Positions 1 through 64,000 of a DNA stretch of 64,000 nt are shown in pieces. Below the pieces are notes generated by a model. That model had not been told where the DNA came from. It ran no database searches and worked only from the letters and a program-made list of their open reading frames with translations. The DNA is from Mesorhizobium sp. AR10 (GTDB lineage Bacteria; Pseudomonadota; Alphaproteobacteria; Rhizobiales; Rhizobiaceae), in the NCBI RefSeq assembly GCF_024746795.1, contig NZ_CP080524.1, forward strand, positions 3,388,001-3,452,000, read 5' to 3'. The position numbers and the translations under genes are program-made. Numbering within the stretch: position 1 is the first letter of the stretch; each line of letters opens with the position of its first letter.

Positions 1-1
1 G

Positions 2-823
2 GTGATGCTGCTGGTCGTCGGTTTCGGCGAATCGAGCAGGCTTGCCTCGGCCTACGGTATTTCAGTCACCGGCAACATGCTGGTGACGACGGTTCTGCTC
101 TTTGTCGTTATGACCCGTATCTGGAAATGGCGGCTCTGGGTGGCAGTTGCGATGACGGCGTTGTTCGCCTTCATCGATATAGGCTTCTTTGCCTCCAACA
201 TCGTCAAGGTTTTCGAAGGCGGCTGGGCTTCGCTGGCAGTGGCCTTTGCCGTCATTTTGGCCATGTGGACCTGGGTGCGGGGCAGCCGCTATCTGTTCGA
301 CAAGACCCGCCGCAACGAGATCCCGCTCGATTTCTTGGCTGGCAATCTGTTGAAGAAGAAGCCGCAACTGGTTTCGGGCACGGCCGTGTTCCTGACCAGC
401 GATCCGCTCAGCGCCCCGACCGCGTTGATGCACAGCCTGAAGCACTACAAGGTGCTGCACGAACAGAACGTCATCCTTTCGGTGGTGACGGCGCCGCAGC
501 CGGTGGTGCCCGACAGCGAACGCGTCAAGATGGAGACGGTCAACGAACTGTTCATGCGGGTGACGCTGACCTTCGGTTACATGGAACAGCCCAACATTCC
601 ACGCGCGCTGGCGATCTGCCGCAAGCAGGGCTGGAAGTTCGATATCATGACCACGTCGTTCTTCCTGTCGCGGCGCTCGCTCAAGGCCTCGCCCAATTCC
701 GGCATGCCGGTGTGGCAGGACAAGTTGTTCATCGGACTGGCGCGCACGGCGGCCGATGCAACGGAGTATTTCCAGATCCCGACCGGGCGCGTGGTCGAGA
801 TCGGAACGCAGGTGGCGATTTGA
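2..823 (+). CDS. kup: Kup-family potassium uptake protein, C-terminal part (5' end outside window)
   Basis: The reading frame enters from the left edge, so only the last 273 or so residues are present. Kup proteins are inner-membrane K+/H+ symporters for low-affinity potassium uptake. The visible part starts in the transmembrane region, with the family motif [12 protein letters not shown] near residues 16-27, followed by three more hydrophobic segments to about residue 90. A hydrophilic cytoplasmic tail of about 180 residues follows, containing the VFLTSDP and NVILSVVT stretches typical of Kup tails. The stop is TGA at 821-823. The first in-window start-like codon at 2 is internal to the gene and not its true start. 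Family assignment is confident; substrate range cannot be judged from the fragment. Confidence 0.9.
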
Positions 824-857
824 GGGTCTCGAATCCATAGATCATCGCGGAGGGGGC

Positions 858-1898
858 ATGAGCGGCGAACTGGTGCTTGTTACCGGCGGATCGGGTTTCC
901 TCGGCGCCCACTGCATCCTGGCTCTGCTCGATGCTGGCTACCGTGTGCGCACGACGGTGCGATCGAGCACGCGTGAAGCCGATGTTCTCGCCATGCTCAG
1001 GGTGAGCGGCACCGAGCCCGGCGAGACGCTTTCCTTTGCCTATGCCGATCTGATGACCGACACGGGTTGGCCGGAAGCAGTCGCCGGATGCGAGTATGTT
1101 CTTCATGTCGCTTCGCCGTTCCCGCCCGGTGTGCCCAAGCATGAAGACGAGCTGATCATTCCGGCTCGCGAAGGGGCCCTGCGCGTGCTGCGGGCCGCGC
1201 GCGATGCAGGCGTCAAGCGTGTCGTTCTCACCTCGTCCTTTGCTGCCGTAGGCTATGGCCAGGTGCCGGTAGCCGGCCACCCTTTCACGGAAGAGAACTG
1301 GACCGACCTGACGGCCAAGGTGAGCGCCTATGTGAAATCGAAAACACTGGCGGAGCGGGCGGCCTGGGATTTCATTGCCGGTCAAGGCGGCGCGTTGGAG
1401 TTGGCGGTCGTCAACCCGGTCGGGATATTCGGACCGGTCCTGGGACCGGATCATTCGACCTCCACGGAGTTCATAAGACGCCTGCTGGACGGCGAGATGC
1501 CAGGTCTGCCACGCATGCTGTTCGGGGTGGTCGACGTGCGGGACGTAGCCGATCTGCATCTGCGCGCCATGACCAATCCGCTTGCCAAGGGCGAGCGGTT
1601 CCTGGCTATCAGCGGTGATTTCATGACGATGCTGGAAATTGTACAAACGCTGAGAGCGCGGATGGGTGATGCGGCGTCGCGCGTTCCAACGAGAGTGCTG
1701 CCGGATTGGCTGGTGAGGCTCGTGGGTCTATTCGACGGGCAAGCGGCCCAAATCGTGACGGAGTTGGGCAAGGCCAGGAACGCAACGAGTGCGAAGGCCA
1801 CGCGCCTGCTCGGTTGGGCGCCGCGTTCACGGGAAGACGCCCTCGTTGCGACCAGCGAAAGCCTGATCCAGCTGGGGCTGATCAAGAAATCGAAATAG
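858..1898 (+). CDS. NAD(P)-dependent epimerase/reductase, dihydroflavonol reductase-like
   Basis: Extended short-chain dehydrogenase of 346 residues. The N-terminal Rossmann motif is VTGGSGFLGAH (residues 8-18). A serine-rich strand (VVLTSSFAAVGYG) and a Tyr-x3-Lys pair (Y158, K162, in AYVKSKTLAE) supply the expected catalytic residues. The overall layout fits dihydroflavonol-4-reductase-like and cinnamoyl-CoA-reductase-like enzymes, which reduce aldehydes or ketones; the bacterial substrate is unknown. The ATG at 858 is chosen because a GGAGGGGG ribosome binding site lies just upstream and it places the Rossmann motif at the N-terminus. The frame stays open further upstream, but into the kup end without family sequence. 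It ends facing a convergent gene, with a hairpin between. Confidence 0.85.
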   Translation: MSGELVLVTGGSGFLGAHCILALLDAGYRVRTTVRSSTREADVLAMLRVSGTEPGETLSFAYADLMTDTGWPEAVAGCEYVLHVASPFPPGVPKHEDELIIPAREGALRVLRAARDAGVKRVVLTSSFAAVGYGQVPVAGHPFTEENWTDLTAKVSAYVKSKTLAERAAWDFIAGQGGALELAVVNPVGIFGPVLGPDHSTSTEFIRRLLDGEMPGLPRMLFGVVDVRDVADLHLRAMTNPLAKGERFLAISGDFMTMLEIVQTLRARMGDAASRVPTRVLPDWLVRLVGLFDGQAAQIVTELGKARNATSAKATRLLGWAPRSREDALVATSESLIQLGLIKKSK

Positions 1899-1904
1899 TG
1901 GTGC

Positions 1905-1935
1905 GGGAAGCCGAACTCTAGGAATTCGGCTTCCC
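1905..1935. terminator. Hairpin between convergent genes
   Basis: Perfect 11-bp inverted repeat (1905-1915 with 1925-1935) and a 9-nt loop, directly after the stop of the epimerase-like gene and 12 bp before the stop of the convergent reductase gene. There is no clear U-run on either side, so it may be a weak bidirectional terminator or an mRNA 3'-end stabiliser. Confidence 0.5.
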
Positions 1936-1946
1936 CATCACAGATG

Positions 1947-2840
1947 TTAGCCGGCCAATGCGACCTTGTTGGCCTCGAGGAACTGCTTCAGCGTTTGCGG
2001 CTTCCTGCCGGAAAGCGTTTCGACCGCGTCCGTCACCATGGCGATGCGGCCTGAGCGCGTGTTGGCGTCGAAGGAAACGATGACGTGAGCGAACTCCTCG
2101 GGAACGCCGGCCGCCTTCACGCCTTCGGTCAGCGCCGCGTCGGGCAGCTGGATGACTTCCAGCGGTTTGCCGGTGACTTCGCTGACCAGGGCGGCGATCT
2201 CGGCCGTCGTGTAGGCTTGCGGGCCAGTCAGCGTATAGGTGTTACTATCGGTCGAGCCGGAAGCGAGGCCTGCGGCGATCGCCGCGGCCATGTCGTCGCG
2301 CGCACCATGGGCGATGCGGCCGTCGCCTGCGGAGGTGTACCACTGTCCCGAGGCAATGGCGTGCGGCAGCGCCATGAACAGGTTCTCCTGGTACCAGCCG
2401 TTGCGGAAGATCGTATAGGGGATGCCGCTGGCCTTGATCGCCTGCTCGGTGCTGTAGTGGTCGCCGGCAAACAGCACGGGTGAAACCGGCTCCGGATTGG
2501 GCATCGAGGTGTAAAGCAGGTGTGAGACGCCTGCCTTCTTGGCAGCGGCCACCGCCGCCTCATGCTGCTTCAGACGCCTGCCGCTTTTGATATCGAGATC
2601 GCTGGTCGAGATGATCAGCACCCTGTCCGCGCCCTTGAATGCGTTTTCCAGCGAGGCCGCGTCGTTGAAGTCGGCGGCTCTGACAATGACGCCGCGCGCT
2701 GCCAGATCAGCCACGCCTTCGGGATTGCGGGTGGTGGCGATGATCTTTGCCGGCGGCACTTTATGCGTGTCCAGGAGATAGTTGATGACGCCGCGGCCGA
2801 GCTGGCCGGCGGCGCCGGTTACGAGAAGGGTTTCGGTCAT
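1947..2840 (-). CDS. NmrA/QorB-like NAD(P)H:quinone oxidoreductase
   Basis: This 297-residue atypical short-chain dehydrogenase of the NmrA-like group begins with VTGAAGQLGRGV, a GxxGxxG nucleotide-binding loop. It lacks the classical Tyr-x3-Lys pair in the normal place. Length and motifs (TSMPNPEPVSPVLFAGDH, FRNGWYQENL) match QorB-type quinone reductases (E. coli QorB is about 286 residues), which use NADPH to reduce quinones. It is divergent from an HxlR-family regulator with a single cysteine, a genomic pairing known from quinone- and electrophile-responsive systems. The shared promoter region carries a dyad. The ATG at 2840 follows GGACCTCC-like purine-rich sequence on the minus strand. 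Exact substrate is not established. Confidence 0.85.
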   Translation of the reverse strand: MTETLLVTGAAGQLGRGVINYLLDTHKVPPAKIIATTRNPEGVADLAARGVIVRAADFNDAASLENAFKGADRVLIISTSDLDIKSGRRLKQHEAAVAAAKKAGVSHLLYTSMPNPEPVSPVLFAGDHYSTEQAIKASGIPYTIFRNGWYQENLFMALPHAIASGQWYTSAGDGRIAHGARDDMAAAIAAGLASGSTDSNTYTLTGPQAYTTAEIAALVSEVTGKPLEVIQLPDAALTEGVKAAGVPEEFAHVIVSFDANTRSGRIAMVTDAVETLSGRKPQTLKQFLEANKVALAG

Positions 2841-2885
2841 TGGAGGTCCTGTCGTTGCGCCGAAGCGGCGAATGCCTATATGTCA

Positions 2886-2900
2886 GTCTCAAAAAGAGAC
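2886..2900. promoter_or_regulatory. Candidate HxlR operator dyad
   Basis: GTCTC-AAAAA-GAGAC, a perfect 5-bp dyad with an A5 centre, lies between the divergent QorB-like and HxlR-family genes, 45 bp from the first start and 79 bp from the second. HxlR/YodB regulators bind AT-centred dyads of this size. The assignment is by position and symmetry only. Confidence 0.45.
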
Positions 2901-2978
2901 CAGCACTAAAATAGGAATTGACCGACGCTCGTAAAGAAGGCAGTTTTTCGGGAGGTAGGCACAGGCAAGGAACCAGCG

Positions 2979-3389
2979 ATGGACAGCAGCATCGTCAATC
3001 TGAGATCGAAACTTGAGATCTACAAAGCGCAAAGCGGTGGCGGAAATCTTGCCGACTGCCCGGTGCGCGATGTGATCCAGGGCATCAGCAGCCGATGGAG
3101 TTCGCTGTTGATGATGGCGCTCGCCGAGAAGCCCTATCGCTTCGGTGAATTGCGGCGGCTCGTCCCTGACATATCGCAGCGCATGCTCACCCAGACGCTG
3201 CACGATTTGCAGCGCGACGGTTATGTGCATCGCCAGGTGTTCCCAACGAAACCACCAAGCGTCGAATACAGCCTTACCGATCTCGGACGTTCGATGTTCG
3301 GCGCCTTGCATCAGTTGATTCAGTGGGCCGAGCTCAACCACGATGCGGTTCGCAGCGCACGCTCTGTTTTCGACGCTGCGGAGACTTGA
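2979..3389 (+). CDS. HxlR-family winged-helix regulator
   Basis: A 136-residue protein with the MarR-like winged helix of the HxlR family: CPVRDVIQGISSRWSSLLMM (residues 27-46) leads into the recognition region FGELRRLVPDISQRMLTQTL and the wing ending in VEYSLTDLGRSM. C27 is the only cysteine, at the family-typical N-terminal position used for electrophile or quinone sensing in YodB, HypR and QorR. Together with the divergent QorB-like gene, this suggests a local quinone or reactive-electrophile switch. The ATG at 2979 is the first in frame and has the purine-rich AAGGAACC upstream. The sensing role is inferred, not shown. Confidence 0.9.
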   Translation: MDSSIVNLRSKLEIYKAQSGGGNLADCPVRDVIQGISSRWSSLLMMALAEKPYRFGELRRLVPDISQRMLTQTLHDLQRDGYVHRQVFPTKPPSVEYSLTDLGRSMFGALHQLIQWAELNHDAVRSARSVFDAAET

Positions 3390-3469
3390 ATCGATCGGCG
3401 CTCAGGGTGGCGGCTTGATTTGACGATACCGCTGAAGGATTGTCCGGCCTGGGCTGGATTCGGCGGGCA

Positions 3470-4729
3470 ATGGGCATTTCTCTCGACATCGCGATTGCCG
3501 GGGCAGGCCCGGCCGGTCTGGCTACCGCGCTCTATCTCAAGCGCTCTGGTCACCGGGTCACCGTCTTCGAGCGCTTCGACGAGCCAAAGCCGGTCGGTTC
3601 CGGGCTGATCCTGCAGCCGACCGGGCTGACAGTGCTTGCCGACCTCGGTCTGCTCGACGACATCCTGGCGCTGGGCAGCAGGATCGACCGCTTGCATGGC
3701 GCCGACGCCAAAACCGGCCGCACCGTGCTCGACGTCCGCTACGATGCTCAGCGCGGCCGTCGTTTCGGGCTGGCGGTGCACCGGGCGGCCTTGTTCGGCG
3801 TGCTTTTCCGCGCCGCTACGCGCGAAGCGATCGCCATTGAAACCAGCACCGAGATCGAGACACTCGAGATCGGCGAACGGGCGATGCTGATCTGCGCCAA
3901 CGGGCGAAGGACGGGTCCGTTCGACCTGGTCGTCGATGCCAGCGGCTCGCGTTCCAGACTGCGTCAATATCTCAAAGATCCGGGTGAGCCGCGTCCGCTC
4001 GCCTATGGCGCGTTCTGGGCGTCGCTCGGGTGGCGGGGTGAGGGTTTTGACGAGCACGCGCTGTTGCAGCGCTATGACCAGGCTAGTGTGATGGTTGGTG
4101 TGCTACCAATTGGCCGGCCCGAACCTGGTGCTGAGAAGATGGCGGCCTTCTTCTGGAGCCTGAAGCCGGCGGACGCCGAGCGCGTGCGGGCACTGGGCCT
4201 CGACGCATGGAAGGCGAGGGTGATCGGGCTGTGGCCCGAATGCGCTGTTTTCACCAGCCAGATCGACAGTTTCGACCAGCTTTCGCTGGCGCGCTATGGC
4301 CATCACACGATGAAGGCGCCGGCTGGCCGGCGACTTGCGGTGATCGGCGACGCGGCGCATTCGACCAGTCCGCAACTCGGGCAAGGGGCGAACATGGCGC
4401 TGCTCGACGCAGCGGCGCTCAGCCATGCGCTTACGCAGGCAGGCAGCGTTGATGCCGCGCTGGAGACCTATGTCAGGGCGCGGCGGTGGCATGTGCGGGT
4501 CTTCCAGGCGCTGTCGCTGGCATTCACGCCATTTTACCAATCCGACTCAGTGGCGCTGCCCTTCATCCGCGACAGGCTGGTGGCGACCATTGCAAAGATC
4601 CCGCCGGCACCACAGTTCCTCGCTTCGATGGTGGCCGGAACCATGATCGATCCGTTCAGCCGGATCGGGCTTGTTGAAGCGCAGTGGGATTTTGGCCAAA
4701 ATCCGGATCGTGATACGACTGCATCATAG
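3470..4729 (+). CDS. FAD-dependent monooxygenase (UbiH/PHBH group)
   Basis: A flavoprotein hydroxylase of 419 residues. The N-terminal dinucleotide fold is IAIAGAGPAGLATALYLKRS, followed by VFER. A second FAD contact, LAVIGDAAHSTSPQLGQGAN (GD motif), lies near residue 290. These define group A aromatic monooxygenases, which hydroxylate aromatic or related substrates with NAD(P)H and O2. The DG-type middle motif is partly visible as DLVVDASGSRSRLR. I prefer the ATG at 3470, which begins 5 residues before the first beta strand. A TTG at 3440 is possible but its AAGGA is too close. The last residues, IDPFSRIGLVEAQW, are encoded by a segment that recurs just after the next gene. The substrate is unknown. 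Confidence 0.85.
   Translation: MGISLDIAIAGAGPAGLATALYLKRSGHRVTVFERFDEPKPVGSGLILQPTGLTVLADLGLLDDILALGSRIDRLHGADAKTGRTVLDVRYDAQRGRRFGLAVHRAALFGVLFRAATREAIAIETSTEIETLEIGERAMLICANGRRTGPFDLVVDASGSRSRLRQYLKDPGEPRPLAYGAFWASLGWRGEGFDEHALLQRYDQASVMVGVLPIGRPEPGAEKMAAFFWSLKPADAERVRALGLDAWKARVIGLWPECAVFTSQIDSFDQLSLARYGHHTMKAPAGRRLAVIGDAAHSTSPQLGQGANMALLDAAALSHALTQAGSVDAALETYVRARRWHVRVFQALSLAFTPFYQSDSVALPFIRDRLVATIAKIPPAPQFLASMVAGTMIDPFSRIGLVEAQWDFGQNPDRDTTAS
4645..4687 (+). repeat. Left copy of a 43-bp direct repeat flanking the CHAT gene
   Basis: The copy at 4645-4687 lies in the 3' end of the monooxygenase gene and matches 7581-7623 at 36 of 43 positions with no gaps. The two copies bracket the TPR-CHAT gene almost exactly. 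Confidence 0.6.
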
Positions 4730-4765
4730 AGTTTTCGCCTCGGATTGATCAGCGTGAACACTGTC

Positions 4766-7576
4766 ATGTCCCTAGTCCGAAAACCGCGAGATCTGATGCG
4801 CGTCGTTGCGTGCGTCGTGGCGATGTTGGCCATCGCGCTGCCCCTGGCGACGGCACAAGCCCAGACGGCAAGCCAGTCCGGACAGCAGCAGCCCGCGGAA
4901 ACGGAAGCCTCGCTGACGGCCCGGATCGACGCGGCCTACAAGCTGATGACGGAAGTCGGACATTTCGACGAGGGCTATGCACAGTTGCGGGCAGCGCTGC
5001 TCGATGCCGCGAGAAGCGACCTCTATGAGTTTACGGTCGTCAGCTACTCGAACGCCGGTGCGACATTCCTGAACGGCCAGTTTCTCGAAGAGGCCGAAGC
5101 GATTTTTGCCGAGGGCCTGAAGACCAGGGCGATGCAGCAGGATGTCGCGAAGCGCGGCGACTTCTATCTCAATTATGCGATGCTGAAGCAGGCCGAGAAG
5201 GATTATCGGGGCTTCATTTCCATGGCCGCCACGGCAATCAGTCTCTACGATCAATATTATGGCAAGGACTCCAGGGAGCTCATGTATGCCACCGATCAGC
5301 TGGCGACAGGCGTCGCCGCGGTCGGCAGCATCGCTTCCGCGATCAACCTCGAGCAGGGAAATCTGGAGAGCGCCGAGAGGGTACTTGGCAAGGACGATCC
5401 GTTTACCTGGATGCTGCAGAACAATCTGGCCGACCTGCTGCGCCAGGTGGGTGCACCGACACGCGCCTTGCAATACGACCTGACGGTGCTTGAGAAGCGC
5501 ATCGGCTACTACGGCGCCAACCATTTCAACGTTCTGGCCAGCGCTAACAATACGGCTCAGGACTACCTCGACCTCGGCAACTACGACGAAGCCTTGCGTT
5601 GTTTCCAGCTGCAGCGGGACATCGCCGTTGCTCTGAAGCAGGAAGGCAACTTGGTAGAGCAAGCCGATGCCTGGCTTCTCTACACCATGGTTCTCTCCGG
5701 CACGCAGCAGCTCGACGAACAGACGATCGCATATCTGCAACTGCTGACCACCGATCGGAGCTACCCCGAAACACTGGCAATCAAGGTCGCCAACCTGCTC
5801 GCTGCGCATTTCGCCGCCATTGGGGATAGCCAAAGCAGCGCACGGCAGCTCGACCAGGCCTATCGTATCGCGGGGTCGAAATTCGGCCTGTTGCATCCGC
5901 TGACGTTTGCCGCACGACAGGCGATAGCCAATCTCAAGGCGAAGTCGGACCCCGCCGCCGCGGCCGCTGATTTCGTGGCTCTCGACAATGAGATGCTGCA
6001 GTGGAATTGGACGCAGGTGAACACGGCAGGCAACCCTGTCATCGCCGAAGCAACTCGTGCCCTCGCTGATGACATGCTCCACGACTACGCGCGCTTCGCG
6101 CGAAACAACGCATCGGCGGTGCCGGCGTTCGCCGATGCCGTGCGCCGCTGGCCGACGCTCGAGAATGGCAAGCGGGATACGCTGCGCAAGCTTTTACGAA
6201 TGATCGATCCGGACGATACGGAGACGCGACATTTGATCCAGACCGCAATGCGGCTGTCTTTCGCTTATCAGGAAGTTACGTCCAGCGGCGAAGGGGTCAA
6301 CGATCCAGGCGAGGTGCGGATGGAACAGCTTCAGGCGATGGACGACACGCTCAACACCAGGCTTTCGGCGAAGTACGGCTTCGACGAGAAGGCAATGGAG
6401 AACCCTCTGCCGACGGCCGAGACATTGCTGCAGCCCAACGAAGCGCTGATCGACTACTTCATCACCCGCAAGTGGCGGGCGGACCGCGAGAGCGCCGATC
6501 CGTTGGAAGACGAGCGCCTCTATGCGATCGTCACGCGCAAGGACCAGCAGCCGCGCCTTTATGATCTCGGCGACCCGCGCCGGATCATTCCGGCCGCGCA
6601 GGAAACCCGCATGGCGAACCTTCGGTCCAGCCGCTCCGCGCAGGAACGTGGCGCCGTGCCGCTGGTCGATCTCGACGCCACGTTCACCGGGCTCTACGCC
6701 GGTCTTCTGGCGCCTCTGGAACCGTCGCTCGCAGGTGCGGATACTCTTTTCGTGGTGCCCGACGGCAAATTGTTTTCGGTGCCGTTTCCTTTGCTTCAGG
6801 ACAGTAAGGGTGTGACGCTGGATGACCGCTTCACTGTGCGCATGCTGACGCGGCCGGAATCGCTGTTGAACGCCGGTGTCGATCAGAGCTTTCCAAAGAA
6901 CGGCAAAGCCCTGCTCGCCGGTGGCCTCGACTATGCGCGTGGCGCGGAGAAGGGCGCCGAGCCATTGCCGGGCACCAGGATGGAAGTCGATGCAATCGCC
7001 TCGATCCTGCGCGGCGACCAGTATTCGGTCGACATGCTCACCGGAACGGCGGCCGGCGAGCGGGCATTGCGCAAGGACATGGAGCAGGCGACGGTTGCGC
7101 ATCTGGCCACCCATGGCGCTTACCGCGACGAGAAGGAGGGCGGTGTGCGCGCCGTGAATGCGCTGTGGCAGAGCCAGGTTGTGCTGTCGCAGTCGGGAAA
7201 CCGGCAATCGATGAAACGCGACGACGATGATGGCCGGCTCTATGGCATGGAACTGATGAGCTGGGATCTGTCGGGCCTCGACCTGCTTGTTCTGTCCGCC
7301 TGCGAGACGGCCCGTGGGCAAGAGACGTTCGTTGGAGGTTTGCGCGGCCTGCCGACGGCGATCAACATTGCCGGCGCGAAGCGGTCGCTGTTGGCGCTGT
7401 GGCCGGTGGATGATGCGGGAACTGCCGCCTTCATGGTCGGCTTCTACGACCATCTTGCCGCAGGGCAGACCTATTCGCAGGCGCTGCGCCAGACCCGCCG
7501 CGAGGCCCGCGACGGCAAGATATCTGGCGCACAAGACCCGCGCGTGTGGGCGGCCTTTGTGTTGTTCGAAAACTGA
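4766..7576 (+). CDS. Exported TPR-CHAT protein (caspase-like protease domain)
   Basis: A 936-residue protein. Residues about 12-32 form a hydrophobic signal segment ending in ATAQAQT, so the protein is probably exported to the periplasm. A long alpha-helical region with TPR-like helix pairs follows (about 45-400). The C-terminal 300 residues form a CHAT domain: the catalytic histidine is in HLATHGAY (H783) and the catalytic cysteine in LSACETARG (C846), followed by the family block FVGGLRGLPTAINIAGAKRS and LWPVDDAGTAAFMVGFYD. CHAT domains are caspase-related cysteine peptidases. Both catalytic residues are present, so it may be active. Starts at 4745 (TTG) and 4796 (ATG) are alternatives; 4766 gives a basic n-region before the signal. 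The target is unknown and no obvious partner gene is adjacent. Confidence 0.85.
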   Translation: MSLVRKPRDLMRVVACVVAMLAIALPLATAQAQTASQSGQQQPAETEASLTARIDAAYKLMTEVGHFDEGYAQLRAALLDAARSDLYEFTVVSYSNAGATFLNGQFLEEAEAIFAEGLKTRAMQQDVAKRGDFYLNYAMLKQAEKDYRGFISMAATAISLYDQYYGKDSRELMYATDQLATGVAAVGSIASAINLEQGNLESAERVLGKDDPFTWMLQNNLADLLRQVGAPTRALQYDLTVLEKRIGYYGANHFNVLASANNTAQDYLDLGNYDEALRCFQLQRDIAVALKQEGNLVEQADAWLLYTMVLSGTQQLDEQTIAYLQLLTTDRSYPETLAIKVANLLAAHFAAIGDSQSSARQLDQAYRIAGSKFGLLHPLTFAARQAIANLKAKSDPAAAAADFVALDNEMLQWNWTQVNTAGNPVIAEATRALADDMLHDYARFARNNASAVPAFADAVRRWPTLENGKRDTLRKLLRMIDPDDTETRHLIQTAMRLSFAYQEVTSSGEGVNDPGEVRMEQLQAMDDTLNTRLSAKYGFDEKAMENPLPTAETLLQPNEALIDYFITRKWRADRESADPLEDERLYAIVTRKDQQPRLYDLGDPRRIIPAAQETRMANLRSSRSAQERGAVPLVDLDATFTGLYAGLLAPLEPSLAGADTLFVVPDGKLFSVPFPLLQDSKGVTLDDRFTVRMLTRPESLLNAGVDQSFPKNGKALLAGGLDYARGAEKGAEPLPGTRMEVDAIASILRGDQYSVDMLTGTAAGERALRKDMEQATVAHLATHGAYRDEKEGGVRAVNALWQSQVVLSQSGNRQSMKRDDDDGRLYGMELMSWDLSGLDLLVLSACETARGQETFVGGLRGLPTAINIAGAKRSLLALWPVDDAGTAAFMVGFYDHLAAGQTYSQALRQTRREARDGKISGAQDPRVWAAFVLFEN

Positions 7577-7580
7577 AGGC

Positions 7581-7623
7581 GATCGATCCGTTCAAGCGGA
7601 TCGGGCTAAAGGAAGCGAAGTGG
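7581..7623 (+). repeat. Right copy of a 43-bp direct repeat flanking the CHAT gene
   Basis: Begins 4 bp after the CHAT stop codon. Read in the frame that matches the left copy it would encode IDPFKRIGLKEAKW, close to the C-terminal IDPFSRIGLVEAQW of the monooxygenase, but no start codon serves it. It also forms the last codons of the glutathione transferase gene on the other strand. Confidence 0.6.
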
Positions 7624-8320
7624 CCGCGTTTCGGCGAATGAGTTCCGAAAGATACGAGCTCTTCGCTTGCAGGAAGGCATGCAGGCGAAGAGGGTAGTCG
7701 GAGGTGACCGCGTCCTTCACCGACTGGCGTTCGCTCAGCGCCTTGCGCCAGGCCTGGACAAGCGGCTTTTCGCTCAGCATGCCGAATTCGCCGATCCGGT
7801 CGAAGGTGTCGAGATAGCGGAAGATTGGCCCGTAGACCGCATCGACGAGTGAAAAGCGCTGGCCGGCGAACCATGGCCCGGCCCGGCTGATATCGTCGGC
7901 CAGCTCTGTCTCGAGCCGATCGAACATCGCCGCCAGCGCCTTGCTTTCGGCATGAAAGATGGCCTCGGTCGGTGCTGAATAGAACCTGCCGATGGCGTTG
8001 AGAATGGCCGAGCCATATTCGATCCAGGCGCGGTGTCTGGCGCGGGTATAGGGGTCGGCAGGGTGGAGCGGATTGGCCTGCGTTTCCTCGAGAAATTCGA
8101 GGATGACGGTCGATTCGAAAATCACCGTTTCCTCGCCTTCGTGTTGCACACGCAGCAGCGGCACCTTGCCGAGCGGCGACATCGCCGTGAACCAGGCGGG
8201 CTTGTTGGCGAGGTCGATGGTGACGCGCTCGAATGGCACGCCCTTCTCTGTCAATGAAATTGCGGCACGCTGCACATAGGGGCAGAGATGATGGCTGACG
8301 AGGATGAGCTTGTCGGTCAT
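7592..8320 (-). CDS. Glutathione S-transferase family protein
   Basis: A 242-residue two-domain protein. The thioredoxin-fold N-terminal domain starts LILVSHHLCPYVQRAAI, with the active-site cysteine C13 of omega/beta-type transferases. It has the cis-proline loop GKVPLL and the glutathione-binding ES pair (VIFESTVILEFLEE). An all-helical C-terminal domain follows. The ATG at 8320 is preferred over 8338 because an AGGGGAGAG ribosome binding site lies between them. It is divergent from a MarR-family regulator across a region with three operator-like dyads, suggesting induction when the regulator is released by a ligand. The last residues come from a short repeat segment and do not look like family sequence. 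Confidence 0.9.
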   Translation of the reverse strand: MTDKLILVSHHLCPYVQRAAISLTEKGVPFERVTIDLANKPAWFTAMSPLGKVPLLRVQHEGEETVIFESTVILEFLEETQANPLHPADPYTRARHRAWIEYGSAILNAIGRFYSAPTEAIFHAESKALAAMFDRLETELADDISRAGPWFAGQRFSLVDAVYGPIFRYLDTFDRIGEFGMLSEKPLVQAWRKALSERQSVKDAVTSDYPLRLHAFLQAKSSYLSELIRRNAATSLPLARSA

Positions 8321-8376
8321 TTCACTCTCCCCTGACATAATTCAGGGCGTGCTTCATGACATCTGCCTTCCAGTGT

Positions 8377-8438
8377 AGATGCATTTGCATCTATATAGAT
8401 GCGGGTGCATGGATCGTCAAGCTTGATGCAATTGCATC
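8377..8438. promoter_or_regulatory. Array of MarR-type operator dyads between GST and MarR genes
   Basis: Two strong palindromes and one degenerate copy lie in the 137-bp divergent intergenic region. AGATGCA-TT-TGCATCT is at 8377-8392 with perfect 7-bp arms. GATGCAATTGCATC is a perfect 14-bp palindrome at 8425-8438. AGATGCGGGTGCAT at 8397-8410 is a weaker copy. Dyads of this size are typical MarR sites. Their position suggests the regulator controls both itself and the glutathione transferase. Confidence 0.7.
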
Positions 8439-8457
8439 TAGTGCCTATGCTGCTGAC

Positions 8458-8916
8458 ATGACAGAGAAAGCCACGCCTTCGCCCGCGGCCATCAAGGCCT
8501 GGGCCCGCCTGATGCGGGTTTCGCGTCAGCTTGTGGAAAGCGCTGAGGACACGTTGAAGGCCGGCGGCCTGCCGCCGCTTGCCTGGTATGACGTGTTGCA
8601 TGAGCTTGCCGAGGCAGGCGAGGGTGGGCTGCGGCCGTTCCAGCTGATCGAGCGCACCTTGTTTGCGCAGTACAACATCTCTCGGCTGCTGGCGCGGCTC
8701 GAAGCCGACGGCCTGGTCGAGAAGCTCAGGGTTGCCGATGACGGCCGTGGACAAACCATCCGCATCACCGGCAAGGGGCGCGAGACGCGCCGCCATATGT
8801 GGGCAGTTTACGGGAAGTCGATAGCCGAACTGGTCGACGCCAGGCTTTCAGCGGATGAGCTCGAGACATTGTCGGGTCTGCTTGGACGGTTGCGCCATCC
8901 GGCCATCATGGAGTGA
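8458..8916 (+). CDS. MarR-family transcriptional regulator
   Basis: A 152-residue winged-helix dimeric regulator. The DNA-binding core is visible as FQLIERTLFAQYNISRLLARLEADG (helices 3-4, about residues 60-85), followed by the wing with RVADDGRGQTIRITGKG. MarR proteins usually repress nearby genes and are released by phenolic or oxidised ligands. The ATG at 8458 gives the family-typical start, before the helix around WARLMRVSRQLVE. The open frame upstream runs through the operator array and is rejected. The 3' end overlaps the end of a convergent DUF1772 gene by 11 bp. Confidence 0.9.
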   Translation: MTEKATPSPAAIKAWARLMRVSRQLVESAEDTLKAGGLPPLAWYDVLHELAEAGEGGLRPFQLIERTLFAQYNISRLLARLEADGLVEKLRVADDGRGQTIRITGKGRETRRHMWAVYGKSIAELVDARLSADELETLSGLLGRLRHPAIME

Positions 8917-9346
8917 TTTGGGCACTGCCCCAAAGGAATGCCACTGTCGCCAGCACGCCAAGCGTGGCGCGCGCCAGATGCAGATCGCCCCATTTGATGA
9001 TCAACGCCCTGGCTTGCGGGTTAGCGATGCTCGAATCCATTGCCTCCAACAATCTGTTTGTCGGCATCATGGCGATCAGCGTCCATGGCCAAGGCAGGAT
9101 GATCAGGACGGCGCCAAACAGATGGGCGAGACTGCCAGTCTGCCACCAGGCAACCAGACCAAGAACGCAGGCGACTATGGCAATCGAGGCCTGCATGGCA
9201 GCACCGCGCTTGTAGGAAGGCTGCCATTCCTGCAGCAGCGCCTTGTCGTCGAGACGAAGCCGCGCCGGTTGCTCGGCAACGCTGACATAAATGGCGGCAC
9301 CCGCGAAAACGGCGGCAACGGTTAAGGCGAGCAATCCGATCAGCAT
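8906..9346 (-). CDS. DUF1772 family membrane protein
   Basis: A 146-residue protein with four predicted membrane segments (about 3-22, 50-70, 77-95 and 122-142). The conserved DUF1772 features are a central IAMMPTNRLLEAMD and the C-terminal WGDLHLARATLG block, where Asn-Arg and His-x2-Arg are the most conserved positions. The family includes anthrone-oxygenase-like proteins, but most members have no known activity. It overlaps the convergent MarR gene by 11 bp and is divergent from a TetR gene. Confidence 0.8.
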   Translation of the reverse strand: MLIGLLALTVAAVFAGAAIYVSVAEQPARLRLDDKALLQEWQPSYKRGAAMQASIAIVACVLGLVAWWQTGSLAHLFGAVLIILPWPWTLIAMMPTNRLLEAMDSSIANPQARALIIKWGDLHLARATLGVLATVAFLWGSAQITP

Positions 9347-9432
9347 CGTCTCTCCTCAAAATCTGCCCATGAAGGCTTGCAAGAGCAAATAGGACTTGCA
9401 CCGGTTCAGGCAATACGGCATAGAAATGCCGA

Positions 9433-9447
9433 ACCGTAACGTACGGT
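9433..9447. promoter_or_regulatory. Candidate TetR operator dyad
   Basis: ACCGTA-ACG-TACGGT, a perfect 6-bp dyad, lies 48 bp before the TetR-family gene and 86 bp before the divergent DUF1772 gene. This is where an autoregulatory TetR operator would be expected. Confidence 0.5.
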
Positions 9448-9494
9448 ACACACCGCTTTACCTGCGGGCGAGCGTTGCCTGCTGAGGAAAGACT

Positions 9495-10148
9495 GTGTTG
9501 CACACGATGCCCGACATCGACACCAGCGAAGCGCTGACAGAGCGGCAGAAGGCCGTGCTGGATGCTGCGCTGCGCCTGCTGGTCGAGGAGGGCGATAACC
9601 TGACCATGACCGCCGTGGCACGGCGGGCGAGCTGCTCCAAGGAGACGCTCTACAAATGGTTCGGTGACCGCGACGGGCTGTTGACGGCGACGGTGCAGTG
9701 GCAGGCCTCGAAAGTGCGCGTGGCGACCGTCGACCGTGAGGGGCTTACCCTTGCCTCGCTGGCCGCAAGCCTCGAACGCTTTGCTTCGGACTGGCTCAAG
9801 GTGATCTCGAGCGACACCTCGATCGCGCTGAACCGCGTGGCGGTCGGTCATGCTGGCTCTGGCAAGGACGATCTCGGCGCCATCGTTCTGGAGAAAGGCC
9901 GCTTCGCTCTGGCCAGGCGGCTGAAGCCGGTGCTGGAAGCCGGCAAGCAAGCCGGGTTTCTCGATTTTGCGGACGCCGAGACGGCGTTCCGGACCTTTTT
10001 CGGGCTGGTCGCCCGCGATGTGCAGATCCGTCTGCTGCTCGGCGACCGGCTGGAATCGACTGAAGCGGCAATCGGCGGCGATGCCGCACGGGCGACGCAG
10101 CAGTTTCTCGCTCTTTACGGAGCAAAAACCGGGCCGCAAGGCCCTTAG
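9495..10148 (+). CDS. TetR/AcrR-family transcriptional regulator
   Basis: A 217-residue one-domain regulator. The N-terminal helix-turn-helix is clear at about residues 35-60 (MTAVARRASCSKETLYKWFG), and the C-terminal region is helical as in AefR-like TetR proteins. A GTG at 9495 is well placed after AGGAAA, while ATG at 9507 would shorten the protein by four residues; I favour the GTG. A perfect dyad upstream is the likely operator. The divergent DUF1772 membrane protein is the likely regulated neighbour. The ligand is unknown. The stop codon is followed at once by a strong hairpin. Confidence 0.88.
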   Translation: MLHTMPDIDTSEALTERQKAVLDAALRLLVEEGDNLTMTAVARRASCSKETLYKWFGDRDGLLTATVQWQASKVRVATVDREGLTLASLAASLERFASDWLKVISSDTSIALNRVAVGHAGSGKDDLGAIVLEKGRFALARRLKPVLEAGKQAGFLDFADAETAFRTFFGLVARDVQIRLLLGDRLESTEAAIGGDAARATQQFLALYGAKTGPQGP

Positions 10149-10196
10149 AACCGGATGATTTCAGGTCAAGTGGACCTGAAATCTGAATCCAGTTCT
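10149..10196. repeat. Palindromic repeat directly after the TetR gene
   Basis: Perfect 11-bp arms (10157-10167 and 10173-10183) around AAGTG, extended by imperfect outer arms GAACCGGAT and AATCCAGTTC. From memory this resembles a common intergenic palindrome of Mesorhizobium genomes. It may also serve as a transcription end for the TetR gene. Confidence 0.6.
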
Positions 10197-10209
10197 AAAT
10201 CAAAGAGAT

Positions 10210-10260
10210 AGAGCATGATGTTGTCCGAAAACCGCTTCACACTTTTCGGCATCATGCTCT
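10210..10260. repeat. Rhizobial REP-like palindrome upstream of ilvC
   Basis: Outer arms AGAGCATGATG and CATCATGCTCT are perfect over 11 bp. The core contains the CCGAAAACCGCTTCACACT type sequence seen in many rhizobial intergenic repeats. It ends 26 bp before the ilvC start, so it forms part of the ilvC leader if transcription starts further upstream. Confidence 0.75.
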
Positions 10261-10262
10261 AG

Positions 10263-11306
<1,044 letters not shown>

Positions 11307-11329
11307 TTCGCAATTTCATGGTTGCGTAG

Positions 11330-11361
11330 AAAAAGCCGGCGGATCGCTCCGCCGGCTTTTT
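11330..11361 (+). terminator. Rho-independent terminator of ilvC
   Basis: Stem AAAAAGCCGGCGGA / TCCGCCGGCTTTTT with loop TCGC, ending in a T5 run, 24 bp after the ilvC stop. It is GC-rich and symmetrical, so it could work in both directions. Confidence 0.9.
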
Positions 11362-11446
11362 CGCATCCTGGGTTGTGCCATTCCGGCACGAAGATCCTGG
11401 CACGAAACTCGCTTCGTCCGTCTCAGGGAATAACAGGATTGAGGCG

Positions 11447-11722
11447 ATGGACATGATGATTGGCGACAAGGCGTGCGACGAGCGTCGCGCACAACGGCGC
11501 CGGCGTGCGCTCAAAGGTGCAGCGCTGCGTTTCAGCAGGGGCTTTGGTGCGATAGAAGGTGTCGTGCGCAACGAGTCCGAGAATGGTGCGCTTCTGAGCT
11601 TCGGCGATGCAACCGGTGTTCCGTCCGGCTTCGAGCTGGCAGTCAACGGTGCCGAGCGCAGCCGGGCAGCGCGTGTGCGCTGGCGCTCGATGACGCTTGT
11701 CGGCGTCGAATTCGTCGACTGA
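11447..11722 (+). CDS. Small PilZ-domain protein
   Basis: A 91-residue single-domain PilZ protein. The N-terminal arginine cluster ERRAQRRRRALKG (about 11-23) corresponds to the RxxxR c-di-GMP-binding motif, and VRNESENGALLSF (about 43-55) to the Asn/Asp-x-Ser-x2-Gly motif. Both motifs are recognisable, so c-di-GMP binding is possible. Such stand-alone PilZ proteins usually act as adaptors in motility or envelope control, but the partner is unknown. The ATG at 11447 is chosen because it starts just before the arginine cluster; upstream in-frame codons run into the terminator region. It is convergent with a second PilZ gene. Confidence 0.75.
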   Translation: MDMMIGDKACDERRAQRRRRALKGAALRFSRGFGAIEGVVRNESENGALLSFGDATGVPSGFELAVNGAERSRAARVRWRSMTLVGVEFVD

Positions 11723-11754
11723 GAAGACGTTCGGATACAGCAGCGACCCGGCGG

Positions 11755-12039
11755 TCAGCCATAGTGCCAGCTAGGCTTGGGCTCGGTGCCGGTGAACATC
11801 ACGCCGATGCGGTCCTCGCGACGCCACCGGACCACCGCCTTGTAGCCGATGCCGTCGGTCGGCACATAGAGCAGGAACTCTTCCGGCACGCGCGCACCGA
11901 TCGGCACTTTCAGTTCCGCCCCGCTGGCATGCATGTTACGCAGCGTGCACTTGACCTCGGAATTGGAGATGCCAGTCAGGATCGTCGCGCCCTTTAGGAC
12001 ACGCTGCCTGCGGTTGTCTCTGTGTTCGTCCTCGGCCAT
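11755..12039 (-). CDS. Small PilZ-domain protein
   Basis: A 94-residue single-domain PilZ protein. DNRRQRVLKGATIL (about 8-21) carries the arginine cluster, and CTLRNMHASGAELKV (about 31-45) is the second motif, with His in place of the usual Ser. Ligand binding may therefore be altered. WRREDRIGVMF near the C-terminus is the usual closing strand. It lies tail-to-tail with the other small PilZ gene, 32 bp apart. The two are not close duplicates, as only the motif regions resemble each other. Confidence 0.8.
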   Translation of the reverse strand: MAEDEHRDNRRQRVLKGATILTGISNSEVKCTLRNMHASGAELKVPIGARVPEEFLLYVPTDGIGYKAVVRWRREDRIGVMFTGTEPKPSWHYG

Positions 12040-12220
12040 CGCACATATCCCTTGGCGATCGTCGCATTTGCAGCGGTCTGATCAGCAAGATCGTTAACCC
12101 TGCCGGATAAACATTGCGTTAGCGTCGATGGCGGCAAGCAGATTTTGCGGCGCTGGAGAGCGCTAAATCTCGTCTCGTTGAAACGGATTCAATCGACGCG
12201 CTTTGTGCCTTTGTACTTAT

Positions 12221-12264
12221 GCATGTCGTTATCCCAAAACCGCTGCGCACTTTGGGCGACAAGC
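12221..12264. repeat. REP-like palindrome
   Basis: Outer arms GCATGTCG and CGACAAGC pair at 7 of 8 positions and inner arms CCCAAA and TTTGGG pair perfectly around an ACCGCTGCGC core. It resembles the palindrome before ilvC in layout. It lies in the 282-bp gap between the second PilZ gene and the BA14K gene, which otherwise shows no gene. Confidence 0.65.
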
Positions 12265-12321
12265 TTTTGAGAAACAAAAACGGCGCCGCGATGCGCGGCG
12301 CCGCATGCCATTCGTCAGGCG

Positions 12322-12870
12322 TCAGCTATAGGGCGACCAGCATTGCTGGCGCGGGCCGTTGTACGGCTGGAACGAATTGTCCCAGGCGCGATACGACCGG
12401 TAGCGATCGTAGCACCACTGGACATGGGCGCTGGAAAGCCGCTGCGCCCGATAGTAGCGGCGCGGTGCGTAGTCGTAGTTGTTGTAGTACTGGTAAGCCG
12501 GAAGCCCCAGGCCCAGGCCCAAATAGATCCCGGAATTATTGAAATGACGGCGGTGGTGGCGCCGCCAGCGCCAGTCGTCGTTGACGCCCCGCCATTGCCG
12601 GGCTCCGCGGTTGCGCCAACGCCAGTCGTCGTTGACACCTCGCCATTGCCGGACGCCGCCGTTGCGCCAACGCCAATCCTCATAGATCTGCCTGTCATTG
12701 CCGCCTGCCCACGAGTCGCGGACCGGCATGATCTGCGGCGCCGCGGCATTGGCAGGGATCGAGAGGTCGGGTTGGATGATCGGCGCGGCCAGGGATGGAG
12801 CCGTCAGGCCCGCCATAAGACCGAGCGTCATAAGACCCGATCTGACAGAAGACAAAAAGAGCGGTTTCAT
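12322..12870 (-). CDS. BA14K-family secreted protein
   Basis: A 182-residue protein with an N-terminal signal peptide ([20 protein letters not shown] then APSLAAP, cleavage near residue 28). A middle region rich in Trp, Arg and Asn with a 17-residue tandem repeat follows. The C-terminus carries the BA14K signature: [19 protein letters not shown], then [15 protein letters not shown]. The family is named after a Brucella immunoreactive 14-kDa protein; lectin-like activity has been reported for it. It is probably periplasmic or surface-attached. The ATG at 12870 starts the signal peptide; longer in-frame extensions lack coding character. An EcfG-type promoter upstream suggests control by the general stress response. 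Confidence 0.85.
12564..12674 (-). repeat. 51-bp tandem repeat inside the BA14K gene
   Basis: About two copies of a 51-bp unit encode a 17-residue motif that includes [14 protein letters not shown]. The copies differ by a few bases. In-frame variation in copy number between strains would be expected at such a site. Confidence 0.8.
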
Positions 12871-12945
12871 TGCACTCTCCGAAGACACAGGCCCCACGCC
12901 CAAAAATACCCCGGGGAAGGGCCTATTCATGGAACCTTCCGTCTG

Positions 12946-12970
12946 AACGGAGGATGAACGGAAAGGTTCC
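12946..12970 (-). promoter_or_regulatory. EcfG-type (general stress response) promoter for the BA14K gene
   Basis: On the minus strand GGAAC (12966-12970) is followed after 16 bp by CGTT (12946-12949). This matches the GGAAC-N16/17-CGTT consensus of alphaproteobacterial EcfG sigma factors. It lies about 75 bp upstream of the BA14K start. The element also sits in an imperfect hairpin (12930-12971). Confidence 0.65.
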
Positions 12971-13036
12971 ATCAACCATGACGGGCATCGCTCAGGCCCT
13001 TGTTTTCGTGCCCGCTTGCAGGCAAAGGTCACGGCC

Positions 13037-14149
13037 ATGTCACTGCGCCTCGCTACCTTCAATGTCGAAAACCTGATGAACAGGTTTGATTTCTCCGGCT
13101 TCCGCAACCAGCTCAATGAAGACCGCACGCTGGCGCTTTTCGACATCCAGAGCGAGGCCGAATACAAGATGCTGGAGCAGGCCCGCGCCATCGCCCAGTC
13201 CGACGACACGCGACAGCTGACGGCGCTGGCGATCGCCGCCACCCGCGCCGACATCATCTGCATGCAGGAGGTCGACAATATCGAGGCGCTGAAGGCCTTC
13301 GAATACGGCTATCTGTTCAAGATGGTGGGGCAGGGCTACCGGCAGAAATACACCACGGCCGGCAATGATTCGCGCGGCATCGACGTTGCCGTGATGATGC
13401 GCAACGAGACCGCTGAGGGACAGCCGATCGAATTCGTGCGCATGACCAGCCACGCCTATGTCACCTACGAGCAATTCGGCCTGCACACGCCCGAACTGGC
13501 AGCACTCGGCAACCAGGCCAACGAGCGCATCTTCCGGCGCGATTGCCTGGAGATCGACTTGACCATCGGCGGTGTGCCGCTGACGCTTTATCTCGTGCAT
13601 TTCAAATCGATGGGCCCGCCCCGCAATGGTCTTGATGGGCGCGAGGCGACCATGCCGGTGCGCATCGCCGAGGCGCAAGCGGTGCGCCGGATCATCGAGG
13701 AGCGCTTCGGTGGGGATCATGCCGCCGACAAGCGCTGGGCGATCTGCGGCGACATGAACGACTACCGGCAGCGGGTGAAGGTCGAGGGCGATGCCTTTGA
13801 CGGCTACCGCTTCCAGGTGATCGACGAGAGCCAGTCCTGTCTCAACGTGCTCACCGCCGGCGGCTTTTGCGAAAACGTCGTCGAGCGACGGCCGGAGATG
13901 GACCGTTGGAGTTTCTACCACACGCGCGGACCCGAGGAGCGGCATCTGTGCCAGCTCGACTACATCCTGTTGTCGAAGGCGCTGGCTGCCAAGAACGCCA
14001 CCGCCGTTCCTGACATCATCCGCAACGGCCAGCCCTGGCGCACGATATTTCCGGCGGGGCAGGAAGTGCAGCGTTTTCCGCGCGCCGGCTGGGACCGGCC
14101 GAAGGCCTCCGACCATTGCCCGGTGGCGATCACCCTGGACATGGCCTGA
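13037..14149 (+). CDS. Endonuclease/exonuclease/phosphatase-family protein
   Basis: A 370-residue protein of the EEP superfamily (DNase I/ExoIII fold). The motifs appear in order: [10 protein letters not shown] (Asn of motif I), [11 protein letters not shown] (metal-binding Glu), the strand with [14 protein letters not shown] (Asp-x-Asn), and the terminal [12 protein letters not shown] (Asp-His). All catalytic positions expected for a metal-dependent phosphodiesterase are present. There is no signal peptide, so it is probably cytoplasmic. The substrate (DNA, RNA or a lipid phosphate) cannot be told from the sequence. The start at ATG 13037 is two residues before [10 protein letters not shown]. 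The next gene starts 3 bp after its stop, so the two are probably cotranscribed. Confidence 0.88.
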
Positions 14150-14151
14150 GC

Positions 14152-14868
14152 GTGAGCTTCGATCTGCCGCGCAATGTCATCTTGCCGGTCGATGCCGTCG
14201 ACGTCAGGCTCGACCCCGGCCCGCATCCGTTCGAGCGCGACAACGGCCAAGCGATCGCCGAGAACTGGCGCCGCGAGATAGCCGCCAACCCGGCGCTGTT
14301 CGACGGCACCGTGGTGCTGCTTTCGGCGCTCAGCTATCACGACAACCGCCTCGTTGGCCGCTGTCATGCCGTGCGCTACTCGACCTTCATGCTCTGGCGC
14401 GGCCATCGACAGGTGGCGGGGGCCGAACACGCCTATGCCCATGCTATGCTGGTCGCCCGCGACAATGCGCTGGTGGCGATCCGCATGGGGCCGCACACGG
14501 TCAATGCCAGCCGTGTCTATTTCGCCGCCGGCTCGTTCGAGCCGATCGACTTTCGCGACGGGCTTGTCGACGTCGATTTCAACATGATCCGCGAGGTGCG
14601 CGAGGAAACCGGCCTCGACCTGTCAGACGCGACACGCGGCAAGCGCTACTACGCCCTGTCGACGGTAAGCGGCACGGTGATCTTTCGCCGCTACCGGGTC
14701 TCGACGTCTGCCGACGAAATCGCGCGGCGCATCAGCGCCTTCGTTGCCACCGAGATGGAGCCCGAGATCGAAGAGCCTGTCATTATCCGTAGTGCCGCCG
14801 ACCTGCCGGAAGGGCTGATGTCGTACATGAAGCCGCTGATCGAGTGGCATTTTGCGAGCAAGGATTAA
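14152..14868 (+). CDS. Nudix hydrolase-domain protein
   Basis: A 238-residue protein with a GTG start 3 bp after the endonuclease-family gene. Its Nudix box is partial but recognisable: GSFEPIDF followed by IREVREETGLDL (about residues 125-165), matching the REUxEExGU core. The N-terminal 100 residues are specific to a rhizobial subgroup. Nudix enzymes cleave nucleoside diphosphates linked to another moiety; the substrate here is unknown. Coupling to the upstream phosphodiesterase-like protein suggests a joint nucleotide or nucleic-acid clean-up function, which is inference. The stop overlaps the stop of a convergent small gene by 3 bp. Confidence 0.8.
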   Translation: MSFDLPRNVILPVDAVDVRLDPGPHPFERDNGQAIAENWRREIAANPALFDGTVVLLSALSYHDNRLVGRCHAVRYSTFMLWRGHRQVAGAEHAYAHAMLVARDNALVAIRMGPHTVNASRVYFAAGSFEPIDFRDGLVDVDFNMIREVREETGLDLSDATRGKRYYALSTVSGTVIFRRYRVSTSADEIARRISAFVATEMEPEIEEPVIIRSAADLPEGLMSYMKPLIEWHFASKD

Positions 14869-15107
14869 CGCCGCGTCTTGCCTTCGAGCGCCTTGCGGTC
14901 GTTGCGGGCGGCGACGAAAAACAGGATGACGCCGAGACCCAGCAATGCACCCATCGCCGTTCCCATCGTCTGGCCGACGACCTGTTGAAAATCAGCGGTG
15001 ACGCGATCGGGATTGGCCATGCCGTAGCGAGCCAGATACCACCAGAGGCCTGCAAGAGCCGCCTCGATGATCACCATCACCAGGATCAGCCGCGCCTTCT
15101 TGCTCAT
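14865..15107 (-). CDS. Small membrane protein of unknown function
   Basis: An 80-residue protein with two hydrophobic segments (about 6-26 and 44-65), a short loop, and a basic C-terminal tail (ARNDRKALEGKTRR). The ATG at 15107 follows GGAATGGCAA-type purine-rich sequence; an in-frame ATG at 15122 would add five residues. I do not recognise the family. It is convergent with the Nudix gene, and no function can be inferred from neighbours. Confidence 0.6.
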   Translation of the reverse strand: MSKKARLILVMVIIEAALAGLWWYLARYGMANPDRVTADFQQVVGQTMGTAMGALLGLGVILFFVAARNDRKALEGKTRR

Positions 15108-15397
15108 TTGCCATTCCTCCACTCAAGGGTGAATTGCACTACCATCGCGAACCGTGCGGCGACAGTGGTGCGCGGGGGACGGAAACGTCAAAGCTTGTGC
15201 ATAGTCGGATCGGGGCGGCGGACATGCGGTGGTCATCTTCTCGATCATCGTGCAGGGGCGAAATCGGTGATCGGCAAGATGACGGATGCTGGGGCAATCC
15301 AGCACAGATACAACTTTTCCGAGTTTCTCGACGTGCGGTTAATGCGGATGAGTGAATATGCGTTCGCGTCTGACACGGATCCGGGGAGATTGTTGAG

Positions 15398-16648
15398 GTG
15401 CGGAAGCTTGCGCTTGTTTTCGGTGGCCTGATCGTACTCGTAGGCCTGTGGGCGAAGCTGACTGAGAGCGGGCAGATCCTGACAGGCGGTTGGTCGTCCA
15501 CGGAAGGGGCGCGTGTTGATCGCGGCACCTATTTCCGCCTGAAGGTCGATTTGACCTATCGTGGCGAGCCGCAGCATTTCGACATCGTCGTCGGCTGCAA
15601 CGTTCTCGACATTGATTACAAGGATGGCTCGAACACGCGCGAAGTTGGCTTGGTGCCGACCGTCTACGGCCGACGCATGAGCGACGGCAAGGGCTTGGTC
15701 ATTCGTGCGCCAGACGCCTGCGACGGGCGGACCACGGCGGATGGTCGTGTGCCGCCGGATTTCATGCCGGTCATGATTGTCTACGACAAGGCGGACAGGC
15801 TCGACTTCGGCACAGCTTATATTTCCGATGAAGCCTACGAGAGTCCGCTGTCGCTGATGACCTTCGGAACGGCAAGTGTCGAGAAAGCGACGCGCGCCGC
15901 CTTCGTTGAGTTTCGGAAAAACGGTCCGCCCAATCTGGTGACGCGCGAGCAGTACCACTCGTTCCAATCTGACCAGATCCTTCAGCAAATGGGGCTGAGG
16001 CGCGTCTGGCCCAGCTTCGCGCGAACCTGTTGGGCGCAGCAGCGATATCGCGTTCCCGACGAGATCAAGTCTGAGCTGGCAAAGTTTCAACCGGAAGGCG
16101 GGCCGCGCTATTGGGGGCCATCATCCGCCGAGCGGGAACGCGACATCCTATCGTTGATGCGAGGACTACCTCGTCAGCGCGATGACGGGGGCGAAGCGCG
16201 AAGCTATGACGAGTATGTTTTCCAAGAGATGCTGGCCGATCGAGGTGTCCCGAACCGCATGGGTGGTGGGACGATTGGCACGAAGCGATATCCACCCTCC
16301 TTCTATCCCGTTGCCAGTGCGATCTCCGCTGACAAATGGCCATCGAAGCCGCAAGAAAATTCCTCGCTACCGATCGCCGACGGCTCCGTCATTGTCAGTG
16401 CAGTCGATGTAGATGGCGGGCGACATAGAGGCTTCGCGTATTGCTACGATCCTCCTTTGAGATCAATGTACAAGAAAAACCTCGACTATCTCGACAGCAA
16501 AGCGCTGCTGATTCACGATGTGGATGATATCCCGATAGCCAATCTACCCCGTGTCTGGAAAGTGCCAGTTACTTCATTCGTAGAGAATCTCGACTTTCTA
16601 TTTCTGCACTTCGAATTTTGGATCGACTCAATGCGTGGAGATGTGTGA
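15398..16648 (+). CDS. Unrecognised membrane-anchored protein
   Basis: A 416-residue protein starting with GTG at 15398 behind GGGGAGA. Residues 4-20 form a signal-anchor-like hydrophobic segment (LALVFGGLIVLVGLWA) and the rest is soluble, so it is probably periplasmic. No domain is recognised. Visible features are GRDIDYKD-like acidic patches, VVGCNVLD (C68 region), RAPDACDG and RTCWAQQRY cysteine sites, and a C-terminal half rich in Tyr and Trp. Base composition towards the 3' end (after about 16200) is more AT-rich than in the surrounding genes, compatible with a more recent arrival. The 290 bp before it show no other gene. Confidence 0.65.
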   Translation: MRKLALVFGGLIVLVGLWAKLTESGQILTGGWSSTEGARVDRGTYFRLKVDLTYRGEPQHFDIVVGCNVLDIDYKDGSNTREVGLVPTVYGRRMSDGKGLVIRAPDACDGRTTADGRVPPDFMPVMIVYDKADRLDFGTAYISDEAYESPLSLMTFGTASVEKATRAAFVEFRKNGPPNLVTREQYHSFQSDQILQQMGLRRVWPSFARTCWAQQRYRVPDEIKSELAKFQPEGGPRYWGPSSAERERDILSLMRGLPRQRDDGGEARSYDEYVFQEMLADRGVPNRMGGGTIGTKRYPPSFYPVASAISADKWPSKPQENSSLPIADGSVIVSAVDVDGGRHRGFAYCYDPPLRSMYKKNLDYLDSKALLIHDVDDIPIANLPRVWKVPVTSFVENLDFLFLHFEFWIDSMRGDV

Positions 16649-16691
16649 TTTTGATTGTTGCTGCGCAATTTGCCTGCAACCTTGTTCGATT

Positions 16692-17909
<1,218 letters not shown>

Positions 17910-17967
17910 GATATAGACCCCGATCCATCCCGACAGAGCCGGGATGGGGCTCTATCTACTTGTTTGG

Positions 17968-18033
17968 CCATGATCTTTTCAGAAAACCGGATTCCACTTT
18001 TCGCTGACGCGGTCCTTTGGTTCGGGATCATGG
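17968..18033. repeat. REP-like palindrome between ATPase and permease genes
   Basis: Outer arms CCATGATC and GATCATGG are perfect over 8 bp and enclose AAAACCGGATTCCACTTTTC, the same core type as the palindrome before ilvC. It interrupts an otherwise tight operon with 124 bp between the two genes. Confidence 0.75.
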
Positions 18034-18738
18034 TTAAGCCACCTCGAAATTCTTGGAATCGGAGGCGACGTGGCCGTCGAGGAAGCGGATCGTGCGCTCG
18101 GCATAGCCGGCGACGTCGGCCTCGTGCGTGACCATGGCAACGGTCAGGCCAAGCTCGGTGTTGAGCCGCGTCAGCAGTTCCATGATTTCATGCGTGCGGG
18201 CGGTGTCGAGATTGCCGGTCGGCTCGTCGGCGACGAGCAGCGTCGGCCTGGTGACGATGGCGCGCGCGATCGCCACGCGCTGCTGCTGGCCACCGGAAAG
18301 TTCAGCCGGTGTATGGTGCTCGCGGCCGACAAGGCCGACCTCGGCCAGCGCCTTCATGGCGAGATCGCGGCGTTCGCGGGCAGCGACGCCGCGATAGATC
18401 AGCGGCAGTTCGACATTTTCCGCCGCCGTGGTGCGCGGCAGCAGATTGTAGCCCTGGAAGACGAAGCCGACATAGAGGTTGCGCAACTGGGCGCGGCGGT
18501 TGCGGTCGAGCCGGCCGGCGTCGATGCCCATGAAGGAGTAGGTTCCGGCCGTCGGCGTGTCGAGGCAGCCGATGATGTTCATCGCTGTCGACTTGCCGGA
18601 GCCGGACGGCCCCATGATGGCGACGAACTCGCCGCGCCGGATGGCCAGGTCGACACCGGCCAGCGCATGGACCTTGGCTTCGCCCTGGCCATAGGTTTTC
18701 CAGACCTTGTCGAAGCTGATGAGCACGGAGCCCGACAT
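18034..18738 (-). CDS. MacB-type ABC transporter ATP-binding protein
   Basis: A 234-residue ATPase of the lipoprotein/macrolide exporter group. It has Walker [13 protein letters not shown], signature [14 protein letters not shown], Walker [13 protein letters not shown] and the switch His in VTHEADVA. Cytoplasmic, it drives the permease encoded next. The ATG at 18738 is chosen because it lies 4 bp after the stop of the adaptor gene and starts [17 protein letters not shown]; a longer in-frame start at 18786 lies inside the adaptor gene. The gene is part of the adaptor-ATPase-permease operon. Confidence 0.92.
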
Positions 18739-18742
18739 GACG

Positions 18743-20038
18743 TCAGCTCCGCTGCTGCGACGCGGTGATGATTTGAGCGCCTTCATCCAGGCCGGAAGTA
18801 ATCTCGGTCAGTTCGCCATCGGTGGAGCCGATCTTGACGTTGACCGGACGGGGCCGCCCGTTCTGCAAGACATAGAGCGTGCGCGACCCATCCGTGGGCG
18901 GCGGCGTCACCTGCTGGCGCGGGCGATTGCCGCCTGGACGCCCTATGCGGCCGGTGAACAGATCGCTGAGGCTCCACGCGCGGGCGGTGGATGCCGCCGG
19001 CCGGTAGCGGAACGCGGTGGACGGCACGGTGAGCACGCCCTTGGCCTGCCTGGTGACGACCGAAACGGTGGCGGTCATGCCGGGCCGCAACAGAAGCTGG
19101 TTGTTGTTGACCTCGAGCCGCGCATTGTAGGTAACGACGCCGTCAGTTGTGACTGACGCGTAGGAAATGTCGCGGATCTCGGCGTCGAACGGCCGCTCCG
19201 GAAAGGCATCGACGGTGAAGCGGGCATGCTGGCCGGATTTGACCGCGCCAATGTCGGCCTCGTCGACTGCCGCCACCAATTCCATGTTTCTGAGATCGGC
19301 GGCGATGATGAACAGCACCGGGGCCTGCAGCGAGGAGGCGACCGTCTGGCCGGGATCGACCGAACGCGTCAGCACGATGCCGTCGATGGGGGCATAGATG
19401 GTGCTGTTGGCAAGGTCGGTCTGCTGTGATTTCAGATCGGCATTGGCGATGGCCAGATTGGCCTCGGCGCTGTCGAGCGCCGCCTTGGAGCGGTCGCGCG
19501 TCGCGGTGGCGGCTTCGAGCGACTGGTCGGTCGCCATGCCGCGCTTGGTGAGCTCGGCGGCGCGTACGAGCGCGCTTTCGTTCTCCTTCAACGTTACAGA
19601 GGCGTCCTCGACGTTCGCCGCCGCTGCCTTGGCGGAGGCCTGGGCGCGCTCGATCTGGACCTCGAGTTTGGTGGTGTCGAGCGCTGCCAGCACATCGCCC
19701 TTCTTGACTTGCTGGTTCTCCTCGACCGAGACCGAGCGGACCACGCCGGACAGCTGGCTGGAAATGTCGACCTGGGTAAGGGGCTGAAGCGTGCCGGTCG
19801 CCGACACCGCGACGGTGAGATCGGCAATGGCGGCCGGCACCGTCGTATAGTCGATCTTGACGGGAGATCCGGCATACCATTGGTAGCCGGCGAGGCTTGC
19901 CGCGATCACGATCAGCGCGAGCAGGCCATAGAGCCAGCCACGGCGACGGTTCTTGCGCCGCCCTTTGTGGTCAAGGCCGAGCGCAGTCTCGATGGCGGAA
20001 TCCGATTCCGTCTTTGGCAGATTGACAATCTGGTCCAC
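18743..20038 (-). CDS. MacA-like periplasmic adaptor (membrane fusion protein)
   Basis: A 431-residue adaptor of the RND/MacA type. One membrane helix at about 35-55 anchors it in the inner membrane. The lipoyl halves flank a long helical hairpin (about 120-215, rich in Ala, Glu and Gln), followed by the beta-barrel domain and a membrane-proximal domain with LTVPSTAFRYRP. MacA-type adaptors connect MacB to an outer-membrane channel and stimulate the ATPase. It is the first gene of the operon. The C-terminal region also contains a Gly/Pro/Arg-rich insert, IGRPGGNRPRQQ, absent from standard MacA. Substrate unknown. Confidence 0.9.
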   Translation of the reverse strand: MDQIVNLPKTESDSAIETALGLDHKGRRKNRRRGWLYGLLALIVIAASLAGYQWYAGSPVKIDYTTVPAAIADLTVAVSATGTLQPLTQVDISSQLSGVVRSVSVEENQQVKKGDVLAALDTTKLEVQIERAQASAKAAAANVEDASVTLKENESALVRAAELTKRGMATDQSLEAATATRDRSKAALDSAEANLAIANADLKSQQTDLANSTIYAPIDGIVLTRSVDPGQTVASSLQAPVLFIIAADLRNMELVAAVDEADIGAVKSGQHARFTVDAFPERPFDAEIRDISYASVTTDGVVTYNARLEVNNNQLLLRPGMTATVSVVTRQAKGVLTVPSTAFRYRPAASTARAWSLSDLFTGRIGRPGGNRPRQQVTPPPTDGSRTLYVLQNGRPRPVNVKIGSTDGELTEITSGLDEGAQIITASQQRS

Positions 20039-20152
20039 GCCGGACCCCTATAAAGCGTATGATGTCCCTATGAGTGCACACATCAGGCTTACTGGTTCAA
20101 ATATCAAATTAAATTTCGCACATGTTGGGATTGAGGCAGAAGGCTTTCTACG

Positions 20153-21058
20153 ATGCTGACCCGGAATTACTTGCTTTACGATGTGTTTACGACCGAGCGG
20201 CTGGCCGGCAATCCGCTTGCCGTGGTGCTGGACAGCAAGGGGCTGGACACGGCTGCGATGCAGTCCATCGCGCGCGAGTTCAACCTCTCCGAATCGGTCT
20301 TCGTGCTGCCGCCGGACAATCCCAAGCACCGAAACCGCATTCGCATCTTCACGCCCGACTATGAAATGCCGTTCGCCGGTCATCCAACTGTCGGCGCCGC
20401 GATTGCGCTCGCCGAACTGGCTGGCGACGGCGCCGGCATCTTCGTGCTGGAGGAGAACATCGGGCCGGTGCGCTGCGCCGTCAGCAAGCACGACGGCAAT
20501 ACCTTCGCCGAGTTCGACCTGGCCAAACTGCCGGAGCCATTGGAGTTGTCCGCCGACCCGGAGGCGATCGGCGCGGCACTTGGCTTGGCGCCGCATGAGA
20601 TCGGCTTCGAGAACCACCGCGTCTCGTTCTGGTCGGCCGGCGTGCCTTATGTGACCATTCCCGTCGCCAACCTCGAAGCGGCGGCGCGGATCAGGCTGGA
20701 CAACCAGGCGTGGTCCGAACTTGCGACGCGCAAGAGCGAATGGGCCTTCGCCAGCCCCTATGTCTATTGCCGCGACACGGTGAACCATGACAGCGCGTTC
20801 CATGTGCGCATGATCGTCCCCGGCACTCCTTCCTACGAAGACCCGGCAACCGGCTCGGCGGCGGCGGCCTTCGCCGGCGCCATCATGCATTTCGATGGCC
20901 CGACGGATGGCATTTCGCAGCTGTGGATCGAGCAGGGACTGGAGATGGGCCGGCCGTCACGCATTCGGCTCGAACTGAATGTCGAAGGCGGAAAACTGGC
21001 GTCCGCCCGCATCGGCGGTCACGCCATCAAGGTGGCGGAAGGCAAGCTGTTCGTCTGA
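20153..21058 (+). CDS. PhzF-family protein
   Basis: A 301-residue protein of the PhzF (diaminopimelate-epimerase-like) fold. The active-site region is FNLSESVFVLP with the family glutamate E47. It also has PFAGHPTVGAA and the second-domain motif YEDPATGSAAAAF. PhzF itself isomerises trans-2,3-dihydro-3-hydroxyanthranilate in phenazine synthesis, but most homologues act elsewhere. No phenazine genes are near, so the reaction is open. The ATG at 20153 has AGGCAGAAGG upstream. The 115 bp before it are AT-rich and probably hold its promoter. Confidence 0.9.
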   Translation: MLTRNYLLYDVFTTERLAGNPLAVVLDSKGLDTAAMQSIAREFNLSESVFVLPPDNPKHRNRIRIFTPDYEMPFAGHPTVGAAIALAELAGDGAGIFVLEENIGPVRCAVSKHDGNTFAEFDLAKLPEPLELSADPEAIGAALGLAPHEIGFENHRVSFWSAGVPYVTIPVANLEAAARIRLDNQAWSELATRKSEWAFASPYVYCRDTVNHDSAFHVRMIVPGTPSYEDPATGSAAAAFAGAIMHFDGPTDGISQLWIEQGLEMGRPSRIRLELNVEGGKLASARIGGHAIKVAEGKLFV

Positions 21059-21164
21059 CCGTGTGCAGCGGTTAGGCGATTTGTCGGGAAATGATTCCTG
21101 CAGGGCTGGACATGACTGGTATCGGCGGCTATATGCCCGCCGACGCCGGTTTTACCGGTCGAGT

Positions 21165-21240
<76 letters not shown>

Positions 21241-21289
21241 AATTCTTCAAAGACTTGGTGGAAAGAGACCCTGGAACGAGGGCGAGACT

Positions 21290-21314
21290 GTGAGACCGGG
21301 TTTGCCCGTCTCAC
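21290..21314 (+). terminator. Hairpin downstream of tRNA-Lys
   Basis: GTGAGAC and GTCTCAC pair perfectly, with a further GGG/CCC pairing around TTTG. It lies 50 bp after the tRNA and has no T-run, so termination is only a possibility. Confidence 0.4.
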
Positions 21315-21342
21315 GCCCGGTGTGGGGATTTCAGGCTGCCGC

Positions 21343-21732
21343 CTATGGCGCGGTCTTGCTCAGACTGGCCTTGAACTTGACCTTCATGGTGATCTGGCCG
21401 GTCACCCCGATCTGGGGTCCGTTCACGCCGCGATCCTTCGAGTTGACGTTAGTCGTGACATTGGTGATCTCACAGCTGTCGGCGATGGTCTCAATCACCA
21501 TCGCACAACTGCCGGCCACGAGCTTGTAGAAGGAACGTAGCGCTGTTTCCTGTTGGATGGCCATGTCGTCGCCTTCCTTGACAGGAACGCTTATCGAGAG
21601 GCTCGACTGGATCCTGACGGTCCCGTCCTCGCCGGGACGACGGCGGCCTGAGACATCGAAATCCTGGGAGAATGCAGGCGCGGCCATGCCACAAAGCAGA
21701 ACGGCGAATATTAGCTTCTTAAAATACATCAT
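21343..21732 (-). CDS. Small secreted protein of unknown function
   Basis: A 129-residue protein with a clear signal peptide (MMYFKKLIFAVLLCGMAAPA, then FSQ, cleavage near residue 23). The mature part of about 105 residues has two cysteines (VAGSCAMV, IADSCEIT) that could form a disulphide, and reads like a beta-rich periplasmic domain. Two adjacent ATG codons (21732 and 21729) follow GGAGATCA; spacing favours the second. Longer in-frame starts place basic residues before the signal. I do not recognise a family. It lies downstream of cobT on the same strand and could be read through from the cob operon, but has no visible link to cobalamin. Confidence 0.7.
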   Translation of the reverse strand: MMYFKKLIFAVLLCGMAAPAFSQDFDVSGRRRPGEDGTVRIQSSLSISVPVKEGDDMAIQQETALRSFYKLVAGSCAMVIETIADSCEITNVTTNVNSKDRGVNGPQIGVTGQITMKVKFKASLSKTAP

Positions 21733-21824
21733 TGATCTCCATGCGAGAGGATCACTGTCTCGCATAGAGATAAAGATGGCGTTACTTCTTTAGTTCAACA
21801 AAGCAAAAGTGTTTAGGGGCTCTT

Positions 21825-22835
21825 CTACTTCTCCGACACGCCAGCCTCCGCAAAACTCGCCATGCGGGCGTGGCATTCGAGCGCCGAGCGGACGATGTTG
21901 ACGGCGAGGCAGGCGCCGGAGCCTTCGCCGAGCCGCATGCCGAGATCGAGCAGGGGTGGCAGCTCAAGGGCCTCGAGCAGGCCACGATGGCCCGATTCGG
22001 CCGAGACGTGGGCGGCGATGGTGTGAGCAAGACCCGTCGGATGCAGCTTCGCCAGTGGTGCAGCTGCGGCGGTACAGACGAAGCCGTCGAGCAGCACCGG
22101 CACACCCAGGCGGCGAGCGGCGAGTGTCGCGCCGAAGATAGCGGCGAGTTCGCGTCCGCCAAGCGCGGCGGCGATGCCCAGCGGGTCGGCAAGGGCGGCA
22201 GCATGGCGCTTGAGGCCGGCCTCGATGGCCGTGACCTTGCGCTTGAGGCCGGCATCGTCGACGCCGGTACCGCGCCCAGTCCATTTTTCCGCGCCGCCGC
22301 CGAACAGGGCAGCCGAAATGGCGGCGGCAGGGGTGGTGTTGCCGATGCCCATTTCGCCGAAGCAGATGAGGTCGATATCCCTGGTCACCGCGTCATAGCC
22401 GGCCGAGACGGCGGCTAGGAAGGCCCTGTCGTCCATCGCCGGTTGTTGCGTGAAGTCGCCGGTCGGCTGGTCGAGGTCGAGCGCGATGACATCGAGTTCG
22501 GCGCCGGCGATGCGGGCGAGCTGGTTGATGGCGGCACCGCCGCCGGCGAAATTCGCCACCATCTGCACCGTGACTTCCGACGGGAAAGCCGACACGCCCT
22601 GTGCGGTGACGCCGTGGTTGCCGGCGAAGACGAAGACTTTGACGCGGTCGAGCTTCGGCATGTCGCGGCCCTGCCAGCGGGCCAGCCAGGCGGCGATGGT
22701 CTCCAACCGGCCAAGGCTGCCTTGCGGCTTTGTCAGCGTATCTTGGCGGCGGGCGACGGCATTGGCCGCGGCATCGCTACCCGCGGGCAGGTCGAGGCAA
22801 GCGGCGCGCAGTTCGTCAAGCGATGTGAAGGGCAT
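21825..22835 (-). CDS. cobT: Nicotinate-nucleotide--dimethylbenzimidazole phosphoribosyltransferase
   Basis: The enzyme transfers phosphoribose from nicotinate mononucleotide to 5,6-dimethylbenzimidazole, giving alpha-ribazole phosphate, the lower-ligand precursor of cobalamin. The 336 residues match CobT (named CobU in the Pseudomonas denitrificans scheme). Visible family features are the N-terminal KPQGSLGRLE, the substrate-site CFGEMGIGNTTPAAAI, and the C-terminal GMRLGEGSGACLAV with the catalytic glutamate region. It is the last gene of the cob operon, 24 bp after cobS. No clear terminator follows it. Confidence 0.97.
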   Translation of the reverse strand: MPFTSLDELRAACLDLPAGSDAAANAVARRQDTLTKPQGSLGRLETIAAWLARWQGRDMPKLDRVKVFVFAGNHGVTAQGVSAFPSEVTVQMVANFAGGGAAINQLARIAGAELDVIALDLDQPTGDFTQQPAMDDRAFLAAVSAGYDAVTRDIDLICFGEMGIGNTTPAAAISAALFGGGAEKWTGRGTGVDDAGLKRKVTAIEAGLKRHAAALADPLGIAAALGGRELAAIFGATLAARRLGVPVLLDGFVCTAAAAPLAKLHPTGLAHTIAAHVSAESGHRGLLEALELPPLLDLGMRLGEGSGACLAVNIVRSALECHARMASFAEAGVSEK

Positions 22836-22859
22836 GGGAAAGAGTTCTCCGAAAGAGAG

Positions 22860-23627
22860 TCAGGAAAGGGAAACGGAAGCGGCGAGCAGGACTGCGATCT
22901 CGCCGAGTTGCTGCAGCGCGCCGACGGTATCGCCCGTCTGGCCACCGATCTGGTTGCGGCACAGCGCGCGGAAGGCGAAAAACAGCAGGCCGAGCAGGAT
23001 CAGCGCGACAAAGGCGCCGCCGGAACCAAGCATCAGCAGCGCGAAGGCGCCGAGCGCGATACCGATGCCAGCGGTCTCTGTGGAGACCGTGCCTGCCCCG
23101 GCCGAGAGGCCATCGCCGCGAGCCGGCGGCAGGATATGCATGAAGGCGCCGAGCAGCCCGCGCGAGGCGGCATGCGCGGCAATGAGAGCAAAGAGGACAT
23201 GCGCGGGGCCGGCGAATTCCGAGAGCACGCTCCAGCGGACCAGCAGCGAGAGACCGAGCGCGCAGGCGCCATAGGCGCCGATGCGGCTGTCGCGCATGAT
23301 CTCGAGTTTCCTGTCGCGCGTCTTGCCGCCGCCAAAACCGTCGGCGACATCCGAAAGCCCGTCTTCATGCAGGCAGCCGGTGGCGATCATGATCGCGGCA
23401 AGGGCAAGGGCCGCGGCCGGGCCATCAGCGAGGCCGAGCCAGCTCCCGACCGCGTAGCCAAATGCGCCAATGACCGCGACGACGAGGCCTGCAACGGGCG
23501 CGGCCCAGATCGCGGCGGCAAGGCTGCGGCCGCGAAAGTCGAAGACCGGCAATGGCAGCCGGGTGAAGAAGACGAGGCAAAGAGCGATGTCGTCGAGGGC
23601 TTGCCGGGGCGAGGGGATGGCGTTCAT
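22860..23627 (-). CDS. cobS: Adenosylcobinamide-GDP ribazoletransferase
   Basis: Inner-membrane enzyme that joins adenosylcobinamide-GDP with alpha-ribazole (phosphate) to finish cobalamin; called CobV in the P. denitrificans scheme. Its 255 residues contain about six hydrophobic segments and the signature HEDGLSDVADGFGGGKT, whose aspartates bind Mg2+. It overlaps the end of cobB by four bases (ATGA), so translation is probably coupled. It should not be confused with the CobS subunit of cobaltochelatase, which has the same symbol in the other naming scheme and is not in this window. Confidence 0.95.
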   Translation of the reverse strand: MNAIPSPRQALDDIALCLVFFTRLPLPVFDFRGRSLAAAIWAAPVAGLVVAVIGAFGYAVGSWLGLADGPAAALALAAIMIATGCLHEDGLSDVADGFGGGKTRDRKLEIMRDSRIGAYGACALGLSLLVRWSVLSEFAGPAHVLFALIAAHAASRGLLGAFMHILPPARGDGLSAGAGTVSTETAGIGIALGAFALLMLGSGGAFVALILLGLLFFAFRALCRNQIGGQTGDTVGALQQLGEIAVLLAASVSLS

Positions 23628-24937
23628 GCGCTCCTCGCAATGGCATGGAAGAAGGTGCCGCTGACATTGCCGCGCCGGTAGCCGGAAGCGCCAAGCGGGT
23701 TGCCTTGTCCGTCGGCGAGGTCGGCCAGCGGCTCGTCATTGCCGGTCGCTGTCATCTGCGCATAGTGGAATTCGTGGCCGCGGATCAGCGCGCCCTGGGT
23801 CCCGAGTGGACAATCGGCGCGCAACCGCGCCTCGCGGTAACCGAGGTTCATCTTTCGCTTGGCAAAACTGGTCGAGTGACCGAGCATGCCGAGCATCCTG
23901 TGCGTCTCGCCCGATGCATCTTCCAGCGCCTCGCCCAGCACCATGAAGCCGCCGCACTCGCCATGCACCGGCTTGGTCGCGGCGAACCTTGCCATGCCTG
24001 CGCGGAAGGTTGCAGCGGCGGCGAGGCGGCCGGCGTGAAGCTCCGGATAGCCGCCGGGCAGCCAGCAGACATCGCAGCCCTCGGCCGGCGCTTCGTCGGC
24101 CAGTGGCGAGAAAGGGACGATCTCGGCGCCGGCCTTGCGCCAATGTGCGGCGACATGCGGATAGAGGAAGGTGAAGGCGGCGTCTTCGGCCAAGGCGATG
24201 CGCTGGCCGGGTGGCAGGAGCGCGTCGCCGAAATTGCCTGATGCCGGCGAGAATGGAGCCGCCAGCGCCATGATGGCGTCGAGGTCGAGCGACTTTTCCA
24301 CCATGTCGGCCAGCCGGTCGAGATGGGCCATCAAATTCTCGTACTCGCCTGCCTGGACAAGGCCGAGATGGCGCTCCGGCAAGTTCAGCGAGGGATCACG
24401 CAATATGGCGCCGACGACCGGCAGGCCGAGCGCCTCGATGGCGTCGCTGCAGAGCCGGCGGTGGCGTTCGCTGCCCAGCCGGTTGAGCACGACGCCGGCC
24501 ATGCGCACATCGGGATCGTAGGTAGCAAAACCCTTGGCAACGGCCGCAGCGGTGGTCGACTGTCCAGAGACGTCGAGCACCAGCAGCACCGGCAGACCGT
24601 AGAGCCGGGCAAGATCGGCGGCCGATCCGGTGCGACCCGGAGCAGCGGGAATGCCGTCGAACAGGCCCATGGCGCTTTCGAGGAAGATGAAGTCGGCATC
24701 CTCAGTTGCCTCGCCAGCCAGCGCGTTGAGCAAGGCAGGCGGCATTGCCCAGCTGTCGAGATTGACACCCGACAGACCGGTGGCGGCGGTGTGGAAACCG
24801 GGGTCGATATAGTCGGGGCCGGATTTCGCACCACGCACTTTCAGGCCTCGCCGGGCCAGCGCGCGCAGAATGCCGATGGTGACGCTGGTCTTGCCCGAGC
24901 CGGAGCGCGGCGCGCCGATGATGATGGCGCGGGTCAT
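23624..24937 (-). CDS. cobB: Hydrogenobyrinic acid a,c-diamide synthase (glutamine-hydrolysing)
   Basis: ATP-dependent amidation of the a and c side chains of hydrogenobyrinic acid. The 437 residues consist of an N-terminal P-loop domain (GAPRSGSGKT, K16) and a C-terminal class I glutamine amidotransferase domain. The nucleophile cysteine lies in VHGECGGFMVLGE near residue 330, and the catalytic histidine region in GHEFHYAQ. Length fits the P. denitrificans enzyme. The ATG at 24937 overlaps the cobA stop by four bases. An open frame continues far upstream of this ATG but it is the wrong frame of cobA and is excluded. Confidence 0.96.
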   Translation of the reverse strand: MTRAIIIGAPRSGSGKTSVTIGILRALARRGLKVRGAKSGPDYIDPGFHTAATGLSGVNLDSWAMPPALLNALAGEATEDADFIFLESAMGLFDGIPAAPGRTGSAADLARLYGLPVLLVLDVSGQSTTAAAVAKGFATYDPDVRMAGVVLNRLGSERHRRLCSDAIEALGLPVVGAILRDPSLNLPERHLGLVQAGEYENLMAHLDRLADMVEKSLDLDAIMALAAPFSPASGNFGDALLPPGQRIALAEDAAFTFLYPHVAAHWRKAGAEIVPFSPLADEAPAEGCDVCWLPGGYPELHAGRLAAAATFRAGMARFAATKPVHGECGGFMVLGEALEDASGETHRMLGMLGHSTSFAKRKMNLGYREARLRADCPLGTQGALIRGHEFHYAQMTATGNDEPLADLADGQGNPLGASGYRRGNVSGTFFHAIARSA

Positions 24938-25752
24938 GGTTCGCCCGCCAGTGCCGCGCGCATGGCAACGATGCCGCCGACGACGATCAGCGCCGGTGCG
25001 GTCAGCCCGGCCGCGGCCGCTTCCTCTGATATGGTGGCGAGCGTGGCGACGACAATGCGCTCCTGTGGCGTCGTCGCGGCGACGATCACCGCGGCTGGCG
25101 TCGAAGGCGCCAGCCCGCCCTTGAGCAGTGATGCGGCGATAACCGGCAGATTGGCCATGCCCATGTAGATCACGACCGGCTGGCCGGTGCGGGCGATGGC
25201 CGCCCAATCCAGATCGTCGTCGGTGCCGGCGGCGTGGCCGGTGGCCAGGATCACCGCCTTGTTGATGCCGCGCATCGTTGCCGGGATGCCGGTGGCGGCA
25301 AGCGCGCTCAGGCCTGAGGTGAGGCCAGGCAGGACGCGGAACGGGATGCCTTCCCGCGCGAGCGCCAGCGCCTCTTCGCCGCCGCGGCCGAAAATATAGG
25401 GATCGCCGCCTTTCAGCCTGATGACACGGCGGCCCTCGCGCGCCAGCCGCACCAGCAAAGTGGTGATGTCGTCCTGCTTCATCGACGGCTGGCCGCCGCG
25501 CTTGCCGGCAAAGAACAGTTCGGCACCTTCGGCGACGGCAACGACATCGGCAGAGACCAGCGCGTCGTAGACGAGGGCATCGCACTGCCCGAGTGCGGCC
25601 AGCACTTCCAGCGTCAGGCAGCCGGGATCGCCGGGACCGGCACCGGCCAGCCAGACATGACCCGGTTCCAGCGAACGCGGCTTGAAGTTCAGCCGCGCGA
25701 GCGCCTGCTCGACCGTGCCGTTTCCGTTCTTCTGTTTGGCGCTGCCGCTCAC
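24934..25752 (-). CDS. cobA: Uroporphyrinogen-III C-methyltransferase
   Basis: SAM-dependent methylation of uroporphyrinogen III at C2 and C7 to precorrin-2, the branch point between haem and corrinoids. The 272 residues form the monofunctional CobA type, without the CysG oxidase domain. Motifs are [34 protein letters not shown] and [16 protein letters not shown]. The start is GTG at 25752, overlapping the cobM stop by four bases. The first 30 residues (rich in Lys, Asn and Gly) are an extension before the catalytic fold; an open frame further upstream lies inside cobM and is not used. Confidence 0.95.
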
Positions 25753-26513
25753 AATCCGTCCCGTCCGCGAAAACGCCGCTGGTAGTGGGCGTCGTAAAGT
25801 GAACTCTCGCCAAAACCTTCCGCCGCCAGCGAACGGCCGACGAAGATGATCGCCGTGCGTTCCATCGGGTCGGCAGCGAGCAGCATTTCGATCGTCGCCA
25901 GCGTGCCGGTCAGCACGCGTTCGTCCGGCCAGGAGGCGCGGAAGACGACCGCCACCGGGCAATCGGCGCCATAGAACGGCGTCAACTCGGTCACGACGCG
26001 GTCGATGGCATGGATGGCAAGGTGGATAGCGAGAGTCGCGCCGGTGCGGCCGAAGCCGGCCAGCGTCTCGCCGGGCGGCATCTTTGACGCGCGGCCGGAG
26101 ATGCGGGTCAGCACCAGGCTCTGCGCGACTTCGGGAATGGTGAGTTCGCGGCGCAACGCCGCGGCAGCGGCGGCAAAGGAGGGCACGCCCGGCGTCAACG
26201 TGTAGGGGATGCCGTGCTTTTCCAGCCGGCGGATCTGCTCGGCAACGGCGCTCCACACCGACAGGTCGCCGGAGTGTAGGCGCGACACATCGTGGCCGTC
26301 CTTGTGGGCCGCAACATATTCGGCCTCGATCTCGTCGAGCGACATCGGCGCGGTGTCGATCAGCTTTGTGCCCGGCGCGCAGTGCTGCAAAAGCTCGGGC
26401 GCGACGATCGAGCCGGCGTAGAGGCAGACCGGGCAGCTTGCCAGCAGCTTGCTGCCGCGCAAGGTGATGAGGTCGGCAGCACCCGGTCCAGCGCCAATGA
26501 AATGAACGGTCAT
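25749..26513 (-). CDS. cobM: Precorrin-4 C11-methyltransferase
   Basis: SAM-dependent methylation of precorrin-4 at C11 to precorrin-5. The 254 residues show the tetrapyrrole methylase fold: [18 protein letters not shown] at the N-terminus, [16 protein letters not shown] (SAM loop), and [18 protein letters not shown], with Arg-Glu-Leu-Thr typical of CobM/CbiF. ATG at 26513 is preferred to an upstream in-frame start because it begins directly with the first strand and overlaps the cobE stop by four bases. Confidence 0.95.
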
Positions 26514-27037
26514 GCCACATCTCCACTGATGGCGATGGCGCAAGTGACAGGGCCGAGCACGGTGCGCGGCCCGAGCAGCCTAGCGCCTTTGCCGGCGACG
26601 GCGAGGGCGGATGCTTCGGAAACCGATGGCGTGCCAGCCAGATCCTGCGACAGATCGGAATGGCTGAGCAAAGCGACCCCCTCATCCGGCCCTTCGGGCC
26701 ACCTTCTCCCCGCTGGGGAGAAGAGGCTGGCGCCGGCGCCGGCAATCTCCTCTCCCCTCGGGGAGAGGTCGGTCGAGCGAAGCGGAGGCCGGGTGAGGGG
26801 GGGCGACGGTTCGGAGCCAGCGACATCAACTACTATCACCGGGAGGCCGAGTTCGCGACCGGCAGCAAAAATCGCCTCTTCGCCGCGTTTGAACTCGGTC
26901 GTAGCCAGGGCAGACAGAGCAGTCATCGCTAGCCCATGCGCTTCCAGCGCCGCTTCTATCGCTGCGAGCACCTCGCTTGCGCTGACGCCTTTGCGGCTGC
27001 CGATACCAGCGACCATCATGGCTTTACCCAGCTCCAC
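26510..27037 (-). CDS. cobE: Cobalamin biosynthesis protein CobE (CbiG C-terminal-like) with palindrome insertion
   Basis: CobE corresponds to the C-terminal domain of CbiG and is required for aerobic corrin synthesis, though its exact role is unsettled. The 175 residues start [20 protein letters not shown] and contain [10 protein letters not shown], both family features, and end with [13 protein letters not shown] and [12 protein letters not shown]. Usual CobE proteins are about 125-150 residues. The excess is explained by a palindromic element inserted in frame at about residues 77-121, between VIVVD and SHSDLSQDL. Whether the protein is functional with this loop is unknown. It overlaps cobL by 22 bp. 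Confidence 0.88.
26673..26806. repeat. Palindromic element inside cobE
   Basis: An imperfect inverted repeat: GACCCCCTCATCCGGCCC on the left mirrors GCCGGGTGAGGGGGGGCGAC on the right, each joined to a small inner hairpin (CTTCTCCCCGCTGGGGAGAAG and CTCTCCCCTCGGGGAGAG). It is GC-rich, keeps the cobE frame open, and resembles intergenic repeats common in Rhizobiales. Confidence 0.75.
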
Positions 27038-28242
27038 TGGGTGACCGGCATGGCCGGTCGCCAGGCCTGCATCGAGCCGACGGGAGACACGCGCGACAGC
27101 GCGATGCGGGTGAGATCGCCGCCGAGCGAGGTGTGGCGGGCGAGAAGCAGCGCTTCCATCTCCAGCGTCACCGCATTGGCGACCAGCCGGCCGCCGGCGC
27201 GCAGGGCCTTGACGGCAGCATTCAACACGCCGGCATCGCTGCCGCCACCGCCGATGAAGATCGCATCAGGCGTCTCCAGCCTGGCGAGCGCCTTCGGTGC
27301 CGAGCCTTCGACCACGACGAGGCCGGGCACGCCACAATGCGAAGCGTTGCGGCCAATACGAGCGGCACGGATCGGATCGGCCTCGATGGCGATGGCGCGC
27401 GTCGACGGATGGGACAGCATCCATTCGATACCGACCGAACCCGAGCCGGCGCCGATGTCCCAAAGCAACTCGCCGCGCCTGGGTGCAAGCGCCGACAGCG
27501 TGATGGCGCGCACCTCGCGCTTGGTGATCTGGCCGTCATGGTCGAACAGATGATCGGCAAGACCTGATGTCAGCGGCAGGATTCGCGCTTGCGGCGTTGA
27601 TTCAATTTCGATGGCCAGCACGTTGAGCGGATTGACGTTTGCGAGGTCGAAGGCATCAGCGCGGGCCGTCTGCAACTTTTCGTTCGGCCCGCCCAGCGCC
27701 TCCAGCACGGTCAGCCGTGAGGCGCCGAAGTCGAGTTCGGTGAGCAGCCGGGCGATCGCCGCCGGTGCTTCGGCATCCGATGTCAGGGCGAGGATGCGGG
27801 TGCCCGGATGCAGCAGCGGCCGGATGAGGTCGACCGGCCGGCCATGCAGCGAGATGATCTCGATATCCTGCAGCGGCCAGCCGAGGCGGGATGCGGCCAG
27901 CGAAATGGCCGAAGGGGCAGGGATGACACGCATGTCCTGCGCCGCAACCTTGCGGGCGAGGGTGACGCCGACACCGTGGAAGAACGGATCACCGGAAGCC
28001 ATCACGCAAATCTTCTTGCCAGCGAGCGCCAGCACGTCGCGCATCTCGGCATCAAAAGGGGTCGGCCATGGCCGTGCTTCGCCTTTGGCAAGCGATGCAA
28101 CAAGGGCAAGGTGGCGTTTGCCGCCAAAGATGTATTCAGCCCCCGCGATCAGCCGCTTGGCCTCGTCGCCGAGACCCGCTACACCGTCCTCGCCGATGCC
28201 GATGACGGTGAGCCAGGCGAGCGATTGACCTTCAGCAGGCAT
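27016..28242 (-). CDS. cobL: Precorrin-6Y C5,15-methyltransferase (decarboxylating)
   Basis: Two-domain enzyme that methylates precorrin-6B at C5 and C15 and decarboxylates the C12 acetate, giving precorrin-8. The N-terminal half (about 1-200) is a CbiE-like tetrapyrrole methylase (VIGIGEDGVAGL, VMASGDPFFHGVG). The C-terminal half (about 215-408) is CbiT-like, with the SAM loop LLWDIGAGSGSVGIEW. The 408 residues fit CobL. The ATG at 28242 overlaps the divergent cobK start by two bases, so no intergenic DNA separates the two genes. The frame is open further upstream but runs antisense through cobK. Confidence 0.95.
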   Translation of the reverse strand: MPAEGQSLAWLTVIGIGEDGVAGLGDEAKRLIAGAEYIFGGKRHLALVASLAKGEARPWPTPFDAEMRDVLALAGKKICVMASGDPFFHGVGVTLARKVAAQDMRVIPAPSAISLAASRLGWPLQDIEIISLHGRPVDLIRPLLHPGTRILALTSDAEAPAAIARLLTELDFGASRLTVLEALGGPNEKLQTARADAFDLANVNPLNVLAIEIESTPQARILPLTSGLADHLFDHDGQITKREVRAITLSALAPRRGELLWDIGAGSGSVGIEWMLSHPSTRAIAIEADPIRAARIGRNASHCGVPGLVVVEGSAPKALARLETPDAIFIGGGGSDAGVLNAAVKALRAGGRLVANAVTLEMEALLLARHTSLGGDLTRIALSRVSPVGSMQAWRPAMPVTQWSWVKP

Positions 28243-29011
28243 GATGACCCACCGCATTCTGATCCTTGGCGGAACCACCGAAGCCCGGCAACTGGCAGGA
28301 AAGCTCGCCGCGCGCGCCGATCTCTCCATCACGCTGTCGCTGGCCGGTCGCACCGAAAACCCGGTTGCACAGAACGTGCCGACAAGAGTTGGTGGCTTCG
28401 GCGGCGCCGATGGGCTGGCAGCCTATCTCAACGACATGCGCATCGACCTGCTGATCGACGCCACGCATCCCTATGCGGCGCAAATCTCTGCCAATGCCGC
28501 GGAAGCGGCGCTGAAGATCGGTGCACCGATTGTTGCCCTGCGGCGTCCCGGCTGGGAACTTGTTGGCGGCGACCGCTGGACGTCGGTTGACACCGTTGCC
28601 GATGCTGCGAAGGCCTTGGGATCGGCGCCACGCCGTGTCTTCCTGGCGCTCGGCCGGCAAGAGGTCTCCGCCTTCGAAGCTGCACCCCAGCATCATTATC
28701 TCATCCGCAGCGTCGATCCGGTCGAGCCGAGGCTGGCGGTACCCGATGCGACCTACCTGCTGGCGCGTGGGCCATTCCCAGAAGCCGACGAACATGCCCT
28801 GCTTCGGCACCACCGCATCGATATCGTCGTGTCCAAGAACAGCGGCGGCGAGGCGACCTATGGCAAGATCGCGGCGGCGCGAGCCTTGGGTATTGATGTC
28901 ATCATGATCCGCAGGCCTGCCTTGCCGGACGTTCCCTCCGCCGAGACTGTCGAAGCGCTTGCTGCAATGGTCGATCATTTTGTCCGACCCGTGGACGAAC
29001 GCGGCGTGTAG
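28241..29011 (+). CDS. cobK: Precorrin-6A reductase
   Basis: NADPH-dependent reduction of the C18-C19 double bond of precorrin-6A, giving precorrin-6B. The 256 residues begin with ILILGGTTEARQLAGKL, the family signature, and contain DATHPYAAQISANAAEA and the C-terminal VSKNSGGEATYGKI. It is the only cob gene on the plus strand. Its start codon overlaps the cobL start, and its last 37 bp overlap the end of cobJ. A second ATG at 28244 is an alternative start. Its promoter must lie within the 5' part of cobL or further away. Confidence 0.95.
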   Translation: MMTHRILILGGTTEARQLAGKLAARADLSITLSLAGRTENPVAQNVPTRVGGFGGADGLAAYLNDMRIDLLIDATHPYAAQISANAAEAALKIGAPIVALRRPGWELVGGDRWTSVDTVADAAKALGSAPRRVFLALGRQEVSAFEAAPQHHYLIRSVDPVEPRLAVPDATYLLARGPFPEADEHALLRHHRIDIVVSKNSGGEATYGKIAAARALGIDVIMIRRPALPDVPSAETVEALAAMVDHFVRPVDERGV

Positions 29012-29739
29012 ACCAGCGCCGGCTTGTCGCCGCGCTTGATGATCCTGGTTTCCGGCGAGCCGATGATGATGCAGGTCGCCATATCGGCTTTTTGCGCGTC
29101 GACATCCGCCAGCAGGAAAACTTCGATGCGCTCGTCGGGCCGGCCGGCGGCGCGACCGAAGATGACCGGCGTGGTGCCGGGCAGGATCGCCGTCAGGCAT
29201 TCGAAGGCTCGGCCGAGCTGCCACGGGCGCGCCTTGCTGATCGGATTGTAGAGCGCGATGACGAAGCCGGCGCCCGCGGCCGCCAGCAGCCGCAGTTCGA
29301 TCAGTTCCCAGGGCTTGAGGTTGTCGGACAGCGAGATGGCGCAGAAATCATGGCCGAGCGGCGCGCCGATGCGTGCGGCGACAGCGAGCATGGCGGTGAT
29401 GCCGGGCACCATGGCGACATCGACGTTGCGCCATTCGGCGGGACCAGCCTCGATCGCCTCGCAGACGGCCGCGGCCATGGCGAAGACGCCGGGGTCGCCG
29501 CCGGAAACCACGGCGACATCATGGCCTTCGGCAGCCTTTGTCAGCGCATCCTTGGACCGGGCAAGTTCCTCGCGATTGTCCGAGGCGACGCGGGTCTGGT
29601 CCGGGCGCAGATCGAGCCGGTCGAGATAGGGTTTGTAGCCGTAGAAGAATTTTGCCTCGGCGACAGCGCGGCTCGCTTCCGGCGTGACCTGATCGGCATT
29701 GCCAGGCCCAAGGCCAATGACAGTCAGACGGCCGCTCAC
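28975..29739 (-). CDS. cobJ: Precorrin-3B C17-methyltransferase
   Basis: SAM-dependent methylation at C17 with ring contraction of precorrin-3B to precorrin-4. The 254 residues show the methylase fold: LTVIGLGPGNADQVTPEA, VVSGGDPGVFAMAAAV (SAM loop), and PGITAMLAVAARIGAPLGHD. NPISKARPWQLGRA is typical of CobJ/CbiH. It overlaps cobI by four bases upstream and its 3' end overlaps cobK on the other strand by 37 bp. Confidence 0.96.
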   Translation of the reverse strand: MSGRLTVIGLGPGNADQVTPEASRAVAEAKFFYGYKPYLDRLDLRPDQTRVASDNREELARSKDALTKAAEGHDVAVVSGGDPGVFAMAAAVCEAIEAGPAEWRNVDVAMVPGITAMLAVAARIGAPLGHDFCAISLSDNLKPWELIELRLLAAAGAGFVIALYNPISKARPWQLGRAFECLTAILPGTTPVIFGRAAGRPDERIEVFLLADVDAQKADMATCIIIGSPETRIIKRGDKPALVYTPRSSTGRTK

Positions 29740-30494
29740 GCTTCGCCTCCAGATATCGGCGGGCGGCCTGACCAGCCGGCGACCAGCACGATGGCGAAAT
29801 AGGGCGCCTTGTCGTCCTGCTTGTCGGCAAGCCGCATCGAGACGCTGCCCGGCATGGTGCCGCGTTCGACATAGACGGCGCGCTGTGCCTTGCCTGTCGC
29901 TTCCAGCGCCCGCCTGATCTTGGGCAGGTTGCGGCCCACCTTCATGATGACGGCGGCGTCGGTGTCGGCCAGCCGGCGCGTCAGCTCGAATTCGCTCATC
30001 GTGCCGGGGAGCACGGTCAGCACGTCGTCGCCCTGGACGATGGGCAGGCCGGTCGCCGACCAGCAGCCGGACATGGCGGTGACGCCGGGAATGACTTCGG
30101 TCGGAAAGCGATGCGCCAGCCGGACATGCAGATGCATGTAGGAGCCGTAGAAAAGCGGGTCGCCTTCCGACAGGACGGCGACCATCCTGCCGGCGTCGAG
30201 ATGCTCGGCGACCTTTTCGGCCGACTCCTCGTAGAAGCTGGTGATCTGCGACCGGTAGTCGTCGTGATCCTTGTCGATTTCGGTGGTCACGGGATAGAGC
30301 AGCGGCAATTCGATCAGGCCGGGGCGGAATTGCGCTTCGACGATGGTCCGCGCGTTGCTGTTGTTGCCGCGCTTGGCGAAATAGGCCACCACATCGGCTT
30401 CGGCCAATGCCCGCGCGGCCTTCAGCGTCAGCAGCTCGGGGTCGCCGGGACCGGTGCCGACGCCGACCAGTCGCCCTTTTGCAAGCGCGTTCAC
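29736..30494 (-). CDS. cobI: Precorrin-2 C20-methyltransferase
   Basis: SAM-dependent methylation of precorrin-2 at C20 to precorrin-3A. The 252 residues include VGVGTGPGDPELLTLKA, VAVLSEGDPLFYGSYMHLH and EVIPGVTAMSGCWSATGLP, all diagnostic of CobI/CbiL. It lies between cobH and cobJ and overlaps each by four bases, consistent with coupled translation. Confidence 0.97.
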   Translation of the reverse strand: MNALAKGRLVGVGTGPGDPELLTLKAARALAEADVVAYFAKRGNNSNARTIVEAQFRPGLIELPLLYPVTTEIDKDHDDYRSQITSFYEESAEKVAEHLDAGRMVAVLSEGDPLFYGSYMHLHVRLAHRFPTEVIPGVTAMSGCWSATGLPIVQGDDVLTVLPGTMSEFELTRRLADTDAAVIMKVGRNLPKIRRALEATGKAQRAVYVERGTMPGSVSMRLADKQDDKAPYFAIVLVAGWSGRPPISGGEA

Positions 30495-31129
30495 AGGCCC
30501 GGCCTCGCCAATGCGTTGAGTGCCGCGGCGGTCATGGCGCTGCCACCCAACCGGCCGCGCACGATCGCATAGGGCACGCCATAGGAATTCTCGGCCAGCG
30601 CATCCTTCGACTCGGCTGCACCGACGAAGCCCACCGGCATGCCGATGATCGCCGCCGGCTTCGGCGCGCCGTCGCGCAGTTTCTCCAGGAGATAGAAAAG
30701 TGCGGTTGGCGCGTTGCCGATGGCGACCACCGAACCGGCCATGCGCTCACCCCACAGGTCGATGGCCGCGGCAGAGCGGGTGTTGCCGATCTCTTTGGCG
30801 ATCTCGGCGGTGCGCGAGTCGCGCAGCGTGCAGATCACCTCGTTGCCGGCCGGCAGACGGGCGCGGGTGACGCCGTGCGAGACCATTTCCGCGTCACAGA
30901 AGATCGGCGCACCGGCCGAGAGTGCTGCGCGCGCGGCCGCGACGAAATCGCTTGAAAAGACAAAATGCCTGGCAGATTCGACCTGACCGCAGGCATGGAT
31001 CATGCGGATGGCGACATCGGCCTCGGCTTCGGAGAAGCGCGCGAGATCAGCCTCGTCGCGGATGATGGCGAAGGAGCGCTCGTAGATCGCCGTGCCGTCA
31101 TGGATGTAGTCGTACGCGGCCATGCTCAT
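30491..31129 (-). CDS. cobH: Precorrin-8X methylmutase
   Basis: Moves the methyl group from C11 to C12 of precorrin-8X, giving hydrogenobyrinic acid. The 212 residues are normal for CobH. The catalytic histidine lies in AIRMIHACGQVESA (about residue 45), and further conserved blocks are FCDAEMVSHGVTRARL, AIGNAPTALFYLLE and GMPVGFVGAAESK. It overlaps cobG upstream and cobI downstream by four bases each. Confidence 0.97.
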   Translation of the reverse strand: MSMAAYDYIHDGTAIYERSFAIIRDEADLARFSEAEADVAIRMIHACGQVESARHFVFSSDFVAAARAALSAGAPIFCDAEMVSHGVTRARLPAGNEVICTLRDSRTAEIAKEIGNTRSAAAIDLWGERMAGSVVAIGNAPTALFYLLEKLRDGAPKPAAIIGMPVGFVGAAESKDALAENSYGVPYAIVRGRLGGSAMTAAALNALARPGL

Positions 31130-32595
31130 TCCTGTCGGTAAGCCTCGGCTATGCCGACCGCGCCAAGCCTTGCCAGGCAGGCAGCGGTGGTTTCGCCGGG
31201 ATGTCGTCTTGCGCGGATCGCTGCTGCGATGCGGCTGATGCCGCGCGCGGCGTCATAGCCCGGCCTGTATCCGGCAGGAAGAGCTTTCGCCGTCGCGTTC
31301 ACGACAAGTCCGGCTCCGTTTTCGCCGCCGACCAAGGTCAGGGGCGCCGGGCCGGGATGCGCGCAGCCCTTGGCGCAGCCGGAAATGTGCAGTGTGAAGG
31401 AGGAATCGAAGATGTCGCGATTGTCTGTCGCGATGGTTTCGGCGATGTCGCGTGTGGCGATCCGGCCGGAAGCGCAGGCCGGCGTGCCGGGGCAAGCAGC
31501 GATGCGCGTGCGCAGGTCGGCGGCGTTAGTGACGAAGCCAAGGGTGGCGGCAGCGTGCTGAAGGGATTGGCTGGCGGCTGGCGCCAGGGCAAGGAAGAGC
31601 AGGGCGCGGCCCGGCGCCAGCCGGATTTCGGTCGCGCCGAGGGCGAGGGCACGTTGAGTGAGGTCAATAATCTTGCCCGCCGGCATGCTGCCGAAGGGCA
31701 GGCCGATGCCGAGGGCGGCAGCGTCGCCAGTCAAGGGGAAGAGACCGATGGGTTGGCGATCCTTCGCGCCCCCCTCTGTCCTGCCGGACATCTCCCCCAC
31801 GGGTGGGGAGATTGGCAGTTCCGGCGCCGGCGCTCCCTTGGCAGCGTCGGGGATTGGCGAAGGCAGCGGTGAGAGTTCGATCTCCCCCCTAGTGGGGGAG
31901 ATGTCCGGCAGGACAGAGGGGGGCGCGAAGGAATGCCAGCCCGCGAGTGATCTCAGCTGCCGCTCTGTCAGATCCCTCGCATGGGCTTCGCGACCTTTTT
32001 CGGCAACCATTCTAAGCACTGCAACGGCGGTGTCGCGCGCTGCATTTTCATCGGCCGTTGCAACTGGCTTCGCGCTTTGGCTGTCACCGGCAACAGATAC
32101 AGTCCACAGGATGCTCGCGTCGGCCCGCACCGCATTCAATCTGACATCGGCCGTCACCGCGTCCATGGTCAGCTGCCCGCCGCCATCGATAACAACCGAA
32201 ACCTTCGGCCCGAGGCGCTGCGTCAGCCCGGCTTCGTCTATCGCTGCGCGAATGTGTTCCGCCAGTGGGCGCGGGTCAGCGATCTCTTCCGGATCGATGC
32301 CGGCCAGCCGGCCGGTCTCGACCGGCACGCCGGTGCGCACCGCGATACCAAGCGCATCGACCTCCGCTGCCAGCAGCCGCGCGCTCGCCGCCGTCAGGCC
32401 GCGGATCTGCAGGTTGCCGCGCGCGGTCACTTCCATGATGCCGTTGCCGTGCCGCAAGGCGGATTCGCAGAGTCCGATCAACGACTTTGGCGAAAGTCCT
32501 CCAGCGACAGGGTTGAGCCGCACCAGCAGGCCGTCGCCGGTCTGCATCGGCGCGGATAGAGCAGGGCAAGCGCCTCGGCGGGAGAAGGCGTTCAT
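31126..32595 (-). CDS. cobG: Precorrin-3B synthase (monooxygenase) with palindrome insertion
   Basis: Fe-S enzyme that hydroxylates precorrin-3A at C20 and forms the gamma-lactone of precorrin-3B using O2, a hallmark of the aerobic pathway. It resembles sulfite/nitrite reductases. The N-terminal half has MEVTARGNLQIRGLT, and the C-terminal half has the cluster cysteines in CPGTPACASGR and SGCAKGCAHPGPAPLTLVGG. Its 489 residues include an in-frame palindromic insertion of about 57 codons at about residues 221-278, between the two halves. Without it, it would be close to usual size. It overlaps cobN and cobH by four bases. Confidence 0.93.
   Translation of the reverse strand: MNAFSRRGACPALSAPMQTGDGLLVRLNPVAGGLSPKSLIGLCESALRHGNGIMEVTARGNLQIRGLTAASARLLAAEVDALGIAVRTGVPVETGRLAGIDPEEIADPRPLAEHIRAAIDEAGLTQRLGPKVSVVIDGGGQLTMDAVTADVRLNAVRADASILWTVSVAGDSQSAKPVATADENAARDTAVAVLRMVAEKGREAHARDLTERQLRSLAGWHSFAPPSVLPDISPTRGEIELSPLPSPIPDAAKGAPAPELPISPPVGEMSGRTEGGAKDRQPIGLFPLTGDAAALGIGLPFGSMPAGKIIDLTQRALALGATEIRLAPGRALLFLALAPAASQSLQHAAATLGFVTNAADLRTRIAACPGTPACASGRIATRDIAETIATDNRDIFDSSFTLHISGCAKGCAHPGPAPLTLVGGENGAGLVVNATAKALPAGYRPGYDAARGISRIAAAIRARRHPGETTAACLARLGAVGIAEAYRQE
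31760..31932. repeat. Palindromic element inside cobG (39-bp perfect arms)
   Basis: Positions 31760-31798 and 31894-31932 are exact reverse complements over 39 bp, separated by 95 bp which also contain a small inner hairpin next to each arm. The arms share the block CTGTCCTGCCGGACATCTCC with one element in cobN. On the cobG strand the arms encode PPSVLPDISP and GEMSGRTEGGA, and the frame is kept. Confidence 0.95.
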
Positions 32596-35500
32596 GCCGC
32601 CACCCCATGGGCTTCGACGATCAGGGCGGCGAGATCGTCGTCGATCGAATTGCGCAAGGGGTGCCAGAGGCCGCGCCGCCGCGCCGATTGGAACCGTTCG
32701 GCAATAACCTTTGCCGCTGCCGGGTTCTCGCGCAGGATGAAGGCGCGAACCTCGGGATCGCCGACATAGGCATCATGCACGGCCTCGATCAGCACGCCTG
32801 ATATGGCGTTGGTGGTTTCGGCAAAACCGACGAGACGGTCGACCGTCTCGGCGAATTCCGAGGCGCCGCGCGGGCCGTGGCGCATCTGGCCGGCGATGAA
32901 GCGGGGATTGATCGCACGGGCGCGCACCACCCGGGACACCGCCTCGCCAACCGAGCGCGGCTTCGGCTTTTGCGGATCGGTGGTGTCGAGCACGATGACG
33001 TCTGCGTTCTTGCCAAGTGCCGCGACCGCTGCCGAAAACCCGCCGATGAAGGCAACATCGGCGGAGCCTTCGAGAATGTCGCGGCCGGGGTCGTCGCCGG
33101 TATGAACGAGAAGGTCAGCTTCGGCGATGCGGCCTTCAAAGGCGCCGGGCGCTGAGATGCCTTCGCCCTCGGCGCCGCCATAGGCATGTGACGTCGCGTC
33201 GAGATAGGCGCGACCGATCTCTTCGCGCGCGGCCCAGTTGCCGCTCGACAACAATTCCTCGACGCCGACGCCATAGGTGCCGGGCGAGGTGCCGAAAATG
33301 CGTGGGCTGATCTTTCCCTCCGCGCGGGTCCTGGCCGCGAGCGGGTTTTCCGAATCGTCCTCGTCGCGGGTGGCGACGGCGTTGGCAGCAGCGTCGATCA
33401 GCGCGATCTGGGTCGGGAACATGTCGCGAAACAGACCGGAAATGCGCCAGGTGACATCGACGCGCGGGCGGCCGAGCGCTGCCGGCGGCAGCACTTCGAT
33501 GCCGGTGATGCGGCCAGTGGCGCCATCCCACTGCGGCCGGCAGCCCATCAGAGCCAGGCCTTGCGCGATCTCCTCGCCACCGGTGCGTAGCGAGGCCGAG
33601 CCCCAGAGGTCGATGACCAGCGAGCGCGGCCAGTCACCATGCGATTGCATGTAGTTGCGCACCACTTCTTCCGCAGCCACCTTGCCCAGATCATAGGCGG
33701 TCGGCGTCGGCATGGTGCGCGGGTCTGATGTGAACAGGTTGCGGCCGGTGGGCAGGACATCGCGTCGGCCGCGCGCCGGCGCGCCGGCAGGCCCGGCAGC
33801 GACATGGCGGCCGTCCAGGGCTGCGAAGAGTGCTGCCTTCTCGGTCGCCGCACTTTGCTGGCGCAGCGGATCGACCTCGCCCTCGGGCGAGCGGCCATAG
33901 ATATGCAGGCCGTCCTTGATGGCGAAGTCCTTGAGGTCGCAGAGCCAGGCGTCGATGCGGCGCAGCGCTTCGTCAGGTGCGTCGGCTGTGGCAACGCCGG
34001 CTTCGGAGGCGAGGCCGGTCTTTTGCGCGGTCTCGACGATCAGCTTCGCCAGCCGGTCGCGGCGGCGGCGGTCGAGCCCGTCGGCCTGCGCGTATTCGTC
34101 GACCAGCCGCTCCAGCTTGTGCTGGTTCTCGTCCAGCCCTGCGCTGGTCAGCGGCGGTGGCAGGTGGCCGAGGGTAACAGCGGCGATGCGCCGCTTGGCC
34201 TGCGCTGCCTCGCCCGGGTTGGAAACGATGAAGGGGTAGATGACCGGCAGCGAACCGGTGACGATCTCGGGAAAGCAGTTTTCCGAGAGCGCCACGGTCT
34301 TGCCGGGCAACCATTCCAGCGTGCCGTGGGCGCCGACATGGATGAGGGCGTGGATGCCCAGCGATTTGCGCAACCAGAGGCCAAAAGCGATCAGCGCATG
34401 GCGCGGGGGGAGCGTAGGGTCGTGATAGTCGGCGCGGCGGTCGGCTGAGCGGCCGCGATCTGGGGCGAGCGCTACGGTGACGTTGCCGAAGGTGGCGGCA
34501 CGGAAGGGGAAGTGTTTTTGGCCAACAGGCTGCGAAGGCTGGCGTTCTGTCGCGCCCCCCTCTGTCCTGCCGGACATCTCCCCCTCAAGGGGGGAGATTG
34601 AGCCGTCATCTGCGCTTTCGCCAATCTCAAACATTGGAGGAAGAGAGCCGGCAACGGAACTGCCAATCTCCCCCCTTGAGGGGGAGATGTCCGGCAGGAC
34701 AGAGGGGGGTGGCTCGCACAAACCCGTCTCGTCTTCCACCTTTCCCCAAGCTGCCTCTACCGCAGCGATTGCCGCTGTCGGTAGCTCCGTCGAAAGGGTG
34801 AGGAACTCATCCAGCCCCAACCCATCGCCGCTGCGCTCCAACACATCCAGCAATTCACGCGGCGTTTGCGGAATCCCCTCAACGGCGTAGCCCTGCTCCT
34901 TCAGGTCGCTCAGCATGGCCAGCACGCTGGACGGCACGTCGAGGCCAACGGCATAGCCGGTGCGGCCGGGAGCGCTCGGATAGTCGGGGATCAGGATCGC
35001 GAGCTTGCGCGTCGCGCGTGGCGCTTGCTGCAGCCGAATGAAGGCTTCGATGCGGTTCGCCACCTGCGCCACGCGGTCTGACTCTGGCCGGTTGGCGAAA
35101 GCGCGGAAGGCCAACGCCGGGTCGGTTTCGCTCTCACCCTTGAAGGAAATGGCGCCGGCCAGAATGCGGCCGTCGAGCTCGGGCAGGACGACATGCATGG
35201 CAAGGTCGGCGGGGGCGAGGCCGCGCTGGTTGTTTTGCCAGATATCGCGGCGGGTCGTGGCCACGATGACCTGGAACACCGGCACGCCGGCGCGATCGAA
35301 CAAGGTCTCGACACCGGGCTCGGCGCCGGACGCGAAAGCGGTCGCGGTGATGATGGCGGCGGGTTTCAGCGCGGCCAATGCGTTTTCCACGAAGGCGAGG
35401 GAGGTCGGGTCTTTCAGGCTGGAAACGAAGATCGGCACGGGGACCATGCCGCGCTGTCGCAGCGCTTCAAAAAGGGCGTCGATCGGCGCGACATCGGCGG

Positions 35501-36251
35501 CGAGCAGCATTGAGCGATAGAAGAGAATGGGAATGATTGGCGCGGCGTCTCCCTCCCCCTTGAGGGGAGGGTGGCCCGCAGGGCCGGGTGGGGTCATTGC
35601 GGACGTGCTCGGCGCCTCTTTGCGTCGGCGCATGTCGGAGGCGACCCCACCCCCAGCCTGCGGCCGGACCCTCCCCTCAAGGGGGAGGGGCACGACGCCG
35701 CGTCCCGGCTCGTAGTAGCCCGCTTTCGGCACACTGACCGGTTCGGCAACAACCGCATTCTGTCCCGCCAACCCTGCGAGACGGGCGACCAGCGCGGTCA
35801 TATTGGCCGGGCCGCCCTCGCGAAAATAGTCGAGCAGGCCGTCCAGTTCGTCGCGCGGCAGCGTCGAGCCTTCGATCAGCCGCAGATCCTCGTCGTGGCT
35901 TTCGCCGGGCAGCAATGCCAGTTTGATGCCGCGCGCACGGGCGGTCGCGGCGAGCTGGTCGCAGCCATAGCGCCACCAGTCGTAGCCGCCGAGGATGCGG
36001 ACGAGAATGACCTTGGCGTGTTGGGCGACGCTGTCGATCCAGAGGTCGACGGACATCGGATGGCGCAGATCGCGAAGTGCTGCCAGCCGCATGGAGGGCA
36101 GGCGCGCCGCATCGGCTTTCCACGCCGCAGCCAGTCCGGCCAGATCGCTGTCGGTGAAGGACAGCGCCACGATATCCGCCGGCGTCTGCCTGAGATCGAC
36201 AGGCTCGGCGAGATCGTCGAGCGAGGCGGATGTGGTGGTGAGGATGTGCAT
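32592..36251 (-). CDS. cobN: Cobaltochelatase subunit CobN with two palindrome insertions
   Basis: Large subunit of the ATP-dependent aerobic cobaltochelatase, which inserts Co2+ into hydrogenobyrinic acid a,c-diamide together with two AAA+ partners (not in this window). The 1219 residues show the CobN/BchH-type family blocks, for example LIHVGAHGTLEWLPGKTVAL, PVIYPFIVSNPGEAAQAKRR, RISGLFRDMFPTQIALIDAA and RAINPRFIAGQMRHGPRGAS. Two in-frame palindromic elements add loops at about residues 187-233 and 514-565. Apart from these it is slightly shorter than the P. denitrificans protein (about 1275). It overlaps cobG by four bases and follows cobW after 19 bp. Confidence 0.94.
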   Translation of the reverse strand: MHILTTTSASLDDLAEPVDLRQTPADIVALSFTDSDLAGLAAAWKADAARLPSMRLAALRDLRHPMSVDLWIDSVAQHAKVILVRILGGYDWWRYGCDQLAATARARGIKLALLPGESHDEDLRLIEGSTLPRDELDGLLDYFREGGPANMTALVARLAGLAGQNAVVAEPVSVPKAGYYEPGRGVVPLPLEGRVRPQAGGGVASDMRRRKEAPSTSAMTPPGPAGHPPLKGEGDAAPIIPILFYRSMLLAADVAPIDALFEALRQRGMVPVPIFVSSLKDPTSLAFVENALAALKPAAIITATAFASGAEPGVETLFDRAGVPVFQVIVATTRRDIWQNNQRGLAPADLAMHVVLPELDGRILAGAISFKGESETDPALAFRAFANRPESDRVAQVANRIEAFIRLQQAPRATRKLAILIPDYPSAPGRTGYAVGLDVPSSVLAMLSDLKEQGYAVEGIPQTPRELLDVLERSGDGLGLDEFLTLSTELPTAAIAAVEAAWGKVEDETGLCEPPPSVLPDISPSRGEIGSSVAGSLPPMFEIGESADDGSISPLEGEMSGRTEGGATERQPSQPVGQKHFPFRAATFGNVTVALAPDRGRSADRRADYHDPTLPPRHALIAFGLWLRKSLGIHALIHVGAHGTLEWLPGKTVALSENCFPEIVTGSLPVIYPFIVSNPGEAAQAKRRIAAVTLGHLPPPLTSAGLDENQHKLERLVDEYAQADGLDRRRRDRLAKLIVETAQKTGLASEAGVATADAPDEALRRIDAWLCDLKDFAIKDGLHIYGRSPEGEVDPLRQQSAATEKAALFAALDGRHVAAGPAGAPARGRRDVLPTGRNLFTSDPRTMPTPTAYDLGKVAAEEVVRNYMQSHGDWPRSLVIDLWGSASLRTGGEEIAQGLALMGCRPQWDGATGRITGIEVLPPAALGRPRVDVTWRISGLFRDMFPTQIALIDAAANAVATRDEDDSENPLAARTRAEGKISPRIFGTSPGTYGVGVEELLSSGNWAAREEIGRAYLDATSHAYGGAEGEGISAPGAFEGRIAEADLLVHTGDDPGRDILEGSADVAFIGGFSAAVAALGKNADVIVLDTTDPQKPKPRSVGEAVSRVVRARAINPRFIAGQMRHGPRGASEFAETVDRLVGFAETTNAISGVLIEAVHDAYVGDPEVRAFILRENPAAAKVIAERFQSARRRGLWHPLRNSIDDDLAALIVEAHGVAA
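34555..34709. repeat. Palindromic element inside cobN (46-bp perfect arms)
   Basis: Positions 34555-34600 and 34664-34709 are exact reverse complements over 46 bp, with a 63-bp centre. The outer part of the arms is the same sequence as in the cobG element. On the cobN strand the arms encode PPSVLPDISPSRGEIGSS and ISPLEGEMSGRTEGGA, the same frame as in cobG. Confidence 0.95.
35551..35689. repeat. Second palindromic element inside cobN
   Basis: The outer 22 bp (35551-35572 and 35668-35689) are exact reverse complements. They continue inward as imperfect GC-rich arms (GGCCCGCAGGGCCGGGTGGGG with its partner). This is a different repeat family from the other cobN element. It keeps the frame, encoding PLPLEGRVRPQAGGG and PPGPAGHPPLKGEGD at the two ends. 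Confidence 0.9.
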
Positions 36252-36270
36252 CGCGGCTCGTGTCTGAAAA

Positions 36271-37308
36271 TCAGCCGGCGAGTATACGCTCGATCGCCGG
36301 GCGGTTCAGCCCCTTCAGGCCGATGACGACGAGGCGCGAGCGGCGGTCGTCGTCGGCGGTCCAGGCGCGGTCGTAGTAGTGATTGACGCGCGGGCCGACG
36401 GCCTGCAGCAAAAGCCGCATCGGCTTGCCGCCGACATCGATGAAACCCTTGACGCGCAACACGTTTTCTTCTTCGGCTGCGGTGGCGACGCGCTTTGCCA
36501 GCTCGTCCGGATTGGCGATCGAGGGAATGTCGACGATGAACGTGTCGAAGTCGTCATGCTCGTGGTCGAACGCGCCGTCATGATGGGACTTGCGGTTCTC
36601 GATGTCGTCCTCGACGGCGAGACCGAGCCCAAGCAGTACGGAGGGATCGACCTTGCCATGCGAAGTCGGCACGATCCTCACGGCGCGGGCGGAGTGCTCA
36701 TTGATGATGGCATTGGCGCGGGCCGTGCCGGTTGCGTCCATCAGGTCGCTCTTCGACAGGATGATCAGGTCGGCGCAGGCGATCTGGTCCTCGAACACTT
36801 CCTCGACCGGATCGTCATGGTCGAGTGTGTCGTCCTTGGCACGCTGCGCCTGCAGGGCGTCCATGTCGTTGGCGACGCGGCCTTCGGCCAGCGCCGGTCC
36901 GTCGACCACGGCGATGACGCCGTCGACTGTCACCCGGCTCTTGACCGACGGCCACTGGAAGGCCTGGACCAGCGGCTTGGGCAGTGCCAGGCCGGAGGTT
37001 TCGATCAGGATGTGGTCGACCCTCGGCGTCAGCGACAGGATCTGGTCCAGCGCCGGGACGAAATCGTCGGCGACGGTGCAGCAGATGCAGCCATTGGCCA
37101 GTTCGACGATGTTTTCCTCGGGGCAGGTGTCGATGCCGCACCCCTTGAGGATCTCGCCGTCGATGCCGATGTCGCCGAATTCGTTGACGATGATGGCCAG
37201 CCGCTTGCCCTTGGCGTTCTCAAGCAGATGGCGGATCAGCGTCGTCTTGCCGGCGCCGAGAAAGCCGGTGACGACGGTGCAGGGAACGCGGGAAACGGAA
37301 GCGGGCAT
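36271..37308 (-). CDS. cobW: CobW-family GTP-dependent metallochaperone
   Basis: A 345-residue G3E GTPase, thought to supply cobalt to the CobN chelatase. It has the P-loop GFLGAGKTT (K21), the metal-binding CxCC motif NGCICCTV near residue 70, the switch region ILIETSGLALPKP and the guanine-specificity motif LSKSDL. A histidine-rich stretch (SHHDGAFDHEHDDFD) near residue 240 probably binds metal. The C-terminal CobW domain follows. The ATG at 37308 lies 2 bp after the DUF1636 stop. Control by the upstream cobalamin riboswitch fits a cobalt-delivery role. Confidence 0.95.
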   Translation of the reverse strand: MPASVSRVPCTVVTGFLGAGKTTLIRHLLENAKGKRLAIIVNEFGDIGIDGEILKGCGIDTCPEENIVELANGCICCTVADDFVPALDQILSLTPRVDHILIETSGLALPKPLVQAFQWPSVKSRVTVDGVIAVVDGPALAEGRVANDMDALQAQRAKDDTLDHDDPVEEVFEDQIACADLIILSKSDLMDATGTARANAIINEHSARAVRIVPTSHGKVDPSVLLGLGLAVEDDIENRKSHHDGAFDHEHDDFDTFIVDIPSIANPDELAKRVATAAEEENVLRVKGFIDVGGKPMRLLLQAVGPRVNHYYDRAWTADDDRRSRLVVIGLKGLNRPAIERILAG

Positions 37309-37310
37309 GG

Positions 37311-37739
37311 TCAGTCCTTCAGCGTGTCGAGGGGAGGGATGCGGGCAACGAGGCCGCGCTTCAGGGATTCGGGACGGCCGCGCCATGGAATGAGGCCGTC
37401 GGTCGAGGTGGCGAAGAGCTTTGCGGCGGTGACGAGGTCGGCGCCGCTTGTCGCGGTCAGGTCGCCGAAGACATAGCTCCAGCAGCCGTCGCGCAGGATC
37501 GCAGCGCTCAGCCGGCGTTTGCAGTTGCCAAGGCATTCGACGCTGCGGATGCGGATATTGTCGCCGGAAACGGCGCGGCGTGTGTCCTGCGCGAGCAGTT
37601 CGCCGGCACGGGGATGGGCGTCGGAGCCGGTCTCGTCGCGGCAGGAGGCGCAGACGATGACGGTGACACCGGCCAAGGCATCGCTGTCGCCGGACAAAGC
37701 GTCCGCTGTCTCAGCCGAAAAACTGCTGTCGCGTTCCAA
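37311..37739 (-). CDS. DUF1636 family protein (probable Fe-S protein)
   Basis: A 142-residue protein whose four cysteines, VIVCASCRD (about residues 30 and 33) and VECLGNCKRR (about 69 and 73), are spaced as in thioredoxin-like [2Fe-2S] ferredoxins. DUF1636 genes are often linked to cobW or cob operons, but the role is not known. The start is TTG at 37739, chosen because AAGGAG lies 6 bases upstream and no ATG fits. It is the first gene after the riboswitch and lies 2 bp before cobW. An electron-transfer role for CobG, which contains an Fe-S cluster, is an attractive guess only. Confidence 0.82.
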   Translation of the reverse strand: MERDSSFSAETADALSGDSDALAGVTVIVCASCRDETGSDAHPRAGELLAQDTRRAVSGDNIRIRSVECLGNCKRRLSAAILRDGCWSYVFGDLTATSGADLVTAAKLFATSTDGLIPWRGRPESLKRGLVARIPPLDTLKD

Positions 37740-37794
37740 ATCAGGCTCCTTGCCCGGAAAACCCGCCAGGCGATCGGATTCTTTTTGTCCTAGA

Positions 37795-37970
37795 CGGCAG
37801 GTCTCCTGGCTCGCGGGTCATCGCCTTGGGTGCCGCCTTCCCGGGAACATCCCAGTGGTTTTCGGCCAAGGCTCTTCGCTTACAGTTGCGGGGACAGCCG
37901 CGGATTTGAGACCGAGATCCCGCACCGCATTCCCTCTTGGCTCCTCCCATTGAAGAGAAGAGACCGTCTG
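37795..37970 (-). ncRNA. Cobalamin riboswitch
   Basis: Minus-strand leader of the cob operon. The B12 box GAGCCAGGAGACCTGCC is at 37796-37812. Other conserved blocks are CTGTCCCCGCAACTGTAAGCG near 37880-37900, CCACTGGGATGTTCCCGGGA near 37840-37858, and AGGGAATGCGG near the 5' end. Binding of adenosylcobalamin should switch off the operon. About 55 bases separate the B12 box from the TTG start of the first gene, and no strong terminator is seen there, so control of translation initiation is likely. Confidence 0.95.
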
Positions 37971-37976
37971 GACCGG

Positions 37977-38005
37977 ATTTAGGCTTGTGGGTGCAGGCGT
38001 GTCAA
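37977..38005 (-). promoter_or_regulatory. Sigma-70 promoter of the cob operon
   Basis: Minus-strand TTGACA (38000-38005), a 17-bp spacer and CTAAAT (37977-37982). This puts the transcription start near 37970, at the 5' end of the riboswitch. It lies just after the stop of the upstream gene. Confidence 0.8.
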
Positions 38006-38012
38006 CGCATGG

Positions 38013-39212
38013 TTACGACACGGCGATGTCGGCGAGGGGCTGCCCAAGATCTCCGGCAGGCGTCACCTCCATGCGTTCAAGCCCGAGCCAGCTCTGCATC
38101 AGCTTCAGTTCCTCGAAGAGCTGAGCGGCGGTTTCTGAAGGCGCGCCGGTCTCGGCGTAGGCGGCGTGGACGCGCAGCACGCTGGCTGGCCGGTCGGCCT
38201 TGAGGTCGACGCGCGCGACGATCCTGTCGCCGAGCAGGAACGGCAGCACATAATAGCCGTACTGGCGCTTTTCGGCCGGGGTGTAGATCTCGATGCGGTA
38301 GCGGAATTTGAACAGGTTTTCCGTGCGCGTCCGCTCGAAAACGACCGGATCGAACGGGGCAAGCAGGGCGCGCGCCTCGATCCTGCGCGGAAAGCGCGCA
38401 TCCTTGTGCAGATAGGCCTGCTTGTCCCAACCCTCGACGCGCACCGGCAAAAGCTCGCCGGTCTCGACCAGTTCCTCAAGGCGGCCCTTCATATCAGCCG
38501 GCGACAGGCGGAAATAATCGCGCAGGTCGCTCGCTGTCGCCACGCCATGGGCGCGGGCCGAGATGCGCAGCAATTCGCGATGCGCGTCCTCGGCGACGGG
38601 AACCGGCAGGTCGAGGATCACTTGTGGCAGCACACGCTCGGGCAGATCATAGAATCGTTCGAAGCCCCGGCGTTGGGCCGTGGTGATGCGTCCGGCCCAG
38701 AACAGCCATTCGAAGGCATGCTTGGCATGGCTCCAGCCCCACCAGCCGCCTGAGCCTTTCTGGCCTTCGAGCGCGGAAGCGGCGATCGGGCCGCGATCGA
38801 CGACCTCGCGGTAGATCTCTTCGATATAGGCGGCGTGGTCGCGCCCCCACTTGGCAAGGCCGAGATACATCTCGTCACCGCGCTCGGCCCGCTGCATGCG
38901 CCAGCGCATCAGCGGCCAGGTCTCGACCGGCAGGAAGGACGCCTCGTGCGCCCAGTATTCGAAGACCGTGCGCTTGCGGGTCACGGCGGCATTGTCGAGC
39001 AGCGAGAGCGGGTAGGGGCCAAGGCGCGAGTAAAGCGGCATATAGTGCGCGCGCACCACGGCACTGACGGAATCGATCTGCAGCAAGCCGGTGCGGGCCA
39101 GCACACGGCCAAGATGCCGCCGGTCAGGCGTACCCGTTGGGCGGGCATCACTAAAACCCTGGGCCGCAAGCGCGATGCGGCGGGCCATGGCGAGCGAGAT
39201 TTTTTCCTTCAT
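38013..39212 (-). CDS. YcaQ-like winged-helix DNA glycosylase family protein
   Basis: A 399-residue protein of the YcaQ/AlkZ family. These glycosylases unhook DNA interstrand crosslinks in E. coli (YcaQ) or excise specific bulky adducts (AlkZ). The family core QIDSVSAVVRAHYMPLYSR (about residues 50-68) contains the catalytic-type Gln-x-Asp. Further blocks are YWAHEASFLPVETWPLMRW and the C-terminal LLAPFDPVVFERTR and YGYYVLPFLLGDRIVARVDL. The ATG at 39212 is chosen because it precedes the first family helix; 18 in-frame codons upstream lack it. It lies upstream of the cob promoter on the same strand and is not part of that operon. Confidence 0.88.
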   Translation of the reverse strand: MKEKISLAMARRIALAAQGFSDARPTGTPDRRHLGRVLARTGLLQIDSVSAVVRAHYMPLYSRLGPYPLSLLDNAAVTRKRTVFEYWAHEASFLPVETWPLMRWRMQRAERGDEMYLGLAKWGRDHAAYIEEIYREVVDRGPIAASALEGQKGSGGWWGWSHAKHAFEWLFWAGRITTAQRRGFERFYDLPERVLPQVILDLPVPVAEDAHRELLRISARAHGVATASDLRDYFRLSPADMKGRLEELVETGELLPVRVEGWDKQAYLHKDARFPRRIEARALLAPFDPVVFERTRTENLFKFRYRIEIYTPAEKRQYGYYVLPFLLGDRIVARVDLKADRPASVLRVHAAYAETGAPSETAAQLFEELKLMQSWLGLERMEVTPAGDLGQPLADIAVS

Positions 39213-39543
39213 GCAGACGGAACTCTGATGATTTTCGGACAAATGGAGCCAGTGATTCCGCGTCATGCTAGCAGGGTTTTGGCGGGAACCATGTCAGGAG
39301 AGAAAAGTGGAGTAAAAAGTGAAGGAAATCAAACAGGAGCGGAACGGACCAGTTTCTCTTGATGTGCCGTCCAGCACCGTCTTTTGAACAAGGTTTGACT
39401 TGCTTCGCCGAAAGCGCTGCGCTAACCCTCGCCGCGTTGCAGCATAGGCACTTAAAACGGTTCAGCGGTTAATCTGTCACGCTTCCGCATTAGGGTTCGT
39501 TGCTGTAATCAGAGTGGATTGGCCGCCAACGGAAAGCTGCTGC
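39213..39543 (+). promoter_or_regulatory. Non-coding region with the nuo operon promoter
   Basis: A 331-bp gap between the divergent ycaQ-like and nuoA genes, with no credible gene. TTGACT at 39395-39400 is the best -35 candidate; a GCTAAC about 20 bp on is a weak -10, so the start point is uncertain. The region must carry the promoter for the long nuo transcript. Confidence 0.4.
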
Positions 39544-39909
39544 ATGAGCGCACTTTTGACTTCGTATCTGCCCATCGTCCTGTTCATCGGCGTGGCGCTG
39601 GTCGTTGGCCTTGCGCTGCTTGTGGCCCCGTTCCTGGTAGCCTACCGCAATCCCGACCCGGAAAAGCTTTCCGCCTATGAGTGCGGCTTCAACTCGTTCG
39701 ATGATGCCCGCATGAAGTTCGACATCCGCTTCTATCTGGTGTCGATCCTGTTCATCATCTTCGATCTGGAAGTGGCCTTCCTGTTTCCGTGGGCGGTGTC
39801 CTTCTCGAAGATCGGCATGCTCGGTTTCTGGTCGATGATGGTGTTCCTGGCGGTGCTGACCATCGGCTTTGCCTATGAATGGAAAAAAGGAGCGCTGGAA
39901 TGGGATTGA
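39544..39909 (+). CDS. nuoA: NADH-quinone oxidoreductase subunit A
   Basis: A small hydrophobic subunit of complex I (mitochondrial ND3 type) in the membrane arm near the quinone site. The 121 residues have three membrane helices (about 8-30, 62-83 and 90-112). The conserved loop [26 protein letters not shown] carries the family Cys of the active/deactive loop. The ATG at 39544 is preferred to an open frame beginning 30 bp earlier, which adds no membrane segment. The 3' end overlaps nuoB by 10 bp. Confidence 0.96.
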
Positions 39910-40481
39910 GCGACAGTTCCGGCACGCTCGTCGCGCCGAAGCCCAAGGGCCTCATCGACCCCAACACCGGCAGGCCGGTGGGGTCCGACGACCCGTTTTT
40001 CCTCGAAATCAACAACGAGCTGGCCGACAAGGGCTTTCTCGTCACCTCCACCGAGGCGCTGGTCACCTGGGCGCGCAGCGGCTCGCTGATGTTCATGACG
40101 TTTGGTCTTGCGTGCTGCGCGGTCGAGATGATCCATACCTCGATGCCACGCTATGACTCGGAGAGGTTCGGTGTCGCTCCTCGCGCGTCTCCGCGCCAGT
40201 CCGACATCATGATCGTCGCCGGCACGCTGACCAACAAGATGGCGCCGGCGCTGCGCAAGGTCTACGACCAGATGCCGGAGCCACGCTACGTCATCTCGAT
40301 GGGTTCCTGCGCCAATGGCGGCGGCTATTATCACTATTCCTATTCGGTGGTGCGCGGCTGCGACCGCGTCGTGCCGGTCGACATCTACGTGCCCGGTTGC
40401 CCGCCAAGCGCGGAAGCGCTGCTCTACGGCATTCTTCTCTTGCAGAAGAAGATCCGCCGCACCGGCACGATCGAGCGGTGA
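39900..40481 (+). CDS. nuoB: NADH-quinone oxidoreductase subunit B
   Basis: The subunit carrying the terminal [4Fe-4S] cluster N2 that passes electrons to ubiquinone. The 193 residues have all four ligands: tandem C72-C73 in [10 protein letters not shown]137 in SMGSCANGG and C167 in VPGCPPSAE. The first 35 residues are a rhizobial-type extension. The ATG at 39900 lies inside the end of nuoA, so translation is coupled. Confidence 0.97.
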
Positions 40482-40486
40482 GTGGC

Positions 40487-41092
40487 ATGAGCCAGGCCTT
40501 GAATGAACTGTCGACATATCTCGGCGAGAAGCTGGCCGGTCGGATCGGGGATGCTGTGTTTGCCTATGGCGAACTCACCGTCCCTGTCGAGCCGAGCAAC
40601 CTTATCGAGGTGGTGACCTTCCTGCGCGACGACAAACGCTGCCAGTTCATCTCGATCATCGATGTCTGCGGTGCCGATTATCCGTCGCGGGCCAAGCGCT
40701 TCGACGTCGTCTATCATCTGCTGTCGCCGAAGCAGAATGTCCGCATCCGCTTGAAAGTTCAGGCCGATGAGGAAACCATGGTGCCGTCGATCACCGGCGT
40801 GTTTCCCGGTGCCGACTGGTTTGAGCGGGAGACCTACGATCTCTACGGTGTGCTGTTTTCAGGCCATCCTGACCTGCGCCGGATCCTGACCGACTACGGC
40901 TTCGAGGGCCATCCGCTGCGCAAGGATTTCCCGCTGACCGGCTTCGTCGAGGTGCGCTACGACGACGAAGCCAAGCGCGTCATCTACGAGCCGGTGGAAT
41001 TGAAGCAGGAATTCCGCAATTTCGATTTTCTTTCCCCGTGGGAGGGCACCGATTATGTGCTGCCCGGGGACGAAAAAGCCAAGACGAATTGA
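40487..41092 (+). CDS. nuoC: NADH-quinone oxidoreductase subunit C
   Basis: The 30-kDa subunit of the peripheral arm, bound to NuoD and NuoB. The 201 residues include the signature block [20 protein letters not shown] and then [17 protein letters not shown], diagnostic of this family. The ATG at 40487 is 5 bp after the nuoB stop and follows GAGTGGC-type sequence. It is separate from nuoD, unlike the fused nuoCD of E. coli. Confidence 0.97.
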
Positions 41093-41101
41093 GGCGCCAG
41101 A

Positions 41102-42292
41102 ATGGCTGAGACCTCCGTCCGCAACTTCAACATCAATTTCGGCCCGCAGCATCCGGCGGCTCATGGCGTTTTGCGCCTGGTGCTCGAGCTCGACGGCGAG
41201 GTGGTCGATCGCGTCGATCCGCATATCGGGCTCTTGCATCGCGGCACGGAAAAGCTGATCGAGCACAAGACCTACCTGCAGGCCGTGCCTTATCTCGACC
41301 GGCTCGATTATTGCGCACCGATGAACCAGGAGCATGCCTTCGCGCTGGCCGCCGAGCGGTTGCTCGGCATCGACGTGCCGAAGCGCGGCCAGATCATCCG
41401 CGTGCTCTACTGCGAGATCGGCCGGATCATGTCGCATATCCTCAATGTGACGACGCAGGCGCTGGATGTGGGTGCGCTGACGCCACCGCTGTGGGGCTTC
41501 GTCGAGCGCGAAAAGCTGATGGTGTTCTACGAGCGCGCCTCGGGTTCGCGCATGCATGCGGCCTATTTCCGCCCCGGTGGCGTGCATCAGGACCTGCCCG
41601 CGAAGCTGGTCGAGGACATCGGCAAGTGGATCGATCCGTTCCTGAAATCCCTCGATGATCTCGATGCGCTGCTCACCGGCAACCGCATCTTCAAGCAGCG
41701 CAATGTCGACATCGGCACGGTCTCGCTGGCCGATGCCTGGGCCTGGGGGTTTTCGGGCGTCATGGTGCGCGGCTCGGGTGCTGCCTGGGATTTGCGCAAG
41801 TCGCAGCCCTACGAATGCTACTCGGAAATGGATTTCGACATTCCGATCGGCAAGAACGGCGACTGCTACGACCGTTATCTCGTGCGCATGGAAGAGATGC
41901 GCCAGTCGGCGAAGATCATGCGCCAATGCGTAGACCTCTTGCTCGGCAAGGAACTCAGCGGCCCGGTCTCGAATCTCGACGGCAAGGTGGTGCCGCCAAA
42001 GCGCCAGGCGATGAAGCGCTCGATGGAAGCGCTGATCCATCACTTCAAGCTCTACACCGAAGGCTACCGCGTGCCGGCGGGTGAGGTTTACGCCGCCGTT
42101 GAAGCGCCAAAGGGCGAGTTCGGCGTCTATCTCGTCTCCGACGGCACCAACAAGCCCTACCGTTGCAAGCTGCGCGCGCCCGGATTCGCGCATCTGCAGG
42201 CCATGGATTTTCTGTGCCGCGGCCACATGCTGGCCGACGTCACCGCCGTCCTCGGTTCCCTCGACATCGTGTTTGGTGAGGTCGATCGCTAA
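41102..42292 (+). CDS. nuoD: NADH-quinone oxidoreductase subunit D
   Basis: The 49-kDa subunit that forms most of the quinone-binding cavity together with NuoB. The 396 residues show [35 protein letters not shown] and [18 protein letters not shown], and end [12 protein letters not shown] as is typical. The quinone-site residues in HPAAHG and the conserved Tyr region (PYLDRLDY) are present. The stop is immediately followed by the nuoE start. Confidence 0.98.
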
Positions 42293-43597
42293 ATGTCAGT
42301 CCGCCGTCTCGCAGAAGCAAGCGTCCAGCCAGCAGCCTTCGCCTTCAACAGGGCGAATGCGGCGGCGGCCAAGCAATGGATCAAGAAATATCCGAAGGGC
42401 CGCGAACAGTCGGCGATCATCCCGCTGCTGATGATAGCGCAGGAGCAGGAAGGCTGGGTGACCAAGGCAGCGATCGAGACCATCTCCGACATGCTCGGCA
42501 TGCCCTATATCAGGGGGCTCGAAGTCGCGACCTTCTACACGCAGTATCAGCTCAATCCGGTCGGCACACGCGCGCATATCCAGGTCTGCGGCACCACGCC
42601 CTGCATGCTGCGCGGCTCGGAAGCGCTGATGGATGTCTGCCGCTCCAAGATCCATCACGACCAGTTCCACACCAACGACAAGGGCACGCTGTCGTGGGAA
42701 GAGGTCGAATGCCTTGGCGCCTGCGTCAACGCGCCGATGGTGATGATCTTCAAGGACACGTTCGAAGATTTGACGCCGGAGCGGCTTGGCGAAATCATCG
42801 ACCTCTATGGCGCCGGCAAGGGCGCGCAGGTTCAGCCCGGACCGCAGAATGGGCGCACCACGTCCGAACCGGTCACCGGTCTGACGACGCTGAAGAGCGA
42901 AAAAGCGATCCTCAAGACGACGCGCGACAAGGACGCCAAGGCAGCGACCAAAGCCGCCCAGGATGCAGCATCGAGTGCCGCCCCGGCTGCGCAGGCCACT
43001 GCCGCGTCGGCTGCCACGGTTTCACAGGCGGCTGCCTCTGTAGCGCCGTCGAAGGCCAGCAGGCCGAAGACCGACGCGCCCGAAACCAGCCCGGCGTTGA
43101 AATCGCCTTCGCCGGCCAAGGTCGCGCCCGAGGTGGAAAAGGCAGCGAGCGTTGCCGCCCCGCTGCATTCGGCCGCCAATGCCAACACGGCAGCGCCTGA
43201 GGTCGAAAAGGTTTCGAAACAGCGCAGTGGCCCGATGACCAAGGCCGAGCCTGCGTCCGCCTTCAAGGCGCCGGAAGCCAAGGTGCCGGCGGCGAAACCC
43301 GCCAAGCCGTCGCTCGAGGACAAGAACCGTCCGGCCGGTATCGACAAGCCCGCGCTGGTCGACGATCTCAAGCTGATCTCGGGCGTCGGCCCGAAGATCG
43401 AGGGCATCCTGCACTCGCTTGGCATCTTCACCTTCACCCAGGTCGCTTCCTGGAAGAAGGCCGAGCGCGAGTGGGTGGACGCCTATCTCGCTTTCCACGG
43501 CCGCATCGACCGCGACGACTGGGTCAAGCAGGCCAAGGCGCTCGCCAAGGGCGGCGTCGCCGAATATATCCGCGTCTTCGGCAAGAAACCGGTCTAG
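42293..43597 (+). CDS. nuoE: NADH-quinone oxidoreductase subunit E with long C-terminal extension
   Basis: The [2Fe-2S] (N1a) subunit of the NADH dehydrogenase module. The first 190 or so residues are the normal NuoE fold with ligands C99, C104, C140 and C144 (CGTTPC, ECLGAC). The E. coli protein is about 166 residues, but here it has 434. After the core comes a low-complexity Ala/Lys/Pro-rich linker (about 220-345) and then a C-terminal module of about 75 residues (LKLISGVGPKIEGILHSLGI...) like a helix-hairpin-helix. The same module ends a separate protein encoded two genes further on. Extended NuoE proteins of this type are usual in rhizobia. The start is ATG 42293, directly after the nuoD stop. 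Confidence 0.93.
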   Translation: MSVRRLAEASVQPAAFAFNRANAAAAKQWIKKYPKGREQSAIIPLLMIAQEQEGWVTKAAIETISDMLGMPYIRGLEVATFYTQYQLNPVGTRAHIQVCGTTPCMLRGSEALMDVCRSKIHHDQFHTNDKGTLSWEEVECLGACVNAPMVMIFKDTFEDLTPERLGEIIDLYGAGKGAQVQPGPQNGRTTSEPVTGLTTLKSEKAILKTTRDKDAKAATKAAQDAASSAAPAAQATAASAATVSQAAASVAPSKASRPKTDAPETSPALKSPSPAKVAPEVEKAASVAAPLHSAANANTAAPEVEKVSKQRSGPMTKAEPASAFKAPEAKVPAAKPAKPSLEDKNRPAGIDKPALVDDLKLISGVGPKIEGILHSLGIFTFTQVASWKKAEREWVDAYLAFHGRIDRDDWVKQAKALAKGGVAEYIRVFGKKPV

Positions 43598-43612
43598 GGC
43601 GGAGAGCGATCA

Positions 43613-44254
43613 GTGAGCAGCTTCGGCAAAAAAGGGCAGGACACGCAGCGTTCGACGAACGCCGCGCGCCCGCTTGCCGGCAGCCCTGTTCGTCCGGCAA
43701 AGCAGCCAAGCCCACACGTCATCTATCGCGAGGGCGAAACCGAGCGTCCGAGCTTTCATGGATCGTTCGCCGAATTGCATTGGCCGAAATTCGTGGCGAC
43801 AGCGTTCGCGCTGTTCGCGCTTGGCTACTACCTCACGCGCGGGAAAGGCGACCTGTTCACGGTGGTGCTTGCGACGCTGCTGGCCGGCGCGTTCAGCTAC
43901 CTTGTGCTCAACGGTTTCCGCAAATCCGTGAACAACGTGCACACTGCGCGCACGGAACTGTTCAGATCGCCGCGTTTCGCCATTGGTGCGGTCCTGGGCC
44001 TCGGTTACTTTGTCTATTCGACGTTCCTGAGGGGGCCTCCCGATGCCTCGGACAGTGAGATAGCGCGGGCGGTGGCCGAGTTCACGGACCCGTTGGCGCC
44101 CTTCCGCGACGGCTTTCAACAGCGGGATCTGTCTGCGGTGGCGATGCTGATCCTCAAGGCCGCCGGCATGATGGTTCTGGGTGGATTGGTTGTGAAAACG
44201 GTCGCCAAGCGTCTGCTTGGCGAGGAAGCCGGGAGTGCCAACAATGCTGGCTGA
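43613..44254 (+). CDS. Membrane protein of unknown function in the nuo operon
   Basis: A 213-residue protein starting with GTG at 43613 after GGAGAGCG. A polar N-terminus of about 55 residues is followed by two hydrophobic hairpin helices (about 60-77 and 82-100), a third near 122-140, and a C-terminal helix near 178-197. No family is recognised. It lies between nuoE and nuoF, with the nuoF start inside its last codons, so it is cotranscribed. Its placement next to soluble NADH-module genes suggests a role in assembly or membrane attachment, which is inference. Confidence 0.75.
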
Positions 44255-45548
44255 TAAAGACCGCATCTTCAACAACATCTACGGCCGCTTCGACAAGTCG
44301 CTGGCCGGTGCGATGTCGCGCGGCGCCTGGGACAACACACCCGGCATCATCGCCAAGGGGCGCGAGTGGATCGTCAACGAGATGAAGGCCAGCGGCCTGC
44401 GCGGACGCGGTGGCGCCGGCTTCCCGACCGGGCTGAAATGGTCGTTCATGCCCAAGCAGAGCGACGGCCGGCCGAGCTATCTGGTCGTCAACGCCGACGA
44501 ATCCGAGCCCGGCACCTGCAAGGACCGCGACATCCTGCGCCACGACCCGCACACGCTGGTCGAGGGCTGCCTGATCGCCGGCTTCGCCATGGGTGCGATC
44601 GCGGCCTACATCTATGTGCGCGGCGAGTTCATCCGCGAGCGCGAGGCGCTGCAGCGCGCCATCGACGAGGCCTACGAGGCCAAGCTGATCGGCAAGAACA
44701 ACACGTCCGGCTATGACTTTGATATCTATATGCATCATGGCGCCGGCGCCTATATCTGCGGCGAGGAGACGGCGCTGCTCGAAAGCCTCGAAGGCAAGAA
44801 GGGCCAGCCGCGGCTGAAGCCGCCATTCCCGGCCAATGTCGGCCTCTATGGCTGCCCGACCACCGTCAACAATGTCGAATCCATCGCGGTCGCGCCGACC
44901 ATCCTGCGGCGCGGTGCCGCCTGGTTCTCGTCCTTCGGCCGGCCCAACAATGTCGGCACCAAGCTGTTCTGCATCTCCGGCCACGTCAACAATCCGTGTA
45001 CCGTCGAAGAAGCAATGTCGATCCCGTTCCGCGAGCTGATCGAGACGCATTGCGGCGGCATTCGCGGCGGCTGGGACAATCTTCTGGCGGTCATTCCGGG
45101 CGGTGCTTCGGTGCCGCTGGTGCCTGCCGAACAGATCATCGACACGCCGATGGATTTCGACGCGCTGCGCGACCTGAAGTCGGGCCTCGGCACCGCGGCT
45201 GTCATCGTCATGGACAAGTCGACCGATATCGTGAAGGCGATCGCGCGGCTTTCCTACTTCTACAAGCATGAGAGCTGCGGCCAGTGCACGCCGTGCCGTG
45301 AAGGCACCGGCTGGATGTGGCGGGTGATGGAGCGGCTGGTGCGCGGCGAGGCGCAGAAGCGCGAGATCGATATGCTGCTCGACGTGACCAAGCAGGTCGA
45401 AGGCCACACGATCTGTGCGCTCGGCGACGCGGCGGCGTGGCCGATCCAGGGCCTGATGCGGCACTTCCGCGGCGAGGTGGAACGGCGCATCGACGAGTTT
45501 TCGCGTAACGCGCACCGGGCCGAACCGGTGATGGTGGCGGCGGAGTAG
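44244..45548 (+). CDS. nuoF: NADH-quinone oxidoreductase subunit F
   Basis: The NADH- and FMN-binding subunit of complex I with cluster N3. The 434 residues have the FMN/NADH site [20 protein letters not shown] (about 52-71), [19 protein letters not shown], and the [4Fe-4S] ligands in [13 protein letters not shown] plus the later Cys in [12 protein letters not shown]. The ATG at 44244 overlaps the previous gene by 11 bp. The operon context and motif set leave little doubt. Confidence 0.98.
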
Positions 45549-45657
45549 ACAGAAAAGTTCGAAATACGGGCAATTGCCCGATTTGAAATGCGGGCCGAAA
45601 TGCCCGGGACGAAGATACCGCGGCGGGGCAGACGAAGAACGACTTAGGAGACCACCA

Positions 45658-46365
45658 ATGTCGCAGTTTTCGATACCCCATTTGATGTCCGACATGGATC
45701 AGTTCGAGAAGATGAACCAGGATTTGACCAGCATGATGCCGAAGGAGATGGCCAGCGCCGTCAATCTCCTGGCCCACCCTGTCGCGGGTGCGGCAGCGAT
45801 GTCGGCGCTCGGCATCGGGCTGGCCAATCACGCCTTTGGCGTCTGGATGGGCGCTCTCTCCGGCGCTGCCGAGGCTTCACAGTGGCTTTTCCAACCGATC
45901 GTCGACGATTTCGAGACACGGGCCGACCATTTTTCCGAGGCCACGAACAGCTCTTCCACCAAGGCGCGCGCAGCGACCAAAACCTTGATCGCCGAGGCGC
46001 AGACCTTTGCCCAGGATGTGACCGATATCGCCGCACGCACCGTGAGCGAGGCGCAGGACAAGCCGGGTTCGGACGCCGTTGCCGGCGCCGCATCCACCGG
46101 ATTGATGCCGGAGGATTTCAGGCAGCCCAAGGCCATGGACCGGCCCGCCAAACCATCAGACTTCAAGGCGATATCGGGCATTGGGCCGAAGCTGGAAAAG
46201 GTGCTGAACGGTCTCGGTATCTGGACATTCGCCCAGATCGCCGCGTGGACGCCGGAAGAGATCGCCTGGGTCGAGGATTACCTGTCGCTCAACGGCCGCA
46301 TCGGCCGCGACGAGTGGACCCGCCAGGCGGCGGCACTCGTTCTGGCTGCCAAAGCCAAGAGGTAG
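45658..46365 (+). CDS. nuo-operon protein with helical domain and HhH-like C-terminal module
   Basis: A 235-residue protein behind AGGAGACC. The N-terminal two thirds are amphipathic helices with Ala-, Ser- and Thr-rich stretches resembling phasin-type or coiled-coil proteins (SSTKARAATKTLIAEAQTFA), with a mildly hydrophobic stretch near residues 35-60. The C-terminal 70 residues (FKAISGIGPKLEKVLNGLGI, then ...LSLNGRIGRDEWTRQA) closely match the end of NuoE from the same operon. I do not know its function. Shared module and position between nuoF and nuoG suggest that it binds the NADH module or a common partner. Confidence 0.8.
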   Translation: MSQFSIPHLMSDMDQFEKMNQDLTSMMPKEMASAVNLLAHPVAGAAAMSALGIGLANHAFGVWMGALSGAAEASQWLFQPIVDDFETRADHFSEATNSSSTKARAATKTLIAEAQTFAQDVTDIAARTVSEAQDKPGSDAVAGAASTGLMPEDFRQPKAMDRPAKPSDFKAISGIGPKLEKVLNGLGIWTFAQIAAWTPEEIAWVEDYLSLNGRIGRDEWTRQAAALVLAAKAKR

Positions 46366-46394
46366 GGGACGTTTCGAGTTTCGATGACGTGAAC

Positions 46395-46508
46395 ATGAGC
46401 AACGTGAAGATAGAAAACGCTGAGGTCGCCGGCCTGATGATCAATGGCATCAGCCTTGGCGATCTGTTTCAGGCATATGAGACGGCGAAAACCGCCGGGG
46501 GCAATTGA
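46395..46508 (+). CDS. 37-residue small protein translationally coupled to nuoG
   Basis: An ATG at 46395 opens a 37-codon frame, [20 protein letters not shown] then [17 protein letters not shown]. Its TGA shares a base with the nuoG ATG (TGATG at 46506-46510). An in-frame GTG at 46389 would add two residues. It has no good GGAGG immediately before, but the position and stop/start fusion are typical of a real coupled gene. The peptide is hydrophilic with one amphipathic helix. No family known to me. Confidence 0.5.
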
Positions 46509-48589
46509 TGGCAAAGCTCAAGGTCGACGGGAAAGAGATCACTGTACCCGACCACTACACGCTGCTGCAGGCGGCGGAGGACGCCGGCGCGGAAGTGCCG
46601 CGCTTCTGCTTCCATGAGCGGCTGTCGATCGCCGGCAACTGCCGCATGTGCCTGATCGAGGTGAAGGGCGGGCCGCCCAAGCCGCAGGCATCTTGCGCCA
46701 TGGGCGTGCGCGACCTGCGCCCAGGTCCGAATGGCGAGCCGCCGGAAATCTTCACCAACACGCCGATGGTCAAGAAGGCCCGGGAAGGCGTGATGGAATT
46801 TCTGCTGATCAACCATCCGCTGGATTGCCCGATCTGCGACCAGGGCGGCGAATGCGACCTGCAGGACCAGGCGATGGCCTTCGGCGTCGATTCCTCGCGC
46901 TATCATGAGAACAAGCGCGCAGTCGAAGACAAATATATCGGGCCGCTGGTCAAGACGGTGATGAACCGCTGCATCCACTGCACGCGCTGCGTCCGCTTCA
47001 CCACGGAAGTTGCCGGTATTTCCGAGCTCGGCCTGATCGGCCGCGGCGAGGATGCCGAGATCACCACCTATCTCGAAAGCGCGATGACCTCGGAACTGCA
47101 GGGCAATGTCATCGACCTTTGCCCGGTCGGCGCGTTGACCTCCAAGCCCTTTGCCTTCCAGGCGCGGCCGTGGGAATTGACCAAGACCGAATCCATCGAC
47201 GTGATGGACGCCGTCGGCTCAGCGATCCGGGTCGACTCAAGGGGCCGCGAAGTGATGCGCATCCTGCCGCGCGTCAACGAGGCGGTGAACGAGGAGTGGA
47301 TTTCCGACAAGACCCGCTTCATCTGGGACGGGTTGCGCACGCAGCGCCTCGACCGCCCCTATGTGCGCCAGAACGGCAGGCTGGTGGCCGCAAGCTGGGC
47401 CGAGGCTTTTTCTGCGATCAAGGACGCGGTTTCCAGGGCTGCCCCTGAAAAGGTCGGCGCCATTGCCGGCGACCTTGCCGCGGTCGAGGAAATCTATGCG
47501 CTGAAGCTGTTGATGGCTGCGCTGGGCTCCGAGAATACCGACTGCCGTCAGGATGGCGCGGCGCTCGATCCATCGCTTGGCCGGGCGAGCTACATCTTTA
47601 ACCCGACCATCGAAGGCATCGAGCAGGCCGACGCGGTGCTGATCATCGGCGCCAATCCGCGCTTCGAGGCGTCGGTGCTCAACACCCGCATCCGCAAGCG
47701 CTGGCGCATCGGCAATCTGCCGGTCGGCGTCATCGGCGAAGTCGGCGATACACGCTACGACTATGAACAGCTCGGTGCCGGGCCGGAATCGCTGAAGGAT
47801 TTGGCCGATGGCAACGGCAAGTTCTTCCAGGTGCTGAAGAAGGCGACGCATCCGCTGATCATTGTCGGCCAGGGCGCACTGGCGCGCTCGGACGGCGCGG
47901 CCGTGCTTGGCCAGGCGGCGAAGCTTGCCTCTGCCGTAAACGCTGCAAGGGCCGACTGGAATGGCTTTGCCGTGTTGCACAATGCGGCAGGGCGCGTCGG
48001 CGGCCTCGACCTCGGCTTCGTGCCGGGCGCGGGCGGCAAGAACGTCGCCGGCATGCTGGGCGAGATGGACGTGCTGTTCCTGCTGGGCGCCGACGAGATC
48101 GACATGGCCAAGACCGGCGGTGCGTTCGTCGTCTATGTCGGCACGCATGGCGACCAGGGCGCGCACCGCGCCAACGTCATTCTGCCGGGTGCTGCCTACA
48201 CTGAAAAGTCCGGCACCTATGTCAACACCGAAGGCCGCGTGCAGCAGACCAACCGCGCCGGCTTCGCGCCGGGCGATGCCCGTGAAGACTGGGCGATTCT
48301 CAGGGCGCTGTCGGACGTGCTGGGCAAGAAGCTGCCGTTCGATTCGCTTCCGCAGCTGCGCGCCAAGCTCTATGCCGACTATCCGCATCTTGCCCGCATC
48401 GACCAGGTCGCGGCCGGAAACGCGGACGACATCGCCAAGGTGGCGAAGGTCGGCGGGCGGCTGAACAAGGGCACGTTCACCTCGCCGGTCAAGGATTTCT
48501 ACCTGACCAACCCGATCGCGCGGGCCTCTGCCGTCATGGCGGAATGCTCGGCGCTGGCGAAAAACGGCTTCAGGCAGGCGGCGGAGTAG
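46508..48589 (+). CDS. nuoG: NADH-quinone oxidoreductase subunit G
   Basis: The 75-kDa Fe-S subunit of the peripheral arm. The 693 residues begin with a ferredoxin-like [2Fe-2S] domain (ligands C34, C45, C48 and C63), followed by the His-coordinated cluster region with [14 protein letters not shown] and [11 protein letters not shown] molybdopterin-oxidoreductase-like domain without cofactor makes up the rest. Its length is the short alphaproteobacterial/mitochondrial type (E. coli has about 908). ATG at 46508; a TTG one codon earlier is less likely. Confidence 0.97.
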
Positions 48590-48591
48590 AC

Positions 48592-49635
48592 ATGGACACC
48601 TTCTTCTCCTTCTACGTGCTGCCGGCGCTGATCATCCTTCTGAAATCGGTCGTGCTGATCGTCGTGCTGCTGATTGCGGTCGCCTATCTGCTTTATGCCG
48701 ACCGCAAGATCTGGGCGGCGGTGCAACTGCGCCGCGGCCCGAACGTCGTTGGCCCCTGGGGTACACTGCAGGCTTTCGCCGATCTGTTGAAATTCGTCTT
48801 CAAGGAGCCGGTGATCCCGTCCGGCGCCAACAAGGGCGTGTTCCTGCTGGCGCCGCTGGTGTCGGCGGTGCTGGCGATCTCGGCCTGGGCGGTGATCCCG
48901 GTCAACCAGGGCTGGGCCATTGCCAACGTCAATGTCGGCATCCTCTACGTCTTCGCCATATCCTCGCTCGAGGTCTATGGCGTGATCATGGGCGGCTGGG
49001 CGTCCAATTCGAAATATCCGTTCCTCGGCGCGCTGCGCTCGGCCGCGCAGATGGTGTCCTACGAAGTCTCGATCGGTTTCGTCATCGTCACCGTGCTGCT
49101 CTGCGTCGGATCGCTCAACCTGACTGATATCGTGCTGTCGCAACAAGATGGGCTCGGCACACGGCTTGGGCTGCCCAACACCTTCCTCGACTGGCACTGG
49201 CTGTCGCTGTTTCCGATGTTCGTCATCTTCTTCATTTCGGCGCTGGCCGAGACCAACCGGCCGCCGTTTGACCTTGTCGAGGCCGAATCGGAGCTGGTTG
49301 CCGGCCACATGGTCGAATATTCGTCGACGCCGTTCCTGCTGTTCTTCCTCGGCGAATATGTCGCCGTGGTGCTGATGTGCGCGCTGGCCACCATCCTGTT
49401 CCTCGGCGGCTGGCTGCCGCCCTTCGACTTCGCGCCCTTCACCTGGGTGCCCGGACTGATCTGGTTCGTGCTCAAGGTCTGCATGGTGTTCTTCATGTTC
49501 TCCATGGTGAAGGCCTTCGTGCCGCGCTATCGCTACGACCAGCTGATGCGGCTTGGCTGGAAAGTGTTCCTGCCGATCTCGCTGGCGATGGTGGTGATCG
49601 TCGCCGCCTTCCTCAAGATCACGGGGTTTGCGTGA
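48592..49635 (+). CDS. nuoH: NADH-quinone oxidoreductase subunit H
   Basis: The ND1-type membrane subunit that links the peripheral and membrane arms and helps form the quinone channel. The 347 residues have about eight membrane helices. The family signatures are [40 protein letters not shown], and [20 protein letters not shown] with its acidic residues facing the quinone cavity. The ATG at 48592 lies 2 bp after the nuoG stop. Confidence 0.98.
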
Positions 49636-50126
49636 TGTCCGCTCTTTCCCAGGCCGCAAAATCACTGCTCTTGCAAGATTTCGTCAGCGCCTTCTTCCTG
49701 TCGATGCGTCAGTTCTTCGCGCCGAAGGAGACGATCAACTATCCGCACGAGAAGGGGCCGGTGAGCCCGCGCTTCCGCGGCGAGCATGCGCTGCGCCGCT
49801 ATCCCAACGGCGAGGAACGCTGCATCGCCTGCAAGCTATGCGAGGCGATCTGTCCGGCGCAGGCCATCACCATCGAGGCCGGCCCACGCCGCAATGACGG
49901 CACGCGCCGCACCGTGCGCTACGACATCGACATGGTGAAGTGCATCTATTGCGGCTTCTGCCAGGAAGCCTGCCCGGTCGACGCGATCGTCGAGGGGCCG
50001 AATTTCGAATTCGCGACGGAGACGCGCGAGGAGCTTTACTACGACAAGGATAGGCTGCTGGCGAACGGCGACCGGTGGGAGCGCGAACTGGCGCGCAACA
50101 TCTCGCTGGACTCGCCGTACCGCTGA
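49635..50126 (+). CDS. nuoI: NADH-quinone oxidoreductase subunit I
   Basis: The ferredoxin-like subunit with two [4Fe-4S] clusters (N6a and N6b). The 163 residues have the two ligand sets [12 protein letters not shown] (C63, C66, C69, C73) and [16 protein letters not shown]. The start overlaps the nuoH stop (TGATG). A long N-terminal open frame before 49635 lies antiphase in nuoH and is excluded. Confidence 0.98.
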
Positions 50127-50253
50127 CATTTGACGCATGGACGGGGCGAGGGGCCTCGTCTATGGACAACGCGGCTTCGGCACCGGAGGCGGGACGAAGC
50201 CAGAGAGAACGGACAGGACGAAAGTCTGATCCGAAAGGAACCCGGGGGAACCC

Positions 50254-50874
50254 ATGCTGAGTGGACTAGAGGCGGCCTTTTTCTACCTCTTCGCCTTTGT
50301 CGCGGTGGCGTCGGCGTTCATGGTCATTTCGTCGCGCAACCCCGTGCATTCGGTGCTGTTCCTGATCCTGACCTTCTTCAACGCCGCCGGCCTGTTCATG
50401 CTGACCGGCGCCGAGTTCCTGGCGATGATCCTGCTCGTCGTCTATGTCGGCGCGGTGATGGTGCTGTTCCTGTTCGTCGTCATGATGCTTGACGTCGACT
50501 TCGCCGAGATGAAGGAAGGCGCGCTGCAATACGCCCCGATTGGCGCGCTGGTCGGGCTGATCCTGGCGGCGGAGCTGATCGTCGTGCTTGGTGGCTATAC
50601 ATTCGCGCCGCAACTGGCCGCGACCGTTTCGAAGCCCATCCCCGACCTTGCGACGCGTTCGAACACGGCGGCGCTCGGCGATATCCTCTATACGGACTAC
50701 CTCTACTACTTCCAGATTTCGGGCCTGGTGCTGCTGGTCGCCATGATCGGCGCCATCGTACTGACGTTGCGCCACAAGCCGGGCGTCAAGCGGCAGTCAA
50801 TCGCAGCCCAGGTCGGCCGCACGCCGGCGACGGGAATGGAAATCCGCAAGGTCAAAACGGGCGAGGGACTCTGA
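50254..50874 (+). CDS. nuoJ: NADH-quinone oxidoreductase subunit J
   Basis: ND6-type membrane subunit with five helices. The 206 residues include [20 protein letters not shown] and [17 protein letters not shown], the conserved pi-bulge helix of this subunit. It follows GGGGGAACCC. The 127 bp between nuoI and nuoJ is the largest gap in the later part of the operon, and I see no gene in it. Confidence 0.97.
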
Positions 50875-50875
50875 G

Positions 50876-51184
50876 ATGGTCGTCGGCATCGCACATTATC
50901 TGACCGTCTCGGCGATCCTGTTCACGCTCGGCGTGTTCGGCATCTTCCTCAACCGCAGGAACATCATCGTCATCCTGATGTCGATCGAGCTGATCCTGCT
51001 TGCCGTCAACATCAATTTCGTCGCCTTCTCGGCGGCACTTGGCGACCTCGTCGGCCAGGTGTTTGCGCTGTTCGTGCTGACGGTGGCGGCGGCTGAGGCG
51101 GCAATAGGTCTTGCCATTCTCGTCGTCTTCTTCCGCAACCGCGGCTCGATCGCGGTCGAAGACGTGAACATGATGAAGGGTTGA
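50876..51184 (+). CDS. nuoK: NADH-quinone oxidoreductase subunit K
   Basis: ND4L-type membrane subunit. The 102 residues form three helices with the membrane glutamates needed for proton translocation in [18 protein letters not shown] and [13 protein letters not shown]. It starts 1 bp after the nuoJ stop. Confidence 0.98.
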
Positions 51185-51195
51185 CGGGAACCACC

Positions 51196-53169
51196 ATGTA
51201 CCAGGCCATCGTCTTCCTTCCTCTGCTCGGCTTCCTGATCGTCGGCCTGTTCGGCACGTCGCTCGGCGCCAAGGCGTCCGAATACATAACCTCCGGCTTC
51301 CTGGTCATCGCAGCCGTGCTGTCGTGGGTCGCCTTCTTCTCCGTCGGCTTCGGCGAGGGCGAGGTGTTCACCGTGCCGGTGATGCGCTGGATCCAGTCGG
51401 GCGGGCTTGAAGCGTCGTGGGCGCTCAGGATCGACACGCTGACGGTGGTGATGCTGGTGGTCGTCAACACGGTGTCGGCGTTGGTCCACATCTACTCGAT
51501 CGGCTACATGCACCACGACCCGAACCGGCCGCGCTTCTTTGCCTATCTGTCGCTGTTCACCTTCGCCATGCTGATGCTGGTGACGGCCGACAACCTGGTG
51601 CAGATGTTCTTCGGCTGGGAAGGCGTCGGTCTGGCGTCCTATCTCCTGATCGGCTTCTGGTACAAGAAGCCGTCGGCGAATGCCGCCGCGATCAAGGCTT
51701 TCGTCGTCAACCGTGTCGGCGATTTCGGCTTCGCGCTCGGCATCTTCGGCGTGTTCGTGCTGTTCGGCTCGGTCAATCTCGGCACCATCTTCGCCAACGC
51801 GGCGACGTTCATCCCGGCCGAAGGGGCGCCGCACGGTGCGACCGTGCTGACCTTCCTCGGCTATGCGCTGGACAAGCAGTCGGCGATGACCGCCGTCTGT
51901 CTCTTGCTGTTCATGGGCGCCATGGGCAAGTCGGCGCAGGTACCGCTGCACACCTGGCTGCCGGACGCCATGGAAGGCCCGACGCCGGTTTCCGCACTGA
52001 TCCATGCCGCCACCATGGTGACGGCCGGCGTATTCATGCTGGCGCGGCTGTCGCCGCTGTTCGAACTGTCGCATTCGGCGCTCACGGTGGTCACCTTCAT
52101 CGGCGCCTTCACCGCCTTCTTCGCGGCGACCGTGGGCCTCGTCCAGAACGACATCAAGCGCGTCATCGCCTATTCGACCTGCTCGCAGCTCGGCTACATG
52201 TTCGTGGCGCTCGGCGTCGGCGCCTATGGCGCGGCGATCTTCCATCTGTTCACGCATGCCTTCTTCAAGGCGCTGCTGTTCCTAGGCTCCGGCTCGGTCA
52301 TCCACGCCGTCTCCGACGAGCAGGACATGCGCAAGATGGGCGGCCTGCGGACGCTCATTCCGAAGACCTACTGGATGATGGTGATCGGCACGCTGGCGCT
52401 GACCGGCGTCGGCATTCCGGTGACAGTCATCGGTACCGCCGGCTTCTTCTCCAAGGACGCGATCATCGAAAGCGCCTTTGCCGGACACAATTCGGTCGCC
52501 GGTCTCGCCTTCATCCTTCTGGTCATCGCCGCCTGTTTCACCAGCTTCTATTCCTGGCGGCTGATCTTCATGACCTTCCACGGCGAGCCACGGGCGAGCC
52601 ACGAGGTCATGCACCATGTCCATGAATCGCCGCCGGTGATGCTGGTGCCGCTGTTCATCCTGGCTGCGGGCGCGCTGTTTGCCGGCGTGATCTTCCATGG
52701 CGCCTTCATCGGCGAAGGCTATGCCGAATTCTGGAAGGCATCGCTGTTCACGCTGCCGGAAAACCACATCTTGCACGACATCCACGAATTGCCGCTGTGG
52801 GTGGAACTGGCGCCGTTCATCGCCATGCTGATCGGCTTTGCGATTGCCTGGAAATTTTACATCCGCTCGCCGGAATTGCCCCGGAGCGTCGCCGCCAACC
52901 ATCGCTTGCTCTACGCCTTCCTGCTCAACAAGTGGTATTTCGACGAGCTCTACGACGTCCTGTTCGTGCGGCCGGCAAAACGCCTCGGCCATTTCTTGTG
53001 GAAGACAGGTGACGGCACCGTCATCGACGGTCTCGGGCCGGACGGCGTTTCGGCGCGCGTCGTCGATGTCACCAACCGTGTCGTCAAGCTGCAGACCGGC
53101 TACCTCTATCACTATGCCTTCGCCATGCTGATCGGCGTTGCCGCACTCGTCACCTGGATGATGCTCTGA
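51196..53169 (+). CDS. nuoL: NADH-quinone oxidoreductase subunit L
   Basis: The distal antiporter-like subunit (ND5 type) with the long lateral helix. The 657 residues have at least 14 membrane helices, and the proton-channel residues lie in [20 protein letters not shown] and [20 protein letters not shown]. The C-terminal part carries the lateral helix and anchor. The ATG at 51196 is preferred over an in-frame start at 51181, which overlaps the nuoK stop and adds no conserved residues. The stop overlaps the nuoM start. Confidence 0.98.
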
Positions 53170-54674
53170 TGACCGCCTGGCCAATCCTCTCGCTGGTCAC
53201 CTTCCTGCCGCTGGTTGGTGTGCTGCTCATCCTGCTGATCAACGACGACGGCGAGAATGCGCGCCGCAACATCCGCGCCATCGCGCTGCTGACGACGACG
53301 TTCACCTTCGTGATCTCGCTGTTCATCTGGACCGGCTTCGACAATTCGCAGGCCGGCTTCCAGTTCGTCGAGAAGTTCGCCTGGCTGGACTCAGGCATCT
53401 CCTATCATATGGGCGTCGACGGCATTTCGATGCTGTTCGTCATCCTGACCACCTTCCTGATGCCGCTCTGCATCCTGGCGAGCTGGGAATCGATCGAGAA
53501 GCGGGTCAAGGCCTATATGATCGCCTTCCTGCTGCTCGAAACGCTGATGATCGGCGTGTTCTGTGCGCTCGACATCGTGCTGTTCTACGTCTTCTTCGAA
53601 GCCGGCCTGATCCCGATGTTCATCATCATCGGCGTGTGGGGCGGCAAGCGGCGCGTCTACGCCTCCTTCAAGTTCTTCCTCTACACGCTGGCCGGTTCGG
53701 TGCTGATGCTGCTCGCCATCATGGCGATGTTCTTCCAGTCCGGCACCACCGACATCCCGACGCTTTTGACGCACAACTTCCCGGCCAACATGCAGACCTG
53801 GCTATGGCTGGCCTTCTTCGCCTCCTTCGCGGTGAAGATGCCGATGTGGCCGGTGCACACCTGGCTGCCGGACGCGCACGTCGAGGCGCCGACGGCCGGT
53901 TCGGTGATCCTGGCCGCCATCCTGCTCAAGATGGGCGGATACGGCTTCCTGCGTTTTTCGCTACCGATGTTTCCGCTCGCCTCGGAAATGTTCGCGCCGC
54001 TGGTCTTCGCGCTGTCCGTCATCGCCATCATCTACACCTCGCTGGTGGCGCTGATGCAAGAGGACATGAAGAAGCTGATCGCCTATTCGTCGGTCGCCCA
54101 TATGGGCTTCGTCACCATGGGCATCTTCGCGATGAACCAGGAAGGCGTGCAGGGCGCGATCTTCCAGATGCTCAGCCACGGCCTCGTCTCCGGCGCGCTG
54201 TTCCTCTGCGTCGGCGTCATCTACGACCGCATGCACACGCGCGAGATCGACGCCTATGGCGGGCTGGTCAACAACATGCCGAAATACGCCACCGTGTTCC
54301 TGATCTTCACCATGGCCAATGTCGGCCTGCCCGGCACCAGCGGCTTCGTCGGCGAATTCCTGACCCTGCTCGGCGTGTTCCGGGTCAACACCTGGGTGGC
54401 GTTCTTCGCCGCCACCGGCGTCGTCCTGTCGGCCGCCTATGCACTGTGGCTCTATCGCCGGGTGATCTTCGGGGCGCTGACCAAGGAAAGCCTGAAGGGC
54501 CTGCTTGACCTGTCGACGCGCGAGAAGGTGATCATCTACCCGCTGGTCGTGCTGGTCATCTTCTTCGGCGTCTACCCGGCGCCGGTCTTCGACGCGACGG
54601 CCGAATCGGTCAAGTCGCTCGTCACCAATGTTACCGCATCCATCGGCACCGCGCAGACCGCGGCGGCGAACTGA
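53169..54674 (+). CDS. nuoM: NADH-quinone oxidoreductase subunit M
   Basis: Antiporter-like membrane subunit (ND4 type). The 501 residues include [20 protein letters not shown] with the conserved membrane glutamate, [20 protein letters not shown], and [15 protein letters not shown]. The ATG shares a base with the nuoL stop (TGATG). Confidence 0.98.
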
Positions 54675-54692
54675 CCAGGGGTTTTGCGAACC

Positions 54693-56129
54693 ATGACGCC
54701 GGACCTTCTCTCCAGCCTGTCGCTCTCGACGCCAGAGCTGATCCTCGCCATCGGCGCCCTGGCGCTGCTGATGGTGGGCGCTTATTCGCGCACAAATAAC
54801 ACCACCACGGTGACCGGTCTTGCCGTTGTCATCCTGATGGTCGCCGGCGCCTGGATGATCTTCTCCAGCGGTCAGGGCAGTGCCTATGGCAACGCCTTTG
54901 TCCAGGATTCCTTCGCCCGCTTCATGAAGATACTGGCGCTGATCGGCTCGGCGGTGACGCTGGTCATGTCCATGCGCTTCGCCAAGGCGGAGCATTTCGA
55001 CAAGTTCGAGTATCCGGTGCTGATCCTGCTGTGCACGCTCGGCATGATGCTGATGATCTCGGCCAACGGCATGATCGGGCTCTATCTCGGCCTCGAACTG
55101 CAATCGCTGGCGATCTACGTGCTGGCGGCGATAAACCGCGATAATCTGCGCTCGACCGAGGCCGGCCTGAAGTATTTCGTCCTCGGCGCGCTGTCGTCGG
55201 GCATGCTGCTCTACGGCATCAGCCTCGTCTATGGCTACACCGGCAACACCGGCTTCCAGGAGATCGCCGCCGCACTCGGCAGCGGCGAACGGCAGCTTGG
55301 CCTCGTCTTCGGGCTGGTCTTCGTACTGGCCGGCCTCGCCTTCAAGATCTCGGCGGTGCCGTTCCACATGTGGACGCCCGACGTCTATGAGGGCGCACCG
55401 ACGCCGGTGACGGCCTTCCTGGCGGCTGCGCCGAAAATGGCCGCGATGGCGCTGATGGTGCGCGTCACCATGGGCGCGTTCAAGCCGATCGCCGCCGACT
55501 GGCAGCAGATCATCGTGTTCATCTCGATCGCCTCGATGGCGCTCGGCGCCTTCGCGGCCATCGGCCAGACCAACATCAAGCGGCTGATGGCCTATTCGTC
55601 GATTGGCCATATGGGCTATGCGCTGGTCGGCCTTGCCGCCAACAGCCAGGCTGGCGTGCGCGGCGTCGCCATCTACATGCTGATCTATCTGGTGATGACG
55701 CTTGGCACCTTCGCCTTCATCCTCGCCATGCGGCGCAAGGAGGGCAATGTCGAGCAGATCAGCGATCTCGCCGGCCTGTCTTCGACCAATCCGGTCATGG
55801 CGACGATCCTCACCATCCTGATGTTCTCTCTGGCTGGCATTCCGCCGCTCGCCGGTTTCTGGGGGAAGTGGTACGTGTTCCTCGCCGCCATCAACGCCAA
55901 CCTCTACGCACTGGCGATCATCGGCGTGCTGGCCTCGGTGGTGGGCGCCTACTACTATCTGCGTATCATCAAGATCATGTGGTTCGACGAACCGGTCGGC
56001 GGCTTCGTGCCGATGGCGACCGAATTGCGTGTCGTGCTCGGCGTCTGTGGCGCCTTCGTGCTGTTCTATGTGCTGATCGGCGGGCCGATCGGCACCTATG
56101 CCGAAGCCGCAGCCAAGACCTTCTTCTGA
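54693..56129 (+). CDS. nuoN: NADH-quinone oxidoreductase subunit N
   Basis: Antiporter-like membrane subunit (ND2 type) and the last complex I gene. The 478 residues have about 14 helices, with [40 protein letters not shown] and [18 protein letters not shown] as conserved blocks. The ATG at 54693 is chosen over an in-frame ATG three codons earlier because of spacing. The next gene, birA, starts 2 bp after its stop. Confidence 0.98.
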
Positions 56130-56131
56130 CG

Positions 56132-56953
56132 GTGACGTTCAGGCTGGCTCCAACCGCTGAGTCGGAAGGGTTCCGGCTCGAGGCACATGACAGTGTCGGC
56201 TCCACCAATGCGCTGGCATTGGAGCACGCGCGGGCGGGCGACCCGGGCAAATTGTGGGTCGTTTCAAAGAAGCAGGAAAGCGGGCGCGGCCGTCGTGGCC
56301 GGGTCTGGGCGACGCCTGAGGGTAACCTGGCGGCGACGCTGCTTTTCATCACCACGGCCGAGCTTCGGCTTGCCGCGACGCTCGGCTTCGTTGCCGGACT
56401 GGCACTGGCCGACGCGCTCGACGCCGTTGTGCCGAACGGCAAGGTCGCCATAGGCCTCGACGGCGCAAGCCAAGGGAAAAACCGCTTCGAGCTGAAATGG
56501 CCGAACGATGTGCTGGCCTCCGGCGCCAAGCTTGCCGGCATCCTGCTGGAATCGGCGATACTCGAAGGCGGTCGTTTTGCGGTGGCCGTGGGCATCGGCG
56601 TCAATGTGGTGGCTTATCCCGCGGATTTGCCTTATCCGGCGACATCGCTGCAGGCGCTGGGTGCCGGATGCGATGCCGAGACGTTGTTCCTGGCGCTCTC
56701 GGATGCATGGAGCGAGAACTCCCGGCTGTGGAACGACGGGCGCGGATTGTCAGCCGTCAGGCGGCGTTGGCTGGCGCGGGCGGCAGGGCTTGGCGGGCAG
56801 GTTGCTGTCAGGATTGACGGTAACGTGGTGCGCGGTACCTTCGAGACCATTGACGAGGACTGCCGTTTCGTGATCCGCGACGATGAAGGTTCGGTTCTGA
56901 CGATCGCCGCCGGCGATGTGCATTTCGGCGCGGTTGCGTCTGCCGGGATATGA
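56132..56953 (+). CDS. birA: Biotin--[acetyl-CoA-carboxylase] ligase, monofunctional
   Basis: Activates biotin to biotinyl-AMP and attaches it to the carrier lysine of biotin enzymes. The 273 residues have the biotin/ATP loop ESGRGRRGRVWATPEGNL and the LKWPNDVLASGAKLAGIL block, plus a C-terminal SH3-like domain. There is no N-terminal DNA-binding domain, so it is not the bifunctional repressor type. The start is a GTG at 56132, 2 bp after nuoN, so it is read from the nuo transcript. The nuoN-birA-rnj order is common in Rhizobiales. Confidence 0.95.
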   Translation: MTFRLAPTAESEGFRLEAHDSVGSTNALALEHARAGDPGKLWVVSKKQESGRGRRGRVWATPEGNLAATLLFITTAELRLAATLGFVAGLALADALDAVVPNGKVAIGLDGASQGKNRFELKWPNDVLASGAKLAGILLESAILEGGRFAVAVGIGVNVVAYPADLPYPATSLQALGAGCDAETLFLALSDAWSENSRLWNDGRGLSAVRRRWLARAAGLGGQVAVRIDGNVVRGTFETIDEDCRFVIRDDEGSVLTIAAGDVHFGAVASAGI

Positions 56954-56974
56954 CCGGCCAGAAAGGGAAGACCA

Positions 56975-58645
56975 ATGGCGAAAGCTGACAACGCCGAACT
57001 CGTGTTCGTGCCCCTCGGCGGCGTCGGCGAGATCGGCATGAACTTCGCCCTCTACGGCTACGGGCCGGCCAATGCGCGCGAGTGGATCGTCGTCGATGTC
57101 GGCGTCACCTTCCCCGACGCCAGCCTGCCTGGCGTCGATCTGGTGCTGCCCGACACGCGCTTCATCGAGGAGAACCTCGCCAATCTGCGCGGCATCATCA
57201 TCACCCATGCGCATGAAGACCACTACGGTGCCTTGCTCGACCTCTGGCCGAAGCTGAAGGCGCCGGTGTGGATGACACCGTTCAGTGCCGGATTGCTTGA
57301 GGCCAAGCGGCAGGGCGAGCAGGGGGCACCGAAGATCCCGTTGACGATCTACCGGGCCGGCGAAAAATTTACTGTCGGACCGTTCGAGATCGAAGCCATC
57401 CCGGTCGCGCATTCGATCCCCGAGCCGATGTCGCTGGCGATCACCTCGCCGGCCGGCACCGTCATCCACACCGGCGACTGGAAGATCGATCCGGAGCCGA
57501 CGATCGGGCCGAAGACAGACGAGGCGCGTTTCCGCGCCTATGGCGACAAGGGCGTGCTGGCGCTGATCTGCGATTCGACCAATGCGCTGCGGGAAGGCGA
57601 GTCGCCTTCGGAAGTGGCCGTCGGCGAGGGCCTGAAGGGCGTCATCCAGAGCGCCAAGGGCCGTGTTGCCGTCACCACATTCTCCTCCAATGTCGGACGC
57701 ATCGTGTCCATCGCAAGAGCGGCGCGGGATGCCGGCCGTCAGTGCCTGGTGCTTGGCCGCTCGCTGAAGCGCGTCATCGATGTGGCGGGTGAGCTCGGCT
57801 ATATGGACGGGCTGCCGGAATTCATCGCCGAGGAGGACTTTGGTTTCATCCCGCGCGAAAACCTCGTCATCATCTGCACCGGCAGCCAGGGCGAGCCGCT
57901 TGCCGCATTGGCAAAGCTGTCGCGAGACGAGATGAAATCGGTGTCGTTCACGGCCGGCGACACGGTGGTGTTTTCCTCGCGCACCATTCCCGGTAACGAG
58001 AAGGCGATCCTCGAGATCAAGAACCGCCTCATCGATCTCGGCATCAAGATCATCGAAGATGGCGATGCGCTGGTGCATGTCTCCGGCCATCCGCGCCGCA
58101 GCGAATTGCGCAAGATGTATGAATGGGTGCGCCCGCAGATCGGCGTTCCCGTCCACGGCGAGGCGGCGCATCTGGTGGCGCAGGGGTCGCTGATGTCGAC
58201 GTCGGGCATCGGCCAGGTGGCGCAGGTGCGCGACGGCGACATGCTGCGGCTTGCTCCAGGTGCGGCCACGATCATCGATCAGGTGCCGTTCGGCCGCATC
58301 TACAAGGACGGCAGGCTGATCGGCACCGACCAGGCGATGGGTATCCGCGACCGGCGCAAGCTGTCCTTTGCCGGCCATGTCGCGGTCAATGTCGTGCTCG
58401 ACGACAAGTATGAGCTCGCCGGCGATCCCGACCTGGTCGCCATCGGCGTCGCCGAGGCCGATGCCAGCGGCGAAACACTGGAAGACCTGATGATCGATGC
58501 GGCAATCGGCGCTGTGGACTCGATCCCTCGTCAGCGCCGAAAAGACCTCGACCTCGTACAGGAGGCGGTGCGCCGCGCCGTGCGCGGTGCCGCCAACGAA
58601 GCCTGGGGCAAAAAGCCTCTGGTGACTGTGTTTGTCACGCGGTGA
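56975..58645 (+). CDS. rnj: Ribonuclease J
   Basis: A metallo-beta-lactamase/beta-CASP ribonuclease with endo- and 5'-3' exonuclease activity, active in mRNA decay and rRNA maturation. The 556 residues have the zinc motif HAHEDH (H78, H80, D82, H83), further ligands around VAHSIPEPMSLAI and TGDWKIDPEP, and the beta-CASP block TFSSNVGRIVSIARAA followed by ICTGSQGEPLAAL. The C-terminal region closes the fold. It starts with ATG 56975 after AGAAAGGGAAG. Confidence 0.97.
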   Translation: MAKADNAELVFVPLGGVGEIGMNFALYGYGPANAREWIVVDVGVTFPDASLPGVDLVLPDTRFIEENLANLRGIIITHAHEDHYGALLDLWPKLKAPVWMTPFSAGLLEAKRQGEQGAPKIPLTIYRAGEKFTVGPFEIEAIPVAHSIPEPMSLAITSPAGTVIHTGDWKIDPEPTIGPKTDEARFRAYGDKGVLALICDSTNALREGESPSEVAVGEGLKGVIQSAKGRVAVTTFSSNVGRIVSIARAARDAGRQCLVLGRSLKRVIDVAGELGYMDGLPEFIAEEDFGFIPRENLVIICTGSQGEPLAALAKLSRDEMKSVSFTAGDTVVFSSRTIPGNEKAILEIKNRLIDLGIKIIEDGDALVHVSGHPRRSELRKMYEWVRPQIGVPVHGEAAHLVAQGSLMSTSGIGQVAQVRDGDMLRLAPGAATIIDQVPFGRIYKDGRLIGTDQAMGIRDRRKLSFAGHVAVNVVLDDKYELAGDPDLVAIGVAEADASGETLEDLMIDAAIGAVDSIPRQRRKDLDLVQEAVRRAVRGAANEAWGKKPLVTVFVTR

Positions 58646-58658
58646 GGAATGAGGGAGT

Positions 58659-58747
58659 AGGGCAGTAAGGCAGTATGGGACAACGATACGGCGCACCACA
58701 CGTCAGCTTTCCCCTACTGCCATACTGCCCTATTGCCTTACTGCCCT
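58659..58747. repeat. Palindrome made of 8-mer repeats between rnj and mce
   Basis: The 14-bp arms AGGGCAGTAAGGCA (58659-58672) and TGCCTTACTGCCCT (58734-58747) are perfect complements. The right arm is part of four tandem 8-mers of the form ACTGCCNT (58716-58747), and the left side shows the mirrored GGCAGTA units. It can fold as an RNA hairpin at the end of rnj. Confidence 0.8.
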
Positions 58748-58759
58748 GAGGAAGCGCTT

Positions 58760-59164
58760 ATGCTCGGACGCCTGAACCATGTCGCGCTTGCCGTGCCGGA
58801 TCTGGGCGCGGCGATCGCGGCCTATCGCGATACGCTCGGCGCTCGGGTCACCGCGCCGCAGGCGTTGCCGGAGCATGGCGTGACGGTGGTTTTCGTCGAT
58901 GTCGGCAACACCAAGATCGAATTGCTGGAGCCGCTGGGCGAAAGCTCGCCGATCGCCGCGTTCCTGGAGAAGAACCCTTCCGGCGGCATGCATCATGTGT
59001 GCTACGAGGTCGATGACATCCTGGCCGCGCGGGACAGGCTGAAAGCCAGCGGCGCCCGTGTCCTGGGCGACGGCAATCCCAGGAACGGCGCCCATGGCAA
59101 GCCGGTGTTGTTCCTGCACCCCAAGGATTTCTTCGGCACGCTGGTCGAACTGGAGCAAGCATGA
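58760..59164 (+). CDS. mce: Methylmalonyl-CoA epimerase
   Basis: Interconverts R- and S-methylmalonyl-CoA in propionyl-CoA use; the downstream mutase needs adenosylcobalamin. The 134 residues have the VOC fold: LNHVALAVPDLGAAIAAYRD with the first metal histidine, a middle GxE strand (TKIELLEPL), GGMHHVCYEVDDI with the second histidine, and FGTLVELEQ with the last glutamate ligand. The ATG at 58760 follows GAGGAAG; an upstream in-frame start lies inside the palindrome. It overlaps the next gene by four bases. Confidence 0.95.
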   Translation: MLGRLNHVALAVPDLGAAIAAYRDTLGARVTAPQALPEHGVTVVFVDVGNTKIELLEPLGESSPIAAFLEKNPSGGMHHVCYEVDDILAARDRLKASGARVLGDGNPRNGAHGKPVLFLHPKDFFGTLVELEQA

Positions 59165-59445
59165 GCTGGGTTTCATTCACAGCCCTGTTCTTCGCCACCT
59201 GGTGGGTGGTGCTGTTCGTGGTTCTGCCGTTCAGCGTGAGGACGCAGGACGATGATCACGACGTGACGCTGGGCACCGTGCCGAGTGCGCCGCGCGGTCC
59301 GCATATGCTGCGCGCCGTCGTGCGCACGACGATCGCCACGATGATCATTATGGGCATTTTCTACGGTCTGACGCGGGGGCTGGGTCTCAGCCTTGACGAG
59401 ATCCCGCACATCATACCGGAGTTCAACCAGACACCTGCGCAATAG
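59161..59445 (+). CDS. DUF1467 family membrane protein
   Basis: A 94-residue protein with two membrane helices (about 5-23 and 52-72) joined by a polar loop (RTQDDDHDVTLGTVPSAPRG). It matches DUF1467, a family of small alphaproteobacterial membrane proteins that nearly always sits between mce and proS. No function is known. It overlaps mce by four bases, so is coupled to it. Confidence 0.88.
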   Translation: MSWVSFTALFFATWWVVLFVVLPFSVRTQDDDHDVTLGTVPSAPRGPHMLRAVVRTTIATMIIMGIFYGLTRGLGLSLDEIPHIIPEFNQTPAQ

Positions 59446-59579
59446 GTCCGACGGGGGCTTTTGCATCGTTGCCGACATCAAGCGTCGGACCGGCCTGCAA
59501 TGGGTGCCGGAGTCCTGACCTGCATGCTGACGCAGGGTAATGTAATTCAGCAAGTTGGCGCGCTAAGCAGATGATTGCA

Positions 59580-59609
59580 CAAAAAAAATGCAAGGCACAA
59601 GGCCTTGCA
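59580..59609 (-). terminator. Rho-independent terminator of the minus-strand small RNA
   Basis: On the minus strand TGCAAGGC pairs with GCCTTGCA (59589-59609), followed by an uninterrupted T8 run (59581-59588). No protein gene on this strand needs it, which points to a small RNA. Confidence 0.85.
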
Positions 59610-59730
59610 ATTTAAACGCGTCCGATCTGTTTCCGGTTTCCGGCGGCAGCGAGTAACCGCGCCTAGATCGCATCCTCCCAAGACTTTGACCGCGTAGGAG
59701 AGCAGATTTTTCTCTACCCTCTCGGTTATC
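59580..59730 (-). ncRNA. Candidate trans-encoded small RNA (possibly alpha-r9 family)
   Basis: A minus-strand transcript of about 150 nt is defined by a promoter (CGTGAC at 59761-59766, 18-bp spacer, CTAGTG at 59737-59742) and a terminator ending at 59580. Internal inverted segments (GAGAG/CTCTC near the 5' end and CCGG/CCGG in the middle) can form two more stems. From memory, the rhizobial alpha-r9 sRNA (Smr9C in Sinorhizobium) is of this size and lies next to proS. I cannot confirm the sequence match here. Confidence 0.6.
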
Positions 59731-59736
59731 GGGGCA

Positions 59737-59766
59737 CACTAGCCTAAGGCGCATGAAAATGTCACG
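59737..59766 (-). promoter_or_regulatory. Promoter of the candidate small RNA
   Basis: Minus-strand -35 CGTGAC (59761-59766), 18-bp spacer and -10 CTAGTG (59737-59742), close to the rhizobial sigma-70 pattern CTTGAC-N17-CTATAT. It puts the start near 59730. Confidence 0.5.
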
Positions 59767-59865
59767 AAGAATTTTGCCCCGAAACAGGCAATCTCGTGCT
59801 GCAGTGCACAATAGTACGGCAGGCTTTGCTTGTGAAACGATCAACAGGGCGCCTGCAGCACTGAC

Positions 59866-59992
59866 GCGCCTAGAGCGCCGCGCATCCTGTGGACGCGCAA
59901 AGGACGCTCCAGCACTTTGGAGCCACGCATCGTCTTTTCCGATCCGAAGGTCGGCGCAGCAAAATCGATTTTCCGATTTCGGTCGATGCGGC
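59866..59992. repeat. Composite rhizobial palindrome upstream of proS
   Basis: The first hairpin is AGAGCGCCGCGC... paired with ...GCGCAAAGGACGCTC (59871-59910). The second is bounded by GCATCG (59928) and CGATGC (about 59988), with an inner AAAATCGATTTTCCGATTT core. Both halves resemble widespread Mesorhizobium intergenic repeats. The element lies between the small RNA gene and proS. The rest of the 646-bp gap (59446-60091) shows no protein gene. Confidence 0.7.
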
Positions 59993-60091
59993 AGGTCGGG
60001 TTTCCATTCCGTCACGAAATAGCTATGAAGCCGGGGCAAGCAAGCCAGCCGCGCCGATTCCGGTGCAGCCTCCTCTCTCACGGACCAGTCC

Positions 60092-61420
60092 ATGCGTTTG
60101 TCGCGCTATTTCCTGCCCATCCTCAAAGAAAATCCGCGCGAGGCCGAGATCGTCTCGCACCGGCTGATGCTGCGCGCCGGCATGATCCGCCAGCAGGGGC
60201 AGGGCAGCTTTTCCTGGCTGCCGCTCGGCAAGCGGGTGCTGGACAAGGTCTGCCGCATCATCCGCGAGGAGCAGGACAGGGCGGGCGCGTTGGAAATCCT
60301 GATGCCAACCATCCAGTCGGCCGATCTGTGGCGCGAAAGCGGACGCTATGACGACTACGGCAAGGAGATGCTGCGCATCAAGGACCGCCAGGACCGCGAC
60401 ATGCTTTACGGTCCGACCAATGAGGAAGTGGTCACCGAGATCGTCCGCGCCTATGTGAAATCCTACAAGGACCTACCGCTCAATCTTTATCACATCCAGT
60501 GGAAGTTCCGCGACGAGGTGCGGCCGCGCTTCGGCGTCATGCGTTCGCGCGAGTTCCTGATGAAAGATGCCTATTCCTTCGACCTCGATTTCGAAGGCGC
60601 AAGGGCGGCCTATAACAGAATGTTCGTCTCCTACCTCAGGACGTTCACGCGCATGGGCCTGCAGGCCATCCCGATGCGGGCCGATACCGGGCCGATCGGC
60701 GGCGATCTCAGCCATGAATTCATCATCCTGGCTGACACCGGCGAGAGCCAGGTCTATTGCGACCGCGATTATCTCTCGCTCAAAGTGCCCGGAGAAAGTA
60801 CCGATTTCGCCAATGACGACGAGATCGCCGACATCGTGAAGACATGGACGACGCCCTACGCCGCCACCGACGAGATGCATGACGAGGCGGCCTGGGAAAA
60901 GCTCGGCGAAGGTGACCGGGTCTCGGCGCGCGGCATCGAGGTTGGCCACATCTTCCATTTCGGCGACAAATATTCCAAGCCAATGGGCGCCAAGGTGACC
61001 GGACCTGACGGCAAGGATCATTTCGTCTCCGGCGGCTCCTACGGCATCGGTCCGTCGCGCCTGGTGGCGGCGATCATCGAGGCCAGCCACGACGACAACG
61101 GCATCATCTGGCCGGAAGCGGTGGCGCCGTTCGATGTCGGCCTGATCAACATGAAGGTTGGTGATGCCGAATGCGACCGCGTCTGCGGAGAGTTCTATGC
61201 AGCACTCGTCGCTGCCGGCAAGGACGTGCTCTACGACGACACCGACCAGCGGCCGGGCGGCAAATTCGCCACCGCCGACCTGATCGGCCTTCCCTGGCAG
61301 GTGATCGTCGGGCCGCGCGGTGTTGCCGCCGGCGAGATCGAGATCAAGAACCGCAGGACCGGCGAGCGCGAGACGCTGCCGATCGCAGACGTGAAGAAAC
61401 GCTTCGGTGCTACCGCATGA
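60092..61420 (+). CDS. proS: Prolyl-tRNA synthetase
   Basis: Class II aminoacyl-tRNA synthetase. The 442 residues are the compact alphaproteobacterial form. Motif 2 is visible as [20 protein letters not shown], the class II block [16 protein letters not shown] precedes it, and motif 3 lies in [18 protein letters not shown]. The C-terminal anticodon-binding domain follows ([11 protein letters not shown]...). The large editing insertion of E. coli ProS is absent. ATG at 60092. It overlaps the next gene by four bases (ATGA). Confidence 0.97.
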
Positions 61421-62703
61421 GCGAGGCTGCAGCAGCGAAGCGTTCGGTCGCAGGCCCGTTTTCCATGTTCGAACGCATGGTCGCGTGGCGCTATCTGCGC
61501 TCGCGGCGCAAGGAGACGGTGATTTCGGTCATCGCCTCGATCTCCTTCCTCGGCATCATGCTGGGCGTCGCCACGCTGATCGTCGTCATGGCTGTGATGA
61601 ACGGGTTTCGCGCCGAGCTCCTGACGCGCATCCTCGGCGTCAACGGCCATCTGATCGTGCAGCCGCTGGATTCGCCGCTGGAGGACTATGCGCAGGTCGC
61701 CAGCCGTATCAACGGCGTGGCCGGCGTCAAATACGCCATTCCGCTGATCGACGGCCAAGTGCTGGCGCAAGGCAATGTCGGCGGCGGCACCGGAGCACTG
61801 GTGCGCGGCATACGCGGTGAGGATCTCGGCAAGATCGCCATCGTCGCCAACAACGTCAGGCAGGGCTCGCTCACCGGCTTCGACACCGGCGAGGGCGTCG
61901 CCATCGGCAAGCGCATGGCCGAGAACCTCGGCCTTGTGCTCGGCGACACCATCACGCTGATCTCGCCGGACGGCGATGTGACGCCGCTCGGCACGACACC
62001 GCGGATGAAGGGGTACCCGATCACGGCGATCTTCGAGGTCGGCATGTCGGAATATGACAGCTCCATCGTCTACATGCCGTTTTCCGAGGCGCAGCTCTAT
62101 TTCAACATGGACGGCAGGGCCCAGACGATCGAGATCTATGTCGACGATCCCGACGATGTCGATGCGCTGAAGCCGAAAGTCGAGGAGGCAGCGCAACGAC
62201 CGATCGACATGGTCGACTGGCGCCAGCGCAACGAGACGTTCTTCTCTGCCCTGCAGGTGGAGCGCAACGTCATGTTCATGATCCTGACGCTGATCGTGCT
62301 GGTGGCGGCGCTCAACATCATCTCGGGCCTGATCATGCTGGTGAAGGACAAGGGCCACGACATCGCCATCCTGCGCACCATGGGTGCGTCGCGAGGCGCC
62401 ATCCTGCGCATCTTCCTGATGACAGGAGCGGCAATCGGCGTCACCGGAACCATCGCCGGCGTTCTGCTCGGCGTGCTCATCTGCCTCAACATCGAATCCA
62501 TCCGCCAGTTCTTCTCCTGGATGACCGGCAGGGTTCTTTTCAATCCGGAGCTTTATTTCCTCAGTCAGTTGCCGGCGAAGATGGATCCGCGCGAGACGAC
62601 CTACGTCATCCTGATGGCGCTCGGGCTTTCCTTCCTGGCAACCGTGTTTCCGGCGTGGCGGGCCGCCCGCCTCGATCCGGTCGAAGCGCTGAGGTATGAG
62701 TGA
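61417..62703 (+). CDS. lolC: Lipoprotein-releasing ABC transporter permease
   Basis: Inner-membrane subunit that extracts lipoproteins for transfer to the chaperone LolA. The 428 residues have the LolC/E layout: [20 protein letters not shown] before the first helix (about 33-55), a large periplasmic domain and three helices after about residue 285. Many alphaproteobacteria have one such permease acting as a homodimer, and only one is seen here; whether it is LolC-, LolE- or LolF-type cannot be decided. The start at 61417 overlaps proS by four bases, and the next gene starts on its stop. Confidence 0.93.
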
Positions 62704-63383
62704 TGGCCGAGGCCATTATCGAGCTGAAGAGCGTTGAGCGGCACTATGTTCAGGGGCCGCGCAAGCTCACCATTCTCAACGGCGCCGATTTTTCGCTGAA
62801 GCGCGGTGAGATGGTAGCGCTGGTGGCGCCTTCGGGCACCGGCAAGTCGACGCTGCTGCACACCGCCGGGCTGCTGGAGCGGCCTGACGCCGGCGACGTG
62901 ATTCTCGCCGGTCGCGCCTGCGGGCGGCTTTCCGATGAGGAGCGCACGGCAATCCGCCGCAACGATGTCGGCTTCGTCTATCAGTTCCACCATCTGTTGC
63001 CCGAGTTTTCGGCGCTGGAAAACATCATGATGCCGCAGCTGATCAAAGGGCTGTCGCGTCAGGAGGCGTCCGAGCGGGCGGCACAATTGCTCGACTACAT
63101 GCAGATCGGCAAGCGCGCCCAGCATCGCCCGTCCGAACTTTCCGGCGGCGAGCAGCAGCGCGTCGCCATCGCGCGTGCCGTCGCCAATGCACCGCTGGTG
63201 CTGCTGGCCGACGAGCCGACCGGCAACCTCGACCCGGTCACCGCCTCCTATGTCTTCGAGGCGCTGGAGGCGCTGGTCCGGCAATCGGGCCTGGCAGCAC
63301 TGATCGCCACCCACAACCACCAGCTTGCCGCGCGCATGGACCGTCGCGTGACGCTGGCCGAGGGTAAGGTCGTCCCGCTTTAG
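62703..63383 (+). CDS. lolD: Lipoprotein-releasing ABC transporter ATP-binding protein
   Basis: The ATPase of the Lol complex. The 226 residues have Walker [13 protein letters not shown] (K48), signature [14 protein letters not shown], Walker [12 protein letters not shown] and the His switch ATHNHQ. The LolD-specific block [20 protein letters not shown] is present. The ATG at 62703 shares a base with the permease stop; a GTG at 62700 is less likely. Together with the permease gene it forms the complete inner-membrane exporter. Confidence 0.96.
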
Positions 63384-63386
63384 GAT

Positions 63387-63521
63387 GCATTGATATTCAG
63401 GTGAGGCCGGCCTGCGGATGGCAGTTTCCTGCGGTTCCGGTGCTCACGTGCCTTAAGTACGCTCCGCTCCGGTTCTCGGAACCCGTCATCCTCGATTCGG
63501 CCTGACCTGAATCTCAACGCA
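63387..63521. repeat. Palindromic repeat after lolD
   Basis: Arms of 19 bp (63390-63408 and 63499-63517) pair with two mismatches and enclose about 90 bp with a CTCACGTGCC...TACGCTCCGCTCC core. From memory similar elements recur in Mesorhizobium intergenic regions. It may end the lolD transcript. Confidence 0.65.
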
Positions 63522-63652
63522 CCCTGGTGGGCCCGTCGCGAAGGGGGCTGGTCTGTGGTCAATGCCTGTTGGCGCCCGTCAACCTTTCCTTAACCCTGCC
63601 GAATTGATCACCGCATTTCCGGATCATGCCCGGACTGCGGTCGTTGACATTG

Positions 63653-63678
63653 GAACAAAATTAGAACAAAAAACGAAC
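63653..63678 (-). promoter_or_regulatory. Triple LexA-type SOS half-sites
   Basis: GAAC occurs at 63653, 63664 and 63675, each 11 bp apart, that is GAAC-N7-GAAC-N7-GAAC. On the other strand this is GTTC-N7-GTTC-N7-GTTC, two overlapping copies of the alphaproteobacterial LexA box GTTC-N7-GTTC. TTGACA at 63644-63649 just upstream is a consensus -35 for the plus-strand small ORF, so LexA would cover the promoter. Confidence 0.7.
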
Positions 63679-63700
63679 ATACCAACAACAGGAGAGAGTT

Positions 63701-63787
63701 ATGACCGATCTTGTCCAGGATGTCGTCTCGCTGGTGTGCATGAGTGCGTTTCTCGTTTCCATGGCCATCTGGATCGGAGCCATGTGA
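63701..63787 (+). CDS. 28-residue single-membrane-helix protein under LexA-type boxes
   Basis: ATG at 63701 with a strong ribosome binding site (GGAGAGAG, 63691-63698). The 28-residue peptide begins MTDLVQDVVSL and continues as one hydrophobic helix (VCMSAFLVSMAIWIGAM), short enough for a single membrane span. The upstream LexA-type half-sites and -35 box suggest SOS induction. Caulobacter SidA, a 29-residue SOS-induced inner-membrane division inhibitor, has the same size, topology and control. I see no basis to claim sequence homology. Known annotation pipelines would miss a gene this short. Confidence 0.6.
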   Translation: MTDLVQDVVSLVCMSAFLVSMAIWIGAM

Positions 63788-63899
63788 GGAGCCGACGCCT
63801 TGCGACTGATGTTTTTCGGCCGGTATGAGGCGTTGATGCTGTTAAGCTTTTCTTGCCGCCCTGACGCTAGGGTGCCCTGAAGACAGGGAGTACTGCCCA

Positions 63900-64000
63900 G
63901 TGTCGCCCATCGTCACGGCCCTCCTCGTGGCCTGCAATCTCGGCCTGATCTTTCTGCTGATGACCGTGCCGCTCGGGCTGCGCACGGTCCGGCTGAGCCG
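63900..64000 (+). CDS. Possible membrane protein, N-terminal fragment (runs off window)
   Basis: GTG at 63900 opens a frame to the right edge whose first 33 residues start MSPIVTALLVACNLGLIFLL, a good membrane helix, followed by Arg-containing sequence. A GGGAG at 63886-63890 is plausibly its ribosome binding site. Too little is present to name it. Confidence 0.4.
   Translation, partial: MSPIVTALLVACNLGLIFLLMTVPLGLRTVRLS

Follow-up and report, generated by a model that had tools for sequence, protein, structure and literature searches.

A palindromic DNA repeat of about 155 bp, here called family I, lies in frame inside the cobalamin genes cobG and cobN of Mesorhizobium sp. AR10, and is a dispersed repeat that probably acts there as a neutral translated linker and is rewritten, most likely by template switching between its arms. 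In-frame copies, flat codon positions, joint arm changes, inverted orthologous centers, and scars were all observed directly. Few copies were placed in genes, and those that survive would be the ones in a tolerant linker with an open frame. The CobG and CobN inserts would most likely be translated as a disordered linker that is predicted to persist in the finished protein. Polymerase template switching between the arms is the most likely cause of rewriting. Copying of one arm onto the other would preserve a nearly perfect palindrome even as the sequence drifts, inversion of the center would replace the encoded peptide with the opposite-strand reading, and at times the element would collapse to a short palindromic scar.

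Palindromic elements within cobG and cobN

In the window, the 64,000-nucleotide stretch of DNA that was analyzed, both genes lie on the minus strand. The open frame of cobG (31126 to 32595) encodes a precorrin-3B synthase of 489 amino acids that matches TIGR02435 at 461 bits (cut-off, 235), and that of cobN (32592 to 36251) encodes a cobaltochelatase subunit of 1219 amino acids that matches NF008973 at 1605 bits (cut-off, 1235). With both frames open and both products far above the cut-offs of their equivalog models, the palindromes break neither gene, as an earlier sequence-only reading had stated.

The cobG element and its outer modules span 31750 to 31942, with arms of 63 nt (31750 to 31812 and 31880 to 31942; 90% matching). 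The arms that had been claimed as perfect (31760 to 31798 and 31894 to 31932) are exact reverse complements and can be extended to 41 bases (31760 to 31800 and 31892 to 31932). The inserted peptide, PPSVLPDISP...GEMSGRTEGGA, is CobG residues 225 to 277 (codons 31765 to 31923, minus strand), and residues 222 to 279 of the predicted structure have a pLDDT below 50. Cysteines 368, 374, 407, and 411 are invariant in 37 aligned CobG proteins. In cobN, the element and outer modules at what we term site 2 span 34537 to 34729, and the claimed 46 perfect bases of its arms (34555 to 34600 and 34664 to 34709) are present. Its peptide is CobN residues 515 to 567 (codons 34551 to 34709, minus strand), and alignment to the solved CobN structure 9uk9 breaks at residue 508 and restarts at 565.

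A further palindromic insert in cobN, absent from the sequence-only reading, belongs to a family unrelated to family I. This family II insert at site 1 (35541 to 35698; 31-nt arms at 35542 to 35572 and 35668 to 35698, 90% matching) is read in frame as residues 188 to 237, corresponds to an alignment gap at 189 to 235 against 9uk9, and has 26 partly overlapping matches in its own genome. Site 1 is occupied by repeats of different families depending on the species. The CobN set kept 65 of 80 loci plus the window after open frames of fewer than 1100 codons were left out.

The cobG element was carried by 59 of 76 aligned CobG proteins (including L136), a small in-frame scar was present in 7 more, and 10 had neither, counting among these L137 and L145 with possible remnants; 5 of 80 loci (L128, L135, L144, L146, and L150) were dropped from this alignment as truncated or shifted. 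Because these 10, mostly the more distant proteins, have no insert or clear scar, the insert is not an ancient part of CobG, as it might have been had all homologs carried the loop.

A dispersed repeat family

Family I consists of two arms of 40 to 60 bp around a center of about 60 bp, and no copy that was read carries a gene of the element itself. Its own genome holds at least 34 two-armed copies, a lower bound drawn from 100 of 119 arm places, and few of these were placed in genes. In genome collections with one genome per species, matches were found in 60 of the 61 genomes sampled from the genus and 118 of 199 genomes of the family, as well as on Sinorhizobium, Rhizobium, and Shinella plasmids; phages gave no family I match. 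This spread across the home genome and the genus supports the proposal that the palindromes are a dispersed repeat inserted in frame. The ends differ between copies. Most copies are intergenic according to an approximate flank test and, in the case of plasmids, a gene table that is incomplete. The automatic flank test misfiled the window's own cobG copy as both_coding_diff_strand and so undercounts in-gene copies, which were settled by reading translations.

The window contains four exact matches to an 18-base stretch of the arm, and five matches when up to 3 mismatches are allowed, versus a mean of 0.11 in shuffled sequence. As RNA, the elements fold with z scores of −11.6 (cobN) and −14.1 (cobG) relative to 200 shuffles. 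A search of Rfam returned three matches at E values up to 1, all to microRNA families and below gathering scores; these were rejected as chance hairpin likeness.

Reading frames and openness

Both genes encode PPSVLPDISP...GEI and GEMSGRTEGG, in agreement with the claim that they read the arms in the same frame. The accompanying statement that all three frames look open stood for two of them; the third has a stop in each copy, and one such stop in the cobN element sits in the right arm. The same arm frame is used in CobG, CobN site 2, CobC, an ABC ATPase, RibD, and a phosphonate-binding protein, while GluQ-RS, PBP1C, and another CobG use other right-arm frames, which rules out a single fixed frame for that arm. 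The frame bias that the sequence-only reading had proposed to tabulate is a preference and not exclusive: one right-arm frame was used at 11 of 14 internal sites in a small, hand-collected, and not unbiased table, above the stop-based prediction (P = 0.0018). Copies at protein ends (e.g., in PF03824, PF27030, PF04480, and PF13442 proteins) were left out of this table, as was a short CobG (P0042) with another left frame. Stops alone account for the frame only in part: sorted by right-arm phase, the whole element was open in 134, 129, and 101 of 208 cases. Pure neutrality does not explain the excess use of one right-arm frame.

Elements taken by DNA position, in any frame, were read through without a stop or shift at 54 of 55 cobG loci and 36 of 36 cobN site 2 loci, and the core distance equaled 1 modulo 3 in all 90. 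This count required an element that could be parsed and a gene seen on both sides; 25 of 80 cobG and 44 of 80 cobN loci were set aside because no element was parsed, the gene was absent, or it was not visible on both sides. In L144 the cobG element (distance 114) contains a stop, the frame is shifted beyond it, and the gene is broken. Of the 104 copies that were not assigned to a gene, just 17 fell in the 1 modulo 3 distance class, and 24 of the 34 readings of those were open. At CobN site 1, 13 of 14 copies found by the flank test share one frame pair; L144 uses another, reached by three shortenings of one base each, of which two fall in the outer runs of the two arms. What is kept is most likely the open frame, i.e., absence of stops and length modulo 3, and not the peptide sequence.

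Substitution patterns in the insert

Differences in the insert middle at codon positions 1, 2, and 3 numbered 57, 65, and 53 in cobG (20 pairs) and 38, 26, and 39 in cobN (11 pairs); these pairs lack independence, and the cobN count at position 2 is a little low. Outside the insert, those of these pairs that are on the tree gave 1862, 1043, and 6725 (cobG) and 866, 521, and 3148 (cobN). Substitutions in the insert, middle and arms alike, are thus about flat across codon positions, and the gene remainder has the usual third-position excess. Judged from these sequences, the insert peptide is most likely under no detectable selection. The sequence-only reading had taken the shared frame to suggest selection on the peptide or a preferred target. 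The flat codon positions, the other frames in other genes, and the seven CobG scars leave selection unsupported. A preferred target was not demonstrated; the inserts lie in linkers that vary or are predicted to be disordered, as expected if tolerated insertions survive.

Inverted centers, joint arm changes, and scars

Orthologous centers match as reverse complements at up to 100%, versus 66% forward. This extreme is the cobN center of L082 and L090, and four cobG pairs match at 93 to 94% reversed and 57 to 66% forward. Different copies within the home genome, each compared in the better orientation, gave a background median of 70%, a 99th percentile of 81%, and a maximum of 93%; inverted matches of 80 to 85% are close to this background. 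In the pairs displayed, about 20 residues differ between orientations. The gene parts surrounding the 100% inverted pair are 6.9% different, which makes the centers too alike for an unchanged neutral insert; a contribution from transfer or conversion between lineages is possible. The inversions observed are all between species, and none was found within a single species in these collections. Since home-genome copies reach 93% identity, conversion between loci is also possible for single cases. On a tree from cobG and cobN only, obtained with a brief search and leaving 16 of its 61 inner branches open, orientation changed 15 times among 45 cobG rows and 8 times among 32 cobN rows, versus means of 15.2 and 8.8 in shuffles, i.e., with no phylogenetic signal; orientation was undecided in 2 of 56 cobG and 2 of 38 cobN copies.

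The first variable arm base was matched by its partner in 44 of 47 cobG and 34 of 34 cobN tree copies, versus 17.3 and 12.6 expected if the arms were independent. Arm changes on the tree numbered 19 on the left and 20 on the right in cobG, and 15 on each side in cobN. Both arms change together, and at CobN site 1 of L144 both shortened jointly. The CobG scars are in frame, and several are short perfect or near-perfect palindromes. Near-empty CobN sites (L131, L119, and L087), which bear on a comparison with MITEs and their target-site duplications, kept parts of the outer modules, and no such duplication was identified.

Alternative explanations

A peptide that functions in cobalamin synthesis, with its frame under selection, would account for the insert being common to the genus and near genera, for the frame shared by the six proteins from CobG to the phosphonate-binding protein, and for the preference at 11 of 14 sites. 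Such a role is very improbable, as codon positions are about flat in middle and arms, 7 of 76 CobG proteins retain just scars, a flip replaces the peptide middle wholesale, and three one-base shortenings put the L144 CobN site 1 insert in another frame. Least probable of all is that the insert is removed or skipped, by RNA processing or ribosome bypass, and never reaches the protein. The RNA hairpins are very stable (−131 and −148 kcal/mol), but 90 of 91 tested copies are stop-free and length-matched to the frame, which skipping would not need.

Both orientations are well represented among tree rows (24 to 21 in cobG and 22 to 10 in cobN), and in a set collected inside open gene frames 46 of 56 cobG and 36 of 38 cobN copies have an open frame in either direction, as expected of a programmed invertible switch yielding two forms of CobG and CobN. 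However, a flip is also found outside genes (L204/L054, the sole flank-matched nongenic pair above background, 92% inverted versus 71%), and 12 of 94 parsed in-gene copies have a stop in the flipped frame, making a programmed switch quite improbable, if marginally less so than a functional peptide. Somewhat more weight, while still unlikely, goes to the view that the two orientations arose not by flipping in place but through separate, repeated insertions or through replacement by copies from elsewhere in the genome. The family is multicopy, with home-genome copies of up to 93% identity, and CobN site 1 shows that one site can hold different families across species; against this, same-site inverted matches of 93 to 100% between related species exceed the 81% that marks the 99th percentile of home-genome copies. 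Template switching on a neutral linker remains the preferred explanation. A bolder extension of it, put forward tentatively and doubtful at present, is a self-correcting, self-inverting coding cassette whose center would flip so fast that both orientations are present within a species or culture, giving core enzymes such as CobG and CobN two linker forms through DNA mechanics alone.

Significance and comparison with known systems

To our knowledge, in-frame palindromes are known mainly from Rickettsia and kin. Here a free-living genus supplies orthologous cases by the dozen, in enzymes that have been studied well. They allow a quantitative test of the old question of whether inserts of this kind are junk or a source of new protein, and the answer here is a neutral spacer. 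The cases also preserve, in frame, a natural record of how spacers flip and arms become homogenized; flips seen between species rarely break genes, the sole broken element being that in L144 cobG. They carry a warning as well, in that conserved-looking motifs such as GEMSGRTEGG are DNA repeats and not protein domains.

Rickettsia palindromic elements (RPE) are described, in the available text of two reports, as palindromic repeats of about 100 to 150 nt found in intergenic regions and in frame within genes without disruption (PMC4316617, PMC10969869). The parallel that the sequence-only reading drew with them is borne out by a dispersed 155-nt palindrome in frame in cobG, cobN, and other genes, where, with the one exception of L144 cobG, it causes no disruption. 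CobG and CobN matched no RPE model at E values up to 0.001 in NCBIfam, a collection that presumably contains such models. Family I works like RPE but, by sequence, is not filed as RPE, and differs in its rhizobial hosts and in the flipping center, joint arm change, and flat codon positions shown for it. In the literature searched, no earlier description in rhizobial cobalamin genes was found, consistent with the same reading.

RIME (Rhizobium-specific intergenic mosaic elements), named as intergenic in the available text of PMC2573895, resembles family I as a rhizobial palindrome mostly outside genes with variable ends. Family I is also found in genes, a difference that rests on comparing RIME by description and not by sequence; the literature searched gave no RIME inside genes. 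REP sequences are reported as palindromic repeats inside reading frames in several species, with units of 20 to 40 bp tagged GTAG or CGTC in the portion of that report available (PMC3733652), whereas family I is about 155 bp. Template switching between short inverted repeats (quasipalindrome mutation) is reported to homogenize arms and invert spacers in coding DNA, in the available account within yeast genes and with up to five neighboring amino acids changed per event (PMC8604942). Family I likewise has homogenized arms and an inverted center, or spacer, but is a dispersed bacterial repeat with arms of 40 to 60 bp and about 20 residues differing. What is new here is the flipping of the center, which together with joint arm change is the reported signature of template switching, on a repeat that is most likely translated.

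Palindromic inserts in cobG and cobN

The minus strand of the window carries cobG and cobN as open frames with model matches, and each contains, in frame, a copy of family I, a dispersed palindromic repeat of ~155 bp whose two arms enclose a centre of ~60 bp. A single palindromic repeat in frame in both genes had been proposed by the sequence-only reading and was verified here, with perfect arms of 41 bases in cobG (31750-31942) and 46 bases in cobN (34537-34729, CobN site 2). Palindrome inspection of the window added a cobN insert to that reading's list, at 35541-35698 (CobN site 1), which is also palindromic and in frame and belongs to an unrelated family (family II) with 26 partly overlapping matches in the AR10 genome. 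In the predicted structure of CobG (mean pLDDT of 82.7, 37 sequences), residues 222-279 fell below a pLDDT of 50, and the remainder, except residues 1-9, was above 50 and mostly confident. Both CobN inserts are gaps in the alignment with the solved CobN 9uk9.

The AR10 genome holds at least 34 two-armed family I elements with arms 90 to 130 bases apart, as counted from stretches around arm matches (100 of 119 arm places listed). Judged by their translations, at least 4 of the 34 lie inside genes: cobG, cobN, an ABC-transporter ATPase, and a nitrate-reductase-like molybdopterin enzyme, the last two putatively named from our reading of the two frames. A likely relative of the ATPase (P0038) matches ABC_tran. 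Family I matches occur in 60 of 61 genomes of the genus, 118 of 199 genomes of the family, and 163 plasmid records, chiefly of Sinorhizobium (66) and Rhizobium (55); no annotated gene covered any of the 60 plasmid places listed, for which the gene table was incomplete and 9 of which were in unannotated records. Three arm pairs in the AR10 genome are inside out (L065:3890-4120, L068:6970-7200, and L063:5280-5515), with outer ends facing each other 123 to 130 bases apart, and are perhaps two adjoining elements; a place on Sinorhizobium pSymB (L223) resembles them.

Site history and reading frame

In an alignment of CobG from 75 of 80 fetched loci and the window (76 rows), 59 rows carry the full element in the same linker and the same frame, 7 a short in-frame scar, and 10 neither, with one row of the tally corrected by eye. 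The element is present in Mesorhizobium, Aminobacter, Pseudaminobacter, and Oryzicola, among others; the sole Rhizobium row among those aligned is without the element. The 66 CobN proteins (from the window and 65 loci) were classified by regular expression, which assigns some scars to family I. At site 2, 42 of them have family I, 6 have other repeats, and 18 have no repeat or a short linker; the corresponding counts at site 1 are 16, 26, and 24. Because of this mixed content at both sites, several unrelated palindromic families have entered the same linkers. Site 1 of other species is occupied by family I or by a third family (SPFTGRRSRQGDEG...PRERGEG, e.g., Aminobacter L132). Several scars are short palindromes, perfect or near-perfect, and in sequence look as when a hairpin is trimmed back in step. 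In cobG of L090, L105, and L109, the right arm peptide is GEMPSGGKEGRTEGG, an extra small in-frame insertion within that arm.

The arms are readable in three frames. Across 208 readings (104 copies not placed in genes, both directions), the right arm was open by phase in 207, 169, and 137; for the element as a whole, the counts were 134, 129, and 101. Frame use was compared at 14 internal sites collected by hand, omitting copies at protein ends, with domain positions checked for ten example proteins. In this biased sample, drawn from two protein searches (120 of 578 proteins listed in one, 24 of 24 in the other), one right frame was used at 11 of 14 sites (P = 0.0018 versus openness) and one left frame at 8 of 14 (P = 0.07). 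Both arms are in the CobG frame in CobG, CobN site 2, the ABC ATPase, CobC, RibD, and a phosphonate-binding protein; the CobG right frame is joined to another left frame in CobN site 1, a methyltransferase, the nitrate-reductase-like enzyme, a phosphopantetheinyl transferase, and an acetyltransferase. Same-frame use, as first proposed, stands for CobG and CobN site 2 but does not extend to GluQ-RS, PBP1C, and another CobG, where the right frame differs. Family I copies at CobN site 1 use a single frame pair in 13 of 14 cases; in the exception, L144, the left-arm C run and right-arm G run are each shortened by one base, and the left arm lacks a third base further in.

Elsewhere, two CobC-like proteins of other organisms (P0023 and P0086), serving a further cobalamin step, hold an in-frame element. 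Three predicted nickel/cobalt transporters (P0012, P0015, and P0136) have a translated element at the start, before a signal-like segment, and these element-led starts are probably wrong start calls.

Constraint on the inserts

The shared frame had been taken to suggest selection on the inserted peptide or a preferred target; the distribution of differences over codon positions does not favor the former. Pairs of copies in the same orientation whose middles were at least 80% alike differed at positions 1/2/3 of the middle 57/65/53 times across the 20 cobG pairs and 38/26/39 times across the 11 cobN pairs; in the arms, the counts were 22/18/26 and 14/12/7. Hand-picked pairs agreed (21/18/22 in 8 pairs and 23/18/26 in 7). 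This nearly even spread is unlike the rest of both genes, where those of the pairs that had both members on the tree gave 1862/1043/6725 for cobG and 866/521/3148 for cobN.

With elements taken by DNA position regardless of frame, read-through without stop or shift was found in 54 of 55 cobG loci and 36 of 36 at CobN site 2, with a core distance of 1 mod 3 in all 90. By these sequence comparisons, the insert appears free in sequence and nearly fixed in its open frame. The exception, cobG of L144 (a complete genome), combines a stop with a shifted frame at a core distance of 114, and is the only gene clearly disrupted at the element. The cobN of L115 changes frame with a run of N within the element, and the cobN matches of L103 and L118 shift frame elsewhere than the element; these three frame changes may reflect pseudogenes or assembly errors.

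Inversion of the centre and joint change of the arms

Middles at one site exist in two orientations. Between L082 (M. muleiense) and L090 (M. prunaredense), the cobN middles match at 100% when one is reverse complemented and at 66% when both are read forward, and four pairs of cobG middles are 93 to 94% identical reversed and 57 to 66% forward. Of the pairs whose best identity reached 80% or more, inversion was seen in 19 of 42 for cobG and 26 of 52 for cobN. Different copies within the AR10 genome, in their better orientation, had a median identity of 70%, a 99th percentile of 81%, and a maximum of 93% (406 pairs), so inverted pairs at 80 to 85% are weak evidence and those at 87 to 100% strong. 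On a tree of the flanking gene parts, orientation required 15 changes in cobG (45 rows) and 8 in cobN (32 rows), about the same as with shuffled labels. Flank-matched sites in the AR10 genome, G033, and G003 gave 27 pairs, at least 6 in genes; counted from rounded values, 7 favored inversion (3 of them in genes) and 8 the same orientation by at least 0.10. Outside genes, only L204/L054 clears the background among these pairs (92% inverted versus 71%).

The arms also change together. Among copies on the tree, the base at the first variable arm position is complementary to its counterpart in the other arm in 44 of 47 cases for cobG and 34 of 34 for cobN, versus 17.3 and 12.6 expected if arms were independent; arm-base changes numbered 19 left and 20 right in cobG and 15 and 15 in cobN. 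One study (PMC8604942) reports that template switching between inverted repeats yields both arm homogenisation and spacer inversion. We infer that template switching between the family I arms is the simplest single cause of the arm and centre changes. Recombination between the arms could be proposed instead; with arms only ~60 bases apart, we judge it less likely than template switching.

Comparison with known repeats

A literature search, with most subscription papers outside its reach, turned up no report of inserts of this kind in the genes of rhizobia, and a model search of the CobG and CobN proteins matched no model of Rickettsia palindromic elements (RPE). Family I may be part of the RIME group of rhizobial repeats, and it works in like manner to the Rickettsia palindromic elements.
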